Virus record (IMG/VR): IMGVR_UViG_3300029915_000033
Coordinates: 1-56,297 of that record
DNA: 56,297 nucleotides
Strand: one strand, 5' to 3'
From: a virus
Under the pieces are notes generated by a model that saw only the letters and a list, made by a program, of their open reading frames with translations, was not told the DNA's origin and did no database searches. The translations under genes and the position numbers were made by a program. Shown here in pieces: positions 1 through 56,297 of this stretch (position 1 is the stretch's first letter; each line of letters opens with the position of its first letter).

Positions 1-140
1 GTCTTAAAACGAAGACCTTTGTGGTAGTGGCTGGTAAAGCATCAAAAACATTACAAGCTCTTCCTGGCGCTTTTGTGCTAAAGACTGTTAATGAACAAAC
101 TGTTGGCGAAACATTGACTTCAATTCGCAACAAGATTTAG
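1..140 (+). CDS. 3' end of an unidentified phage gene (partial)
   Basis: An open frame enters from the left edge and ends at TAG 138-140, giving 45 C-terminal residues ending TLTSIRNKI. The tail is basic and contains a valine-rich strand (FVVVAG) followed by a short helix-like stretch. The start lies outside the window. It reads directly into the next small gene with a 6-nt gap, so it is probably in the same operon as the SSB gene. No family can be assigned from so little sequence. Confidence 0.6.
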   Translation, partial: LKTKTFVVVAGKASKTLQALPGAFVLKTVNEQTVGETLTSIRNKI

Positions 141-146
141 GAATAT

Positions 147-323
147 ATGGATAACAATAATAGAATTGACCTAGAGACGCCAGTAATTGCTGCATTAGCT
201 ACAGCCTCTAAAGCTCCTTTTATGACCGCTTTTAAGGCAACTTTGGGTATTGGACTAGCAAGATTTTTAATGTTCGTTGGTGTTGTTTCAACAATCGTTT
301 TGGCAGTTAAAATTTTAAAATAA
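147..323 (+). CDS. Small membrane protein, one or two transmembrane segments
   Basis: 58 codons starting at ATG 147, with a weak AGGA upstream. The N-terminal part is polar; residues from about 34 to 57 are strongly hydrophobic (ARFLMFVGVVSTIVLAVKI) and end in a lysine, the pattern of a single C-terminal anchor. An earlier alanine-rich stretch could be an amphipathic helix. It sits between the partial gene at the window edge and the SSB gene, whose ribosome-binding site starts at its stop codon. Function unknown; it falls below usual length cut-offs for gene calling. Confidence 0.55.
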   Translation: MDNNNRIDLETPVIAALATASKAPFMTAFKATLGIGLARFLMFVGVVSTIVLAVKILK

Positions 324-332
324 GGAGAAAAT

Positions 333-1403
333 ATGGGTGTATTAAGCGCAGAGTATGGTAAAAAAGAGTTCGCAAAGAAAAACTATTATAGTCAGAAAGA
401 TGGAGATGTGGTGTTCCGCATTATTCCAGCCTTGACTCAATTCACAAACAATCCTAGGGACTGGGCTAAGTACCACTCAATTGTTTTCGGGTACAAGACT
501 TCAGAAGGAAAAGTTCGCCCCTTTCAAAGTGTCCAAGTTAAACGCAATAAGGTTATTGAGATCGAAGATCCGGCAGTGAAACGCATTGAGGATTTAAAAG
601 CAAAACTTGCGAAGGCTAAAGAAGAAAAGAATGACGATTTAGTCGCCAAGCTTAATACTTTGGTTGGATTTGGAGGGACCTACAGTATTGATAACAATTT
701 CCATATGAATGTGGTTGATCTCCAGGGAAATATCGGTACATTGAAACTTCGAATTTCCGCTAAAGAATTACTTGATATCGAAATCGAAAAACTTATGGAA
801 AAAGGCGTAGATCCACTTTCTTTGGATAATGGTCGCTATTTCGTGTTTACTCGCACAGGATCTGGTAATGCAACTACTTTTAAAGTAAGTGTTTACAAAG
901 AACAAATCGATTCACCAGAATACGGTCGTGTTGAGCGAGATGTTATTCATAAAATTACCCCAGAGCTTCTTGCTAAAATTGAACGCGAAGCTCAAGATTT
1001 AAGCAAAATTGCTCCAAAGCTTACTGTAGATGAAGTAGCGCGAATTGTTGCTTCAGCAGATATCGCAACTGGTAAAACTGCGGTATGTAACGAGCTTTTC
1101 GATAATCGTTGGAAATCAGAACGCGATGCCCGTAAATCTGGTCCTGCAGCAGCTCCAGCACAAGCTGCGCCTGCTCCAGCAGCACAACCTCAAGAGTCGG
1201 CACCAACTCCTACTCCGGTAACTGCGACATCAACAACTGTACGCGCAGCCACTAATATGGCTTCTCCAGTACAGGCAGCTCCTGTTCAAGCTCCCGCAGC
1301 AGTAGTTCTTACTACCCCTGTAGCTGCTGAGCAAAGCCACGAAGACTGGTTAAAAGAAATCGGAATCGATCCTAACGAATCTAATTCTAACATTCCATTT
1401 TAA
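333..1403 (+). CDS. Phage single-stranded DNA-binding protein, gp32-like role
   Basis: 356 residues with a clear AAGGAG site before the ATG. The N-terminal two thirds (about 1-260) is a globular domain rich in beta-strand and basic residues (FRIIPAL, KYHSIVFGYK). Residues about 268-335 are a low-complexity Ala/Pro/Gln/Thr linker, and the protein ends with an acidic segment and the tip NSNIPF. A flexible linker plus an acidic tip ending in IPF is the hallmark of bacterial and phage SSBs, where the tip recruits partner proteins. The next genes encode UvsY-like and UvsX-like proteins, the usual T4-type partners. The OB fold itself is inferred from architecture and context rather than read from conserved residues. 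Confidence 0.75.
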   Translation: MGVLSAEYGKKEFAKKNYYSQKDGDVVFRIIPALTQFTNNPRDWAKYHSIVFGYKTSEGKVRPFQSVQVKRNKVIEIEDPAVKRIEDLKAKLAKAKEEKNDDLVAKLNTLVGFGGTYSIDNNFHMNVVDLQGNIGTLKLRISAKELLDIEIEKLMEKGVDPLSLDNGRYFVFTRTGSGNATTFKVSVYKEQIDSPEYGRVERDVIHKITPELLAKIEREAQDLSKIAPKLTVDEVARIVASADIATGKTAVCNELFDNRWKSERDARKSGPAAAPAQAAPAPAAQPQESAPTPTPVTATSTTVRAATNMASPVQAAPVQAPAAVVLTTPVAAEQSHEDWLKEIGIDPNESNSNIPF

Positions 1404-1411
1404 GGAGTTCT

Positions 1412-1786
1412 ATGGACTTAAATCCAGAAACAGATCTATCGGTTGATATTCACAACCTTACCTCTGAATTTAGATATTTGCCAGGGCTATTGTTTAGGTA
1501 CTATCAGTATAAGGCCAAAGTAGAGTCTGTACGAGATATTGCCAAAGCAAAACTTAAAGAGACCAGGGCAGTTGTTTATAAAGGAATTAAAAGTGATACC
1601 TCAACCAAACATAGCGAAAAAAGTCTAGAAGCTGAAATAGACTCCCATCCAGATGTAGTAAGTGCTCAGATGAAGCTTATTAAAGCCGAACATGACGCTA
1701 CTACTTGGGAAGGTGCCGTTGATTCTATGAAGGCTAAAAAGGATATGGTAATACAACTTGGAAGTGATCGCAGGAAAGAAATGTGA
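1412..1786 (+). CDS. uvsY: UvsY-like recombination mediator (probable)
   Basis: 124 residues, mostly charged helix. T4 UvsY (137 residues) loads UvsX recombinase onto SSB-coated DNA. The central part here (YYQYKAKVESVRDIAKAKLKE, then KHSEKSLEAEIDSHPDV) shows the same ordering as UvsY-family proteins: a Tyr-rich helix, a lysine-rich helix, an SE/K segment, then a D-V motif and a long C-terminal helix. The assignment rests on that pattern, on size, and on its position between the SSB and UvsX genes. It overlaps neither neighbour; 142 nt separate it from uvsX, a gap that holds a decayed HNH endonuclease. A search against the UvsY family would settle the call. Confidence 0.6.
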   Translation: MDLNPETDLSVDIHNLTSEFRYLPGLLFRYYQYKAKVESVRDIAKAKLKETRAVVYKGIKSDTSTKHSEKSLEAEIDSHPDVVSAQMKLIKAEHDATTWEGAVDSMKAKKDMVIQLGSDRRKEM

Positions 1787-1816
1787 TTAAAGAAAAACAA
1801 GTAAAAATAATATTAG

Positions 1817-1927
1817 GACATATCCAATGGAATTTGTTTATGTAAAAAATGTCATAATAAATTCCATAAATTTTATGGGAAAAAGAATAACAATAGAATT
1901 CAATTAGCAGAATTTTTAGGAGAATAA
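1817..1927 (+). pseudogene. Remnant of the C-terminus of an HNH homing endonuclease
   Basis: Between the UvsY-like and UvsX genes, the frame opening just after TAG 1814-1816 reads DISNGICLCKKCHNKFHKFY then GKKNNN and ends at TAA 1925. This matches the C-terminal half of phage HNH endonucleases, whose last zinc-binding CxxCH and FHxxYG motifs look just like this. There is no start codon or N-terminal His-Asn half in any nearby frame, so the gene is truncated. Its stop lies 1 nt before the ATG of uvsX, and the remnant now supplies the ribosome-binding site (TTAGGAG) for that gene. Confidence 0.7.
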
Positions 1928-1928
1928 A

Positions 1929-2831
1929 ATGGCAAAGCAAGAAGAATCTTTAATTGATCGTATTCGTAATCGATTAAATGATAGTGCAGGTAAAGAATTA
2001 GTAAAGACCTATGGAGAAGGCGAAGAGCTACTTCAGGTTAAATCATGGATTCCACTTAAACCCTTCTTTAAAGAAGGGACTGGTGGAGACGGCTTTCCAT
2101 GTGGCCACATTACCCAAGTCATTGGCAAGCCAGATTCTGGTAAAACCACCTTGATTATGGAGGGCATGGTACAGTGCCAAAAAATGGGTGGTGTAGTGTT
2201 TTTGATTGATTCAGAGCATAAATTCTCTATGAGCCGACTTGCGTTAATGGGCGGAAAACCAAAAGAAGTTTTGGTGACCCCTACTGAGAACCTAGAAGAA
2301 GCTTGGGATGCTATTGAGAAGATTTTGACTGAAGCCAAAACTCTTAGAGAAGAAGGTTTTGCCGGACCCCTTATGATGGTATGGGACTCAGTTGCGGCCT
2401 CAGTGCCAGAATCTATCATGGATTCCGAAGCTGGTGACTTTCACGTTGCAGTCGAAGCTAAACTAAATAACAAGAACGTTCGTCGTCTTAGACAAGCAAT
2501 TAAGGAAACTGAACTTGCTTGTGTGTTTATTAATCACTATTATATGACACAACCTAAGAGTAAATATGAGCAACCAGAACTCATTATTAAGGGTGGAGAA
2601 GAACTTAGTTTTTTTTCAACTTTAATTTTGATCACCAAAAAGGGCGCAAAGATTACTCGTAACATCAAAAACGAAGAGCAGCAAATTGGTCGTACTACTC
2701 GATATACAGTTCACAAAGGTCACTTCCATGGTCGTACTATCGTTAAAGATGTATCGGTAGTCGATATCGGTATTTTAGATACCCCTGAAGCTTTGGAATC
2801 TTACAAGAAATCTCTTCGCGGAGAGTATTAG
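1929..2831 (+). CDS. uvsX: UvsX/RecA-like recombinase
   Basis: 300-residue RecA-fold ATPase for strand exchange and recombination-dependent replication. Walker A is GKPDSGKT (residues 66-73), the catalytic glutamate is in FLIDSEHKF (E96, the same number as RecA E96), and Walker B is LMMVWDS (148-154). A later segment, CVFINHYY (about 199-206), matches the RecA strand leading to loop L2. It is a little shorter than RecA or T4 UvsX (353 and 391 residues). It stands downstream of SSB and a UvsY-like mediator. The ribosome-binding site TTAGGAG lies inside the preceding HNH remnant. Confidence 0.93.
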   Translation: MAKQEESLIDRIRNRLNDSAGKELVKTYGEGEELLQVKSWIPLKPFFKEGTGGDGFPCGHITQVIGKPDSGKTTLIMEGMVQCQKMGGVVFLIDSEHKFSMSRLALMGGKPKEVLVTPTENLEEAWDAIEKILTEAKTLREEGFAGPLMMVWDSVAASVPESIMDSEAGDFHVAVEAKLNNKNVRRLRQAIKETELACVFINHYYMTQPKSKYEQPELIIKGGEELSFFSTLILITKKGAKITRNIKNEEQQIGRTTRYTVHKGHFHGRTIVKDVSVVDIGILDTPEALESYKKSLRGEY

Positions 2832-2834
2832 ATC

Positions 2835-3050
2835 ATGGAAAGCGTTAAAATAGCATTTTCAATTGGAGAAATTCTGGCCTATTCTGGACTGATATTCTCT
2901 TCATCTTTGATGCTTTATTTTTTAATCGCTAGAAATTTTAGTATAAAGAAACATCAAAAACTCTTCTTTATAGGTGTTAACGCCTGTTTTCTTGGGGTTT
3001 TTATTATGATGGCCGCTTTAATGTATGGCATATTTGAAGTATTAAAATGA
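2835..3050 (+). CDS. Small protein with two transmembrane segments
   Basis: 71 residues. Two hydrophobic helices are evident (about 8-30, containing LIFSSSLMLYFLI, and about 43-68, containing FFIGVNACFLGVFIMMAALM) separated by a short basic loop RNFSIKKHQK. The positive loop suggests both termini outside the cytoplasm. It starts 3 nt after uvsX and its TGA stop overlaps the next ATG, so it belongs to the recombination operon. No recognisable family; a holin is one possibility for a two-segment phage protein but nothing here proves it. Confidence 0.6.
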   Translation: MESVKIAFSIGEILAYSGLIFSSSLMLYFLIARNFSIKKHQKLFFIGVNACFLGVFIMMAALMYGIFEVLK

Positions 3051-3268
3051 CAACAAAATTAGACTTGTGTAAAGAAATCGGCGAATTAAAAATTCAAATT
3101 CAAAAACTCAAAAGAGAAAATAGCTATCTTTTAGATGAGATGATTGACCTAACAAAAGAACTTGGTGTTAAACCACACTATTACGACAATGCAAAGCATA
3201 ATTGGGGCACTGCAATGGCACATAAAGCTTCATTGGCAATTAAAAAAGTCTTTGATATGCGGACATAA
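3047..3268 (+). CDS. Small coiled-coil protein, unknown
   Basis: 73 residues, starting in an ATGA overlap with the preceding gene. Residues about 5-40 form a heptad-like, Lys/Glu-rich coiled coil (EIGELKIQIQKLKREN) followed by a polar tail with His and Trp. The coiled-coil part resembles that of the protein at 24564 (FRFEIQRLKRENDLLRK), so the two may share an ancestor or a partner. No function can be assigned. Confidence 0.6.
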   Translation: MTTKLDLCKEIGELKIQIQKLKRENSYLLDEMIDLTKELGVKPHYYDNAKHNWGTAMAHKASLAIKKVFDMRT

Positions 3269-3280
3269 GGATTGACTTAT

Positions 3281-3574
3281 ATGAAATATTTGCTACTATT
3301 ATTGTTAATGACTGGGTGCTCTTTAATTAAAATCCAGGAAGCTTCTCAGCCAGAAAAGCACCGTCCAGAGATCCTAACCATTTATTCATATGGATGTATC
3401 GCGGTAGAAGATTCGAAAGATTGCAAGGATATAATTGAGATATCTATATCGAGATCCAAAATCATTTATTTTACGGAAGATAAGGGAAATTGTTTCGTTA
3501 AATTCGTGGGAGATACTTTTCCACAAAGACTGAACATGACATGTAATGAGTTTAAAGAGTTTTTGAATCAATAA
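3281..3574 (+). CDS. Predicted lipoprotein
   Basis: 97 residues from ATG 3281, which has AAGGA about 9 nt upstream; a TTG at 3272 would add three residues but is less likely. The N-terminus KYLLLLLLMTGCSLIK is a classical lipoprotein signal with lipobox M-T-G-C, so the mature protein would begin with a lipidated cysteine and sit in a membrane facing the periplasm. The rest has four further cysteines and no family I recognise. Phage lipoproteins can be spanin subunits or exclusion factors; position next to recombination genes does not discriminate. Confidence 0.6.
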   Translation: MKYLLLLLLMTGCSLIKIQEASQPEKHRPEILTIYSYGCIAVEDSKDCKDIIEISISRSKIIYFTEDKGNCFVKFVGDTFPQRLNMTCNEFKEFLNQ

Positions 3575-3576
3575 GT

Positions 3577-3808
3577 TTCCCGCAAGGGAACGTAAGCGGC
3601 GTGGAAAGATAGAGAATCGATAACGGGGCTGACTAATAGGGCCGTCCGATGCAGATTACTTGGAGACACGCTCAGACAGCCAGACCCATTACCGCGAAGA
3701 GCAGAGCCATGACTGAAGAGTCAGCGAAGTGACACTCAAGGTGCTGAAGCCATCCATAACTTGTGGGTGCTAGAAAATTGGGGTATCGGAGTAGCGTCCG
3801 GTCTTACG
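3577..3808 (+). ncRNA. Structured RNA, copy 1 of a two-copy family
   Basis: The 254-nt gap between two plus-strand genes has no convincing reading frame but strong secondary structure. It opens with a perfect hairpin TTCCC-GCAA-GGGAA (3577-3590, GNRA loop). A long-range stem CGTAAG (3591-3596) with CTTACG (3803-3808) closes the rest. Inside are GCGTG/CACGC (3599-3603 with 3667-3671), TGACT-GAAG-AGTCA (3710-3723), CATCC/GGGTG (3751-3755 with 3765-3769) and ATCGGA-GTAGCG-TCCGGT (3785-3802). Ordered blocks GCGGC, GGAAAG, TAGAGA, AGACAG, ACCG..GAAGA and GCGTCC recur in the same order at 50050-50253. It lies directly upstream of the ribosome-binding site of the next gene, so it could be a leader or a processed RNA. 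I do not recognise the family. Confidence 0.75.
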
Positions 3809-3828
3809 TTAAATATTAGGAGTCAGTA

Positions 3829-4734
3829 ATGATATCAGTTGATAGACCAGCACCAGAGAAACGCAAAATTAGCAGTAAAGATGACTTTGAACTGTGTTAT
3901 TTAAGACACCAATATCTTCGTAAAGCTAAAGGTAATCCTACCGCAGAAGAAATGGCTCCATACATTAAAATTGTAGAGAATCTTTCTCGAAATACTTTTT
4001 TTACTTACTATAACCTATTTAAAACGGTTGGCATGTACTTAGACGACGTTACCAGTATTGGCCAAGTGCATCTAGTGTCTTTCCTAAATCTATTTACTCT
4101 AGAGCAGATGGAAGAGAAAATGGACGCATGGGTGCTAAAATGGTTATTGAAACATAGCGGTGTTCATCCTGAAGCAAAAGATTTCTTGCAACAAAATAAG
4201 GCTAACTTTTCCATATTCTACAAACAACGCATGGAAGACTTGGTTCGGATCTGCAAGCAAAAATTAAGAAATATTAAGGGTCAATCATCGGAAGAATACC
4301 TGTCGTTTACTGGTACTGGCAAGCTTCCTCGTGATATAACCAAACTAATCAAAGAGTATGAAGAATATGGCTTTAAGAAAGTTGATTTTCCAACTTTCAA
4401 GTCAATCAGAAAAAAGGCAAACGTAAAAAATAACGTAATGGCTTTTAAATTTGGTGAGTCTTGGTATGTGTCTTTTCCGATACCCCAAAGAGAACTAGAA
4501 ATCGAAGATTTAATTGTTTCAGAAGTTAATCCTTATCTAAACACCCATAATAGACGCCCTGATCAAGTTCTCAATGATAATGAAGTAGAAAAGTTTACAA
4601 TGATTTTCAATAACAAAACAGACACTAAAAAGGTGCTTATTTTAAAGAAATTTATTGCAAAAAATCGAAATAAGAGCGAATATAGAAAAGAAGTGTCTAC
4701 AGCAAGAAAACTACTTAAGACTATTGGGGCGTAA
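3829..4734 (+). CDS. Conserved-looking phage protein of the replication block, unknown
   Basis: 301 residues, with AGGAG 9 nt before the ATG. It is helical and very basic, with a helix-turn-helix-like N-terminal half (NPTAEEMAPYIKIVENLSRN, then TFFTYYNLFK) and a C-terminal lysine-rich tail (KKFIAKNRNKSEYRKEVSTA). The N-terminal part could bind DNA. It begins right after structured RNA copy 1 and overlaps the next gene by 1 nt (TAATG), which leads into the helicase. Position suggests a replication accessory role, such as helicase loading or transcription control, but this is inference only. Confidence 0.6.
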   Translation: MISVDRPAPEKRKISSKDDFELCYLRHQYLRKAKGNPTAEEMAPYIKIVENLSRNTFFTYYNLFKTVGMYLDDVTSIGQVHLVSFLNLFTLEQMEEKMDAWVLKWLLKHSGVHPEAKDFLQQNKANFSIFYKQRMEDLVRICKQKLRNIKGQSSEEYLSFTGTGKLPRDITKLIKEYEEYGFKKVDFPTFKSIRKKANVKNNVMAFKFGESWYVSFPIPQRELEIEDLIVSEVNPYLNTHNRRPDQVLNDNEVEKFTMIFNNKTDTKKVLILKKFIAKNRNKSEYRKEVSTARKLLKTIGA

Positions 4735-5279
4735 TGGAAGACGAAAGACCATCCATCGAGGACATCATATTAGCCTGGAAAATGCAATACGGTGTTAGTC
4801 GTACCTCCGAACGTGGAAAGACGTATACTGAGATCCCAAGGAACAATAGGGAAGAATTCTTCCACTATCTTTGCTCTACATTATTTGAGCATGGGTATAC
4901 AGCCAAAGATATTACTAGACCAAACATTTGTTATAAGCTAGCCGAGTTGTGTTGGTCAGAAGAGATATATAGGCTCTCAAAATCGATCGTTGAGCGAAAA
5001 AGAAAACAGGAGATTGATACCTGGAAAGGTATTGTATTCCAAAGCCAAATTAGCTTTAGTGAAAAAGCCCCTACAAAAAATGTAGAAAAAGAACTTCCAC
5101 CTACTTCCAAAAAAGAACATGTAGAAGTTGTGGAAGAAGCCCTTCCTACTCTAGAAGAAGCTCTTAAGCCAGTAAAATTTATTCAAAATAATCCAAAATA
5201 CGATACATCAAAGCTCCCGCCAATGGTGCCAGATGAAGACTTTATGGCGCAATTAAATGCTTTGGGGAGAAGAAAATGA
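4734..5279 (+). CDS. Unknown protein just upstream of the helicase; loader candidate
   Basis: 181 residues. The first 90 are helical with many aromatic residues (EEFFHYLCSTLFEHGYTAKD), the middle is basic (VERKRKQEIDTWKG) and the C-terminal 70 residues are a Pro/Glu/Lys-rich, probably disordered tail. It starts in a TAATG overlap and ends in an ATGA overlap with the helicase, so the three genes are translationally coupled. Replicative helicases of phages often have a loader encoded next to them; no loader signature is visible here. Confidence 0.6.
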   Translation: MEDERPSIEDIILAWKMQYGVSRTSERGKTYTEIPRNNREEFFHYLCSTLFEHGYTAKDITRPNICYKLAELCWSEEIYRLSKSIVERKRKQEIDTWKGIVFQSQISFSEKAPTKNVEKELPPTSKKEHVEVVEEALPTLEEALKPVKFIQNNPKYDTSKLPPMVPDEDFMAQLNALGRRK

Positions 5280-6418
5280 GCAAAGAGTTAGACGAATTTG
5301 AGCAAAAACTCGAAGCTGATAAGAAAATGGACCAACGTAAAAAGGAAGTCCAAGAAAAAAGCCTTATCCTGCAAGAGCATAGGGTAGATCGAGATCTCAC
5401 CAGATTAATACAGAATCAGGATGAGCTTAAAAAAGGACAAGAAGTTGATTTCTCTAGTCTGCCCCAGTCATACGTTGATGAACTGGTAAATTCAAGTAAT
5501 AAGTATATTGAGGCCGCTAGACTATCTATGTGCTTTATGAATGAAATGTTTCGCTTAGTGGTACCCTATTTTCAGAAGAATCTCATTCTCATTGGTGCTG
5601 ATACTGGAGACGGTAAATCAACTACGGTTGCAAATATTATTTATTCGACTATTACAACGCCAAATCCAGCTACGGGTAAATTAGGTCGAGCATTGGTACT
5701 CTCGAACGAGGAAGCGCCAGAAGACTTTTACAATCGTATTACAGCCGTTCATATGGGCTTAAAATACACTAACCACAATTTGATTACCGATGAAGAAAAA
5801 GAAACATATGCCAAATTCATTCCTCTATGGTGTAAAGATGACAGACTTTCAATCATTGGCGATACCTATCAAGGAATCTCTGGTTGGACTACGACCCTCG
5901 AAGGAATCGAGAAGATTTTTACCAACTTGATTGAGAGTGGTAATGCCCCAGATGTAGTTATTCTAGATTACTACCAGAACGTAAAACGCTCAAAAAATGA
6001 TCCAGAATTAGATCAATATAAGACTCAGGCAATGTTTGCTGCATTCCTAGATAAAATGAAATTAGTTTATCCAGGACCAATCGTTGTTATGGCTCAAATG
6101 AAGCGCCTTACCGGTGATGATGACACGACCCCTTTTAACGTTCGATTAAAGGGAAGTAAGGAGATTTGCGATAAGGCTACATTCATTGCAGAGATCACTC
6201 CAGAACGTAAATTGCTTCGTAGTAAATGGAAAATATGGAAAAGTCGTTTTAATGACTCTGCAGGAGAAGACTTCCATGTTGGGTACGACCGTGGTAAATT
6301 TGTACCGTATGATGAGGCATTCCAAGCAAGCGTTGCAAAAATAGTGCAGAAAAATCTGGAAGCACATTATGGAAGCGATCTGGGACTTAATAAAAAAGAC
6401 GAGAAGGATGAAGAATAG
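5276..6418 (+). CDS. DnaB-like replicative helicase
   Basis: 380-residue RecA-fold helicase of the DnaB family. After a charged N-terminus (1-60), Walker A is GADTGDGKST (107-116), followed by LVLSNEEAPEDF (141-152, with the glutamate typical of DnaB), Walker B DVVILDYYQ (226-234) and a sensor-like strand VVMAQMKR (about 270). It lacks the large N-terminal primase-binding domain of bacterial DnaB (about 470 residues) and resembles the short phage helicases. Its role would be fork unwinding with the primase-like protein at 7362. An HNH endonuclease gene follows 6 nt downstream. Confidence 0.88.
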   Translation: MSKELDEFEQKLEADKKMDQRKKEVQEKSLILQEHRVDRDLTRLIQNQDELKKGQEVDFSSLPQSYVDELVNSSNKYIEAARLSMCFMNEMFRLVVPYFQKNLILIGADTGDGKSTTVANIIYSTITTPNPATGKLGRALVLSNEEAPEDFYNRITAVHMGLKYTNHNLITDEEKETYAKFIPLWCKDDRLSIIGDTYQGISGWTTTLEGIEKIFTNLIESGNAPDVVILDYYQNVKRSKNDPELDQYKTQAMFAAFLDKMKLVYPGPIVVMAQMKRLTGDDDTTPFNVRLKGSKEICDKATFIAEITPERKLLRSKWKIWKSRFNDSAGEDFHVGYDRGKFVPYDEAFQASVAKIVQKNLEAHYGSDLGLNKKDEKDEE

Positions 6419-6424
6419 AGCGAT

Positions 6425-6883
6425 ATGGCTTTTATTACATTGACTCAAAATAAAATCGCTGAAGTGGACGAAGAAGATCTACCAAAACTTCTTAAACATA
6501 AATGGATTTATAGCACTAAAAATAAAAAATTTCAAGGATATGCTCAAAGCAATAGAAGTACGGGAAGTATCTATATGCATAGATTGATAACAAATTGTCC
6601 ATCGGATAAAATTGTAGACCATAAAGATGGAAACACCCTAAACAACAAAAAAGAAAATTTAAGAATTTGTACTCAAAAAGAAAATATGAGAAATTCAAAA
6701 ACCAAAAGTGACAATAAATCTGGTTATAAGGGTGTACATTTACATAAATTAACAGGAAAATGGAGATCACAAATTACGGTTAATGGGAAAACAATATCTT
6801 TAGGGCTATTTGACGACCCCAAAGAAGCGGCTGAAGCAAGAAAAAATGCCGCTAAGATGTATCACGGAGAATTTTATAAATGA
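6425..6883 (+). CDS. HNH homing endonuclease with AP2 DNA-binding domain
   Basis: 152 residues. The HNH core is visible as YMHRLI (about 51-56), IVDHKDGNTLNN (63-74) and NLRICTQKEN (about 78-87), followed by an AP2 domain (SGYKGVHLHKLTGKWRSQI, then LGLFDDPKEAAEARKNAAK). The same HNH_3 plus AP2 arrangement occurs at 10387. It is a free-standing mobile gene placed immediately after the helicase, and the small gene after it seems to have lost its ATG. It would make a site-specific cut in endonuclease-free alleles of this locus. Confidence 0.9.
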   Translation: MAFITLTQNKIAEVDEEDLPKLLKHKWIYSTKNKKFQGYAQSNRSTGSIYMHRLITNCPSDKIVDHKDGNTLNNKKENLRICTQKENMRNSKTKSDNKSGYKGVHLHKLTGKWRSQITVNGKTISLGLFDDPKEAAEARKNAAKMYHGEFYK

Positions 6884-6893
6884 GAGGTGATTT

Positions 6894-7061
6894 ATTTGTA
6901 TAGTATGCATACTGTGGGAAAAAGACAAGCTAACAAATAAAGAAGCTAGACAGGCTTTGTTCGAAATGGTTCTAGAAAATACGGCCAGTGAACAACATAT
7001 TGAGGAAGCTTATGTTAAATTTAGTGGAAAAGAGGAGAAAGAAAATGGAATACAAGACTAG
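6894..7061 (+). CDS. Small conserved-looking protein lacking an ATG (ATT start?)
   Basis: A 55-codon frame (6894-7061) runs from just after TGA 6888-6890 through ILWEKDKLTNKEARQALFEM and ends inside the next gene. The amphipathic sequence looks coding, and the frame overlaps the next start as in other gene pairs here. No ATG, GTG or TTG is available near its beginning; GAGAGGTGA (6883-6891) is a good ribosome-binding site only for ATT 6894. Either ATT is used or the start was removed when the upstream HNH gene inserted. Confidence 0.5.
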   Translation: MCIVCILWEKDKLTNKEARQALFEMVLENTASEQHIEEAYVKFSGKEEKENGIQD

Positions 7062-7359
7062 ACAAGAACTAAATGAATTATCGCTTAAGGCTTTTGGAGC
7101 ATCGTCCAAATGGCAGAAGCTAGTAAACAATGGACGCCCAGAGCTTTATGAGCGTGATCGAGAAGTGGTTATTCCTGGTGCAAATGGATTATCCAAGAAG
7201 GTATTCAAAGACCAAAAACTTGTTCTTAAGCGTTTTACGGTTGAAGAAATTAAAAAACATATGATGCAAATTCTAGAAGATCGTCATACACAAGAAAAAA
7301 TCGCAAAAGAAGCTTTGGCAGCTGCTGCGGCAGAAGATACTACACCACAACAAGGGTAA
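7045..7359 (+). CDS. Unknown phage protein
   Basis: 104 residues from ATG 7045, chosen because GAGGAG lies about 8 nt upstream; an in-frame GTG at 6988 has no such site and would overlap the preceding frame more. The sequence (RQELNELSLKAFGASSKWQK) begins with a helix and a short strand pair, then a helical C-terminus ending in an alanine-rich, poorly ordered tail AAAAAEDTTPQQG. It lies between the helicase block and the primase-like gene with a 2-nt gap to the latter. Function unknown. Confidence 0.65.
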   Translation: MEYKTRQELNELSLKAFGASSKWQKLVNNGRPELYERDREVVIPGANGLSKKVFKDQKLVLKRFTVEEIKKHMMQILEDRHTQEKIAKEALAAAAAEDTTPQQG

Positions 7360-7361
7360 GT

Positions 7362-8225
7362 ATGAACGAGAAGACACAAGATTTTTTTAAATTGCTATTC
7401 AATGCAAATGAAAATGTTTGTGTTCAGGATTCTCAATTCGCCACGCATTCTGTTCCATTGGAAGAAATACTGTCCGGCAATAAGATTAAGCTTATAGCGA
7501 CAGATCCAAAGTATAACAGGGAAGTGAATAGCGATAAGATAATACTTGCTGCTTTAAATCCAATTAAAGGATCTAGGCTTGATAGCAATGTCACAAATTA
7601 CAGATCGTTTCTAATAGAGCTTGATGTGGGTACTTTAAAAGAGCAAATAAATACTATTAAGCATTTAAAGATGCCTTTTACTGCCCAGGTATTCAGTGGT
7701 AACAAGTCTATCCATACGGTAATTACTCTCGATGAGGATCTAAAAAGCGAAGCCCAATACAGGCTCCTGGCGAAATGGATTTTTGCAATCATCACTACCG
7801 CAGATGATCATTGCGAAAATCCGTCTAGGTGCGTCAGGATCCCAGAGGCTTACCGGGAGCCTGGCAAGAAGCAGAGATTGGTCGAATTACGCAAGAGAGT
7901 TACCCATGCCGAATTCTTTGCATGGCTCAATAAATGGTCGCATTTAGCCCCCAAACCCAAAGAGAAGAAGGTTATTCCCGAAGGTGAAGGCGACTATGAC
8001 AAGCTTTCTACATGGGCTAAATACCAACTCAAGAACGGCATAGTCTTTAAGAATGGTCGAAACCAGACTTGGTTTGCATTAGCCTACGATTTCGCTTTAG
8101 CTGGATACTCAGAAGATCATGCTACGGCAGAATTAAGCAAGCATTACCAAGAAGAAAGAGACTTTAAGGAACGTGAATGGCTAGGCGCTATAGCAAGCGC
8201 ATTCGTTCGCGTTTATGAAAAGTAA
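7362..8225 (+). CDS. Primase-like protein (archaeo-eukaryotic primase fold, probable)
   Basis: 287 residues. Three segments match the pattern of archaeo-eukaryotic primases and primase-polymerases: FLIELD (83-88, acidic motif I), FSGNKSIHTVI (111-121, the S/G-rich H motif II) and PSRCVRIP (154-161, followed by EAYR). The C-terminal 90 residues (WFALAYDFALAGYSEDHATA) resemble the helical PriCT-like domain of phage and plasmid primases. It would synthesise primers for the helicase encoded upstream. The family is assigned by motif spacing, not by a search. Confidence 0.7.
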   Translation: MNEKTQDFFKLLFNANENVCVQDSQFATHSVPLEEILSGNKIKLIATDPKYNREVNSDKIILAALNPIKGSRLDSNVTNYRSFLIELDVGTLKEQINTIKHLKMPFTAQVFSGNKSIHTVITLDEDLKSEAQYRLLAKWIFAIITTADDHCENPSRCVRIPEAYREPGKKQRLVELRKRVTHAEFFAWLNKWSHLAPKPKEKKVIPEGEGDYDKLSTWAKYQLKNGIVFKNGRNQTWFALAYDFALAGYSEDHATAELSKHYQEERDFKEREWLGAIASAFVRVYEK

Positions 8226-8230
8226 ATATT

Positions 8231-9277
8231 ATGAAATGGACCAAAAATTCTGTTGCCAGAGAAGCAAAGAAATATCGTACCGTATCGCAGTTTTTTCGCC
8301 ATAATAGGAAAGCGTATAGTGCGGCATATAATTTGGGCATCTACAAGAATGTTACCAAGCATATGACAAGAAAAACCTTATCTGGTAAAAATAACCCTAG
8401 ATTTAAATGGACTTTAAACAAAATAAAAAAAGAAGCATCTAAATATTTTATTAGAAGCGATTTTTGTAAAAAATCTAAAGGTGCATATGCAGCAGCACTT
8501 AAAATGGGAATTCTTGATAGGGTTTGTGTTCATATGCCTAAAAATGCAAGTATTGGAAGAATTCCCAATAATAAAAAATGGAATAGGGACTCTTTAACAA
8601 AAGAGGCAAAGAAATACAAAACTAGGAGTAAGTTTTGGAAGTTTAGTGGAGCAGCATGTTTTGTGGCGACTAAAATGGGTATCTTGAATGAAATTTGTGT
8701 TCATATGCCTAAAAATAAATCCATCCTTTTTGGAGAAAACAATCCATTTTTTAAATGGACCGATGAGATGTTAATGCTAGAAGGATCAAAATACAAAACA
8801 AGATCAGATTTTTATAAATTTAGTAGCAGCGCATATGTAATATCTGCCCGCAGAGGATTTTTGGATAAAGTTTGTAATCACATGAAATATTCTGGAATAA
8901 CATCTTCTTCCGAAAGAGATATTATGGCCGAAATAAAGAAAACATATCCAGACGCAAAATTATTTAGAGACAGAAAGGTTAAAATAAAAAATAAGCCTCA
9001 CATAAAAGGTTTCGATATAGATATATTTATTCCATCTTTACATAAAGGTATTGAATTCGATGGAACATATTATCACAGTTTTGAATATATGAGAGCTAGT
9101 GAAAACAAAATTTTATGGTCCAATAAAGATATTAAAAATTACCATAAAATCAAGGACTTATATTTTAAATCTAAAGGTATTGACATTTTACACATAAAAG
9201 AGGAGAATTGGATTAACGATAAGAAAAAATGCTTACAGAAAATTTTTGATTTTTTAAAGGTAACCAATGGTCCGTGA
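8231..9277 (+). CDS. Homing-type endonuclease with four N-terminal repeats and Vsr/EDxHD-like domain
   Basis: 348 residues. The N-terminal 215 residues consist of four repeats of about 45-55 residues, each following the pattern W-T, E-A-x-K-Y-x-T-R-S-x-F, A-Y-x-x-A-x-K-M-G-I-L-D and C-x-H-M. These are probably tandem DNA-binding helical modules. The C-terminal part (SSERDIMAEIKK, FDIDIFIPSLHKGIEFDG, then HIKEENW) has the E, D, H and D spacing of the EDxHD/Vsr-like nuclease family, as in the phage enzyme I-Bth0305I. It follows the primase-like gene with a 5-nt gap and overlaps the next gene by 11 nt. It is a free-standing mobile gene. Confidence 0.75.
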   Translation: MKWTKNSVAREAKKYRTVSQFFRHNRKAYSAAYNLGIYKNVTKHMTRKTLSGKNNPRFKWTLNKIKKEASKYFIRSDFCKKSKGAYAAALKMGILDRVCVHMPKNASIGRIPNNKKWNRDSLTKEAKKYKTRSKFWKFSGAACFVATKMGILNEICVHMPKNKSILFGENNPFFKWTDEMLMLEGSKYKTRSDFYKFSSSAYVISARRGFLDKVCNHMKYSGITSSSERDIMAEIKKTYPDAKLFRDRKVKIKNKPHIKGFDIDIFIPSLHKGIEFDGTYYHSFEYMRASENKILWSNKDIKNYHKIKDLYFKSKGIDILHIKEENWINDKKKCLQKIFDFLKVTNGP

Positions 9278-9758
9278 TGATGAACTTAACAGACTCATAC
9301 GATATGCCCAGGGTATGGGGCTTAAAGTTCGCTTTAAACCATATATTCGTGGCGGAGATCGTGCCGAATGGATTACGGACGGTTCTGAAATTACTATATA
9401 CGTTACTAATCGATGTTCTAAACTAGAGAAAATTTTAAGCTTAATTCATGAAATTTCTCACCACAAGGCTTTCATTGATAATGAACGATCCATAGAACAG
9501 AAAGTAGATGAGGCTCTAGACAAAGATACTCACACTAAGCTTCATCGCAAACACATTTACGATATGGAATACAATGATTCTCTATATTGGGAACAAATTT
9601 ACAAAGATACAAACTGCCAATTTGGACTAGATAGACTAGAAATGCAAAGACAATACGATGTTTGGGTTTACCGACACTACTACGAAACTGGCGTATGGCC
9701 TACCTGGAATGAAAAGATTGATAAAAAAAGAGAATTTAAAAAGCAATACTTAAAATAG
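9267..9758 (+). CDS. HExxH putative zinc metallopeptidase
   Basis: 163 residues. The zinc motif H-E-x-x-H is present as ILSLIHEISHHK, with HEISH at 61-65, in the hydrophobic helical context expected of ImmA/IrrE-like and SprT-like peptidases. The preceding strand (ITIYVTNRC) also fits. A third ligand is not certain; E79 and H93 are candidates. The rest is charged and helical. It ends just before an early promoter for the CYTH gene. A target protein cannot be named. Confidence 0.65.
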   Translation: MVRDDELNRLIRYAQGMGLKVRFKPYIRGGDRAEWITDGSEITIYVTNRCSKLEKILSLIHEISHHKAFIDNERSIEQKVDEALDKDTHTKLHRKHIYDMEYNDSLYWEQIYKDTNCQFGLDRLEMQRQYDVWVYRHYYETGVWPTWNEKIDKKREFKKQYLK

Positions 9759-9761
9759 TCC

Positions 9762-9797
9762 TTGAATAAAGTACTGTATAGTGGTAATATAGTACTA
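9762..9797 (+). promoter_or_regulatory. Sigma70-like promoter giving a leaderless transcript
   Basis: TTGAAT (9762-9767), 17-nt spacer, TAATAT (9785-9790). The predicted start of transcription, 7 nt after the -10 box, is the A of ATG 9797, and there is no ribosome-binding site. The same geometry occurs at three other genes in this window. Confidence 0.75.
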
Positions 9798-10390
9798 TGA
9801 GTGAAGAACATAAATTTTTAGAAATAGAGTGTAAATATAGTGCAGATGATATTGACCGTATTGCATTTAAAGATTTGGCCAAAAGTCTAGGCCCTAACAA
9901 ATTTATATATGTAGAGTCTAAGGATGTATACTATGTTAGGCAAGAAAATGAATTTCTAAGATATAGAATGGCGTCAGAAAATAGATTGGCTGGAGAAGAC
10001 GAATATCGGTCCGAACTTACTTTTAAAAAGAAACATATCAATCAAAACAATTGGATTCGTACAGAAGTAAATTTAAGAGTAGACAAAAATACTCCAGAAT
10101 TAGTAATGGCTTTTTGTGAAGGCCTGGGATATAGTAAAAATTTTAGTATTGATAAGGCTTGCGATATTTATTTTTTTGATGATGCGGATATTGTTTATTA
10201 TTCTGTAAAAGACGAAGATGGTAAATATTCCTATTATCTTGAAATAGAGGCTGATGAGACTATCGGAATGACACCAGATAAGGCATGGGAAGTTATTTTA
10301 AAATATGAAAAATTACTTTCTCCATTAGGCATTACTGCTCAAAAAAGAAAGCGCTTAAGTCTTTTTGAAATGTATAAGAAAAACAAATGA
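9797..10390 (+). CDS. CYTH-domain (triphosphate tunnel) protein
   Basis: 197 residues. The signature E-x-E-x-K is at the N-terminus (FLEIECKY; E9, E11, K13). The alternating charged beta-strands that build the tunnel follow: VYYVRQENEFLRYRMAS, YRSELTFKKK, NNWIRTEVNL and YYLEIEAD. CYTH enzymes cleave or cyclise triphosphates (thiamine triphosphatase, class IV adenylyl cyclase, inorganic tripolyphosphatase), usually with magnesium or manganese; which substrate applies here cannot be read. It starts a new transcript with a leaderless promoter, and an HNH-AP2 gene overlaps its stop by 4 nt. Confidence 0.85.
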   Translation: MSEEHKFLEIECKYSADDIDRIAFKDLAKSLGPNKFIYVESKDVYYVRQENEFLRYRMASENRLAGEDEYRSELTFKKKHINQNNWIRTEVNLRVDKNTPELVMAFCEGLGYSKNFSIDKACDIYFFDDADIVYYSVKDEDGKYSYYLEIEADETIGMTPDKAWEVILKYEKLLSPLGITAQKRKRLSLFEMYKKNK

Positions 10391-10908
10391 AAGTAATAGA
10401 ATTAACTAGAGAAATGATTACGTTTGTAGACGATGAAGATTTTGACAAACTAAGTCATTATAAATGGTCTTCTAGGCCTGACAGAAGTGGGAATTGCTAT
10501 GCCCAAAGAGCAAAATATTTGGGAAAGATTAATGGTAAATATAGATCTACTACAATACAAATGCATCGAGAAATATTACAAATTCAAGATCCAAAAATAA
10601 AAATAGATCATAAAAACGGAAATACTTTAGATAATACAAAAAATAATTTACGCATAGCAACAGCAAGAGAAAATAATACAAACTTACATGCCCTAAAAAG
10701 AAATAATACTAGTGGATATAGGGGCGTAATAAAAAGAAAAGACGGTAAAAATGTTTTATGGAGATCCAGAATAAATTTACCAAATGGAAAAAAGAAAAGC
10801 TTAGGTCAATTTACGACCCCCGAAGAGGCGGCGAGGGCTTATGATAGAGCAGCTAAAGAAATATACGGTAAGTTTTGTGGAAAATTAAATTTTGAAGGAG
10901 AATCATGA
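10387..10908 (+). CDS. HNH homing endonuclease with AP2 DNA-binding domain
   Basis: 173 residues with the same architecture as the protein at 6425: a beta-rich N-terminus (VDDEDFDKLSHYKWSSR), HNH motifs MHREIL (about 59-64), IDHKNGNTLDNTKNNLRIAT (about 75-94) and an AP2 domain (SGYRGVIKRKDGKNVLWRSR, then FTTPEEAARAYDRAAKE). Its ATGA start overlaps the CYTH gene and its stop overlaps the next lipoprotein gene. It is a second member of the same mobile family, not adjacent to the first. Confidence 0.9.
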   Translation: MKVIELTREMITFVDDEDFDKLSHYKWSSRPDRSGNCYAQRAKYLGKINGKYRSTTIQMHREILQIQDPKIKIDHKNGNTLDNTKNNLRIATARENNTNLHALKRNNTSGYRGVIKRKDGKNVLWRSRINLPNGKKKSLGQFTTPEEAARAYDRAAKEIYGKFCGKLNFEGES

Positions 10909-11159
10909 AATACCTACTTTTGTTAACGTTTACTTTAGGTGGTTGTGGGATTGATATTCACTCCGATCCAGTTAAAGTGGATCCAATCCAGGTACAGGTA
11001 TCAACCACAATCAATTATTCTTTGGCACAGGAATACTGTTCGAATCAGTGTGCTGGAAACCAAGCCTGTACGACTAGCTGCTATGACCAATTCCTCGCTG
11101 TTCTTGCTGCCGCAAGTTCTGAACCTATCGCTACTCCAACGCCTTCCCCTACACCTTAA
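10905..11159 (+). CDS. Predicted small lipoprotein
   Basis: 84 residues. Signal KYLLLLTFTLGGCGID with lipobox L-G-G-C predicts a mature lipidated protein of about 67 residues. It has four further cysteines in the pattern C-x3-C-x5-C-x3-C (YCSNQCAGNQACTTSC), suggesting two disulfides in the periplasm, and a Pro/Thr-rich C-terminal tail (SEPIATPTPSPTP). Start overlaps the HNH gene stop. Possible roles are a spanin-like component or a cell-envelope factor; neither is proved. Confidence 0.65.
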   Translation: MKYLLLLTFTLGGCGIDIHSDPVKVDPIQVQVSTTINYSLAQEYCSNQCAGNQACTTSCYDQFLAVLAAASSEPIATPTPSPTP

Positions 11160-11160
11160 T

Positions 11161-11442
11161 ATGCCTTACCGCAAGTGTAGAAATCCACACCCTATCCCAG
11201 AAGGTGAAGAGCCTATTACCGAGGCGCAGATCGTCGCTTTGGCTATGGAGTGTTTCGCTTGGGACCGCAAAAAGGTGAAATCCTGGTATCTCAAGGAAAA
11301 CCCAAGATTAAAAAAAGCGCGCCCCTCCGAACTTGTTGATCGCGGTCAAGGGCATCTTGTGGTAGAATTTTTAAAACTTAAGAAGGAAGAGCGACTTCAT
11401 AACGAGATGATTGCCCAAAAGAGGAAGGAGAACAAGTCTTGA
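11161..11442 (+). CDS. Unknown protein with possible MbcA/ParS/Xre antitoxin-like C-terminal domain
   Basis: 93 residues from ATG 11161, directly after the lipoprotein gene; a longer frame exists upstream but runs through that gene and is out of frame with it. The C-terminal half contains NPRLKKARPSELVDRGQG followed by a hydrophobic helix (VVEFL), which matches the consensus of the toxin-binding domain of MbcA/ParS/Xre antitoxins (NPAL, PLELL, G). That is a short match and tentative. The protein ends in an ATGA-style overlap with the aminotransferase. Confidence 0.5.
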   Translation: MPYRKCRNPHPIPEGEEPITEAQIVALAMECFAWDRKKVKSWYLKENPRLKKARPSELVDRGQGHLVVEFLKLKKEERLHNEMIAQKRKENKS

Positions 11443-12404
11443 AATACGACTTTGGATTCGGAACAACTCCTGGTATTGCGGAAATCTTTTTAAAGAATTG
11501 TCCTTCCTTGAATACTTTTCGCATTCCATTCGATAATATGCAGTATCCTGCGCACACGGGGCTTCCAGAGTTAATAGAAAAAGTCAAAGACTTTCTTTTA
11601 CCTGATTATGGAAAATATGAATATATCTTGATTACACATGGAGCAACACATGCCCTTTCTGCAGCTCTTAATGCTTATAAAAATGCAGATTTTAGAATAG
11701 ATACCGCTTCCACAAATAATCTGTATTATAGATTTTATCCACAAACCATAAAAGATGCTGGTCTTGAACACGAAATAGAAAGTTTCTTTACTAGCAATAA
11801 TATCGTAAGAATTATCGATAGCCCCTCGAATCCAAGGGGCACAATAAGTCTTAATTGTATTTCAGATAACACCATATTCGATTCCGTATACGCCTCCAGA
11901 ACATACTGTCAAAATAAAATACCAAATATGCCTGCCCATGAAGTTATGGTTGGCGGAATAAATAAGCTTTCTGGACTCACAGGTATTCGTTTGGGGTGGC
12001 TAGCAACCAATAGTAAAACTCTTTATGATTTGGCGTATAGATACCTAGAAGGCAATGTATGCGGCGTTAGCGTACCATCCCAAATAATTGCAATAGATAT
12101 GTTGGGTAATGCCGATTGGGATTCATTCTATTGTCAATCTAGTTCACTATTAGATCTAAATAGAGAAGCTTTAAGTAAGATATCTTATCTGTTTGGAAAT
12201 CAAAAAATTCCAGAGAATGGCATGTTCGCATTTTATGAAGTGGACCAAAAACTATTGGATCTATTCAGTAAGTCCAATGTCTCTTTTACCCCAGGGAATC
12301 TAATGGGCGGCTCACCCTTAACAGTAAGGATCAATCTTGCCAAAACAACAAAAGAGACGGTTGAGATGATTGCAAGCATATTAAGGGCCGATAGGATAGC
12401 CTAA
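11439..12404 (+). CDS. PLP-dependent aminotransferase (class I/II fold)
   Basis: 321 residues. Fold-type I markers appear in order: ITHGATHALSAAL (65-77, cofactor phosphate-binding turn), DSPSNPRGT (127-135, the NPxG motif), DSVY (148-151, Asp and Tyr that hold pyridoxal phosphate), INKLSGLTGIRLGW (174-187, with K176 as Schiff-base lysine and R184 binding phosphate) and VRINLAK near the C-terminus (carboxylate-binding Arg). The protein is short compared with the usual 380-430 residues, missing part of the N-terminal segment. Substrate unknown; a phage-borne aminotransferase is unusual and could modify a nucleotide sugar, amino acid or host metabolite. Confidence 0.85.
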   Translation: MKYDFGFGTTPGIAEIFLKNCPSLNTFRIPFDNMQYPAHTGLPELIEKVKDFLLPDYGKYEYILITHGATHALSAALNAYKNADFRIDTASTNNLYYRFYPQTIKDAGLEHEIESFFTSNNIVRIIDSPSNPRGTISLNCISDNTIFDSVYASRTYCQNKIPNMPAHEVMVGGINKLSGLTGIRLGWLATNSKTLYDLAYRYLEGNVCGVSVPSQIIAIDMLGNADWDSFYCQSSSLLDLNREALSKISYLFGNQKIPENGMFAFYEVDQKLLDLFSKSNVSFTPGNLMGGSPLTVRINLAKTTKETVEMIASILRADRIA

Positions 12405-12414
12405 AAGGAAAAAT

Positions 12415-12699
12415 ATGAGTTGGTATAAAGATAGAAGTTTTCCAGAATTAAAGAGAGATGTAGACAATGGTCCCAGCGAAATTCTAGCCGTTATTCCTAA
12501 TCCAAAACAATTAGATGCCGTGATTAAAGCCCACAACGATGAAGTTCTAGCGCTGTTAAATTTGGCAGAAGAATGGCGAGACTCTTATAACCAAGAAACC
12601 AGACGTTTAAAGATTGAGAATATTCAACTTAAGCAAAGACTGGAAGATGTTGAATCTGATTTGGAAGATCTAAAGTACAATCAAAGAACCAAAGATTAA
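12415..12699 (+). CDS. Small coiled-coil protein, unknown
   Basis: 94 residues with AAAGGA before the ATG. The N-terminal part is polar (NPKQLDAVIKAHNDEVLALL); residues from about 60 are a continuous coiled coil rich in Glu, Lys and Leu (RLKIENIQLKQRLEDVESDL). It follows the aminotransferase with a 10-nt gap. No family recognised. Confidence 0.6.
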   Translation: MSWYKDRSFPELKRDVDNGPSEILAVIPNPKQLDAVIKAHNDEVLALLNLAEEWRDSYNQETRRLKIENIQLKQRLEDVESDLEDLKYNQRTKD

Positions 12700-12706
12700 T
12701 AAACCT

Positions 12707-12793
12707 ATGTCAAATATAGAACTTACCGACAATGGTTGGTTGTTATTAGGATTCATCGTAATGATCCTACTTTGGTTTTTATTTGGGGATTAA
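12707..12793 (+). CDS. Tiny single-pass membrane protein
   Basis: 28 codons (MSNIELTDNGW, then LLLGFIVMILLWFLFGD). It is one strong hydrophobic helix with a short acidic N-terminus, starting 7 nt after the preceding stop. Small membrane peptides of this kind are common in phages, but function is unknown. Coding status rests only on the hydrophobic pattern and the spacing. Confidence 0.4.
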   Translation: MSNIELTDNGWLLLGFIVMILLWFLFGD

Positions 12794-13149
12794 TCTAATC
12801 CAGAAGCATCTAGGATCGCAATCACAGAAGCTTTATCTGAAGAATTGAATGCAACACCAGAATAGTCTTGAATCATAGACTTTGCTGTCTTTAAGCTTCC
12901 ATTCCAAAGTAAACGCTCAATCATCTGAAGGCTATAATTACAGAGCCTGTTCCTGTTCCAGAAACGCCGCCCCAAGATAAAATATGTTTATAACTCTTGT
13001 GTGAAGGAGGTATTTGGAGTAGATTGGCTATATAACATTTGGGTGAAAAAATTGAATAAGACCGTAGTAGGTGGGATAGCAAGTATTATGTCAGGATACT
13101 TTGGGATAAAGCATCCGTTCTGTCAAGTTGCCATCTGGAATGGGGAGTA
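12794..13149 (-). pseudogene. 356-nt gap with probable decayed fibre sequence and doubtful small ORFs
   Basis: No full gene fits. On the minus strand, directly downstream of the C1q-like fibre gene, one frame reads HKSYKHILSWGGVSGTGTGS then VIIAFR and stops; the next frame, beginning in an ATGA overlap at 12924, runs to 12790 and reads SGVAFNSSDKASVIAILDAS. Both have fibre-like composition and could be the shifted remains of one adhesin C-terminus. On the plus strand a 50-codon frame, GTG 13001 to TAG 13151, contains NKTVVGGIASIMSGYFGIKH and has AAGGAGGT badly placed. I cannot decide between these readings. Confidence 0.35.
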
Positions 13150-15579
13150 TTAGCCTACTTTTTTAATACAAATAACACAGATTGCAACCGAAGTTAACGT
13201 CCCACCTTGCCAAGTTCTGGAGCTATTGGGTCTGATATCTATAAAATCTCCAGCATTTAATTGGATATCAAAATTGGGAGCCTGTCCTCCTCCATTACCA
13301 TCGTTACCAATTGATGCGAATGCTGCACCATTTTTATATACTGAATAGTATCCGCTTGTAGTTGAAACAAACAAACCACCAATGTTATAAAGTCCGCTAA
13401 TTGGGGCAGTGAATTTCCAAGTACCCGTTCCAGCTGCAGAAGCAGTCACTGAGGCAGTAGTGTCGAATATTTTAGTATCAAAATTGATAGTCTGAGTAGG
13501 TGATCCAGTCCCATTTGCGCTTGCGTAATAACTCGCAGCTACAGTAGTTTTCGCGTTGAGAGCGGAAGAGGCACCTCCAATTAGGGAGATGTCCATAGAA
13601 CCTACCGTAACACCTGCGGAAGAGGTAACGGCAACTAGAGCCAATGTATCTCCAGCATTACATTTTATCATCCTAGTACCGGCACAATTCGCAGTGCTAG
13701 TAGCATTAGCTACAAGAGAGTTATTCGAAGTTCCGAATGCATACGCGCCGTTCTTTTGTACGCTTAGATTTGAATTGGAAGCAGTTATTGTGCCAAATAC
13801 AATTTCCATATTGTAGTAGCCAGATACTGGGCAAGTATATAAACCAGTTGAGGTATTATAAGCACCATTGCTATCACTAACTACATTCGTAAAGACTACG
13901 GGATTACCGGCAGTAATCGAACTGCCAGACACCGTATTTACAATTGCGGCAACCGTTTGTCCACTAGATCCCGCAGATGTTTGAGAGCCGTTGATCAAGA
14001 AGATAGAAACATAAGTAAATAGAGGAGCTGCACCACCACCAAATGTAGCGGTCGTATTAGGTCTAAAATCAATGAAATCTCCAGCGTTCATGGCGATTAT
14101 TGTAGATCCAGTAACACCTGAATCTGCCCCAGATCCTGTACCATATCCCCCGCTAATTTGTGCGTACGAAGAACCGTTTTTATATATATTTACATTACCA
14201 GTAGTGCCAGTAAGGTAATCAACGATTACAGAGACATTATAGTCTCCAGCTACGGGAGCCGTAAATTTCCAAGCACCTGCTCCAGTGGTAACTGCAGCAT
14301 TTGTATCTACCAATTTTGTATCGAAATTGATTTGTACGTTTGATCCTGGAGATTGATTAGCAGACATGTAATAGCTAGCAATAACGGCACCACTTGAACT
14401 AGCAGTAGAAGTACTGTTGTTTGGTCCAACCTGAACATTATCAAATTTGAAAGTCCAACCCGTTGCGTTGGCGTTCATAGTTGGAGAAAAAACTATTAAT
14501 GCATAAGAAGTACTGTTTGATGCAGCTTGAAATGAGGCCGTAAAAGTAAAATTATTTGAACCATTTCCAGTTACGAATTTTGGAGTAATAGGAATTAAAA
14601 CGGCATTTGTTTTATCCCAAATTGCAAATTCTACATCTGAATCGCTTCCTACACTTCCAGAAGAAGCTACGAAAGTAGAACTAGCATTGTAGTTCGCGCT
14701 AATATTTAATACTTGCGCTTCATAAGCTGAATCGATGGTGAAATCGTAAGCAACACCTTCACCACCAACTGCCTTGCTGTTGGTTTGAACTAAAGTATAA
14801 CTATTAGCGCCGACCAATGGAGAAGATGAAGAAGTTGCGAAGGCTAAATTTGCCAATGCTACAGTTGTGTCATTGATAGGAACTAATGGATAGGAAGTGT
14901 GAGTTCCAGAGCCAGCACTTGAAGTGTTTACTGCAGCTCCGCCTAAAGTAGCAGATACTTGGAAAGTAGATCCACTTGGAATAGAGCTAATAAAATAGAT
15001 CGTGCTTGCGGTTAATCCGGTTGGAAGTGCGCCAGTAGTAGTAAAGGAAATTGGCATTCCCACGTACATACCGGTTGTCGATGTGACACTAAAAACGGCA
15101 GGAGATGCGTTGGTTATAGTAACAGCTTGTTGCCAATTAACTGTATGCCATCCTTGAGTTCCCGCTTCTGCTGTACCATAAGTGATATAGTTAATTCCAG
15201 TTCCAGAAGAAGTAGAAGCAGTAGAAAGAACTGCCCAAGTTCCATTTGCAGTGCCGTTAGTTTGTAATTTCACAACTAAAGATGTGTGGGGAGCCAAAAT
15301 GTTGTAATTTACACCCGATGCATCTGTAAAAGCGGACGCATCTTGAAATTGAATTGTTAGGACCGAAGAGGATTCATTGTAAATCTCAAATTTTTGTCCT
15401 ACAACCATCGTAGTCGCACTTGGCAAAACCACAGTCTGAGTGGAAGAACCAGTAAAAACTTGAATTTGTTTGCCCAATGTGGCGCTAGCAGAAGTGCTTC
15501 CTACCAATGTAGTCGTACCTGCAGCCGTTGCGGTTGTATTGATCTGCTCTACGAGACCCCCACTTTGAAAATTTGCCAT
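13150..15579 (-). CDS. Tail fibre/adhesin with repeated C1q-like domains
   Basis: 809 residues rich in Ser, Thr, Gly and Ala. The C-terminal 420 residues hold three beta-sandwich units of about 130 residues, each reading like a C1q/TNF-type domain: Q-I/V-N-F-D-T-K (INFDTK), W-K-F-T-A-P (WKFTAPVAGDYNV, WKFTAPISGLYNI), Y-K-N-G, then N-A-G-D-F-I-D (MNAGDFIDFRPN, LNAGDFIDIRPN). C1q-like domains in phage fibres form trimeric receptor-binding tips. The N-terminus shares the segment TQTVVLPSATTMVVGQKF with the fibre at 16696. It has a strong AGGAG site and its own extended -10 promoter. Confidence 0.8.
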   Translation of the reverse strand: MANFQSGGLVEQINTTATAAGTTTLVGSTSASATLGKQIQVFTGSSTQTVVLPSATTMVVGQKFEIYNESSSVLTIQFQDASAFTDASGVNYNILAPHTSLVVKLQTNGTANGTWAVLSTASTSSGTGINYITYGTAEAGTQGWHTVNWQQAVTITNASPAVFSVTSTTGMYVGMPISFTTTGALPTGLTASTIYFISSIPSGSTFQVSATLGGAAVNTSSAGSGTHTSYPLVPINDTTVALANLAFATSSSSPLVGANSYTLVQTNSKAVGGEGVAYDFTIDSAYEAQVLNISANYNASSTFVASSGSVGSDSDVEFAIWDKTNAVLIPITPKFVTGNGSNNFTFTASFQAASNSTSYALIVFSPTMNANATGWTFKFDNVQVGPNNSTSTASSSGAVIASYYMSANQSPGSNVQINFDTKLVDTNAAVTTGAGAWKFTAPVAGDYNVSVIVDYLTGTTGNVNIYKNGSSYAQISGGYGTGSGADSGVTGSTIIAMNAGDFIDFRPNTTATFGGGAAPLFTYVSIFLINGSQTSAGSSGQTVAAIVNTVSGSSITAGNPVVFTNVVSDSNGAYNTSTGLYTCPVSGYYNMEIVFGTITASNSNLSVQKNGAYAFGTSNNSLVANATSTANCAGTRMIKCNAGDTLALVAVTSSAGVTVGSMDISLIGGASSALNAKTTVAASYYASANGTGSPTQTINFDTKIFDTTASVTASAAGTGTWKFTAPISGLYNIGGLFVSTTSGYYSVYKNGAAFASIGNDGNGGGQAPNFDIQLNAGDFIDIRPNSSRTWQGGTLTSVAICVICIKKVG

Positions 15580-15595
15580 AATTAATCTCCTAAAG

Positions 15596-15614
15596 ATCTT
15601 ATATCATATAAGAT
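15596..15614 (-). promoter_or_regulatory. Extended -10 promoter inside a 19-bp palindrome
   Basis: On the minus strand TGATATAAG (15606-15598) gives a transcription start near 15591, 12 nt before the fibre ATG, leaving room only for AGGAG. The box is embedded in a palindrome (15596-15614) with 9-bp arms ATCTTATAT/ATATAAGAT around one central base. A site this symmetrical over a promoter could be an operator. Confidence 0.6.
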
Positions 15615-15619
15615 TACGG

Positions 15620-16675
15620 TTATTGAGCAGACGCCACCTGATAAGCTATCCTATAATTAGCTGTATCTACTGGAGCGTTCCAAGTAACTGTAAACGTTGA
15701 GTTTGTTTTATTCGTGACCGTAACTGGTTGAAATTGTGGAGTAATATCCGTAAGATTGACCAATTCCGCTACAACCACATAGGTTGTACTGGTTAGAGGG
15801 ATAGGAATTGTAATTGTGGTAGTGGTATCGCCCATAGATAATACGGCTTCTCCGACTTGTTCTTGGGAGATTCCAGGGGGCACAATGTAGTCTAGGAGGT
15901 AATTTGCGGTATCTAAGGGACCGTTCCAGCTTGCGGTAAAGCCCGTTGGAGTCCTATTTGTGATCGTAACTGGAATGTATTCTGGAGTTGGATCAGTAGT
16001 ATTGGCTACTTGGGCTAAAACAACGTAATTTGTACCCGCTTGAGGTGTAGGGAAAGTCACTGTTTCGCTTGTAGTACCAATGGTGAGTGGAACTTCTTGA
16101 GCAACTCCACCGCCTCCACCGCCGCCACCTCCGCCGCCTGAAGCGAATTGGAAAATAGCATTTTGGCTGATATTTGCAATTGTACCGGCATTATTATGGA
16201 TAGTAACATATGCAAATGGTAAGGTGTTTGCAGTAGGACTTGGAACAATTGCTCCGGCTAAAGTAGCACTTGGAGCACCCATCTTAACGACGATATTGTT
16301 GCTCGTGTCTAATGCCAAGAGAGCTTGGGCGTAATCACCAGATGGCAGAGTTAAAACGTATGTTTGACCAGTAGAAGTACTGATTGTTCCGCCGCTAGCA
16401 GCAGGGAAAGTGACTGTTCCAGAGGTTAAAAAAGGAATGATGTTATTTACAAAAGAAACACTTCTTTGTCTATTTGATTCCGGATTAGAGACTATGGTCG
16501 GGCCAACATTTACAACTAGACTCGCGGGGTTACTAGCATCTACTTTAAGAGGAGGAGTAAGATCGGAATTTATAGACTGGAGTAAAATATCAAGAGTTTG
16601 CTCTGCAACGTATGGAAATAGTTGCTGCAAAATTCCTCTAAATTCACTCTGTCTTACGTCTAAATTTTTTCCCAT
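15620..16675 (-). CDS. Tail fibre protein with two C-terminal beta-sandwich modules
   Basis: 351 residues. The N-terminal 60 residues are helical (LDVRQSEFRGILQQLFPYVA), the middle is fibre-like, then comes an 11-glycine hinge (about 181-191). Two copies of a roughly 75-residue module follow (TNYVVLAQVANTTDP, then ITNRTPTGFTASWNGPLDTA; and TTYVVVAELVNLTDI, then VTNKTNSTFTVTWNAPVDTA). The same module closes the next fibre at 16696. The helical N-terminus may attach to the tail. The gene is separated by 20 nt from the upstream fibre gene. Confidence 0.7.
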   Translation of the reverse strand: MGKNLDVRQSEFRGILQQLFPYVAEQTLDILLQSINSDLTPPLKVDASNPASLVVNVGPTIVSNPESNRQRSVSFVNNIIPFLTSGTVTFPAASGGTISTSTGQTYVLTLPSGDYAQALLALDTSNNIVVKMGAPSATLAGAIVPSPTANTLPFAYVTIHNNAGTIANISQNAIFQFASGGGGGGGGGGGVAQEVPLTIGTTSETVTFPTPQAGTNYVVLAQVANTTDPTPEYIPVTITNRTPTGFTASWNGPLDTANYLLDYIVPPGISQEQVGEAVLSMGDTTTTITIPIPLTSTTYVVVAELVNLTDITPQFQPVTVTNKTNSTFTVTWNAPVDTANYRIAYQVASAQ

Positions 16676-16695
16676 ATTATACTCTATATATCACA

Positions 16696-17850
16696 TTAAT
16701 TGTTTGCAATTGCCATCCAGCTTAAAACGTAGTTGGCCGTTGGCGTGGGAGCGTTCCATGACGCCGTAAATCCGGTTGTAGCCTGAGCTGTAATTGTAAC
16801 CGGGATATATTCTGGATTTGTATCTGTAATGTTAATCATGGTTGCTGTAACCGCATAGTTAGTATTTGCATATGCAGTACTAAAAGTAACCGCTTTACTT
16901 GTTGTGCTAACAGAAAGTGTCGCCTTACCAGCAAAAATCCCTAAAGCTGTTAAACTTGAACTTCCACCCGAAGTAGTACTATATGCTGAATCCCAAGTAC
17001 CAGCCGAAGTTCCTACTGTAATTACAGTAACGACCGTTTGAGAACCCGCAGCCATGGTTTGGATTAATCCGCCACCGTTAGCATTTACTGTCACTACGCC
17101 AGTAGATCGGTTGGTGATTAAGAAGGCCTGTCCCGCTGTTAAAGTTGTAGCATTTGGAAGGACTACAGTTTGAGTGGTTGTTCCTGTGAATTGTTGCGTA
17201 TAGGTACTTGCTGCGGTTAATGTGGTAGTACTGGCTGCAGTGGTAGTTGTAGTTACGCCTTCAATAATATTATTTACTTGCACGTTAGCATTCGCATCAC
17301 GAATCATGACAGATGAGGCCGTTGCAGTAGTTAATGTCGAAACAGCCGTAGGAGTAGCCGAACTACCAGTTACGTTACCAATAACACTATTGGCAGCTAA
17401 ATTTGCCAACATTGCCAAAGTAACCGCACTATTTGCAATGGTAGTTGTAATACCAGTTGTTCCAGAACCAGTGACTGCTCCAGATAGAGTAATGGTTTGA
17501 TTGGCAGTTAGATAAGCTACATTTGATGCTGCTGTAACTAAGCCTTTTCCATTTACAGTTACGTTATTGAACGTACCGATATTAGAATTGACCGTAGCCA
17601 AGGTGATTACTGAACCTGAAGTTGTGGCATCGCCGCTTAATGCTGATGCACCGGTTACCAAGCCCTTTGCGTTTACGGTAACTGATGCAAATGTCCCAAT
17701 ATTAGAATTTACAGTAGCAAGAATTAAGGGAATTGATCCGCCAGAGCCAGAGCCAGTGGCATCTCCAGTGGCGGTAATAGCAGGAAGATCGGCAGCGACG
17801 ATCGCCGTTCCTGCTCCTATACCGTTTAGATTTTTTAAGAAATTTGACAT
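16696..17850 (-). CDS. Tail fibre protein, repeat-rich shaft
   Basis: 384 residues of Ala/Thr/Asn/Val repeats. Units such as LATVNSNIGTFASVTVNAKG and LATVNSNIGTFNNVTVNGKG (about 46-110) form a triple-beta-helix-like shaft. TQTVVLPNATTLTAGQAF is shared with the fibre at 13150. The C-terminus is one copy of the module seen twice in the fibre at 15620 (TNYAVTATMINITDT, then TTGFTASWNAPTPTA). No catalytic motif. An upstream gap of 54 nt carries an extended -10 box (GATATATCA, 17884-17892). Confidence 0.7.
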   Translation of the reverse strand: MSNFLKNLNGIGAGTAIVAADLPAITATGDATGSGSGGSIPLILATVNSNIGTFASVTVNAKGLVTGASALSGDATTSGSVITLATVNSNIGTFNNVTVNGKGLVTAASNVAYLTANQTITLSGAVTGSGTTGITTTIANSAVTLAMLANLAANSVIGNVTGSSATPTAVSTLTTATASSVMIRDANANVQVNNIIEGVTTTTTAASTTTLTAASTYTQQFTGTTTQTVVLPNATTLTAGQAFLITNRSTGVVTVNANGGGLIQTMAAGSQTVVTVITVGTSAGTWDSAYSTTSGGSSSLTALGIFAGKATLSVSTTSKAVTFSTAYANTNYAVTATMINITDTNPEYIPVTITAQATTGFTASWNAPTPTANYVLSWMAIANN

Positions 17851-17883
17851 AACTACCTTTGCCTAAAATACTTCGTTAAATAG

Positions 17884-17892
17884 GATATATCA
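17884..17892 (-). promoter_or_regulatory. Extended -10 promoter for the fibre at 16696
   Basis: TGATATATC on the minus strand, with a predicted start near 17877, 27 nt upstream of the ATG and an AAAGGTAG site. Same motif class as the other tail-operon promoters. Confidence 0.45.
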
Positions 17893-17904
17893 TTGTCCTA
17901 TCAA

Positions 17905-20097
17905 TTAGTTCACCAATACTGGGATTGGGTGAACGTCGATAATATTTGCGGTAACGGTCGCGCTTCTGATCATCAACATACCAATTCTGGTAATCGCTGT
18001 GCCTGCAGAACTTGGTGGAGTTACTGAAATGGCACCACTTGCAGCCAAGAAAACTGGGGCACCATCTGTTCCTGAAGCAAAAGCTGTATCCGCTGAACTT
18101 AAAGCGAAAGATCCCAAAGTAGTTACCGAGATATTTCCACCTGCAGAAATTGTAGTTGCAGAAGAAGCCATACCTATTACATAAAACAAGTTAAAAGAAC
18201 TTGTGGTAGTATCGGCAGCATAAACTCGTCCAGCAGTTTCACCATTTGCAGTGATACCCCAACGAACTGCATATGAAGTATTTGCAGTGAAGGTCTGACC
18301 GGCAACTAAGGTGCGTTTTAATGCAGGGGCCTGTGCTACTGCAGCAGCAGATCCGCCACCACCAGTGATGGTAACTTGGTCGAATGCGCCAGTACCCAAT
18401 TGAGTTGCGCCAACTCCGCCTGCTTTAATTTCGATGGTAGAACCAGAACCTGATTGATCGAGAGTTACACCATCGGTAACGGTTCCCAATTTAGCAGCTG
18501 TTACGGAAGCAGTGGCTAACTGAGTAGATCCGATAATTCCTGCAGATAAATCAGCAGAAACAATTGATCTGAAAGTAGGTTGTGCCGCAGAACCAGTAGA
18601 AGGACCTGCGAAGATCAGGTTTGCGTTTTGATTAATCAGAGTGTTGGTCAATGTTCCAGAAGAAGTCACTGGAGATCCGCTAACCGAGAAGATCGGAGTT
18701 GCAGAACCGTCAGCGAAAGCTACTGAACTAACAGTACCAGAAGTTGCAGGAGGTGCCCATGCTGGTAATCCAGCAACAACTGTCAATACGTTACCGGTAG
18801 AACCAATTGCTAATCTGGCTGGAGCAGGAGTCGCATTTTCGAAAATGATATCACCAGCAGTAGTAAGGGGAGAAATATTCTTAAATGCAGTAGCAGCACT
18901 TGCAACATCGCTCAAGTTATTTGCAATTTGAAGATCGAGGGCAGCATGACCGGCAGCAGATAAGTTGCTACCAGAGATTGCTCCGGTTGCAGCAACAGTT
19001 GAGCTTGCGATGATCGCGGCGAAGTTCGCGGTACCAGTGAAAGTTGGAGCGGCACTGAATACTACGTTACCTGTACCAGTTGTTCCAGAAACGGTTGTTC
19101 CTTGGATCGCAGATACTGTAGTCGCTTTAGATTGTGATCCAGAAGCGGCTGTAGTAGTTACGTCACCAGTTAATTGATTGATTGCATTTACAGTTACTGC
19201 ACCGACCGCACCGTTAACTGAAGTTACGCCATCAGCTGATGGAGCACGTTGGAATTGTCCAAGAGTTCCAGAGTAAATGATCAAATCACCAACGTAGAAC
19301 ACGGTCATGCTTGGATCTGTTAATCCAGAAATTGCTCCGGTATGAGCAACACTTACACGATATACGAAACCGTTTGTTCCAGAACCGTCAGCAAGGGTTG
19401 GAGTGTTTGTAGAAGGATCCCAAGCTTGTTGGTATTCCATTACAACAGAAGGTAATTGAGAAACTGGGATCTTACCTGAAGAATCGAGAGTTGCGATACC
19501 GATTGCGGCTCCAGAAGTGGCAACGCCTAATTGGTCGTAACGAAGAGCTTCACCATTTGCAATTGGATTTGGCAATCCAGTGATTTGGTTTCCGCCCATA
19601 GCGATAGAGCCGGACATTGTTCCACCGGCAAGTGGTAAGTAGATCGCAGAAAGTGAAGGGATATCAGTAGAAACCAATCCTCTGAAGGTCGGAGTAGCAG
19701 CAGAACCGGAAGTAGGACCTGCCCATACAGCATTTGCAGACTGGGTATTCAAAGAACCGGTTAAAGTTCCTGTGCTGGTTACTGGAGAGCCGCTAACAGT
19801 GAAAACGCTTACCGGTAAGGCTAACGCAACACTAGTAACGCCGGTTGCAGCAGCAGCCGACCAACTTAATTGACCTGTACCGTCATTGGTAAGGACATAC
19901 CCAGAAGAAGCTGCTTGAGCTGATGGCCAAACTATCGAGTAGGTACTGGTAACCGCAGAGGCAGAGATTACAACGTGGCCCGAAGTAGAGCCATCCATTT
20001 GCATACTACCGATTTCAAGGACATTGGCTGGCAAAGAGAAGTCTACCGTGTGACTAAACCCGTTTATCGCGCTTAATAATTTTGAAAAATTTGCCAT
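17905..20097 (-). CDS. Tail fibre protein, 730 residues
   Basis: Repetitive Ala/Gly/Ser/Thr-rich fibre. Two internal repeats are plain: SVALALPVSVFTVSGSPVTS, then NTQSANAVWAGPTSGSAATP and TFR (about 90-155), and SVAFADGSATPIFSVSGSPV, then NQNANLIFAGPSTGSAAQP and TFR (about 455-520). The N-terminus (SKLLSAINGFSHTVDFSLPA) is probably the tail-attachment end. The C-terminal 120 residues (VAQAPALKRTLVAGQTFTAN, then MLMIRSATVTANIIDVHPI) resemble a virion-tip domain without known motifs. It has its own minus-strand promoter. Confidence 0.75.
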   Translation of the reverse strand: MANFSKLLSAINGFSHTVDFSLPANVLEIGSMQMDGSTSGHVVISASAVTSTYSIVWPSAQAASSGYVLTNDGTGQLSWSAAAATGVTSVALALPVSVFTVSGSPVTSTGTLTGSLNTQSANAVWAGPTSGSAATPTFRGLVSTDIPSLSAIYLPLAGGTMSGSIAMGGNQITGLPNPIANGEALRYDQLGVATSGAAIGIATLDSSGKIPVSQLPSVVMEYQQAWDPSTNTPTLADGSGTNGFVYRVSVAHTGAISGLTDPSMTVFYVGDLIIYSGTLGQFQRAPSADGVTSVNGAVGAVTVNAINQLTGDVTTTAASGSQSKATTVSAIQGTTVSGTTGTGNVVFSAAPTFTGTANFAAIIASSTVAATGAISGSNLSAAGHAALDLQIANNLSDVASAATAFKNISPLTTAGDIIFENATPAPARLAIGSTGNVLTVVAGLPAWAPPATSGTVSSVAFADGSATPIFSVSGSPVTSSGTLTNTLINQNANLIFAGPSTGSAAQPTFRSIVSADLSAGIIGSTQLATASVTAAKLGTVTDGVTLDQSGSGSTIEIKAGGVGATQLGTGAFDQVTITGGGGSAAAVAQAPALKRTLVAGQTFTANTSYAVRWGITANGETAGRVYAADTTTSSFNLFYVIGMASSATTISAGGNISVTTLGSFALSSADTAFASGTDGAPVFLAASGAISVTPPSSAGTAITRIGMLMIRSATVTANIIDVHPIPVLVN

Positions 20098-20135
20098 TTG
20101 TGTCTTCCCTTAATTTTTAAAACCTGCTGTATTGT

Positions 20136-20181
20136 TAAGATTGCTTTTATTCATTTTAGTCAAAAATCATCAATAATATCA
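20136..20181 (-). promoter_or_regulatory. Extended -10 promoter and CAATCTTA leader motif
   Basis: TGATATTAT on the minus strand (20181-20173) with predicted start near 20166, followed by CAATCTTA at 20143-20136, about +24 to +31. It lies upstream of the 730-residue fibre. Confidence 0.45.
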
Positions 20182-20182
20182 A

Positions 20183-20632
20183 CTATAAGACTGCAATCAA
20201 TTGCGTAAATAGAGCGATGTCTGTCTCAGATGGATTGAGTTCATTCTGAACCACAACCCCCATAAAAATGCACATATCCCCAGAAACAAATCCATTGACT
20301 CCTACTGAAGGAGGGATATTTGTAGGATTTCCTGTGGTGTCGATATATAGAGCCGTACCGACAGGATAGGATATAGTAATGTTTTTTAATCGGCCATTCG
20401 CAATAACTGGGCCAAGTGCAGAAGTTGGAATTCGGACATTGGCGTACCCAACAAAAGCTGACCAGGATGCCTGATTCGATACGTCTAGCGGTTCGATATT
20501 ACCGGCAGTATCTACCGCACATGCCTGTCCTTGTGGAATTGCAGTGATCGCAGAATTATTGGTGTAGTTAGAAACTACCGCTTCAGAACTTCCGGTACCT
20601 TGAGGACTAAATGATGCTGGTGAATAAGCCAT
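20183..20632 (-). CDS. Small virion-associated protein, unknown
   Basis: 149 residues of compact beta character with few charges (ITAIPQGQACAVDTAGNIEP, then SAFVGYANVRI and YPVGTALYIDTTGNPTNIPP). It resembles capsid-decoration or DUF2190-like proteins in strand pattern and the G-D-M-C-I-F-M-G-V-V turn, but that is an impression. It is translated just after the 978-residue fibre/baseplate gene (9-nt gap, AAGGAG site) and therefore belongs to the same late operon. Confidence 0.55.
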   Translation of the reverse strand: MAYSPASFSPQGTGSSEAVVSNYTNNSAITAIPQGQACAVDTAGNIEPLDVSNQASWSAFVGYANVRIPTSALGPVIANGRLKNITISYPVGTALYIDTTGNPTNIPPSVGVNGFVSGDMCIFMGVVVQNELNPSETDIALFTQLIAVL

Positions 20633-20641
20633 AATTACTCC

Positions 20642-23578
20642 TTAGAATACCCAGAATCCGGTTGAGCCGTTTGCAATGAAAGCGGCAGATTGATTTTGAA
20701 GCGTGTAAACCAAAGTTCCGCCGTCAACTGTGTCAGATCCAGAACCAATAATAGTTAAAGTATTTGCAGTATTATCGATTTTCTTGAAATACCAAATTCT
20801 TCCTGTGTTTCCAGAAGAAGGTGGCATAATGAAAACGATATTTCCGCTTGTACAGTCTGCTGCCAAGAAACAATCGCTTGTTGAAACAGTATAGTTACCA
20901 AATTTTGTAGATACTGGAACTGGACCACCGGCAGCATTGAAACCGGCTGGACCTTGAGGGCCTGCTGGACCGGCTGGACCTGTAGGTCCTACTCCGCCAC
21001 CTCCTCCGCCACCTCCGCCGCCTCCAAGTCTAAATTCTAAACTATCTCCAATTTTTAATCCGCCACCTGGCAATGACAAAATTTCAATTGTGCTACTTGG
21101 AGTTCCTGCAGCCCCAAGTTCTTGGTATGCTCCGTTTTCAATATCTAAGAATTGACCATTCAAGAATACTTGGAGAGTGCCTTTGCCTACAGTATATTGA
21201 GCAGGAATATTTCCTTCTCTTGAATTATTTGGAAGAGTGATTGTAGATCCGTTTGCTACTGGACCATTGATTGACCCTGGAGGTGTTGCACCACTTGCAA
21301 CAACTAGAACTCTTTCGTCATACGTAGGAGAATCGAGAGATGCGTATAAATTACCGAATGCTTGGTCGAGTTCTTTAATGGCGAGAGTTAAATTGTCACC
21401 ATCATGAACTACGTAGTTACCAGATCCAGTTCCTGCTTGTGTAACGGATACAGCAAAAGGTGCGCCAACGTTACCATTACTTGCTGCATTACAGGTACCA
21501 GCAGAAGTGTTTGTTACTGTTACAGATCCAACGCCTGCGACTGCACTAAAATCTCCAAATGCCTCGCTATTTAAAGCGATTGCTAATTCGGATGCTACTG
21601 TATTTGCAGAATCAGCACTAGAAATATCAACTTCTAAATATAAAACGTTGGCAACTACTGGCTTTCCGCCGCCACTGTTAACATTGAACCAAACGGCATA
21701 CTGTCTTGCGTTTGCTGAAGAATTGATAAGAAAGTATTCGCCCGTAGAAATCGTTGATCCTGCGCCTACTGTAATTGCGGTAATCTCAGGAAAAGAATTT
21801 GGATTGAGAGAATTTACATATTGAGGCTTAGAAGATGCGCTTGATGGAGCACCAATATATTGAAGTAATTCTTGTGAAGTATTACCACTAACTTCAATAG
21901 ACTCACCGTTATCAAGTTCTTGGCCTAAGAAACGAACGTAAACGCGTGGACTTCCACCATTATCTTCGCGTAAAAATAACCAGAAAAGATTTCCTGACAC
22001 TGGTACTGCGTTTCTATTAGCAATGTAAATATTACGATTGGTAGAAGGAGTAGGAGAAGCGGTATAAGTACCGAATGCGTACTTGGCTTGCGCTCCACCA
22101 GCACCTGTGTTGTCCCCAGAAACTACGTTACTGGTCAATGTAACAGTATTTGAATTGTTTACGGTTTGAATTTCATAATATCCAGCTGAAGTATTGGAAG
22201 CGATCTTGATATAGTCACCAGCTAGTAACCCGGAAGTCCAGGATACTGCGCCCACTGAAGTGACGGTAGGGGATCCACCAACAAAAATAAGATTTGGAGT
22301 TATTACAACATCTCTAACAAGTGTAATGTATGCCGCTTGATCGTCATTAAGGGTAATGTCACCAGAAGAAGGGTTCGCAGTCAGAGAGTAAGTAAGAGAA
22401 GATCCGATAACTCGGAGATTAATGTCTTTATCCCAGTTAATTTGACCAGGAGTAGTGATGACGCTTGGAGAATAGAAAGTAAGGGAAGCGCCAGTCATCG
22501 TGATGGTGGCTTCTTGACTCATCGTAATGGTCGAACCAGAGATATTTACGATGGTGGTGTTTTGTGGAATACCTGTGCCGAAAATATAGTCGCCATTTGC
22601 AAGTCCAGCAACTGATGCTGCAGATGCAATCGTGTTACTGCCAGCAGTGATGTTTCCAGAAGTTACAAGAATAGGATCAGAATTTGGTAAGATACCATTA
22701 GAGATTTCACCGGCACCGGTAACTACAGTGTTTCCTAAATCCTGGAAAATACTTTGAATCGAAGGAGGTGTTCCTCCGCCAGAAGATCCAGAGAACCACT
22801 GAGGCGTTCCCTTAATCTCAAGAAGGATCGACATGATGGCATTCTTCCACTCTTTGTCGGATCCAAGCTGCTTATCTCCACCGCTAAATGGATCTACGGA
22901 ATTTGAAGTGGTTGTAACCGGGGCCTGATTTCTACCGGCAGCCCAAGGGTACACATAACTTGGGTTTGGATTGAGTCCACCTGTTTCAAGACTGTTGTAC
23001 ATCCAACGACAATCGGATATGGATACAACGTTACCATTTGAGTCGGTTGTTACGATAGCAATAGGAAGTACGTTGACCGCCCATACTGAGGTCGTAATAT
23101 AAACTTTAAAAGTTAATGTCTGTGCTGCAGGGGCGATAGTTGTTATTTCATCGTTAGCAGCGGCACTCCAAATATATTTGGTCTCATCAGTTGACGAATC
23201 GGCGAATCTATTATAATCTATACCTACATAATTGGTGGAATTTGGAGCAAAAGACCCAGATACATTGGTATTCGTTGCAGCGTTTAATACTTGATTGGGC
23301 GTCCCTGAAGGAGTCTGGAAAATGGTACCTGATACAGAAGCGTTGATGTTCATCACTGAACCAGGATCCGCAACGAGCTGTAAGCCGTTTGCAGGGGCTC
23401 CGATGGCTCCAGCTACTAATATGTTGAATCCACGAACAATGTACCCTTGGGTCGTATTGGTAAGGATGGCGGTAACCATCGTATCAAAGTCATTACGAAC
23501 CCCAGACTCAATTCGTCGGGCATCTGAAACTCCGTATCGCTGTTCCGACAACAAATTTGAAGTAGTTAATATAGCCAT
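20642..23578 (-). CDS. Large tail fibre/baseplate-periphery protein with collagen-like segment
   Basis: 978 residues. The N-terminal 250 residues (TSNLLSEQRYGVSDARRIES, then YVGIDYNRFADSSTDETKYI) resemble baseplate-associated fibre heads. The middle is beta-rich with repeats such as ANTVASELAIALNSEAF. Near residues 855-890 an 11-glycine hinge is followed by a collagen-like run GPTGPAGPAGPQGPAG, then a C-terminal tip of about 95 residues. Collagen-like triplets form trimeric rods in phage fibres. It is the first structural gene after the GIY-YIG endonuclease, whose stop codon abuts its start. Confidence 0.75.
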   Translation of the reverse strand: MAILTTSNLLSEQRYGVSDARRIESGVRNDFDTMVTAILTNTTQGYIVRGFNILVAGAIGAPANGLQLVADPGSVMNINASVSGTIFQTPSGTPNQVLNAATNTNVSGSFAPNSTNYVGIDYNRFADSSTDETKYIWSAAANDEITTIAPAAQTLTFKVYITTSVWAVNVLPIAIVTTDSNGNVVSISDCRWMYNSLETGGLNPNPSYVYPWAAGRNQAPVTTTSNSVDPFSGGDKQLGSDKEWKNAIMSILLEIKGTPQWFSGSSGGGTPPSIQSIFQDLGNTVVTGAGEISNGILPNSDPILVTSGNITAGSNTIASAASVAGLANGDYIFGTGIPQNTTIVNISGSTITMSQEATITMTGASLTFYSPSVITTPGQINWDKDINLRVIGSSLTYSLTANPSSGDITLNDDQAAYITLVRDVVITPNLIFVGGSPTVTSVGAVSWTSGLLAGDYIKIASNTSAGYYEIQTVNNSNTVTLTSNVVSGDNTGAGGAQAKYAFGTYTASPTPSTNRNIYIANRNAVPVSGNLFWLFLREDNGGSPRVYVRFLGQELDNGESIEVSGNTSQELLQYIGAPSSASSKPQYVNSLNPNSFPEITAITVGAGSTISTGEYFLINSSANARQYAVWFNVNSGGGKPVVANVLYLEVDISSADSANTVASELAIALNSEAFGDFSAVAGVGSVTVTNTSAGTCNAASNGNVGAPFAVSVTQAGTGSGNYVVHDGDNLTLAIKELDQAFGNLYASLDSPTYDERVLVVASGATPPGSINGPVANGSTITLPNNSREGNIPAQYTVGKGTLQVFLNGQFLDIENGAYQELGAAGTPSSTIEILSLPGGGLKIGDSLEFRLGGGGGGGGGGGVGPTGPAGPAGPQGPAGFNAAGGPVPVSTKFGNYTVSTSDCFLAADCTSGNIVFIMPPSSGNTGRIWYFKKIDNTANTLTIIGSGSDTVDGGTLVYTLQNQSAAFIANGSTGFWVF

Positions 23579-24460
23579 CTAATTGATTCCCTTAAGCTTT
23601 TTTATATTTAAACGCTTAGATTTCAATCTAATAACGCGCTTGCCATTAAATCGATTTTTGGCATATAGATATCGCTTCTCTAATAAGATTGTTGCCTCAA
23701 CCTCGTCCGCGAAAACCCAAACATACATTTTATGAGATTTGACATTTTTGTCCTTACAAACACTATGTATGGATTGGTGGCTTCCATGAAGCACGCTTCC
23801 TGCCTCCAAGCACGATTTAAAATTAACAATTGAGCCATCTATCAAAGATTTTCCGATTATGGCTCTAGATTGATTGTTATTGCCTCTAGATTTTGCCATT
23901 TCAGCTCTTCTTTTCATTTCTTCCAAATTAAATTCCGATTTAAGCATCCAAACCCATTTTCCAGTAGAAATAGCTTGTTGTACCCTTCCACCAGCCTTAG
24001 AAACCGATAAATGACAACACTTACCTATATTTTTAGGATTAAATCCATCTAATGCTGTATCCTTACCACAAGAATATTCCTTGATTTCACCTGTTTTTAT
24101 TGACATACCTATTACCGGTACCTTGTGAAATTCCGAAATCCTTCTTTTTCCATCTTCGGTATGCTTAACGGGAGGGGCATCGTATCCACCTTCTTTTATG
24201 TTATAAAGACGATCTTTCTCTTGTTTCAAGACCTCTTTTTCTAAATTACTCAATTCTTCTATAGAGTTACATTTTTGTCTTACTTTGTACTCAAAAGCGT
24301 CAGGCCCATACTTGTCGTAGGCTCTTTGTAGCCATCGATTTCCATGCCTTCCTGTTTTTAGATCCTTTTTATGAGACCACCAACGGTGTTTTACTCGTCC
24401 TTTTGTGATACCTACGTATCCCATCCCGTTTATTTTATTGGTTATTTCATACAAGAACAT
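23579..24460 (-). CDS. GIY-YIG homing endonuclease
   Basis: 293 residues. The catalytic domain is at the N-terminus: LYEITNKINGMGYVGITK (3-20, with the YVG motif), a conserved arginine in KHRWWSHK, then NRWLQRAYDKYGPDAF and the catalytic glutamate (probably in LEKEVLKQEK, about 72-81). The remainder has modules typical of GIY-YIG homing enzymes (VIGMSIKTGEIKEYSCGKD, AIIGKSLIDGSIVNFKSCLE), which resemble NUMOD DNA-contact repeats. It is the first gene of the fibre operon and lies directly behind its promoter. It is free-standing and mobile. Confidence 0.85.
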   Translation of the reverse strand: MFLYEITNKINGMGYVGITKGRVKHRWWSHKKDLKTGRHGNRWLQRAYDKYGPDAFEYKVRQKCNSIEELSNLEKEVLKQEKDRLYNIKEGGYDAPPVKHTEDGKRRISEFHKVPVIGMSIKTGEIKEYSCGKDTALDGFNPKNIGKCCHLSVSKAGGRVQQAISTGKWVWMLKSEFNLEEMKRRAEMAKSRGNNNQSRAIIGKSLIDGSIVNFKSCLEAGSVLHGSHQSIHSVCKDKNVKSHKMYVWVFADEVEATILLEKRYLYAKNRFNGKRVIRLKSKRLNIKKLKGIN

Positions 24461-24464
24461 ACTT

Positions 24465-24502
24465 TAAGATTGCTGCCTTTGCTCAGTAACTATATTATAT
24501 CA
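24465..24502 (-). promoter_or_regulatory. Minus promoter with CAATCTTA leader motif
   Basis: TGATATAAT (24502-24494), a perfect extended -10 box, with a possible TTGATC -35 on the minus strand 18 nt upstream. Predicted start near 24487; CAATCTTA follows at 24472-24465, about +16. It drives the GIY-YIG and fibre operon. Confidence 0.7.
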
Positions 24503-24508
24503 TAAAAC

Positions 24509-24544
24509 TTGAAATAAGATCAATCTTATGGTAGAGTAGATAGA
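24509..24544 (+). promoter_or_regulatory. Plus promoter with a dyad (operator-like) in its spacer
   Basis: TTGAAA (24509-24514), 17-nt spacer, TAGAGT (24532-24537), predicted start 24544. The spacer holds the inverted repeat ATAAGAT-CA-ATCTTAT (24514-24529), which is also just upstream of the divergent minus promoter. AGAGG lies before the ATG at 24564, so this transcript is not leaderless. Confidence 0.6.
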
Positions 24545-24563
24545 AGTAACCTAGAGGTACTCC

Positions 24564-24959
24564 ATGGGCAAAGCTCGAATTGGCCGAAAAGAACTTAGTC
24601 GAATACAAGAATTTCGCTTTGAAATACAAAGACTTAAGCGTGAAAACGACTTGCTCAGAAAAAGATTGGCTAGGATCGATCTGGATGAATATGGACAATT
24701 AAACAAGACAATTAAGAAACATCAAAAACCAGAGAAAAAACAGCAACCTAATGATATCCTTGATAAATTAAGAAAAGAATGGGCATGTAATGAAGGTGGT
24801 TGCGGTGGCTTTCTAGAGATCTTTCTTTACAATAAACAAAATGACACGTGGTACTTCAGAAAATGCAATGAGACCGGTTGCAAGAACCGAACAAAATCCC
24901 AAAAATACACCCCGGACGTTAAAGGTATTCTAAAAAAAGAGAGCAAAGATGAAACTTAA
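24564..24959 (+). CDS. Coiled-coil plus zinc-ribbon protein, unknown
   Basis: 131 residues. Residues about 10-60 form a basic coiled coil (RFEIQRLKRENDLLRKRLAR) similar to that of the protein at 3047. The C-terminal 65 residues carry two C-x4-C knuckles (CNEGGC and CNETGC), a probable zinc ribbon. Such a combination is typical of small phage DNA- or RNA-binding factors, but no function can be given. It overlaps the next gene by 11 nt. Confidence 0.6.
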   Translation: MGKARIGRKELSRIQEFRFEIQRLKRENDLLRKRLARIDLDEYGQLNKTIKKHQKPEKKQQPNDILDKLRKEWACNEGGCGGFLEIFLYNKQNDTWYFRKCNETGCKNRTKSQKYTPDVKGILKKESKDET

Positions 24960-25143
24960 GCCAGGAACAGTTGTAATGGTTATGACAGGACAAGCAGGAA
25001 CGATTTGGGCACATGACACCCAGGTTGCCGTTCTTTTACAGAATGGGGATATCTGGTATGGTATCGAATCTGGTTGTTGGGAGCCTACTAGCCCAGAAGA
25101 ACTCGCTGCAGCTTTATTGAATTTCGATAGATTTAAGAAGTAA
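24949..25143 (+). CDS. Small beta-rich protein, KOW-like fold possible
   Basis: 64 residues: KPGTVVMVMTGQAGTIWAHD, then QVAVLLQNGDIWYGIESGCW and a short C-terminal helix. The first 40 residues, with a V-x-V...G...G-T-I/V pattern, could be a small SH3-like/KOW barrel; the match is loose. It overlaps the coiled-coil zinc-ribbon gene and ends at a terminator-like repeat. Confidence 0.55.
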   Translation: MKLKPGTVVMVMTGQAGTIWAHDTQVAVLLQNGDIWYGIESGCWEPTSPEELAAALLNFDRFKK

Positions 25144-25152
25144 AATCAAATA

Positions 25153-25204
25153 CTTACTAATTTAGTAAGCTTTTTTATTAAATTTAGTAAGCTTTTTTAT
25201 TAAA
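25153..25204. terminator. AT-rich terminator made of two tandem 22-bp repeats
   Basis: CTTACT-AATTT-AGTAAG (25153-25169) is a hairpin followed by CTTTTTT. The unit TTTAGTAAGCTTTTTTATTAAA is repeated exactly twice (25161-25182 and 25183-25204) and then decays. The region separates convergent genes, so it can end transcription from both sides. Confidence 0.55.
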
Positions 25205-25214
25205 TTTAATAAAA

Positions 25215-25967
25215 TTATTTAGTTATCCAGTACTTTGAGTATGGATTAGTGTTTTTGGGCTGATAATAAATAGCCGCAACATCATTCATGCCTGCTGGAT
25301 AATCACTATAAAGCCTAGAATACCATATTTTAGAGGCAAGCCAGCACATTAGGCTCGTTGGTGCAGTCGCTTGAATTAAGTGCCAGGCGAGGCGTCTAGC
25401 GTCTGTATTGCCAATATCGGTTCCAATGCAACTGAGAGCGATCACAATAGCAACATACAAATAAAACGGAAATGCTAAAATTCTCATTATCCAATCGATC
25501 GGCTTTATAAAACTTGGGAATCCTGCAGAAACCATACACGCTAAGAGTTGAGGTTGTCTTAGCATGAAAGCATTCCAGTTTCCCCATTTACCAGGATTGG
25601 TGGAGTCCATAAAAGTTCCATATTTGAACATCGCCGCTAGAAATTTTCTAGGCATGCCAGTGTTTTCCAATAATTTACATCCAGAAAGAGCGCCATAAAA
25701 ATCATCGACCTCCTCTTGAGAATCTGTTTGCCCAATAGGAACTCTATTTAGTATGCCTTGTGGATAAATGCATTGATTGATTTTTTGAGCAAAATCTATC
25801 TTATCTTGATTAGTTAATTGACCACTTTTTTGAAGTATGTCGTAATATTCTGCAGTAAACATGATCCCGTTATCGCTTCCCCTGCCTATTGCGGGTTGAG
25901 ATTGTGGGCCTGGGGCAAGCAGTCCGTTTCCATCAATATATGTGCTAAAATCAGCCTTAATATTCAT
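25215..25967 (-). CDS. Unknown phage protein with one membrane segment
   Basis: 250 residues. The N-terminal 150 residues are soluble and include GSDNGIMFTAEYYDILQKSG and NKINQCIYPQG-like stretches; residues about 163-187 are hydrophobic (WIMRILAFPFYLYVAIVIAL) and the C-terminus is Tyr/Asn-rich (AIYYQPKNTNPYSKYW). The first half, with SDNGI and a conserved aromatic cluster, has a recurrent look but I cannot attach a family. It lies between a terminator and the broken endonuclease VII gene, overlapping the latter by 11 nt. Confidence 0.55.
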   Translation of the reverse strand: MNIKADFSTYIDGNGLLAPGPQSQPAIGRGSDNGIMFTAEYYDILQKSGQLTNQDKIDFAQKINQCIYPQGILNRVPIGQTDSQEEVDDFYGALSGCKLLENTGMPRKFLAAMFKYGTFMDSTNPGKWGNWNAFMLRQPQLLACMVSAGFPSFIKPIDWIMRILAFPFYLYVAIVIALSCIGTDIGNTDARRLAWHLIQATAPTSLMCWLASKIWYSRLYSDYPAGMNDVAAIYYQPKNTNPYSKYWITK

Positions 25968-26494
25968 ATTTTCTTAAATACCTTATTGATTCCTCAAATA
26001 ACAATATAGTGTCCTGAAAAAGTCCTAGTGCTCTATTACATCTTCCGCAAAGAAGCGCCCTTACTTTGCCCGTTTTATGACAATGATCCACAGCCAAATT
26101 AAGTTTTTTTGCCGCTTCTTTTGTCGGTCCCGATTTCTTCCTTATTGCAGATCTTACATTTACCTTCTTGTTCTGTAAGCATAAGATTGTATTGCTCAAA
26201 TGTTATTCCATATGTTTTTAACAGCCTTGTCTTTATTTTTTCAGTTTTTCTTTTATCGTTATCCCTTTTAGATATCTCTTTTCGCTTTTCTTTATTGCTG
26301 TCTACCCATTTTGCGGCTTTTTTATTGGCTTTATCCTTATTTTGTTTTTGCCAAAGCAAAACTCTAGTGCTGTTACACGATTTACACTCTGTATTTAATC
26401 CATCCCTATTCCTACTGTGCTTACCAAAACTACGTATTTCTTTTGATTCGTTACAATTAGTACAAGTCTTAACGTTTAATTCCAATAAATTCAT
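25957..26494 (-). pseudogene. Recombination endonuclease VII, frameshifted
   Basis: Two overlapping frames read as one endonuclease VII-like protein. The first frame, ATG 26494 (or TTG 26506), has zinc fingers (CTNCNESKEIRSFGKHSRNR, CKSCN), a charged helix and LTEQEGKCKICNKEE, ending in SGKKT and a stop. The second frame supplies KKLNLAVDHCHKTGKVRALL then CGRCNRALGLF, the catalytic D-H-x-H and final zinc motif. Frames differ by +1 near a run of seven A (minus strand, about 26107). A one-base indel, an assembly error or programmed +1 frameshifting could explain it. Endonuclease VII resolves branched DNA or acts as a homing nuclease. Confidence 0.75.
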
Positions 26495-26555
26495 ATAATT
26501 AACCAATCATGTTGAGTTGTATCTATCTCTATAAGATTACTACGGATTAAAAGTC

Positions 26556-26591
26556 TTGTAAAGCCACTAATTGTACGCTATTATTGTCTTT
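26556..26591 (+). promoter_or_regulatory. Sigma70-like promoter for the lytic transglycosylase
   Basis: TTGTAA (26556-26561), 17-nt spacer, TATTAT (26579-26584), predicted start 26591. GGAGG (26592-26596) follows immediately and is 6 nt before ATG 26603, so the leader is only 12 nt. Confidence 0.6.
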
Positions 26592-26602
26592 GGAGGTATT
26601 GA

Positions 26603-27028
26603 ATGAATTATTATTCAATCATTTTTTCTGCGGCGAAAGCTGCTAAGGTATCGGGACTGCTGCTCTACGCAATCTGCGGATACGAATCAAACGACTTTAC
26701 CCAAACATACGTGGCACAAGATCATGGCTCGCCTAGTGTGGGAATTTGCATGGTAAAACTTAAGACCGCCGAGATGCTTGGTTACAAAGGCACTCTAACC
26801 GATCTAAGAAAGGCTGAAGTGAATGCTAAGTACGCCAGTCTTTATCTAAAATATCAACAAGAAAGATACGGAGCAGAAGACTGGTGTCAGTTGGCGTCAG
26901 CTTACAATGCGGGAAGTTATATGGAAAGCAAGAAAAGTCCAGGAAAACCAAGGAACCTAGAGTACGTAAAAAGAGTTCAGAAAAAACTTGCCGAAGATAT
27001 CCGAGATAAGCTATCATGTAATGAGTAG
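26603..27028 (+). CDS. Lytic transglycosylase (SLT-like endolysin or virion muramidase)
   Basis: 141 residues. The goose-lysozyme/SLT pattern is present: hydrophobic helix then YAICGYESNDF (catalytic E28), SVGICMVKLKTAEMLGY (about 46-62), LRKAEVNAKYASLYLKYQQE and LASAYNAG (motif AYNAG about 96-100). It would cut peptidoglycan between MurNAc and GlcNAc. There is no signal peptide, so it would need a holin or be virion-borne. It has its own promoter, and a LAGLIDADG gene follows 51 nt downstream. Confidence 0.85.
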   Translation: MNYYSIIFSAAKAAKVSGLLLYAICGYESNDFTQTYVAQDHGSPSVGICMVKLKTAEMLGYKGTLTDLRKAEVNAKYASLYLKYQQERYGAEDWCQLASAYNAGSYMESKKSPGKPRNLEYVKRVQKKLAEDIRDKLSCNE

Positions 27029-27079
27029 AGAAAATGAGATATTTTACATCGGATTGGCAACAGAGGCAATCTTAATATT

Positions 27080-28015
27080 ATGAAAATATCTCGCTGTCGT
27101 TGGAGCTTAGAAGAAAACAATGTCTTGAAACAAAAATACTTTTCTGAATCTACAGAAACGTTACTTTCTTTGCTGCCAAAAAGGACATACAATGGAGTAA
27201 AAATTCAGGCCGTTAAGTTAGGTCTCCGTAGAGATTCCCAAAATAGAAATGGGAATGCCTCCAAACTTCTCCTGCAAACCCCCGAAGCTTATTATTGGGC
27301 CGGATTCATAGCAGCTGATGGACATATAGATAGAAATAAAAGGCTGCAGGTAACTTTAGCCATCAAAGATTCGGAACATTTGAAGAAATTGGCTAATTTT
27401 TTAGAAACACAAAACTATAAAGAGCATGCGAAGGAATACCCAAGTTGTTCTGTCACAATTCAAGATCCGATCATAGTAGAAGAGTTTTCTAAGAAATTTG
27501 ATTTTAGCGCCAATAAGACAACCACTCCCCCTAAAATAGATTGGTTAGCGGGTGATTTATTTTTATCTTTTTTGTGTGGCTTTATTGATGGGGATGGATG
27601 CATAAAAAAACAGACAGGCAGAAAGGATTGCGTTCTTACTATAAAGGGGCATTCTTCTTGGATTAATAATTATTTATTTTTCGAAAAACAGGTTTACGTA
27701 GAATCAAAAATAGAAAAACATAGGGATAAATGGACAACCCACATAAATAGTTGTGGGTATGTAGAAACGTATTTTTCTGATAGGAAGATCCTTAATTTTT
27801 TGAAAAAAAAGGCAATTAAATTAAAATTGCCGATTTTAGACAGGAAATGGAATAAAATAGATTTATCGTTACCGGAGAGTCGATACGAAACCGCTAAACG
27901 TATTAAGGCTGAAATAAAAACCCTAAAAAATAAAGGTTTGCCCCAAAAGGATATTGCTAAAAAATTGGGAATATCCGATAGTTATGTAAGTAGCATTCTT
28001 AGCGGAAGGAGATAG
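27080..28015 (+). CDS. LAGLIDADG homing endonuclease, single-chain, with terminal DNA-binding helices
   Basis: 311 residues. Two LAGLIDADG helices: WAGFIAADG (73-81) and FLCGFIDGDG (164-173), each followed by beta-strands (RLQVTLAIKD, DCVLTIKGHS). The N-terminal 50 residues look like a Myb/SANT-type helix set (RCRWSLEENNVLKQKYF, then YNGVKIQAVKLGL). The C-terminus is a helix-turn-helix (LPQKDIAKKLGISDSYVSSI). It is free-standing between the lytic transglycosylase and phosphoesterase genes and makes this a fifth nuclease fold in the window. Confidence 0.85.
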   Translation: MKISRCRWSLEENNVLKQKYFSESTETLLSLLPKRTYNGVKIQAVKLGLRRDSQNRNGNASKLLLQTPEAYYWAGFIAADGHIDRNKRLQVTLAIKDSEHLKKLANFLETQNYKEHAKEYPSCSVTIQDPIIVEEFSKKFDFSANKTTTPPKIDWLAGDLFLSFLCGFIDGDGCIKKQTGRKDCVLTIKGHSSWINNYLFFEKQVYVESKIEKHRDKWTTHINSCGYVETYFSDRKILNFLKKKAIKLKLPILDRKWNKIDLSLPESRYETAKRIKAEIKTLKNKGLPQKDIAKKLGISDSYVSSILSGRR

Positions 28016-28018
28016 CAT

Positions 28019-28615
28019 ATGATTTGGTTTACCAGTGATGAACATTTTTTTCACAACAACGTAATAAAATATTGTAATCGTCCGTTTTCTACAATTGAGG
28101 AAATGAATGAAGAAATAATTTTACGTCACAATTCTGTGGTTAAATCAGAAGATACGGTCTATCATCTTGGGGATTTTTCTCTTAACAAGACCGCTCCTAG
28201 TTTGATTTTGTCAAAACTTAACGGTCAACACCATCTTATTGCGGGAAATCACGATCATTGTCACCCCTTACATGCTAAGAACCCAGAAAAACTTCAGAAA
28301 TTCCGTAAAATATACTTTGATGCCGGATTCCTATCTATCAAGTTGGAAGATACGATGATAATTGACAATAAACAGGTTCTCCTTAGTCATCTGCCCTATT
28401 ATGACCCAAATCCAGATTTTGATCAACGGTATCCATCCTTTAGGCCTGTAGATAGGGGACATATTCTTCTGCACGGGCACGTTCACGGAGCCTGGAAGAC
28501 CAAGATAACTCCTAATGGATCTCTTATGATCAATGTGGGAGTCGATGTAAATAATATGAGACCGATATCTGTAGAAGAAGTGATTAGGACGATCTTAAAT
28601 GAACAAAGAAAATAA
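28019..28615 (+). CDS. Metallophosphoesterase (calcineurin-like, phage type)
   Basis: 198 residues. The five metal motifs are clear: D-x-H (SDEHFFHNNV, D7 and H9), GD (YHLGDFS), GNHD (IAGNHDHCH), H (LLSHLPYY) and GHxH (LHGHVHGAW). These enzymes use two metal ions to hydrolyse phosphomonoesters or diesters. Small phage versions of this type with a conserved N-terminal WFTSDxHFxH motif are common. It overlaps the exonuclease gene by 17 nt. Confidence 0.88.
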   Translation: MIWFTSDEHFFHNNVIKYCNRPFSTIEEMNEEIILRHNSVVKSEDTVYHLGDFSLNKTAPSLILSKLNGQHHLIAGNHDHCHPLHAKNPEKLQKFRKIYFDAGFLSIKLEDTMIIDNKQVLLSHLPYYDPNPDFDQRYPSFRPVDRGHILLHGHVHGAWKTKITPNGSLMINVGVDVNNMRPISVEEVIRTILNEQRK

Positions 28616-29201
28616 ACCAATTGAAATCTTCACCTCTTTAGACTTGGAGATGGCACAGCCTTCAAAAAAAATTATACAAATTGGCGCTGTTGTAGGAAAT
28701 ATCGTTACTGGTGAAATTCTAGAAAAGCTTTCTATTATTGTAAATCCAAAAGAACAACTTACTGAATTCATTATTAACCTTACAGGAATTACTCAAGAAG
28801 ATGTAAATAACGGAGTGACTTTAGAAGAAGCCTATTTAGTATTAAGAGAGATGCATTTAAGGCACAAATCCTTTACTAACACTATTACGTGGGGCGGAGG
28901 CGATAGCAAAGAACTTTTAGACCAATTGGGAATGGACCAAGAAGACAAAAGGTGGTGCTTTGGTCGTCGTTGGATTGATGCTAAGACCTTATTTGTTTCT
29001 TGGAGATTTGCCAATGGACTCCAAATTCAAGGTGGATTAAAAAATGCATGCAATAAAATAGGCGTTAAATTTCAAGGACCCGCCCACCGCGCTGATTTAG
29101 ATGCGCTAAATACATTTCATGCATATCGAATGATGTTGAATAAATTGCTAAAAAGCAGTATTACGCAAGATCAAGAGGCCAGAAAAGAACTTGTCCCATA
29201 A
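28599..29201 (+). CDS. DEDDh 3'-5' exonuclease (DnaQ/RNase T-like)
   Basis: 200 residues. Exo motifs: SLDLEM (D15, E17), ITWGGGDSKELLDQLG (motif II aspartate) and HRADLDALNTFHAYR (motif III, with H and D two and six residues apart). The fold follows DnaQ-like enzymes with a substrate-strand segment KIIQIGAVVG. It could proofread, degrade RNA or process DNA ends. Its 3' end overlaps the convergent late gene at 29161 by 41 nt. Confidence 0.85.
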   Translation: MNKENKPIEIFTSLDLEMAQPSKKIIQIGAVVGNIVTGEILEKLSIIVNPKEQLTEFIINLTGITQEDVNNGVTLEEAYLVLREMHLRHKSFTNTITWGGGDSKELLDQLGMDQEDKRWCFGRRWIDAKTLFVSWRFANGLQIQGGLKNACNKIGVKFQGPAHRADLDALNTFHAYRMMLNKLLKSSITQDQEARKELVP

Positions 29202-29601
29202 AATCGAAGCTGACTTTGTAGGTAGCTTTTATCATTGCCGCGTCACTAACTTTTGTGATCTTGGCTTTGGGAACACTCCAGATAGTCTCGCCTGTAGATC
29301 TATCTTCTAGTCTTAAAGAGACATAGTTTGATGCAGCTAAATCAGAAAATAGGGGTCTCAAGTTTTGTCCTTGAACGCCGCCAGACTGCTGTACCCTTAA
29401 TCCTCGCACTGAGCCTCTAATGGCAACTTGTCCGCCACCGGCTAGTTCTTGAGGATAAGGGGAGTTGATACCATAGATGGCATATTCGCCGGTATCAAGC
29501 TCTAACCTTACATCTTGAGCAACTTTATAGATTTGATTGTTTACATACAATCTAACCAGCGCTCCCGATAAAATTATACTTTTTTGATTTGCTGATGGCA
29601 T
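29161..29601 (-). CDS. Small structural tail protein
   Basis: 146 residues with beta-strand pattern (ALVRLYVNNQIYKVAQDVRL, then QELAGGGQVAIRGSVRGLRV and VSFDFMGQVLF). Gene order (last gene of the baseplate operon) and size are typical of tail tube or terminator proteins, but no signature identifies it. Its start is 9 nt after the upstream baseplate gene, and its stop lies inside the end of the convergent exonuclease gene. Confidence 0.55.
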   Translation of the reverse strand: MPSANQKSIILSGALVRLYVNNQIYKVAQDVRLELDTGEYAIYGINSPYPQELAGGGQVAIRGSVRGLRVQQSGGVQGQNLRPLFSDLAASNYVSLRLEDRSTGETIWSVPKAKITKVSDAAMIKATYKVSFDFMGQVLFWPLDLA

Positions 29602-29610
29602 AAATTTTCC

Positions 29611-31536
29611 TTAAGGTCCGTAGACGTAAGCTACTTCTGAAAAAGGCGTTCCCCATTTTCCTAATCCAATGTCATTCGGGTAAAGAATAGTATAGACTAC
29701 TGTGACCCCGGCAGCCACAACAGTATCAATTAAATTTTGTGCATATACGCGACCACTAGCTGTATCGGTTAAATACGGTTGGTAGGCACTTCCATCTGTC
29801 GGAAGTACAATTGGGCTCTTGTCGGCAACCAAAAGAACTGACGCTCCTGCCGCATGTGCCTGTTGAATAAAATATGCCGGACTAATAAGAAGGGTTCCAC
29901 TTGAAGGGGCTGCAATGTATGGAATTGGACCCTCTTGATCTTCGCATCCATAATTAATGATTAAATACCCAGTAGTATTTGGGAATCCAACAGAACTAGC
30001 AACATTGATAATCTGTCCAGTTTCACCGTTTACCGCAGAAGTCAAAGTAGTTGATGCTCCACCAATAGTAAAGCCCTGACTTGTGTCATAAATGTACGGT
30101 CCAAGCGTAGTTGCTTGCGACGGGCCATTATCCGCAACTGTCGAGACGGTTTCTGAAATTAATGTAATGATGTTGGTTGAGATAGAAAGAGTAAGAGTAG
30201 GAATCGCAGCAACAATAGCATTGTACGCTTTTTGAGCCACAGTATTTGCGCTATCGCCAGAGCTAACGTTTACTTCGATAGGAGTATATGCTGGAATTGC
30301 TGGATCAGTGTTGCTGCCGAAATTAAACCAAACATAATACTGATAGGCGTTTCCCAAATCATTAATAAGATAATAGCTTCCAGCTCCAGAAGCATTGAAA
30401 TTACTTGCAGCCTCGAAAATTAATTGTGTTTGCGGTGCCTCAGAGATACCGTGTAAATGTGCAGATCCGATCCTAGTTCTTTGAATGACTTGGGTAGTTG
30501 CTGGAACAAAGATCTGTAAAATATTGGCTTCGGTCTGATAAACAGCTGCGTAATATGATTTGCTTAAAATATTTTCTCTGATTGGCGCAAAAAACTGTAC
30601 GGCAGAATCTGTACCCTGAACAATAATTCCAGGAACTCCGGTTGGACTATAGATTTCAAAATATGAAGAGTTAATTGCACCACCTTGAGCGGATACAATA
30701 GTATAGGTTCCTTCGTTATTAGAAGAAGTAAACCCACCGCCATAAATATTTACGTATTGGCCTGCTTCTACATCCCCTAGTCCTGGATCTGCTCCTCCAG
30801 ACCAAGTATACCTTAAGTTACCGCCTGGTTGCTGAGAAATAGTCCACTGGGTAGAAAAGTTGCCTGCAGTCGGAACAGTTGATGGGAACAAAAGAACGTT
30901 CTGTGCTCGACCGCCATAAACAGTAATGGAAGATGACGCACCAATTGTGCTGCTGATTAATTGAACGTAATTTCCATTACCATCATTATTAAGAATCGCA
31001 CTTCCAGAGACCCCTAGATTGCTAAGTCCGATTGAAATGGCGTTAGCAACTTCTTGTGCGGTTGCTGCTGCAATGCTAGTAAATTGACTAGTAGAAAAGG
31101 TAACTGTATGAGTTCCAGTACCGTCAAAATTAATCATGAGCGTATCGCCATCTTGAAGTGCGTATGGCTCAAAATTCTGAGAATTACTGGTTGTTTTTAC
31201 GAACTGATCACCAAAAATAGCGTCTAGAATCTTATTGATTAAGTCCCTAACTTGCTTTCTGTTTTTAACCTGAATACCGATGGTCCTAAAAACATCATCG
31301 CTAAGACCAATAGTAGGATCTCTGACGATACCGTAGTTAGATAAAACTAGATCTAAGTATTCGCCTTGCGCAGTTGCTACATAAAGACTGTCATTTACTG
31401 CCTGAATGTTATTTACTAGATAGGCGGAATTGGTGGCCAACGCATTTAATACGGCATCGACTTTTGGGCCCTTAAACATCGGATTGAGATAGCTGCGAAG
31501 TCTTTTGTATTCTTGTGCTTGTGTCGTTACTGCCAT
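29611..31536 (-). CDS. Large tail/baseplate protein
   Basis: 641 residues, beta-rich. The N-terminus is helical (AQEYKRLRSYLNPMFKGPKV, then LVNNIQAVNDSLYVATAQGE) and includes a segment (YLDLVLSNYGIVRDPTIGLS) similar to that in the N-terminus of the neighbouring 2,097-residue J-like protein (LKNLANEYNVPV). The middle shares the motif NQYYVWFNFG-like (YQYYVWFNFGSNTDPAIPAY) with that protein. This pattern suggests baseplate-wedge periphery. Its start lies 1 nt after the J-like gene stop, so they are co-translated. Confidence 0.65.
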   Translation of the reverse strand: MAVTTQAQEYKRLRSYLNPMFKGPKVDAVLNALATNSAYLVNNIQAVNDSLYVATAQGEYLDLVLSNYGIVRDPTIGLSDDVFRTIGIQVKNRKQVRDLINKILDAIFGDQFVKTTSNSQNFEPYALQDGDTLMINFDGTGTHTVTFSTSQFTSIAAATAQEVANAISIGLSNLGVSGSAILNNDGNGNYVQLISSTIGASSSITVYGGRAQNVLLFPSTVPTAGNFSTQWTISQQPGGNLRYTWSGGADPGLGDVEAGQYVNIYGGGFTSSNNEGTYTIVSAQGGAINSSYFEIYSPTGVPGIIVQGTDSAVQFFAPIRENILSKSYYAAVYQTEANILQIFVPATTQVIQRTRIGSAHLHGISEAPQTQLIFEAASNFNASGAGSYYLINDLGNAYQYYVWFNFGSNTDPAIPAYTPIEVNVSSGDSANTVAQKAYNAIVAAIPTLTLSISTNIITLISETVSTVADNGPSQATTLGPYIYDTSQGFTIGGASTTLTSAVNGETGQIINVASSVGFPNTTGYLIINYGCEDQEGPIPYIAAPSSGTLLISPAYFIQQAHAAGASVLLVADKSPIVLPTDGSAYQPYLTDTASGRVYAQNLIDTVVAAGVTVVYTILYPNDIGLGKWGTPFSEVAYVYGP

Positions 31537-31537
31537 A

Positions 31538-34500
31538 TTATGAACCTATCAAAGAAACCGAAATATCAGAAATTTGATTTGCGATGAAAGCTTTTTCACC
31601 AGTTACCAGTTGAATTTCGTCTGAAGCAACTGAGTAAGCAGGATTTGTAATTACTACAGAAGTAACGCCCGGAATTGCTCTTACGGCTTCAACAATAGAA
31701 GACAGGTCGATACTTTGTCCAAGTGGGTTTGACTGAATCAAAGCATATACGGTAGATTGAATTTGAGATGTAATTTGAGCAAAAGATACGCCGATGTTGG
31801 TTCTAATAGCAAGAGCGATCTGAATACGTTTCAGGAGTGGCTCTCTAATAAAGATATCTGTTCCGGCAGCGTTCACTCCAGGATAAGTGATGGAATCTCT
31901 TGGATCTCCGTAAATAACTCTATTTGCTTCACCGATCAAGCCGATATCGTAATTATAGCTGTCGATACCACTTCTAAAAGTGGTAGGGAAATTCAACTTA
32001 CCTAAAGAAGTAAGTCCTACATTGCCAGACAAGTTGATCTTATCGAATTGAGCAGAAGTATTAAACACGATATTATTAAAGTTAGTTGTTCCAGGTTGTG
32101 CAGCAACAAATTTAACTTGTTTATATCCAGTATAGGCATGTCCTTCTTGGACAGATAAAGAAACTGAATTAGTAGAAAGGTTAGTGTTGTATTGCTGAGA
32201 AACAACGCCGGTAATAATTGCAGTAGTTGGACTAAGAACCTCGAAGATCTGATAGGTTCCGGCATTTCCTGCGCCCAAAACTGATCCATTGATAACTAAT
32301 TTGTCACCAGGAACAGTCGCATCGTATTGGAAAAATTCGATTTGAGGTCTATTTACAGAGAATGTAACGGCTGAAAGTCCAGATTGATTTACTGCAGCTG
32401 GATTAATTACGCTTAAGAATGATCTTTGACCAGATTGAGTGACAACGAAGCCGAAAGCGGCTGGCATAGACACATTCACAGGAATGTTTGTTGCTGCAGC
32501 AACAGTACAGGTAGCAGTAACAACATTAGACGAAACAGAAACGTTGATTGCTGTCAAATGTCCGTTAAGGGCATTGTACAACTCATTCGCTACGGTTGCA
32601 GAAGAATCAGAAGAATTGATAGTTACTTCGATACCAGTGAAGCCGACTGGAGCTGGATCGGTATTGCTGCCACCAGAAACATTGAACCATACATAGTATT
32701 GATTTGCATTGCCACCATTGTAAAGTTCGAAGTAATCAGCAGCACCAGACGATGCGAAAGTGCTTCCTGCTGGCATAGTGAATTGGGCAATTTGAACTTG
32801 TGAAGGTCCAGATTTGGTGGCCATGAAACTACCTTGGTTAGCAGATGTAAAACCTGATCCAAAAGTAACGATATCCCCTGGTAATACGTTTTGTAAATTA
32901 GGAGAAGTTCCGGTACCGGTCCATACGAGGGTTTGGGTTCCAGAAGAAGCCACTACATTAAAAACAGAACTTGTATCGTAACCAGTAGAGATTGTATTTG
33001 CAGCGCAGAAGATCTCTTCTTCGATTGCATTGCTGTTCTCATACCAGATACTATTGTTAAACATTCTGATTACACGATACGTTCCTTGATTGAGAGGAGA
33101 GAAAGGAGAATCTAGGATTACAGTATCGCCTTCGGAAACAGAAGAGGTTGAGGTAAATGCACCCGCAGCAATTGTGGTGCCGGTTTCAGGTACAACATTT
33201 GGATTTGATACTTTAAAAGAAGTTCCTGTTACGCCTTCTACGAAGAAAGATCCATTATTTCCTGCATTAGCAGCGCCAGTAACGTTAATTAAATCTCCGA
33301 TTGAAAGCGCTGCGAAATTTGTGTTTCCAGTAGCAACACTATAAGTTCCACCAGAATCCACGTTTAGGGTCCAGCCAGCAGAATCATTAAAGTTAAGATT
33401 TGTGCTAAAGTTAGGAGAAGATCCTACGCCATTCCAGCTTAAACAGGCAAGAGCACCTTGCTTTTCAATTCTGAAGGTATCGCCAGAAACTCTCACGAAA
33501 TTTCTTGGGCTGCCAAAATAAAGCTGCCCAGCTGTTTGGTTTTCTAGGATAACTGTAGATTGACCGCTAATAGGAGTATTGCTTAATACGGTAACGCTTG
33601 TGTTAGCGCCAAAACCTACATTTTTATTTTGATAATTTTGAGCTGCAACTCTGAACCATTGATCGCTCGCTACAGCTTGACTTGCAATACTATTTGCAGA
33701 GAAAATCATTGCATTATTGCCAAGTAACTCACCAGAAGTAAGAACTGGGACAGTATACTCGTTACCACTTCCACCTACGATTTGAATTGATCCGACAGAT
33801 CCAACTGTATTAGTCGCCAATTGAAGACGAGTTCCACGATCAGAAGTTTCAACATTTCCTACGGTGGTGAAACCAGTTACTGCCAAGATAGACCATAATC
33901 TCTGAACTTGGTCGATAGTGGTTGGAACGAGTCTTACTTGGTCTCCCATGTTAAACGCATATCCAGTATCGCTAGCGTAAGTAAGAGGTCTCTTAAAAGT
34001 AAATTGAGGACTTCCAGATACATTAGAGCTTGCGATCCAATTAATACCGTCCTTGAGATAGTACGATTTAGTTGTGAATCCGCTATCTTCATAAGTGCTA
34101 AGTACAATCACACCATATCCTGAAGTACCGCCATCATTTACGATGGTGGTGGTGAAGTAATTAGAAAGATTTGCGTTTACGTAAGTATTAATCTGAGCAG
34201 CAGTAGTCGGAGAAGCTTGATAGAAATAAATTCCGTTAAGAACGCTCGTAACAACGTTAGACTGAGCAACTGCAACGCCTGTTGGTCTCTGTACAGTAAA
34301 TGATGTAGAAGTAGGAGAGAAACCAGAAGTGGTTGAAACTCTAAAAGTTCCTGTATTTGCTACATTGAATCCAGTTGAAGGAAGAATTGTGACATATTCT
34401 CCGCCAGATAAATTAAGGTTTGGAGCATTACCTGTTCCATTGTAAGTATAAGTAACCTGATCAATTCCTGCAGTTGGATTATTAGCAGCAATCGTTACGT

Positions 34501-37500
34501 TCCATTGAGTATTAGAGGAGGTATTGGTAAGAACTGGATTGCCAGAAGCAAGGATGATTTGGGCACTTACATTATTCGATGGAGAAATTGAGATACTAGA
34601 ACTGATAGCTTGATTAGCTGAACTCGGATAGACATAAGCGACATTGATGTATTCCCCACTTCTTCCCCAGGCAGTAGACCTGTAAAGAAGGGCTGTTTGT
34701 GCGTTTGCTCCCTGCAATACATATTTTGCTTGCAATAACGCTTTAAAGTTTGAAAAGTCAAAGCCAGAAAAGTTTGAAACAAAACTAGCTGTCGAGCCAG
34801 CCGCTGTATCGTATGCATTGAAACTGAAATTATTTGTTGCGTAAGTACTGTTAGTTTGTGCATTTCTATAGAGAGGAAGAGTATATGTTTCGCCGATAGT
34901 ATTATTGTCTACGATTACAACGGTAGAATCGTTATAACCAAAATCAAGAGGGTTTGCAATGTAGAAACGATCAGCTATTCGAAGTCTTCGAACATCTGGG
35001 TATTCTGGTAAAATTGTAATTGCGCTCCCAACCGTTGCAGACATCTGAACAGTTTCTTCGGTAGGTTGTTCGTCGTCAATTCCACCATACGGACTAAGGA
35101 AAGAAATGAGTTCGTTTGGATCAAAAGAAGATACCGGTAATGTAGATGAGAAATTGGTTACATAAGTATCGATTGGGTTAGCGTATGAGTCCCCACTGAT
35201 CGTTGAATGGAAAAACAGTGGAAGTTCTGCTTGTGCAGACTGGGTTTCATAATATGCAATCAATGCGCTTTGGCTTACGCTATTTTGGCCACTCTTGAAA
35301 TTCAACAAAGATCCGGTAGTATCAGAAGTTACTACTACGATTTGGCCATTTGAATCATCAGAATTTGAGATGATCTTGATGCTGGTATTATCCACAACAC
35401 TGAATTGAAGCTCATCTGTTTGAGATTGTAATTCAATAGCGATTGCGTTTAAGGTCTTAGTTCCAGTTTGTACTCTGAATTTTTGTGGTACATTTGCGGT
35501 TCTTACAACAGCAAAACCAGAAATGTAGGAGTTGTTCGGTGAAGCTGAAGCGGCTGCGTATTCTGCTGCAGTAACTTTAATATCTAAAGTGTTTCCTGTA
35601 TTCGCATGAACTCGTCCTTCAAGTCGATCTCCGGCAGGCAATTGAAGAGACCAAATGATTACGTAATCGCCAGGAATAACATTTGAGAATACGGAAGCAG
35701 AGTTTGCAGTATAACGAACGGTATTGTTACCAACCAAAGTTACTGAGATCAAAGATCCGGTGGTAACAGTTGGGATAAGTACTGCATTGGTATCAATTGC
35801 AATCCAAACATGAGCATCTGATGAAAGAGTTAATGACCCAGAAGAAATTTCAGAAGATTCTATGTTTGCTTGAGTAATTGGAGTTCCTGCAGACAATGAA
35901 TCTCCAGCAACCAGAGCGGTTACCAATTGGATTTGTGCAGTGTTTCTGTCGAGAGTGTAATCGGATGCAGCACCTTGAGAAGATACGTTATTGATGCTAA
36001 TTACACCTTTTGCAATCAAAGAAGTAGGATTAGAAACAGTATTTACGATATCGATTTGTGCGCGGTCAATTGAACCCAAGTTACTGGTAATTTCAATGGT
36101 TGAGCCCACGATAGAAGCGGTGATACCGGTAATTACGTTATTGAAAACGTTTGTCCAAGACTGTAAGCTGTTTGAGAAAGAAAGAGTTGTGTAGGTTCCT
36201 TCTGCAACGAAATCGGCATCGGTCAAAGTATAAGTAATAGGCTGCGTTCCATCAACGCTAATGCTTAAAGTCTCTCCAGAAGCAAGTGTAGAAGACCAAA
36301 GACTTTGCTGTTGTGTGAAAATTGATGCGGTAGATCCATCTTCAGTTAAAAGCTTTCCGTTTTTGTACAAACGAAGAGTTTCTGATAACTGAGAAGGAAA
36401 CTCTAAAACAGTGTTGGCATCGATCACAGAAGGATCAGCAGGAGTAGTAACCTGAATACGGTTGGTAACTTCATCTTCTGGTCTGATAACTACGAAAGTT
36501 CCGCCACCAGCAGTTACGGCTTCAAAATTCAAAAGAGTATCGGCATTGATACTAGCGCACACTTCGTATGCGGTGGCACTTCCAGGATTTGCGAAATCGC
36601 TTGGAGCAAAAGTATGTTCATAAGTAATGTTACCAACAACAACTGTAAGAATTTCACCACCAGATAAATTAAATGGCTCCGCAGCAATGGTTTGAAGAAG
36701 TGATTTTGTTACAGAAGTCTGCTTTCCACCAGTGACTAATTGAAAGAATTTTTCTCCGCCTAAAGCAGAATTTACGATTGTTTCGATTGCTACGCCAGTA
36801 TGAGTGGCTTCTAATCCTGCACCGTTATCAATATAAACGGTAGTATTGGTAGCAGAATTAAGGATATCAGTACTTGTAATGGTATCAGATCCGTTTGGAT
36901 CTTGAACACCTTCAAGAGAAGATTCAATAGCGGTAACTGTACCCAATCCAGTAGAAGCAAGAGCGTTCTTGATATTGATTTTTAATTGATCATCTGTTTC
37001 AGTATCTTGTCCAGTGGTGATTGCAGATGGGTTAGTAACAGAGGCATTTGGAAGACCGGTAGGATTTCCTGTGAATTGAGAAATTGCTCCAGCAGGAACG
37101 TTTGCCGAGGATCCTGGTAATACAGAAACGATCGGAATATTGCTTACGGTAGTTTCACCATCAAGGATGATTCCGCTTTGAGTAACTGAATACTGAACAT
37201 CTGGAGTCGTTCCGATACCTGGACTAATCACGATCGTATTAACCGGTACAGTTCTAACGCCACCTTGAGAAAGAATTACGCTCTCGCTGATGTTGTGGAA
37301 TTTTGTGGTAGGAGAAGAAAGGTTGATTTGCCAGAAAGATCCTATTTGGGTGGTTGCACTATAAGAAATAGGGCCTTCTACGTTAACACTTCCTCGACCG
37401 ATGTAGATTGCACCAGAGGAAGGGAAGGAAGAGGCATCACTTACGAAAATTGAAGTAGATCCAGCGATTGGTGGATTTGCGCCTGCGTAAATAAGAGTAG

Positions 37501-37831
37501 AGATTTTCTGAAAAGAAAGATCGGTAACAGTTACGAAACTTGTGGCAGCAGAAGCGCCGGTAACAGGAACATTGTATTCGTTGGCTAAGTTCTTGAGGGC
37601 TGGTCCTGTTGCACGGTCAAGGTTATAATCTCTCAAAATTTGAAAGATATCTCCGCTCGAACGGGCGATCATGAGGGCAACTACTTTAAAGAAACTTACG
37701 TTGGCCGAACCTACGTTTAAATCGTTAATACCCAAAGCGGACGCATAACTACTAGTAGCCTGACCAAGTAAGGCTTCATAGGACTGGGGCTGCGGTAAAG
37801 ACGAACTTGGGGGTGTTGGACTAGTTGCCAT
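31538..37831 (-). CDS. Giant baseplate J-like wedge protein (2,097 residues)
   Basis: The first 370 residues are a baseplate J-type core: IARSSGDIFQILRDYNLDRA, NEYNVPVTGA and GQDTETDDQLKINIKNALAS followed by GLGTVTAIESSLEGVQDPNG. The last 130 residues (EPLLKRIQIALAIRTNIGVS, then IQSTVYALIQSN and SIDLSSIVEAVRAIPGVTSV) form the J-type C-terminal end. About 1,600 residues of beta-domains are inserted between them. J/gp6 homologs join baseplate wedges into a ring and are usually 300-660 residues. Its first gene position and promoter at 37883 mark the start of an operon. Confidence 0.82.
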   Translation of the reverse strand: MATSPTPPSSSLPQPQSYEALLGQATSSYASALGINDLNVGSANVSFFKVVALMIARSSGDIFQILRDYNLDRATGPALKNLANEYNVPVTGASAATSFVTVTDLSFQKISTLIYAGANPPIAGSTSIFVSDASSFPSSGAIYIGRGSVNVEGPISYSATTQIGSFWQINLSSPTTKFHNISESVILSQGGVRTVPVNTIVISPGIGTTPDVQYSVTQSGIILDGETTVSNIPIVSVLPGSSANVPAGAISQFTGNPTGLPNASVTNPSAITTGQDTETDDQLKINIKNALASTGLGTVTAIESSLEGVQDPNGSDTITSTDILNSATNTTVYIDNGAGLEATHTGVAIETIVNSALGGEKFFQLVTGGKQTSVTKSLLQTIAAEPFNLSGGEILTVVVGNITYEHTFAPSDFANPGSATAYEVCASINADTLLNFEAVTAGGGTFVVIRPEDEVTNRIQVTTPADPSVIDANTVLEFPSQLSETLRLYKNGKLLTEDGSTASIFTQQQSLWSSTLASGETLSISVDGTQPITYTLTDADFVAEGTYTTLSFSNSLQSWTNVFNNVITGITASIVGSTIEITSNLGSIDRAQIDIVNTVSNPTSLIAKGVISINNVSSQGAASDYTLDRNTAQIQLVTALVAGDSLSAGTPITQANIESSEISSGSLTLSSDAHVWIAIDTNAVLIPTVTTGSLISVTLVGNNTVRYTANSASVFSNVIPGDYVIIWSLQLPAGDRLEGRVHANTGNTLDIKVTAAEYAAASASPNNSYISGFAVVRTANVPQKFRVQTGTKTLNAIAIELQSQTDELQFSVVDNTSIKIISNSDDSNGQIVVVTSDTTGSLLNFKSGQNSVSQSALIAYYETQSAQAELPLFFHSTISGDSYANPIDTYVTNFSSTLPVSSFDPNELISFLSPYGGIDDEQPTEETVQMSATVGSAITILPEYPDVRRLRIADRFYIANPLDFGYNDSTVVIVDNNTIGETYTLPLYRNAQTNSTYATNNFSFNAYDTAAGSTASFVSNFSGFDFSNFKALLQAKYVLQGANAQTALLYRSTAWGRSGEYINVAYVYPSSANQAISSSISISPSNNVSAQIILASGNPVLTNTSSNTQWNVTIAANNPTAGIDQVTYTYNGTGNAPNLNLSGGEYVTILPSTGFNVANTGTFRVSTTSGFSPTSTSFTVQRPTGVAVAQSNVVTSVLNGIYFYQASPTTAAQINTYVNANLSNYFTTTIVNDGGTSGYGVIVLSTYEDSGFTTKSYYLKDGINWIASSNVSGSPQFTFKRPLTYASDTGYAFNMGDQVRLVPTTIDQVQRLWSILAVTGFTTVGNVETSDRGTRLQLATNTVGSVGSIQIVGGSGNEYTVPVLTSGELLGNNAMIFSANSIASQAVASDQWFRVAAQNYQNKNVGFGANTSVTVLSNTPISGQSTVILENQTAGQLYFGSPRNFVRVSGDTFRIEKQGALACLSWNGVGSSPNFSTNLNFNDSAGWTLNVDSGGTYSVATGNTNFAALSIGDLINVTGAANAGNNGSFFVEGVTGTSFKVSNPNVVPETGTTIAAGAFTSTSSVSEGDTVILDSPFSPLNQGTYRVIRMFNNSIWYENSNAIEEEIFCAANTISTGYDTSSVFNVVASSGTQTLVWTGTGTSPNLQNVLPGDIVTFGSGFTSANQGSFMATKSGPSQVQIAQFTMPAGSTFASSGAADYFELYNGGNANQYYVWFNVSGGSNTDPAPVGFTGIEVTINSSDSSATVANELYNALNGHLTAINVSVSSNVVTATCTVAAATNIPVNVSMPAAFGFVVTQSGQRSFLSVINPAAVNQSGLSAVTFSVNRPQIEFFQYDATVPGDKLVINGSVLGAGNAGTYQIFEVLSPTTAIITGVVSQQYNTNLSTNSVSLSVQEGHAYTGYKQVKFVAAQPGTTNFNNIVFNTSAQFDKINLSGNVGLTSLGKLNFPTTFRSGIDSYNYDIGLIGEANRVIYGDPRDSITYPGVNAAGTDIFIREPLLKRIQIALAIRTNIGVSFAQITSQIQSTVYALIQSNPLGQSIDLSSIVEAVRAIPGVTSVVITNPAYSVASDEIQLVTGEKAFIANQISDISVSLIGS

Positions 37832-37852
37832 TTAAAAACCTCTTGTTACATT

Positions 37853-37891
37853 AAGATTGAGGGTATGTGAGTCCTCGCATATATTATATCG
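37853..37891 (-). promoter_or_regulatory. Extended -10 promoter and CAATCTTA leader motif
   Basis: CGATATAAT (37891-37883) on the minus strand, start near 37876, with CAATCTTA at 37860-37853 (about +17). No clear -35. It drives the 2,097-residue J-like gene and the two tail genes after it. Confidence 0.65.
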
Positions 37892-37899
37892 TAGGATTG

Positions 37900-40530
37900 T
37901 TAATTGGTTGTAGGCAAACTAAAGGCAATTGGAAAAACACCTTTAATTCCAGCTAGTTGAACTAAAAGATTGATCCCTAAACTAGGCCCATTCAAAGTTA
38001 CCTGCAATCCATCGACTGAAGAGAACCGTTTGTCTGCTGTTACCATCTTAACTATCTGCTTATAGATGTCTGGAGCCGTGATGTCAGCTACAGACCTTCC
38101 TGCCTTAACCCCTAACCCAAAGGTAGGGTCGGTCAAAGCAGTCCCTAATTGGGTCCCAAATTTGATATTTAGGGCTTGAACTAGGTTGGTAATACCGGCA
38201 GCAAGTCTAAAATCGCCCGTATTCGTTGTAGCAAGGTCTCCAGATGGATCGAGTAACCAGTCAACCTTACTGAGTCCAACTAAATCGACGTTGGCGACAC
38301 TGGAAGGAATTGAGATCTGGTCATAGGCAGGGCTTTGGAGATCACTAGGAATAAAGATGACGTTTTGACTATTCACAGTTCCTGGTAAGTAGGCTTGAAT
38401 ATAAGCAGCATCTGCAATCGTATAATTATCGAGATTAGCCAAACCATCCAAAGTCAATAGAAAGCTTGTTTGTGACAGAGGGACGATATCTAAAATGGTT
38501 CGAGCAGTAGGAGACTGAGTGCTAGAATTCAAATAGATTGTCTGACCAACAAATAAATCTTGAGCGGCACCGATTACAATATTTCTACCATTTGCATTGG
38601 ACAACAATGAATATTGAAATCCATTTTCATCAATGTACGGCTCTCTTAGTTCATTCAAGGTGACGATCTCAAGCCAACGCTGAGAATCCTGTAAATATCT
38701 TTGCGCAATTTGCTCTACATTTAATCCAAATGGGACTGGGACTTGGATTTTGGAATTAGGAATTGCAAATTCAATATTTGAAGTGGCAGCAAGAGCATTT
38801 ACATACTGCATACTACTGAGCACTTGATCGCTATCCAACTGAGTTGTTGCGGTCAACAAATCATATGCCTCTACTAAAGCATATAAATTCTGAAGAATAT
38901 CAAATTCATCAAGAGTCATAGGCTGAGTTCTATGCAATGGAGGTGGTTGGTTAAAAAGTTTACTATAATAAGCATTTCCCGCACCAAAAGAATTTGATAG
39001 CTGGGTACAAACAGTTAACATGGTATTTCTTTTGTTTTTAAGATCTTGTACTGTAAAATTACTAACAGTATTAAGCTCTGTCTGAACCGCATTTTGCTGA
39101 GCGGTATTTAGGCTCAAGCTATTAAGTGGAACTTGACTAAGAAGCATTGGATATTGAAGTGGACTTGTAAACACGCTATTTGATGGATTGAGAGTAGAAG
39201 ATACTGCTGCAGAATTTCCAATCTGCCCATTTGATACTGCAGAAGAAGAAAGGCCTTCATTTGTCTGATTTAATTGCTTAACTTGAGACAATTTTTGAAG
39301 CGTAACCGGATCACTTGCGGCACTTCCAAATAAATTATTTGGGTTAATAGTAGCTAAAAAAGTAGATATAGTACTCTTTGCATCGCCAACGACTTGTGCT
39401 GGTAAGTCCGAAACTGCGATAGCGACACCTGCCAATTGCTTTACGAATACGCCGGTCTGCCTTATAATATTAAGAACATTATCGACATCTGAGCGAACAG
39501 CACCAATCAAATTAGTGGAAGCCGCTGCGGTATTTTGGGCAGCAGTAATAACATTCAATATCTGTTGCAATACTCCAGGGGTAAGTGGGGTAACCTGAAG
39601 AGCATTCAGTCCTGGTTCTTGGTTTAGATTAATTCTCTGCCAAGCTTTAAGTTGTAAAGTATAATCAATTTCCGAAGGATGACTAACGCTTTCTTCCCAA
39701 TCAAATCCTGTTGGGGTAACGATGAAAGATTGATTTTGTTTAACGATGTCAAAAACCAATCTCCAGCCAGCATTTGCTGGGTTTCTCTTGGCTTCAACAT
39801 ATTGTTCTAAAAATTGCTGGAGCATGATCGTTTGATAGTATCCAGTACCGAAACCATTGGCTTCGGGATCACTTCCATTTAACATTTCTTGCGGATTAGT
39901 GTTATCCGGTCTGTAATTTATTGGCTTGGCTGCATTGGATCCAGTAGTAAGGTTGTTTAAAACAGATGTAAATTGAGTCGCTACATTTTGCGCTGCTTGA
40001 ATTGTATTGCCGAAAATGGATTGTAATACACCAGGAGTTCCTGGCTGTGGGGCGATCGAAGGTCTTCCTGGCCAAACCCCAAAAGTTCCTTTAATCGCAA
40101 TATGCTTAAAACGAAGTCCGCCATGTTGCTCATGGATACCTCTTAGGGTCGCAGATGTATCAATTGCAAATTGGTCACGGATCGATAATTGCTGAGGAGT
40201 AATCGGCAAACGAAACTCCCAAGAGGAATCCATGGGAATAAAGGCTAGGGTGCCATTTCCGAGTGGTTCAATATTGATGTCTTGAGGCTCATCTCCTCCA
40301 ACGACCTTATTGCTATTAAAAGTATCAATTACGATAAGACGGTAATAGGCAAGTTTGTCCCAAAGATTTGGGTTTGGCTGCAATTGAGGGAAAAAGGCAC
40401 TTGATACCGAAGTCCAAGGAAAAGGCGACTTTTGAAATGCATACGACTGTACTCCCCCAGAAATAGTAAGGGGGCCTAAGTCAGGAGATCCAAAATTTAA
40501 GGAATTAGTGTCGGTTATACCAAATGCCAT
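37900..40530 (-). CDS. Baseplate protein with LysM-like and gp25/W-like segments
   Basis: 876 residues. The N-terminal part contains SLNFGSPDLGPLTISG and PITPQQLSIRDQFAI. A LysM-like segment is visible around residues 605-645 (IQVPVPFGLNVEQIAQRYLQ, then WLEIVTLNELREPYI), and the C-terminal 90 residues (GTALTDPTFGLGVKAGRSVA, KMVTADKRFSSVDGLQVTLN) read like gp25/GpW baseplate proteins, including the P-x-F-G-L pattern. Fused LysM plus gp25-type domains are usual for the inner baseplate of large myoviruses. It starts its own transcription unit. Confidence 0.7.
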   Translation of the reverse strand: MAFGITDTNSLNFGSPDLGPLTISGGVQSYAFQKSPFPWTSVSSAFFPQLQPNPNLWDKLAYYRLIVIDTFNSNKVVGGDEPQDINIEPLGNGTLAFIPMDSSWEFRLPITPQQLSIRDQFAIDTSATLRGIHEQHGGLRFKHIAIKGTFGVWPGRPSIAPQPGTPGVLQSIFGNTIQAAQNVATQFTSVLNNLTTGSNAAKPINYRPDNTNPQEMLNGSDPEANGFGTGYYQTIMLQQFLEQYVEAKRNPANAGWRLVFDIVKQNQSFIVTPTGFDWEESVSHPSEIDYTLQLKAWQRINLNQEPGLNALQVTPLTPGVLQQILNVITAAQNTAAASTNLIGAVRSDVDNVLNIIRQTGVFVKQLAGVAIAVSDLPAQVVGDAKSTISTFLATINPNNLFGSAASDPVTLQKLSQVKQLNQTNEGLSSSAVSNGQIGNSAAVSSTLNPSNSVFTSPLQYPMLLSQVPLNSLSLNTAQQNAVQTELNTVSNFTVQDLKNKRNTMLTVCTQLSNSFGAGNAYYSKLFNQPPPLHRTQPMTLDEFDILQNLYALVEAYDLLTATTQLDSDQVLSSMQYVNALAATSNIEFAIPNSKIQVPVPFGLNVEQIAQRYLQDSQRWLEIVTLNELREPYIDENGFQYSLLSNANGRNIVIGAAQDLFVGQTIYLNSSTQSPTARTILDIVPLSQTSFLLTLDGLANLDNYTIADAAYIQAYLPGTVNSQNVIFIPSDLQSPAYDQISIPSSVANVDLVGLSKVDWLLDPSGDLATTNTGDFRLAAGITNLVQALNIKFGTQLGTALTDPTFGLGVKAGRSVADITAPDIYKQIVKMVTADKRFSSVDGLQVTLNGPSLGINLLVQLAGIKGVFPIAFSLPTTN

Positions 40531-40535
40531 AAGAA

Positions 40536-40571
40536 TAAGATTGTCGGTTAGAGCCTAATACCCTTATATCA
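40536..40571 (-). promoter_or_regulatory. Extended -10 promoter and CAATCTTA leader motif
   Basis: TGATATAAG (40571-40563) on the minus strand, start near 40556, CAATCTTA at 40543-40536 (about +14). It faces a divergent leaderless promoter that begins 10 nt away. Confidence 0.65.
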
Positions 40572-40580
40572 TTAACCACA

Positions 40581-40596
40581 TGATATATAAGATGTA
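40581..40596 (+). promoter_or_regulatory. Extended -10 box giving a leaderless transcript
   Basis: TG-A-TATATA (40581-40589). Predicted start is position 40596, the A of the ATG, and no ribosome-binding site is present. The geometry is identical to 9797, 48425 and 48659. Confidence 0.6.
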
Positions 40597-41126
40597 TGAT
40601 TAAGTTTAATTTTACTAGATTTTTGCTTCTTGTAATGCTATTTCTATCGCTTAACACCCTGTTATCTAACATGAATTTATTTCTAAAATTCAAAGGTGTC
40701 GACCCAAAGGTCCAAACAGCTGTGGATGAGTGGTTTGTCCTGTCTCAACTGTACAATTTAGACTTTAAAAACGAAGTAACGATTAGTTTTGACAAAATTA
40801 ATAAGGACAATGTAGTAGCTCAGTGTGAATATGGCATTGGATTTAGAGAAATCACTGTAGATTCAACATATTGGGACAATATGGATTCTATTGATAGATC
40901 AATGACTGTCTGGCACGAGATGGGGCATTGTTATTGTAACGAGGGACATCAATTTGGAAAAGATCATAAGATTTATAATCAAGACGGGGTTAATCCTCCA
41001 GAAGGTTTTTTTGACGATACTTGCCCTAAATCCTTTATGTATCCGTATGTTATATACCAAGGTTGTATCTATGCGCATTTTGCAGAATACGTCGACGATC
41101 TCTTCCAAAACTGTAGGCCTTATTAG
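40596..41126 (+). CDS. HExxH putative metallopeptidase with N-terminal membrane anchor
   Basis: 176 residues. Residues about 5-28 are a hydrophobic segment (FTRFLLLVMLFLSLNTLLSN) that may be a signal anchor, so the enzyme would act in the periplasm. The zinc motif is in SMTVWHEMGHCYCNEGH, with H-E-x-x-H followed by C and a later H, and the acidic loop HKIYNQDGVNPPEGFFDD is unusual. A leaderless promoter precedes it. The substrate is unknown; a role in the host envelope is plausible. Confidence 0.65.
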   Translation: MIKFNFTRFLLLVMLFLSLNTLLSNMNLFLKFKGVDPKVQTAVDEWFVLSQLYNLDFKNEVTISFDKINKDNVVAQCEYGIGFREITVDSTYWDNMDSIDRSMTVWHEMGHCYCNEGHQFGKDHKIYNQDGVNPPEGFFDDTCPKSFMYPYVIYQGCIYAHFAEYVDDLFQNCRPY

Positions 41127-41127
41127 T

Positions 41128-41475
41128 ATGAATAGGGAAGAGGCGCAAGTAATTAAGGTCGTTTACGAAAGATTTATCGATAGCGAGTCTTTAGAATGGG
41201 CCGATATTGATTGTAATCTAGAATTCTTCGATTGGCTTTACGACAAAGAACTAATCGATGAAGCGAAAATAAAACAAATTAAGCATTCACAAGGCAAGAC
41301 TTTTAGATGTACTTCAAACCATAGTCAAGAAGATTGTTTTGCACCATTTATTTTTGAGGCAGTAACATATATTCTTAATTTATGGGACAGGACAAGAATT
41401 TTAGAAGAAAAACATAGATACATTCTTCTTTACTATGTATCGATGTCTGAAATGGGCTTAATATTTGAAACTTAA
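41128..41475 (+). CDS. Unknown phage protein
   Basis: 115 residues from ATG 41128, 1 nt after the stop of the metallopeptidase gene; a longer upstream frame would lie within that gene. Helical and acidic, with SESLEWADIDCNLEFFDWLY and a C-terminal helix set (IFEAVTYILNLWDRTRILEE). No domain recognised. It runs convergent with 41472-41735, sharing 4 nt. Confidence 0.6.
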   Translation: MNREEAQVIKVVYERFIDSESLEWADIDCNLEFFDWLYDKELIDEAKIKQIKHSQGKTFRCTSNHSQEDCFAPFIFEAVTYILNLWDRTRILEEKHRYILLYYVSMSEMGLIFET

Positions 41476-41735
41476 TGATATCTGACTGGTTCGATAATCA
41501 TCTCGCGCAAAAGTTGTAGGGCATACTCTTTATCTTTTTTGATTCCATTCTTGATAACTGAGGATAGATCGCTAGTCAAACTTTTATGGATTTCTTTGGC
41601 TTGAGACATCGTAAATAGCATATAGCCATCCTCATTAAAAAAGTCGCCGTCAAATCTAATAACAAAATATTCCGCTTCAATCATGGAAACTTGTCTTATG
41701 GTGTAACTACCAAAAATTTGTTCATTGTCTTTCAT
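41472..41735 (-). CDS. Unknown small phage protein
   Basis: 87 residues with AGGAG upstream. N-terminal half is beta-strand (YTIRQVSMIEAEYFVIRFDG, FNEDGYMLFTMSQ), C-terminal half helical (AKEIHKSLTSDLSSVIKNGI). The strand-helix order recalls small phage proteins with no known function. It is downstream of the structural gene at 41747, separated by 11 nt. Confidence 0.55.
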   Translation of the reverse strand: MKDNEQIFGSYTIRQVSMIEAEYFVIRFDGDFFNEDGYMLFTMSQAKEIHKSLTSDLSSVIKNGIKKDKEYALQLLREMIIEPVRYH

Positions 41736-41746
41736 AATAATATCTC

Positions 41747-42454
41747 CTATGTTGCCGTTCCTGTTCCTGTACCACTACCACTAATTCCACAAGTTTGTGA
41801 GCCGCTTGATTCGCATGTACCAGTAATCATCACCTGACCGGTTGAGTGCTGTTCGATCAAAGCGACATAGGATTCAGATATGGCCTGAGCTAGTCTTGGC
41901 CAAAATCTGCCGGTAAAATTTGAAGCTGCAGAAGTAATATTGGCTTGAATTGCGCTCGCAATTAGACCAGAAAACTGTCCATCTAAAATCATTCCTGTCC
42001 CCATGTAAATTTGAGGATGAGCAGAAACTAAAGTCCATGCAGTAGGGTAATAAGTCAAAAAGGAGTCATTGATTCCTTCACATAGTGCCAATAGATACTG
42101 ACCAGAATTTCCGCTACTTGGTGGGTATGCTTCATGAGCAGTCCTACCAAAATCTGCGATAATATACCCTCTGATTCGAGTATAAAGGTCTTCAATAAAA
42201 AAAGATGGATCTGTAATTATACCGATACCTGCGCCAATACCAGGAACAAGAGGGTCCCCTTGATTTCCAGTATCTGCGGTGGTAAACTCGATAACTGGTC
42301 CACCAGAAATAATCCCTTCTCCGATGGCATTCGCAAATTCAATATAATATGATGGATTGGGTTGAGATAGTGGGGCATGACCTCTTATTGCAGCCATCCT
42401 ACTGTTTACATTCGTTTGGACTAAAGCTGCTAAGGCCGATCCATTGGCTGCCAT
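41747..42454 (-). CDS. Structural tail/baseplate protein, unknown
   Basis: 235 residues. An N-terminal helix-rich part (ALAALVQTNVNSRMAAIRGH, then SYYIEFANAIGEGIISGGPV) is followed by FGRTAHEAYPPSSGN and NITSAASNFTGRFWPRLAQA; the C-terminus is a short Ser/Gly/Thr tail with two cysteines (CESSGSQTCGISGSGTGTGT). It lies in the late operon between the spike region and other small genes. Overlaps the PDDEXK endonuclease gene by 25 nt. Possibly a baseplate or tail-completion protein; not certain. Confidence 0.55.
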   Translation of the reverse strand: MAANGSALAALVQTNVNSRMAAIRGHAPLSQPNPSYYIEFANAIGEGIISGGPVIEFTTADTGNQGDPLVPGIGAGIGIITDPSFFIEDLYTRIRGYIIADFGRTAHEAYPPSSGNSGQYLLALCEGINDSFLTYYPTAWTLVSAHPQIYMGTGMILDGQFSGLIASAIQANITSAASNFTGRFWPRLAQAISESYVALIEQHSTGQVMITGTCESSGSQTCGISGSGTGTGTAT

Positions 42455-43119
42455 AATTGTCCCTTATTAGTTCCAGATTTAATTCGCTCAAATCCCAAAG
42501 ATTTAAAATACTCTATGTCAGCCAATACAATCCCATATACTCTAGAGAATTCTTCAAATTTTATCTTGGATTCTTTATCTCTAAAGTACCCCTTAACCTC
42601 AAAATAACAATTCAATTCAGAAACCCAAAAATCTGGGGTATAAAATCCAACCGAAGTTTTGAAGGCTTCTGGTTCATATTTCCAATTATACCCTTTTGAA
42701 TCGAAATACTTCGCTAAAGATACCTCCCAAGTAGATCTAAATAAAATGCCATTATATTCGGTTATTTTAGTTTTAGAAATAGAGTATTTTTTCTTGCATT
42801 GTGTGGAACAATATTTTGCAGTATCTTTTCGAACAGGATAAACCGAAAATGTTTTTGAACAAAGACATGTTTTTTCTACCAAGCCTCCCTTGTAATGCGG
42901 ATTGTCTTCGCCAAAAAAACTTGGCCTAGAGAGGACTATTTTTCTAGAAACATTTTTTCTCTCGGGAGATTTTTGATAACAAGAATTGCAATAAGGACAC
43001 TTTTTCTTTTTTATATTTTGAGCTCTTTGAGTAAAAATATTTTTACAGATATCGCAAATAAAATCAACTACAGAATAGCCCTTATTTACATCATATTTTT
43101 CATTAAAAAAATGTATCAT
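42430..43119 (-). CDS. PD-(D/E)xK homing-type endonuclease with zinc-ribbon N-terminus
   Basis: 229 residues. Two zinc-binding knuckles at the N-terminus (CDICKNIFTQ and CPYCNSCYQ) and one in the middle (CLCSKTFSVYPVRK, YCSTQCKK). The catalytic core is in the C-terminal half: EVSLAKYFDSKGYNWKYEPE, then YTPDFWVSELNCYFEVKGYF, where P-D ... E-x-K is the metal-binding signature. It overlaps its neighbours by 25 nt and 4 nt and interrupts the tail operon, behaving like an inserted free-standing homing endonuclease. Confidence 0.75.
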   Translation of the reverse strand: MIHFFNEKYDVNKGYSVVDFICDICKNIFTQRAQNIKKKKCPYCNSCYQKSPERKNVSRKIVLSRPSFFGEDNPHYKGGLVEKTCLCSKTFSVYPVRKDTAKYCSTQCKKKYSISKTKITEYNGILFRSTWEVSLAKYFDSKGYNWKYEPEAFKTSVGFYTPDFWVSELNCYFEVKGYFRDKESKIKFEEFSRVYGIVLADIEYFKSLGFERIKSGTNKGQLWQPMDRP

Positions 43120-44105
43120 ACATCACTCAAAACAGTAGTGCTGGCTTGAACAGGAACTCCTGTTATCAGATCGATAACATTTTGGTGTGAGTTAGCCGTT
43201 GTTATTCCAGAGATCGGTTGATTAAGGTCAATTTCACTAGCCTTAATGACAGTCTTTCCGCTACTAGTCAAATTGGCATTTCCGCCAACGACAATATTGG
43301 CATCAGAACTTACATTTACATTGGCTTTTCCAGAAGCAGTCACATCTACATCAACACATTTTACTACTACATTTTGTGTTGCGGTAACATTCAAATTAGT
43401 TCCAGTGATGAGGTTAATATCTTTTGTAGAATTTAATGTTGTTTGACCAGTCGTCTTGTCTAACCTAAAAGTAATCATTGAATGATCTACCTGGAAGGAC
43501 CCATCTTTTTCGATTTTTACTTCTGTATTGCCTTGACTGGAATCAGTAGGCTTACCCTGACTATCTGTGGCTCCTTTGAAAATAAGGGAGCATGAACCAT
43601 CCTGATTAATTTGGATCTTTACTCCATTGTATTCCCCAAACATTTGTGGTGCATTGTTGACAACATTTGTAGGTCTATCTGGATGAATTAAATTTCCTAT
43701 AACAATAGCTTTGTCCCCAGCATTATTTAAACACTGAATAAGTACAATGGCCCCATCTTGATCTTGAAAGGCGGGAAATCCGTTATTACCTTGTTTGGTA
43801 AGGGGTCTTAGCGTATATTCCAAATAGTCCGCAATTCCACCAAAGGACTGTGAAGAAATGCAATGTTTGTATAAAACAGAGGTGGTACCCTTATTTTCCA
43901 TCTGTTCAATTGTCTGGACATCATACTCCATACAAAGTTTATTTTGATTTTCTGGATCTGTAGGTGCATATGACCTTCTGATTAATCCTGCCTTTACCCC
44001 TGTGTTTTTATACGACTGATTAAATGCGGCAATTGCGGTTTCTTCAGTATTATGAGATAATAGCCCGTGAGGGATTACCGCACCACTATGTAATTTTGTA
44101 CTCAT
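43116..44105 (-). CDS. Baseplate spike protein, gpV/gp5-type
   Basis: 329 residues. The N-terminus (HSGAVIPHGLLSHNTEETAI) precedes an OB-like part (QDQDGAIVLIQCLNNAGDKA, IVIGNLIHPDRPTN). The second half is a run of alternating strands with the repeating pattern D-V-x-V-x-A-x-G-K-A-x-V-x-V (VVVKCVDVDVTASGKANVNV, SSDANIVVGGNANLTSSGKT) that builds a triangular beta-helix spike. It ends in a polar tip. It overlaps the hub gene by 4 nt, as in many myoviruses. Confidence 0.75.
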   Translation of the reverse strand: MSTKLHSGAVIPHGLLSHNTEETAIAAFNQSYKNTGVKAGLIRRSYAPTDPENQNKLCMEYDVQTIEQMENKGTTSVLYKHCISSQSFGGIADYLEYTLRPLTKQGNNGFPAFQDQDGAIVLIQCLNNAGDKAIVIGNLIHPDRPTNVVNNAPQMFGEYNGVKIQINQDGSCSLIFKGATDSQGKPTDSSQGNTEVKIEKDGSFQVDHSMITFRLDKTTGQTTLNSTKDINLITGTNLNVTATQNVVVKCVDVDVTASGKANVNVSSDANIVVGGNANLTSSGKTVIKASEIDLNQPISGITTANSHQNVIDLITGVPVQASTTVLSDV

Positions 44106-45973
44106 GGAGACCTCTTGCCTTTACTGATTGAAGTTCCGGTATTTGGTTCCGTGAAAGAAGTTGGATCTGCAACTGTAGTTTTTGTTGGCTCTGGGTTTTC
44201 AGGCCTATAGATGGTATCCTGCGCTTCTGAAACACCGGGTAAGATTTGTGTTGTATCGTAGTCATTTTTTCGTTTAGCATAAGCACTATCGTATGCCATT
44301 TCGCTGTAAACTACGTGCGTTCCACTTTGAATGTCTACTCCAGAACTTACGGTTACATCGGTCCTAAACATTTTTTTACCGTCTGGTTGAACATGTGCAG
44401 TGTGATTTATTCCTTCGATATGATACACAACATTATCAAACTGTAAATTATCGCCTACCGCAATAGGTTCTGGGAGACCAACAAAACTGATTGTTCCGCT
44501 AAGTTTAAGATGGCCACCAATTAGGGCGTCTCCTAAAATTTTAGCCCATCCTGGGGATTTAAATCCAACCTTATTTAACCTATCAAATTCAGAAGTAACA
44601 ATATAAGGTCTTAAACCGTTTCTTTTTACATCATCTAAATCGTAAAGATAGTTTCCCATTGCAATCTCAAATGAAATAGCCGGATCTGTAGAACTATTTA
44701 CTGATTTTCCATAATACTGTACAAAATTCATTCTCAATGCTTCGTCTTTACCCACGTTAAAACCGAAAGATAGGGCCGGATGAACATTCCATCTTGGAAC
44801 CGACATAAATCTTGTAACTTTATACGATCCGTTTTGGAAATCATCAGTGGTAAAAGGTATTTGTCTAAAAACTACAGTTGGCATGATACTTCCATTTGGA
44901 GCAATTCTAAAACAAGTAAAGAGTTCGTTTAATGGAGCATTCGTAAATTGATTCAAAATAGACCATGCTTTTTGTTGATTCCAATATTCAGTTTTGTTAA
45001 CTGTCTCACCTTCTACTGGATCTGGCAAGAAAATAAAACGTCCATCATCCGTAACGTCTTCTTCGAGAAAAGATGGGTTCATGCCTTGTTGTAAGGTGGC
45101 ATTTGAATTGGCGGAGTATTGCTGGATCCCAAAAATATAATTGTATGCGTCCTTGGCAGATTCTAAATAAGGAAGTCCTAGTAATCTACCAACTCCTTTG
45201 GGCATAAAGAATTGAACATTGGGCGTTACAGGAGAAAGCTCATTTGTTTTTCTTCCTAAATCGCCATGTCCGCTTCCGATAAAAGCACAGATAAGGTAAT
45301 TCATAACATCCTGAATTTTAGTCAGGCCTTTTTCTGTTTGAAGATTGGCCCAATCAAGACCTATTTGGCTTGCAAAAAGAAAGAAATTTTCGTTATTCTT
45401 GTCCACCAAATATTGGTTGTAGTAGATACAATTATTGAATTCGGTAAACGCAAACCCTGTAATTTGAACAGAATAATGTTTGGTTCCAGATTGAGGATCG
45501 ATTGTTAAAAATTTCCTGACGCTTTGAATCTTAAAAAATCCTTTAAAACCATCATTTTGACCGTTTATTGGGCTTTGCGCCCTAGCTTTATCGGCCACTT
45601 TCCTTGCTTCTGATTCCCAATTAAGGATATTAACAAAAACAAAGTCTCCGGGTGCCAAAGCTGTTTCGTAATTTACGTCCGTAATCATTAATGTCGCCGA
45701 CATAGAAGGCGTAAGAACATCTTTAGAATCAGAAACATTTAATTGAATACAATCATTCTCTACAACCAGCGGCCCTACAATTGTTGAATAATTATTACCA
45801 TTAGTGGGAGTTGTTCTTAAAGTATCTCTTTCTTCCCACCTTAAAAAGGTCAGTACCCATGCCGGACTTGTTTGATGGACAAAAATATCACTATTAAAAT
45901 TATCACCATTAGCTCCACCTGGAGACCCGTTAGGTAGAATATCATAAGTGTAAGCTTTGTGATTGGCCGCCAT
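44102..45973 (-). CDS. Baseplate hub protein, probable
   Basis: 623 residues upstream of the spike gene in the same operon. It contains strands typical of hub proteins (CIQLNVSDSKDVLTPSMSAT, LMITDVNYETALAPGDFVFV), a helical middle (DWANLQTEKGLTKIQDVMNY) and a C-terminal beta-domain (LSGTISFVGLPEPIAVGDNL). The gene pair order hub-spike and 4-nt overlap match gp27/gp5 and gpD/gpV arrangements; there is no decisive residue motif. The last 60 residues are low complexity. Confidence 0.65.
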   Translation of the reverse strand: MAANHKAYTYDILPNGSPGGANGDNFNSDIFVHQTSPAWVLTFLRWEERDTLRTTPTNGNNYSTIVGPLVVENDCIQLNVSDSKDVLTPSMSATLMITDVNYETALAPGDFVFVNILNWESEARKVADKARAQSPINGQNDGFKGFFKIQSVRKFLTIDPQSGTKHYSVQITGFAFTEFNNCIYYNQYLVDKNNENFFLFASQIGLDWANLQTEKGLTKIQDVMNYLICAFIGSGHGDLGRKTNELSPVTPNVQFFMPKGVGRLLGLPYLESAKDAYNYIFGIQQYSANSNATLQQGMNPSFLEEDVTDDGRFIFLPDPVEGETVNKTEYWNQQKAWSILNQFTNAPLNELFTCFRIAPNGSIMPTVVFRQIPFTTDDFQNGSYKVTRFMSVPRWNVHPALSFGFNVGKDEALRMNFVQYYGKSVNSSTDPAISFEIAMGNYLYDLDDVKRNGLRPYIVTSEFDRLNKVGFKSPGWAKILGDALIGGHLKLSGTISFVGLPEPIAVGDNLQFDNVVYHIEGINHTAHVQPDGKKMFRTDVTVSSGVDIQSGTHVVYSEMAYDSAYAKRKNDYDTTQILPGVSEAQDTIYRPENPEPTKTTVADPTSFTEPNTGTSISKGKRSP

Positions 45974-45975
45974 AA

Positions 45976-48309
45976 TTATTTACCTCCAGAGGGACTAGGG
46001 GGACCTGCGCTTTGCTGACTTGGTGCTTGAGTAGACATTCCAAATCCCATATTGTTTAATCCTGTTACGGCTTTTGCTCTTTCCACCGCATTAGAAGAGG
46101 TATTCATTATGGTAACTAAATCCTTAATATTATTTGCTAATCCATCAATGGCCTGTTTGGTTGGTGCAATTTGAGTTTGTAAACTAGAAAATAAGTTATT
46201 GAAAAGTTTATCCCCTTGAGCATTTGCTGAATTAGTCGCATCTCCGGCCCTTGTGGGGTTATTTGCATCTACTTGTGCTCTTTTGGCATCTTCGAGCGCT
46301 TTCATTGATGCCTTTGAGTCCCCCGATGCTTGAGAGTCTACATATACCAATGAGGATCGTTGATCTTTTGCTAAGTCTGGATTCTCAAGATTTGTAAGGC
46401 TTTGGGCCTCTCCATATGCCTGAATTGCTAATTGTTTTCTGTAGGGATCAAGGTTTTTTACGTCAGAAAAAGAGTTAATACCAAAATCCTTTTTTATTTT
46501 TGCAACTTTTTTGATGGCCTCATCACTTGTTCCAAAAGCGTTTTGAGAACTTCCGGTTACTTTGTTTGCACTATCAATAAGCTCTTGGGCGCTTACTCCC
46601 GCCTGTTTTGCCCAATATTGTATCTGAGGATTATCAGAAGTTAATTGATTTTCTGGGGTATTAAATAATGCTGCTTTAGAAAAAGTATTAAGTTTATTGA
46701 GAATAGGATCTTTCATTATTCCAGCCGCACGCATCGCGCCAGTAGGACCGGTTTGTTGCATGGACTTCTGTTGATAAAGTTCGTATGCGTTTTGTCCAGC
46801 TTCGATTCCCCTTGTGGTCTTATCTCCTCCAAAAAATTTACCTACCGTATTAAGTACTTGATCTAACCCCTCAGAACTCGTAGTACCAGATTTACTTACA
46901 ATACCCGCAGCGGACTCAATAAATTTTCTATTCTCTTCTGCATATTTACTATCATCAAGACCCTTACTGGTCCCTAAAGCCAATAATTTTACAAACGCAT
47001 CTTTTGATCCAGTATCGGACCCTATTGATCCAGAAAGTTTTCCAAAAATTGAACCCGCATTCGTAATGTCTAGATTTCTTCCTGCTTTGAGTACATCAAC
47101 TGCATTGCCTGCTGCCGATCTTGTAGATCCTCCTGCACCAATAATATTCGATGCTGCGCCTCTTGCTTGTTCATTCATGAATCCAGCATCATTTGCTTTC
47201 CCGTAAAATCCAGAAGAAGTTCCATAAGCATTTCCTCGAAGTTGCTCATCACTTAATCCCAACTGCCTTTGAGTTCCTAAATCACCTTGATAGTTTTGTA
47301 GGTATCTATTTGCGATTGCGGTTCTAATCCCTCTTTCTGGACCATTCTTGATAGCATTAAACTGTTCTTCTTGAGCCTCCGCTTGCTCTTGATTTTTCCT
47401 TGCTTCGAACTCTCTTTGTTGATCGGCAAATCCATATCGACCTGCGGTTGCTCTAAAGGCTTGCATTAAATTCCCATGCTGCAAAGCCCCAGATCCTTGG
47501 GTGCCCAAAAGAGCGCTCATGGCTAGACCCTGAATAGTACTATTGTTTCCTTGGTACCTACCGGAAATTTTTGCCTGGGCAGCCTGGGCAGCTTGTAATC
47601 GATCGCTATTAAAGGTAAAGTCTTCTGCCGTACCGCCATTGATGATGGAATTAAGTCTTTGACCTCCCTGACCTTGGGTTTGGAAGGTTTGAGCTTCGAT
47701 TTCTCTGCTTCTAAATTGAGACTCTGCAAACACTCTTCTGGTGGCCTCTATGCCCTTAATTCCTGCAACTGCCGTTCCTATTCCAGCAAGAACCATTCCG
47801 GGTATACCGAGCATTCCTGCAAGGCCGCTAAGGCTAGTGATTCCACCTTTAGAGATAGCAGTGTTACTGGATACTATTCCAGTAGGCGATCCTTTGCCTC
47901 CCTTAGGGTTTAAAGATCCTTGAATTCTATCTCTGGTCTTTAAGATAGAGTTATAGTCTTCTTCTGCCTTATTACGTTCTTTGGCCCAATAAGCCTTCTC
48001 TTTTTCGTTTTTAACCGATTCAGCCTCTTTCCTTGAGATCTCATCTAGCTTACGTTTCTTCTCGTCCAATGCTCTATTGGCGATCTGTACGGCCTGCTGA
48101 TCAAGCCTGGTAGACTTCTCTTTAGCCCTGGTATTCTCTAGGTTCTCTTTGAAGACATCTGAGGAACTCTTCTCAGCACCACCCTTAGAAGCGGCCATAC
48201 CTAGCTTGAGCTTATCTGCATCTCCTTGAATTTTCTTGATTAATGAGGAAAACGCCTTTTCAAGCTCTGACGTATCCGCACCAATTTTAAGTTTTGTTTC
48301 TAATGCCAT
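45976..48309 (-). CDS. Tape measure protein
   Basis: 777 residues. It begins with charged coiled-coil helices (LEKAFSSLIKKIQGDADKLK, then a long Lys/Glu stretch to about residue 140), has a hydrophobic glycine-rich segment (TSLSGLAGMLGIPGMVLAGI, about 160-185), then a long alpha-helical body rich in Gln/Ala/Asn and a flexible Ser/Pro tail. Tape measure proteins set tail length by their helical length; at roughly 1.5 A per residue this one would suit a tail of about 110 nm (an inference). It is the first gene of the tail operon, with a promoter at 48370. Confidence 0.75.
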   Translation of the reverse strand: MALETKLKIGADTSELEKAFSSLIKKIQGDADKLKLGMAASKGGAEKSSSDVFKENLENTRAKEKSTRLDQQAVQIANRALDEKKRKLDEISRKEAESVKNEKEKAYWAKERNKAEEDYNSILKTRDRIQGSLNPKGGKGSPTGIVSSNTAISKGGITSLSGLAGMLGIPGMVLAGIGTAVAGIKGIEATRRVFAESQFRSREIEAQTFQTQGQGGQRLNSIINGGTAEDFTFNSDRLQAAQAAQAKISGRYQGNNSTIQGLAMSALLGTQGSGALQHGNLMQAFRATAGRYGFADQQREFEARKNQEQAEAQEEQFNAIKNGPERGIRTAIANRYLQNYQGDLGTQRQLGLSDEQLRGNAYGTSSGFYGKANDAGFMNEQARGAASNIIGAGGSTRSAAGNAVDVLKAGRNLDITNAGSIFGKLSGSIGSDTGSKDAFVKLLALGTSKGLDDSKYAEENRKFIESAAGIVSKSGTTSSEGLDQVLNTVGKFFGGDKTTRGIEAGQNAYELYQQKSMQQTGPTGAMRAAGIMKDPILNKLNTFSKAALFNTPENQLTSDNPQIQYWAKQAGVSAQELIDSANKVTGSSQNAFGTSDEAIKKVAKIKKDFGINSFSDVKNLDPYRKQLAIQAYGEAQSLTNLENPDLAKDQRSSLVYVDSQASGDSKASMKALEDAKRAQVDANNPTRAGDATNSANAQGDKLFNNLFSSLQTQIAPTKQAIDGLANNIKDLVTIMNTSSNAVERAKAVTGLNNMGFGMSTQAPSQQSAGPPSPSGGK

Positions 48310-48343
48310 TATAGACCCCAGTTAAGATTAAACCGCTATAAGA

Positions 48344-48378
48344 TAAGATTGACGGTTTAGCCTTACATACTTATATCA
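48344..48378 (-). promoter_or_regulatory. Extended -10 promoter and CAATCTTA leader motif
   Basis: TGATATAAG (48378-48370) on the minus strand, start near 48363; CAATCTTA at 48351-48344 (about +13) and a second TAATCTTA at 48330-48323. It drives the tape measure gene, and its upstream side abuts the divergent promoter of the gene at 48425. Confidence 0.65.
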
Positions 48379-48389
48379 GGGATAATGTC

Positions 48390-48425
48390 TTGACTTTAAA
48401 GTTAAAATAAGGTATAAATATAGTA
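48390..48425 (+). promoter_or_regulatory. Sigma70-like promoter giving a leaderless transcript
   Basis: TTGACT (48390-48395), 17-nt spacer, TATAAA (48413-48418). Predicted start is 48425, the A of the ATG. There is no ribosome-binding site. Confidence 0.75.
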
Positions 48426-48646
48426 TGGCTAAGAAGACCAAAAAAGTCGTTAAAAAGTCCTTAAGAGTTAAAAAGAGTAGGACTAAAAACGTAGAAGAAA
48501 ATAAAAATATTAATGAAATTCAATACTTAGATAGATTAATTGAGTTGAGTTTGAGAAATGTTGGTAAATATGAACAATTGGACAAATTGTTTACAGAGCA
48601 GGCAAATAGAATTCAGGAGCAGATCGATAAATTGAAATCGATATGA
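48425..48646 (+). CDS. Small Lys/Arg-rich protein, leaderless
   Basis: 73 residues. The N-terminal 23 residues are almost all Lys, Arg, Val and Thr (KKTKKVVKKSLRVKKSRTKN), followed by an amphipathic helix (NEIQYLDRLIELSLRN) and a Glu/Gln helix. The basic tail implies nucleic acid binding or a host target. It is the first gene after a strong leaderless promoter, and so a candidate immediate-early host-takeover protein; that is inference. Confidence 0.6.
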   Translation: MAKKTKKVVKKSLRVKKSRTKNVEENKNINEIQYLDRLIELSLRNVGKYEQLDKLFTEQANRIQEQIDKLKSI

Positions 48647-48659
48647 TATATTAAGTATA
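48644..48659 (+). promoter_or_regulatory. Extended -10 box giving a leaderless transcript
   Basis: TG-A-TATATT (48644-48652). Predicted start falls exactly at the A of ATG 48659. It begins inside the stop codon of the preceding gene, so the second gene has its own start signal 234 nt after the first. Confidence 0.5.
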
Positions 48660-48943
48660 TGTTTGATGATGATTACGATGAACACTATCTTGATGCTGTA
48701 AGATACCTTTTTGGAAGTCTTAATGACGATATTGAAGATGATTCAGAAGAAGAGTACCCTAGAATGGTCGGTATGAGTGAATGGCTTAAGCAAGAAGCCG
48801 ATAGGGCTACAAATAATACGTTTCCTTATGTAGGTGTTGATTGGGGTAGAATGGAACCTAAGAGTTGCGACCATAAATGGGCTAAGTATCAAGGTTTTAC
48901 AGAAAACTACACCTTTTGTGAGAAATGTGACGTTAAAAAATGA
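48659..48943 (+). CDS. Acidic protein with C-terminal zinc knuckle, leaderless
   Basis: 94 residues. N-terminal 40 residues are strongly acidic (MFDDDYDEHYLDAVRYLFGS, then NDDIEDDSEEEYPRM), which is typical of DNA-mimic or host-inhibitor proteins. The C-terminus CDHKWAKYQGFTENYTFCEK then C carries C-x2-W...C-x2-C, a probable zinc site. It overlaps the dUTPase start by 4 nt. Function unknown. Confidence 0.6.
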   Translation: MFDDDYDEHYLDAVRYLFGSLNDDIEDDSEEEYPRMVGMSEWLKQEADRATNNTFPYVGVDWGRMEPKSCDHKWAKYQGFTENYTFCEKCDVKK

Positions 48944-49398
48944 AAGTTAAAAAAATACATCCAGATGCAAAATTGCCGATAAGAGCGGAGTCGAGGAGTA
49001 ACGGGTACGATTTGTTTGCGGTAGAAGACGTATTTATTTCAGTTGGAACTACCGCAATTGTTCCTACAGGCATCGCAATCGAACTAGATGTCCCTCCATT
49101 CGATGAACTACTAACTGTCTTCAAAATAGAAGACAGGTCTAGCATGGCTACCAAGGGGCTTCGTACTGGGGCAGGAGTGGTGGATTATAGTTATCGTGGA
49201 GAGATCAAGGTAGTTATTCATAACCTCAATAATACGTCTGAATCTAAAGAAACAGGGCAATGTGGATACCAAATAAAAAAGGGCGATAAAATTGCCCAAG
49301 GATTGGTATACTGGACTTCCGCAGAGGATGTCGAAGAAACAAATGAGTTAAATGAAACTGATCGCGGAACAAATGGTTGGGGAAGTACAGGAAAATGA
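48940..49398 (+). CDS. dut: dUTPase
   Basis: 152 residues, normal trimeric dUTPase size. All five motifs are visible: SNGYDLFA (20-27), VPTGIAIELD (about 41-50), EDRSSMATKGLR (about 63-74, with the nucleotide-phosphate serine), GVVDYSYRGEIKV (about 78-90, motif III aspartate and tyrosine) and RGTNGWGSTGK (142-152, the C-terminal P-loop-like motif). It hydrolyses dUTP to dUMP and pyrophosphate, keeping uracil out of phage DNA and feeding dTMP synthesis. It complements the RNR genes in this window. Confidence 0.92.
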   Translation: MKVKKIHPDAKLPIRAESRSNGYDLFAVEDVFISVGTTAIVPTGIAIELDVPPFDELLTVFKIEDRSSMATKGLRTGAGVVDYSYRGEIKVVIHNLNNTSESKETGQCGYQIKKGDKIAQGLVYWTSAEDVEETNELNETDRGTNGWGSTGK

Positions 49399-49586
49399 AA
49401 GCTATTTTATTGATCGCATTGATGTTGACTGGTTGTGCAAGTGTCTCCGATTACAATCAGGGATGTCGTGATGGTGTTGAAGGTGTTGGCTTCAGAGGCT
49501 ACGAAGCAAAAGAAATAAATAAATATTGCGATGGTCTCGAAGCAAAACGTAAACTTGAAAAAGAGCATGGGAATAAACGTTTATGA
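49395..49586 (+). CDS. Predicted small lipoprotein
   Basis: 63 residues from ATG 49395 in an ATGA overlap with dut; a GTG-type extension upstream would duplicate dut sequence. KAILLIALMLTGCASVSDYN is a lipoprotein signal with lipobox L-T-G-C, so the mature protein is about 46 residues. The mature part is polar and charged with two more cysteines. It could be a spanin outer-membrane subunit or envelope factor. Confidence 0.6.
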   Translation: MKAILLIALMLTGCASVSDYNQGCRDGVEGVGFRGYEAKEINKYCDGLEAKRKLEKEHGNKRL

Positions 49587-49813
49587 GATCTCGGGATTTT
49601 TGTTACTGGCTCCAGGGTTGGTTCGAATTAAACAAAACAATTGACCATCGTGAGGGCGCTAGCAAAGAAACGCTAGAAGTTATAGAAAAACATTTAGCCA
49701 TGGTGTTTGTACATGAGATCGATCCTTCTCACGGTGATAAAAAACACCAAGAAGCGCTATCGAAAATCCACCATGGAATGGTTGGGATTGGCGAAACTAA
49801 ATTTAACTGCTAG
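49583..49813 (+). CDS. Conserved-looking small phage protein
   Basis: 76 residues, ATGA overlap with the lipoprotein gene. The N-terminus RSRDFCYWLQGWFELNKT is a sequence style seen in many phages (DFxYWLQGxFEL), followed by a helix ETLEVIEKHLAMVFVHEIDP and a short tail. I know of no function for that group. Confidence 0.65.
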   Translation: MRSRDFCYWLQGWFELNKTIDHREGASKETLEVIEKHLAMVFVHEIDPSHGDKKHQEALSKIHHGMVGIGETKFNC

Positions 49814-49821
49814 GAGAACAT

Positions 49822-50046
49822 ATGCCTAAAGGAATTCTAGAATTTAAATTACCAGAAGAAAAAGAAGAATTTGAGGAAGCTCAAAAAGGTGGAATTTACA
49901 AGCTCGTTCTTTGGGACTTAGACCAGCATCTTAGGGGTATTATAAAATACAACAATGATAAACATGACGAAAAAAGCTTGGAAGCATTCCAAAAAACTAG
50001 GGACACTCTTCATGAGTTCCTTAAAGATTACGAATTAGATTTATAA
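49822..50046 (+). CDS. Unknown helical phage protein
   Basis: 74 residues with GGAG 8 nt before the ATG. Two acidic helices (KLPEEKEEFEEAQKGGIYKL, VLWDLDQHLRGIIKYNNDKH) recall small dimeric helical proteins. It is the last gene of the plus cluster and its stop is immediately before structured RNA copy 2. No function assigned. Confidence 0.55.
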   Translation: MPKGILEFKLPEEKEEFEEAQKGGIYKLVLWDLDQHLRGIIKYNNDKHDEKSLEAFQKTRDTLHEFLKDYELDL

Positions 50047-50049
50047 AAT

Positions 50050-50418
50050 TTGCGGCAACACGGAAAGCTAGAGATGGTATTGGGACCGTAGTACTACCCA
50101 ATTTAAGACAGAAATGCGCCACCGGAAGACGTGTCCAAGATCGTTAGGGCTGGAGCCTTATTGTGCGTTAGGAGAGCGAACCTGAACGCATCGAGTGCAG
50201 GGTAGATACTGCATAGGTAAAAATCCAGAGTGGGGATTGCGTCCCACCCGCAATATTATTGAAGGTTTAGTGGTGCCAGGAAGAAATTCGCTGGTAGAGT
50301 ACGTCGGACAACTAGGTAGTTAAAGTCTGTACTACAAAAGGGAAACAAAAAGATCTGGACGAGTGTACATACGCCAGTGAAGCCAAGTAGAAAACAGAGA
50401 CTCGCTACTCGCCACTAA
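50050..50418 (+). ncRNA. Structured RNA, copy 2 plus a second closed domain
   Basis: Domain 1 (50050-50253) is closed by TTGCGG/CCGCAA and contains ATTGGG/CCCAAT (50079-50102), a 9-bp TGCGTTAGG with CCT(G)AACGCA (50164-50190), TGCAG/CTGCA (50196-50213) and GGGA-TTGCG-TCCC (50233-50245). It carries the ordered blocks seen in copy 1 at 3577. Domain 2 (50267-50418) is closed by TTAGTGG/CCACTAA, extended by U-G and G-C pairs, and holds CCAG-GAAGAAATTCG-CTGG, AACTA-GG-TAGTT and CTGG/CCAG hairpins. It ends in TTATTTTTTTT, so the RNA probably has a defined 3' end. It lies in a convergent region with no reading frame. Family not recognised. Confidence 0.78.
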
Positions 50419-50429
50419 TTATTTTTTTT
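50267..50429 (+). terminator. Stem closing domain 2 followed by a T8 tract
   Basis: The final stem (TTAGTGG 50267-50273 with CCACTAA 50412-50418) is followed by TTATTTTTTTT (50419-50429). This would stop transcription of the plus-strand unit. The T-tract is also the lysine-coding end of the convergent small gene. Confidence 0.5.
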
Positions 50430-50586
50430 CGTAGTTCTTAACTTCTTCTTTGATGATCTTGCGACCTTTTTGTCGCTCTTTTCGATAAGCCTTGCGCTTA
50501 TCCTTAATATTACCATATCCATCCGTAGCCATTTCAATTGCCTGGAGGACTCTCTTTGCGGTCTTTAGTGTATCTATTTTTGCCAT
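50419..50586 (-). CDS. Small basic protein
   Basis: 55 residues, ATG 50586. It is strongly basic and helical (LKTAKRVLQAIEMATDGYGN, then KDKRKAYRKERQKGRKIIK). Basic helical peptides of this type often bind nucleic acid or a host polymerase, but nothing more can be said. It is the last gene of the minus cluster and ends at the T-tract of structured RNA copy 2. It is too short for a typical gene-call threshold. Confidence 0.55.
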   Translation of the reverse strand: MAKIDTLKTAKRVLQAIEMATDGYGNIKDKRKAYRKERQKGRKIIKEEVKNYEKK

Positions 50587-50604
50587 AGCTATCCCGTATT
50601 AGCA

Positions 50605-50892
50605 CTATTCCACAGAAACGGGATAGAGCTTAAGCGCTTCATGATAAGATTCTGACGCACCAATAAATTCCGTGTAACCATAAAATTTGGTCAATCTACT
50701 AATAATTCCTAGAAGTTCCTCTGTAAACCCAATGTCTTCTCCTAGGTAGAAAGCTACAACTACACATGGACAACCCGTACTGGTGGCTAGTAGGCCCACA
50801 GCACTCCCTAGGTCATACATATTCTTTTTAGATCTATAGAAGTTCTGTATGAATTTCTTATTAACAATGTATTTGGTAAGATCAACTTTCAT
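50605..50892 (-). CDS. Unknown phage protein
   Basis: 95 residues. Alternating helices and strands, for example NFYRSKKNMYDLGSAVGLLA, then CVVVAFYLGEDIGFTEELLG. Two close cysteines (GCPCVVVAF) might bind metal, but the context is not a known motif. It overlaps the following membrane protein gene by 4 nt. Confidence 0.55.
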   Translation of the reverse strand: MKVDLTKYIVNKKFIQNFYRSKKNMYDLGSAVGLLATSTGCPCVVVAFYLGEDIGFTEELLGIISRLTKFYGYTEFIGASESYHEALKLYPVSVE

Positions 50893-51053
50893 TTATTTGT
50901 ATCCAGAATGAACTTTTTAATGACGGGATTAGGCTTGTCTAAATTCTTCTGGATTTCTGAAAGATTTTTAACTACGGCCCTAATAGTGAGGATACCAAAA
51001 AGAATCCATAAACAACATAATGCTAACCTGGACATTTCTCCACCTTTATTCAT
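50889..51053 (-). CDS. Small membrane protein
   Basis: 54 residues from ATG 51053. A hydrophobic segment MSRLALCCLWILFGILTIRA (about 7-26) follows a short polar N-terminus; the C-terminus is Lys/Asn-rich. An internal ATG at 51034 has GGAG too close upstream. Probable single-pass membrane protein. Function unknown. Confidence 0.5.
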   Translation of the reverse strand: MNKGGEMSRLALCCLWILFGILTIRAVVKNLSEIQKNLDKPNPVIKKFILDTNK

Positions 51054-51061
51054 TTTGCACC

Positions 51062-51313
51062 CTATAAAAATTTAACTTCGCCAGAGATACTGGTAATATA
51101 AAAATCTAGGAAGTTATCGGAATACGGGACCTTTGGATAGCGTTCTTCAAATTCCTTGAAAAAAGTTTCCATGTCTTTTATGGATGTAAACTTCCGCATC
51201 GCTGGGGTACAATTCTCGACATAGTATACTATATGAAATAATTTGTCTTTAGATTTTTTAATTGTCTTTTTTGCCACTTTATTCTCCAAATTTACTAATA
51301 ACTTTTTCTGCAT
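51062..51313 (-). CDS. Unknown small basic/helical protein
   Basis: 83 residues (KKLLVNLENKVAKKTIKKSK, then HIVYYVENCTPAMRKFTSIK). Highly basic N-terminus with an alternating strand-helix fold after it. Its start overlaps the HAD-like gene by 35 nt; a shorter start within it is possible but no better site is visible. Confidence 0.5.
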   Translation of the reverse strand: MQKKLLVNLENKVAKKTIKKSKDKLFHIVYYVENCTPAMRKFTSIKDMETFFKEFEERYPKVPYSDNFLDFYITSISGEVKFL

Positions 51314-51746
51314 CAGAAAATGTCAGTCCGTTTTTACCATCTACTTGGACCAATCGATCCATATATGGTTCTAGGTCTTTGTCGTCATCAATGATGGTAA
51401 AATTTGTGATCTCTGGATGATGTTTTAAATATAAAGCAACTTCTTGCCCTCTGTACCCATTTTCCAAAATTGGTGTAACACCAACAATGAAAGATGCAGG
51501 TATATTATATTTATCAAACATTTCTTGGAGAGTTTCTAGGCTATACAATTTTCTCCAAGTAGAGGAAATTACTATTTCAACACCAGTAACTTCTTCTAAG
51601 ATATATTTAAGATTCGACATAGAAATGGGATCAAAAGCTTTATGACTAGACGAATTACTCAAACCCAATAGGTTTAAGCGATTGTTGTGAATCATTGATC
51701 CTACGGTAACGAGAGGTCCATCAATATCCAAAAAAATTACTTTCAT
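51279..51746 (-). CDS. HAD-like phosphatase-fold protein
   Basis: 155 residues. Motif I KVIFLDIDGPLV (D-x-D at 7 and 9) gives the catalytic aspartate pair of HAD enzymes; motif II is in VVISSTWRKL (S), and motif III/IV in FTIIDDDKDLEPYMDRLVQVD. These are arranged as in phage HAD proteins related to the Swiss Army Knife RNA-repair HAD family (motif IISSTWR). Likely removes a phosphate, for example from nucleotides or RNA ends. Overlaps the HNH gene start by 4 nt. Confidence 0.75.
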   Translation of the reverse strand: MKVIFLDIDGPLVTVGSMIHNNRLNLLGLSNSSSHKAFDPISMSNLKYILEEVTGVEIVISSTWRKLYSLETLQEMFDKYNIPASFIVGVTPILENGYRGQEVALYLKHHPEITNFTIIDDDKDLEPYMDRLVQVDGKNGLTFSDAEKVISKFGE

Positions 51747-52249
51747 TCTACTCCCTGTCCGGCATATCTTTTTCCCACATTAATCTGACTAATATTTTTA
51801 TGGTTAGTATTCATTCTTTTTGCTATTTCTCTTTGAGACATCCCATCCCTTAGCCATTTTCTAATTTGAATAATCTCTTTTATATTAAAAAGGGATCTAC
51901 TATTCTTTATTCCAATATCATCTGTCCCATGCTCTTTTTTTCTACTAATATTATCAAGACGACTTTCCCATATTAAGTTTGTCGGAATATTGTTTTCAGC
52001 ATTACCATCTAAATGTGAGCAATCCATCCCATCTTGCGGCTTGCCATTAAAAGCTTCGCAAATTAACCTACTTACTAATCTATTATGATGCTCGCCATTT
52101 TTTCTTAAAACTACAGATAGATAAGGAGGCTTAGCACAAATACGGCCCTTCAATTTTCTAGGTTTTATTCTCTTAAAAGAATAAATATATCCGTCGCTAC
52201 CCGCCTTATAATCTAAAAAATCTACAATTTCTTTAAGAATAAGTTTCAT
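51743..52249 (-). CDS. HNH homing endonuclease with helix-turn-helix
   Basis: 168 residues. N-terminal NUMOD4-like part (AGSDGYIYSFKRIKPRKLKG, YLSVVLRKNGEHHNRLVSRL), HNH core (ICEAFNGKP, MDCSHLDGNAENNIPTNLIW) and a C-terminal helix-turn-helix (LRDGMSQREIAKRMNTNHKN, then ISQINVGK). Its start overlaps the next gene's end by 4 nt. It separates two host/metabolism genes in the nucleotide operon and is free-standing. Confidence 0.85.
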   Translation of the reverse strand: MKLILKEIVDFLDYKAGSDGYIYSFKRIKPRKLKGRICAKPPYLSVVLRKNGEHHNRLVSRLICEAFNGKPQDGMDCSHLDGNAENNIPTNLIWESRLDNISRKKEHGTDDIGIKNSRSLFNIKEIIQIRKWLRDGMSQREIAKRMNTNHKNISQINVGKRYAGQGVE

Positions 52250-52470
52250 TTATCACATTTCTTAAGTTGTTTTGCTTCAAATCTTGCATTGACGGTTTCA
52301 TTTTTACAAGTGAGTTGAACATCATACTTAGTTGGAGTTCCGCTCCATTCATCTTGTACAACACCTTTACATCCTTCAAAGAAACCTTCAGTTACGACTA
52401 CGCAATCCTTAAAATGAAATGGGGTCGCTAACATAGTCGCTAACATAAGAACAAAGTTTGTATTCATCAT
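52246..52470 (-). CDS. Secreted or envelope small protein with KOW-like segment
   Basis: 74 residues. N-terminus MMNTNFVLMLATMLATPFHF is a probable signal peptide; the mature part has four cysteines and a strand pattern (DCVVVTEGFFEGCKGVVQDE, then KYDVQLTCKNETV) reminiscent of a small SH3/KOW barrel. It starts 11 nt after a predicted promoter and has AGGAG. Function unknown. Confidence 0.5.
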   Translation of the reverse strand: MMNTNFVLMLATMLATPFHFKDCVVVTEGFFEGCKGVVQDEWSGTPTKYDVQLTCKNETVNARFEAKQLKKCDK

Positions 52471-52480
52471 ATAGAACTCC

Positions 52481-52522
52481 TACTTATAAAATAACAAACA
52501 AATAGTGTTAAGTCAACACTAT
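52481..52522 (-). promoter_or_regulatory. Combined terminator stem and promoter
   Basis: Minus strand: ATAGTGTT-GACTT-AACACTAT (52522-52502) is an 8-bp stem right after the nrdA stop, followed by TTTGTTTGTTATTTT, a terminator-like tract. The same bases give TTGACT (52516-52511), 17-nt spacer and TATTTT (52493-52488), predicting a start near 52481, exactly at AGGAG of the next gene. Confidence 0.5.
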
Positions 52523-54219
52523 CCTTCGCAAGCAAGACAAGAATCACCCTTATCCGCCTGGATACCAGCCATGGTTCTTACGTAGTAGAGGGATTTTAGT
52601 AAATCCTTTTCAAACGCGTACTTATGAACTTCATGGATCCATTGCTCCTCTTCATTAGCGGAAAAGAATAGATTTAATGATTGTCCTTGACAAATCCATT
52701 TTTGACGTTGTTCGGCCAAATCAATTAATACCTTTTGGTTGATTTCGTATGCGGTTTTAAAGACCTGTTTTTCGAGATCATCAAGGAAATCTAAATGTTG
52801 AACAGATCCTTTATTAAAGGCGATTGAATCCAATGTTTCTTGATCGGCCTTACCCTTAGTCTTAAGCAAATCCAGTAGAGTCGGGTTAATTCTTTCAATT
52901 GAGCCTACTTTAGGTAATTTTTGCTCAAAAGAATTTGCTACCCAAGGCTCAATACCTTGACTCTTAGCCCCGGCCATAAAAGCAGAGCTGGTGTTTGGTG
53001 CAATTGCAAGCAAATGAGTATTTCTTAATCCCGTATCTTTGCAGTATTCTGGTTCACCCAAAAGAACGGCCAAATATTGACTGGCTCTTACGGCTTCTTT
53101 TTTAATGTAAGAAAAAATCTTAGCATTTTCTCTGGTAGCCTGAAAACTATCCATAGGAATCATTTTTTCTTGAAGATAGGTGTGGAAACCTAGTAGTCCT
53201 AATCCTAAAGCCCGACTGCGCTCTGCGGATCTAACGACTCGATCCATACCCTTAATTTTATGGCCGCGCTCAATAAGGTCTTGATTTACACAATCCAAAA
53301 AAACAACGGCGTTAAAAACAGAATCTGTACCATGCCATTTATCGAAATTATTCCCGACCATGGAAGAAAGAACGCAGGCCAAGGTATTGTCTGAGTCTGT
53401 GTGCTGGAAAATTTCAGTACAAAGATTTGACTGTTTCGTGGAAAGACCTAATTTAGCGTATTGAGGAGGATCTTGTCGTCTAGCATTATCAATAAATATG
53501 ATGTATGGTTTACCCTTACGTGCTCGCCAAGTAAGAATAGTGGAATAGATCTTCCAAGTTTCGGGATCATTGTTTTTAAGAGCATCCCTAACAGAATCAT
53601 CGCAAATAACACCCAGATGCAACTTGTCATGGGTTTCAAGCATTGGAAGAACTTTCAATAATTCTGCATGCCAAAAATTAATGTAAATTGCGGTTGATCC
53701 TCTACGAAGACTTCCCTGAGAAACCTTGTTTTGAGTATTCCAGTACTTTTCTATCCAATCAATAATTGAATTGGTGTGTCCGCCGCCTGAGATTGGGGCG
53801 TATCCTGGGCGTAGATCAAATAAGGCTGCTGTACCAAAACCATGTTTTGATAGCATGGCGATTTCAAAGTCTGTGTACGCGATATCATACATAGAGTCAC
53901 CTACATAGCTTGCAGAACAACTTACTGCTAGGCCACGGTTGGTGCCTAAGTTCCCCATTACTGGTGTAGAAGGAGCTAAATAGTTATTCCAAAATAGTTC
54001 AAAGAATTTGTTCGACCATTCAGCTTGGTCTGATGGCATATATGCTGCTGCACTATCAGACATGATTCTATAACGTTCTTTAGGGGTCTGATTTGCTAAT
54101 AAGTAGGAGTCTTTCATCATGGCATAAGACATCCAGTTCATCCAATCGGGTGCCTCTCCTTTACTTTTTAAAAGCGCCAATTCTACTTTGATTTCTTCTT
54201 TTGAACTTTTTACTACCAT
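52519..54219 (-). CDS. nrdA: Ribonucleotide reductase large subunit (class I), short form
   Basis: 566 residues against about 760 in E. coli: the N-terminal ATP-cone and helical region are absent. Catalytic residues are present: AVSCSASYVG (C101, first redox cysteine), SNLCTE (N265, C267, E269, active-site triad), CVLSSM (C282, second redox cysteine), LYYVRT near the C-terminus (the radical-transfer Tyr pair) and the C-terminal redox pair CLACEG. It makes dNDPs. It overlaps nrdB by 7 nt, so subunits are co-translated. Loss of the ATP-cone suggests weak or absent dATP feedback inhibition. Confidence 0.92.
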   Translation of the reverse strand: MVVKSSKEEIKVELALLKSKGEAPDWMNWMSYAMMKDSYLLANQTPKERYRIMSDSAAAYMPSDQAEWSNKFFELFWNNYLAPSTPVMGNLGTNRGLAVSCSASYVGDSMYDIAYTDFEIAMLSKHGFGTAALFDLRPGYAPISGGGHTNSIIDWIEKYWNTQNKVSQGSLRRGSTAIYINFWHAELLKVLPMLETHDKLHLGVICDDSVRDALKNNDPETWKIYSTILTWRARKGKPYIIFIDNARRQDPPQYAKLGLSTKQSNLCTEIFQHTDSDNTLACVLSSMVGNNFDKWHGTDSVFNAVVFLDCVNQDLIERGHKIKGMDRVVRSAERSRALGLGLLGFHTYLQEKMIPMDSFQATRENAKIFSYIKKEAVRASQYLAVLLGEPEYCKDTGLRNTHLLAIAPNTSSAFMAGAKSQGIEPWVANSFEQKLPKVGSIERINPTLLDLLKTKGKADQETLDSIAFNKGSVQHLDFLDDLEKQVFKTAYEINQKVLIDLAEQRQKWICQGQSLNLFFSANEEEQWIHEVHKYAFEKDLLKSLYYVRTMAGIQADKGDSCLACEG

Positions 54220-55181
54220 TGTTTTACTTTCCCAAAATTCCAGTTGTTAGTGTACGCTGTTGGAGAACGATCAAAAAAATCAGTTAATTCAATTTGATTG
54301 ATTTTTTTGTAGAACCAACTTGCCACAGGGTTGTAGGAAACTTCGTATATAGGATCAATTCCGATATCTTTCAGTTTTTTGTTAATTCGACTCTTTACGA
54401 AATTTTTTAACTGAGTATCTGTAATTCCCTCAATTTTGCCTGCAGAAAAAATATTGTCAATGATCTTCTCTTCAACTTTCAAAGACTGTTCGGCAATATC
54501 CACGATACGATCTTTGATTGATTCCATTGATATGCCATACTCTTTTGTGAAGGTATTGAATAGCCATGACCCGAAATCTGCATGTAGAGCTTCATCTCGA
54601 ACAGAATATGATAGTCCGGTAAAAGTATTTTTCAATTTATCTTTTGGGGAATGCTGAAAACTAATAAGAAAGGCAAACGAGCTATATAAAATGACACCTT
54701 CAATAAAAGTAAAAGTAGCAAGAGAAACTGCCAAATCTTCATCATTTCCTGAGTTACCTAGAGCCAAGCTCCTTCCAATAAATTCATGTCTTTCTTTCAT
54801 ATCTGGATCTTCCAAAAAAGAAAGGTGGAATTCTTTGGATGACAATCCAAGGCCTTTATTTACTTTGTCGTAAAACAAGCCATGTTGCGATTCGATTGCC
54901 GCGAATGTGGTGGCTGCCATACGGATTTCATGTTGCGGAAAATTTCTATAAACAACATCGATCCAATAGTTATTAACGTGAATTTCATATAACGTGAATA
55001 GTTTCAGTACGGTATTAATACCATGTTTTTCCGAGTCCGTAAACTCTGTATGGTACTGCATTAAATCGCCATCAACTTCAATTTGATCTGCGGTCCATTG
55101 ATGGCTTGCTTGTGCTTTATTGAATTCCAATGCCTTATCATAAACCATTGGACGGAAATTAATCCGGTAGTCTTTTAACAT
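54213..55181 (-). CDS. nrdB: Ribonucleotide reductase small subunit, with a Glu in place of the usual first Asp ligand
   Basis: 322 residues. Metal-site candidates are LYEIHV (E66), AIESQHGLFY (E97, H100, Y104), TFIEG (E161) and RDEALH (E197, H200). The 31-residue gap from position 66 to 97 equals that from Asp84 to Glu115 in E. coli NrdB, so the normal Asp is Glu here, as in class Ic enzymes, while the radical Tyr (Y104, equivalent to Tyr122) is kept. It forms the heterodimeric enzyme with NrdA. No signal for regulation is visible other than operon position. Confidence 0.9.
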   Translation of the reverse strand: MLKDYRINFRPMVYDKALEFNKAQASHQWTADQIEVDGDLMQYHTEFTDSEKHGINTVLKLFTLYEIHVNNYWIDVVYRNFPQHEIRMAATTFAAIESQHGLFYDKVNKGLGLSSKEFHLSFLEDPDMKERHEFIGRSLALGNSGNDEDLAVSLATFTFIEGVILYSSFAFLISFQHSPKDKLKNTFTGLSYSVRDEALHADFGSWLFNTFTKEYGISMESIKDRIVDIAEQSLKVEEKIIDNIFSAGKIEGITDTQLKNFVKSRINKKLKDIGIDPIYEVSYNPVASWFYKKINQIELTDFFDRSPTAYTNNWNFGKVKQW

Positions 55182-55203
55182 CGTTGTGATATCCTATTGT
55201 TGT

Positions 55204-55362
55204 TTATTGATTTGTAAATTTGTATTCGAAGCCTTCTTTATCGTTTAATAGATTGCAATCGGCACAACCCACGAAAGTATCGTTGTATGTAGTTACCGTC
55301 GTCTGACGATGTAATCTAAATAAACAATGGAAGAACCATTTTATTCGATATAAAAATAACAT
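55204..55362 (-). CDS. Small protein with CxxC
   Basis: 52 residues, ATG overlapping the stop of the upstream gene (TAATG). An N-terminal hydrophobic/aromatic segment (LFLYRIKWFFHCLFRLH) and a VGCADCN motif suggest a small membrane-associated or redox/metal protein. It lies directly upstream of nrdB, so a glutaredoxin-like or zinc role could be imagined, but there is no supporting fold. Function unknown. Confidence 0.5.
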   Translation of the reverse strand: MLFLYRIKWFFHCLFRLHRQTTVTTYNDTFVGCADCNLLNDKEGFEYKFTNQ

Positions 55363-55652
55363 TATGTTTCCGTTTTGTCTTCAAGAATTTTAAGTGTTTC
55401 TGCTTTTAAATTATCTGCTAAAATATCTCTATTTTCCACATATAGTTTAGCACAACAAAAACCGCCTGTAAAGAAACAAATAAAAACAAAAAATTGAGAG
55501 TGTACAAAAAGTATATCGGCCAATACGACTAAAAAGTTAGCCAAAAAAAGCAGTGAACTGCATCTTAACATTGATGCGAAAGTTTTAAGAAAATATTTTC
55601 TGTTTAGGTTCTTGAGTTTTTTTAATTGCTCTTCTGTAAAACCGTTATTCAT
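55362..55652 (-). CDS. Membrane protein, two transmembrane segments
   Basis: 96 residues. Polar N-terminus, then two hydrophobic helices (MLRCSSLLFLANFLVVLADI and FLVHSQ-region, SQFFVFICFFTGGFCCAKL) followed by a charged C-terminus. One-base overlap with the upstream gene and one with the next. No family recognised. Confidence 0.55.
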   Translation of the reverse strand: MNNGFTEEQLKKLKNLNRKYFLKTFASMLRCSSLLFLANFLVVLADILFVHSQFFVFICFFTGGFCCAKLYVENRDILADNLKAETLKILEDKTET

Positions 55653-55903
55653 TATCCTACTACCTCTAAGAGAGCCTTCTCAACGTTGACAGATAAAATA
55701 CCGATAGGTAAGATGGAATGAGTAGAATGTAAAATAACGATACGGCTATCTATGGGTCCAGGGTTCAGGATTCTTTCTTTAGGCTGAAAATGATTATTAA
55801 ATTCTTCATAGGAATCCACATCCATCAAAATATATTTTGGTGAACGTCCGTTGCTAATCATGTATTTAAAAATAGCTTCTTCAATATCTTCAATGTTTAT
55901 CAT
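55652..55903 (-). CDS. Unknown phage protein
   Basis: 83 residues, mixed alpha/beta (EEAIFKYMISNGRSPKYILM, then DSRIVILHSTHSILPIGILS). ATGA-type overlap with the upstream gene. Function unknown; belongs to the nucleotide-metabolism operon by position only. Confidence 0.5.
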   Translation of the reverse strand: MINIEDIEEAIFKYMISNGRSPKYILMDVDSYEEFNNHFQPKERILNPGPIDSRIVILHSTHSILPIGILSVNVEKALLEVVG

Positions 55904-56091
55904 AATTTACCCTTCTTTTCCTTATACGCTACGAGAATCCTTTTAATGTATTTATCTACACTATGAGGATCCCCGCCTTCTTCAATCAAAATTTCTGTAA
56001 ATCTATCAAATGCTTCCTGAACATCAGAAATTTCCAGTATTTCCATTATAAAATACTGTTCTTCCTTATTTAACATGAACTTAGAATTCAC
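55900..56091 (-). CDS. Unknown small helical protein
   Basis: 63 residues with GTG start at 56091, in a GTGA overlap with the stop of the upstream gene. Acidic helices (KEEQYFIMEILEISDVQEAF, then FTEILIEEGGDPHSVDKYIK). The next gene overlaps its stop by 4 nt. No function assigned. Confidence 0.5.
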   Translation of the reverse strand: MNSKFMLNKEEQYFIMEILEISDVQEAFDRFTEILIEEGGDPHSVDKYIKRILVAYKEKKGKL

Positions 56092-56219
56092 TGTTTACCA
56101 CCTTGATGTAGAACTAATTTGGGCCGTTTTTTCCTCTTCTTTTTAAAAATAAAACTGAGGCCAATCAATATAAAGGTAATAAGAGGAATTGATAGCAATG
56201 ACATTACTACTATTTGCAT
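56088..56219 (-). CDS. Tiny membrane protein with basic tail
   Basis: 43 residues: one hydrophobic helix (MSLLSIPLITFILIGLSFIF) followed by KKKRKKRPK and a short polar end. A single-span protein with a cytoplasmic basic tail. AAGAGGA lies before the ATG at 56219. It precedes the gene at 55900 in the operon. Confidence 0.5.
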   Translation of the reverse strand: MQIVVMSLLSIPLITFILIGLSFIFKKKRKKRPKLVLHQGGKQ

Positions 56220-56237
56220 CGATTCCTCTTAGGACCA

Positions 56238-56297
56238 TTAAGAAATATTCAGTGCGTGTTTAGTTTCTACTTCGCTTTGAATGAATTTATAAAGAGA
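56238..56297 (-). CDS. 3' end of an unidentified gene (partial)
   Basis: The minus-strand frame enters from the right edge and ends at TAA 56240-56238. Only 19 residues are visible (KFIQSEVETKHALNIS at the end). The start is outside the window. No family can be assigned. Confidence 0.45.
   Translation of the reverse strand, partial: SLYKFIQSEVETKHALNIS

Follow-up and report, generated by a model that had tools for sequence, protein, structure and literature searches.

Introduction

Does the DNA at 50254–50429 of a virus genome record encode a structured RNA of its own, and to what kind of RNA would it belong? The window, that is, the whole stretch of DNA analyzed, comprises 56,297 nucleotides (positions 1 to 56,297 of IMG/VR virus record IMGVR_UViG_3300029915_000033). 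A sequence-only reading had described two similar elements in it, copy 1 and copy 2, and had placed in copy 2, after a first domain, a second closed RNA domain with its own terminator-like end (domain 2) in a convergent, gene-free region. The setting is as described: the genes at 49822–50046 (+) and 50419–50586 (−) converge on a gap of 372 nt (50047–50418) that holds no open reading frame of 50 amino acids or more on either strand. The locus is delimited by the following features.

49822–50046, + strand: 74-aa gene immediately upstream of copy 2
50267–50275, + strand: outer stem P1 of domain 2, 5′ strand; 9-bp pairing with 50410–50418, one U-G
50410–50418, + strand: outer stem P1 of domain 2, 3′ strand; pairing with 50267–50275
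50422–50429, + strand: T8 tract, common to the relative G004, which is without domain 2
50419–50586, − strand: 55-aa convergent gene immediately downstream of copy 2, kept in G004

Results

The fold of domain 2 in isolation

The outer stem of domain 2 is formed by TTAGTGGTG pairing with CGCCACTAA. Its interior of 134 nt begins with a GAAA-loop hairpin (CCAG-GAA-GAAA-TTC-g-CTGG, 50276–50294) and contains further short hairpins, and the T8 tract follows downstream, all as the sequence-only reading had it. No second domain is present at copy 1, where the outer stem reaches to about 3810 and the following gene begins at 3829. The isolated fold of domain 2 was close to chance (minimum free energy −37.3 vs −36.1 ± 4.1 in shuffles, z = −0.29), single-sequence folding gave no signal on either strand, and a long-range stem of at least the length of P1 arose in 21 of 300 dinucleotide shuffles (7%). 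Because fold and stem are ordinary when taken alone, the evidence for a real RNA comes solely from comparison with a homologue. The stem before T8 is long-range, and a scan for terminator patterns calls no local terminator at 50422.

A previously uncatalogued class of phage RNAs

Copy 1, domain 1 of copy 2 and a third copy, found in G004, have a core in common, GCGTGGAAAG...GAGACACGC. Searching IMG/VR with a pattern of this core yielded 43 stretches, most of which also possess an outer stem (P1) and a P7 hairpin, neither required by the pattern. P1 is usually 6–16 bp long and differs in sequence between members with its pairing kept; the P7 hairpin, which has a GT(A/C)GCG-type loop, directly adjoins it. 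The first pattern fixed P2, and a second pattern, in which this restraint was relaxed, recovered members with P2 helices of GTGTG/CACAC and ACGTG/CACGT. In an alignment of 39 members, 93.6% of cells in the helices were paired, compared with 69% in shuffles, and 22 of the 23 pairs show compensatory changes on both sides. None of 500 shuffles reached the covariation score, and the signal vanished when partners were slid by 1–3 columns. The resulting covariance model has 54 distinct matches, mostly in IMG/VR phages, of which the 39 used to build the model match by construction, unlike the other 15. Members are 130–230 nt in size, occupy more than 40 phage loci and occur in several copies per phage genome; in five phages (L139, L152, L134, L133 and L182) tandem units lie 17–84 nt apart. 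Two members of the class lie in the window.

3589–3810, + strand: copy 1, full class member, 18 nt before the gene at 3829–4734; 86.0 bits, with an identical copy (L155) included in the model; relatives in L003–L005
50048–50254, + strand: domain 1 of copy 2, full class member; 77.3 bits, domain 1 being among the sequences used for building the model; relative in G004; covariation

The canonical order of elements is P1, two linker bases (mostly CG), P2, P3, a variable insert, P7 and P1′. The P2/P3 arm carries GGAAAG...GAGA, with a P2 internal loop of GAAAG-CT/T(G/A)-GAGA. The insert is 32–116 nt long, and in many members a helix P4 begins 12–20 nt into it and ends beside P7, with a second helix, S1, crossing P4 to give an H-type pseudoknot. 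A two-helix pseudoknot test against shuffled inserts gave p ≤ 0.1 for 15 of 39 members where about 4 were expected, a class-wide excess that is not significant member by member; P4 tested alone gave a weak signal (4/39 at p ≤ 0.05). The S1/P4 pseudoknot is therefore a likely feature across the class as modelled, not proven for every member.

In 7 of 39 members (1.8% expected) a promoter-like sequence ends immediately upstream of P1, and in 15 of 39 (6% expected) P1 is closely followed by a T run. This placement fits small RNAs that would start and end at P1, in some members at least. At least 13 of 41 members are located 7–41 nt before a gene on the same strand, and these downstream genes are mutually unrelated, which makes control of one particular gene unlikely. 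Others lie at convergent ends, in tandem, or beside tRNA genes (L124 and L147). At L124:54-1326, the class RNA sits within a cluster of seven phage tRNA genes, directly after tRNA-Leu.

No match to Rfam 15 (4227 families, including GOLLD, ROOL and AbiF RNA) was obtained in the window or on class members, and no description of the class was found in the open-access literature. The class is thus previously uncatalogued, being absent from Rfam 15 and from the open-access literature searched. The copy-2 region had no match in INPHARED, and short core queries gave no usable match in INPHARED or PLSDB, which is weak evidence given how short the conserved stretches are. Of five matches in genome contigs, L164 and L167 are real and L165, L166 and L168 were judged false for want of P7. 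A further set of stretches (L146, L148, L156, L160, L171–L173, L175–L177, L180, L184 and L185) was rejected as chance pattern matches.

Domain 2 resembles the variable insert of a class member

Domain 1 (50048–50254) has the full anatomy of the class, with P1, P2, P3 and P7 all pairing. Domain 2 has an outer stem that closes the unit (a property that 7% of shuffles also reach) and a variable insert with the S1/P4 pseudoknot. The 19-nt hairpin stands where class members have the P2/P3 arm and its GGAAAG and GAGA, and P7 with its GT(A/C)GCG loop is absent between P4′ (50405–50409) and P1′ (50410). The class model does not match domain 2 even with filters off. Lacking two defining features, domain 2 is not counted as a full class member.

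One class member, L157, located upstream of a gene for a phage chaperonin (Cpn60_TCP1), has an insert with which the interior of domain 2 aligns. The alignment score of 77 is 8.7 sd over the mean of 2000 dinucleotide shuffles (30.1, sd 5.4, maximum 55), and the aligned stretch lies precisely within the insert slot, where the pseudoknot keeps its register. In a 1.5-Mb search space the match has a BLAST E-value of 0.01 and an nhmmer E-value of 0.11. Order and spacing of the blocks GTACGTCGGACAAnnAGGTAG..AAAGTCTGT and AACAGAGACnnGCTAC are preserved between the two sequences, and patterns derived from these blocks identified L157 as the only homologue of the domain 2 module in IMG/VR. The interior is read as follows.

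50276–50294, + strand: 19-nt GAAA-loop hairpin, at the place of the P2/P3 arm in class members (from sequence and canonical order)
50297–50300, + strand: putative pseudoknot helix S1, 5′ strand, GAGT; two compensatory changes relative to L157
50315–50319, + strand: predicted helix P4, 5′ strand, GGTAG; RNAalifold on domain 2 and L157, two-helix pseudoknot test
50326–50330, + strand: TCTGT, which may pair with ACAGA at 50394–50398; predicted in domain 2 and L157, invariant and so without covariation
50400–50403, + strand: putative pseudoknot helix S1, 3′ strand, ACTC; compensatory changes relative to L157
50405–50409, + strand: predicted helix P4, 3′ strand, CTACT; RNAalifold, two-helix pseudoknot test

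RNAalifold applied to domain 2 and L157 gives P4 as GGTAG/CTAC(C/T), in which a G-C to G-U change keeps the pairing, and S1 changes from AGGT/ACCT in L157 to GAGT/ACTC in domain 2 by two compensatory changes. In the predicted pseudoknot, 50297–50300/50400–50403 crosses 50315–50319/50405–50409. The internal hairpins of the sequence-only reading are present, but the interior helices that comparison backs form this pseudoknot rather than nested hairpins alone. A reading of domain 2 on the reverse strand was ruled out, as the L157 homologue aligns on the plus strand. Judged from these sequence comparisons, domain 2 is probably a pared-down tandem unit of the class, or one of its modules set free. 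A second degenerate unit, L170:5092-5289, has its arm shortened and adjoins a full member, and the insert of copy 1 resembles that of L151 by inspection.

The two domains of copy 2 are separable

A search of IMG/VR with the window's UvsX-like protein recovered six related phage records. In G004 (114 kb), one of the six, a domain 1 that is 80% identical to that of copy 2 and has an altered P2 stem is flanked by the same two genes; the same T tract lies 8 nt after it, and the domain 2 of about 160 nt is absent. The two domains thus do not always occur together and are separable. Domain 2 does stand as a self-closed, additional tandem unit, 12 nt from a strongly covarying RNA, but the terminator-like end ascribed to it is not its own, because the T tract is retained in G004 without domain 2 and so belongs to the locus.

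Copy 1 stands before the gene at 3829–4734 in the window and before the same gene in L003–L005. In a distant 155-kb phage record (L174:604-765, minus strand) a class RNA directly precedes a homologue of this gene, which indicates that the position of copy 1 is old.

Discussion

In the reading preferred here, with modest confidence, domain 2 would be a pared-down tandem unit of the uncatalogued phage RNA class, co-transcribed with domain 1 and folded so as to present itself to a protein. It would retain the outer stem and the variable pseudoknot module and have neither the P2/P3 arm nor P7. A scan upstream of copy 2 showed no promoter. Transcription therefore probably reads into copy 2 from the dUTPase-containing genes upstream, and domains 1 and 2 together would form the 3′ part of that transcript. 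Such a transcript would end at the shared T8, and the two domains would fold as neighbouring self-closed bodies, most likely presenting a surface to a host or phage protein. A division of labor in which the scaffold binds the protein and the module sets specificity is favored; this could be a role in trans or a general role in cis, such as mRNA protection.

Several other explanations bear on the same observations. One is that domain 2 is no functional RNA, its stem and its likeness to L157 having arisen by chance; the z of −0.29, the stem frequency in shuffles, the failure of the class model and the existence of a single homologue speak for this. An alignment so far above the shuffle mean, placed precisely where a class member has its insert and keeping the pseudoknot in register, argues against it, and chance is considered very unlikely. 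A mere 3′ UTR or terminator structure at a convergent gene junction, with the likeness to L157 a functionless relic, is also unlikely, to a lesser degree: domain 2 does end a gene run, with T8, and G004 does without domain 2 and retains the T tract, but a terminator requires neither a 134-nt interior nor a compensatorily kept pseudoknot, and the pattern scan finds no local terminator at T8.

Somewhat more credible, though still improbable, is the proposal that the class consists of cis-acting mRNA elements, in 5′ leaders and intergenic spacers, that protect or control the adjacent message in the manner of the T4 gene 32 leader pseudoknots, with domain 2 as a 3′ version. The members that closely precede same-strand genes speak for it, as does the position of copy 1 before the gene at 3829–4734 in the window and in L003–L005 and of a class RNA before its homologue in L174. 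However, the genes downstream of members are mutually unrelated, and some members are found at convergent gene ends, beside tRNAs or in tandem. Returning to the preferred reading, a broader form of it is conceivable but less assured than the reading itself: the class may be widespread among uncultured phages and built as a constant scaffold (P1, P2/P3 and P7) that displays exchangeable modules, which could also stand alone in tandem as at 50254–50429, and phages may swap modules to change the host or phage factor engaged.

The closest known systems include GOLLD and ROOL, structured RNAs of phages and prophages with pseudoknots, often near tRNA genes and of unknown function (PMC12286853). The class resembles them in being pseudoknotted phage RNA, with tRNA neighbors at two loci, and in GOLLD, too, parts differ in conservation, the 3′ part being conserved and the 5′ part less so. 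The class differs in size, GOLLD being often longer than 800 nt and ROOL likewise large, and in its core, and it has no Rfam match to either. The AbiF RNA motif (Rfam RF03085) is likewise a structured RNA carried by prophages (PMC12373285); AbiF RNA, however, works with an adjacent Abi_2 protein, whereas the class is unmatched by RF03085, and the surroundings of copy 1 and copy 2 yielded neither an Abi_2 nor a defence protein. The T4-type gene 32 mRNA leader, a protein-bound pseudoknot in a phage mRNA (PMC535899, PMC3014915), provides a model for a possible mechanism of the class, but it serves one gene, whereas class members precede unrelated genes, occur in tandem and have a conserved P2 and P7 core.

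The novelty lies in the RNA class, and this context is of more interest than domain 2 itself; as a kind of thing, the class joins other phage RNAs of unknown function. Its occurrence in several copies per genome, in tandem and with modules in common indicates that phages evidently maintain it, and identifying its partner could uncover a new RNA tool used in infection. Since a close relative, G004, naturally lacks domain 2, the contribution of the extra unit can be tested directly.

Other features of the window and its relatives

In a relative at 79% identity, G006, a different gene-free stretch of about 500 nt (L007:10903-11410) replaces copy 1 before the same gene. Long inverted repeats, TTTTAAGATA/TATCTTAAAA among them, give it a structured appearance, and no match to it came from Rfam or the class model. 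This 166-kb phage record (L032–L040) has many gene-free stretches of 150–1480 nt by a simple coding-score scan, which may contain further RNA genes. No tRNA or tmRNA was found within the window. A HAD_SAK_2 gene, encoding the HAD domain of Swiss Army Knife RNA repair proteins (Pfam E-value 1.2e-24), lies near copy 2 at 51279–51746 (−), and three HNH or homing endonuclease genes are present in the replication region (6425–6883, 8231–9277 and 10387–10908, all +). At 25159–25202, a 22-nt A+T-rich repeat, AATTTAGTAAGCTTTTTTATTA, occurs as two identical copies arranged head-to-tail.
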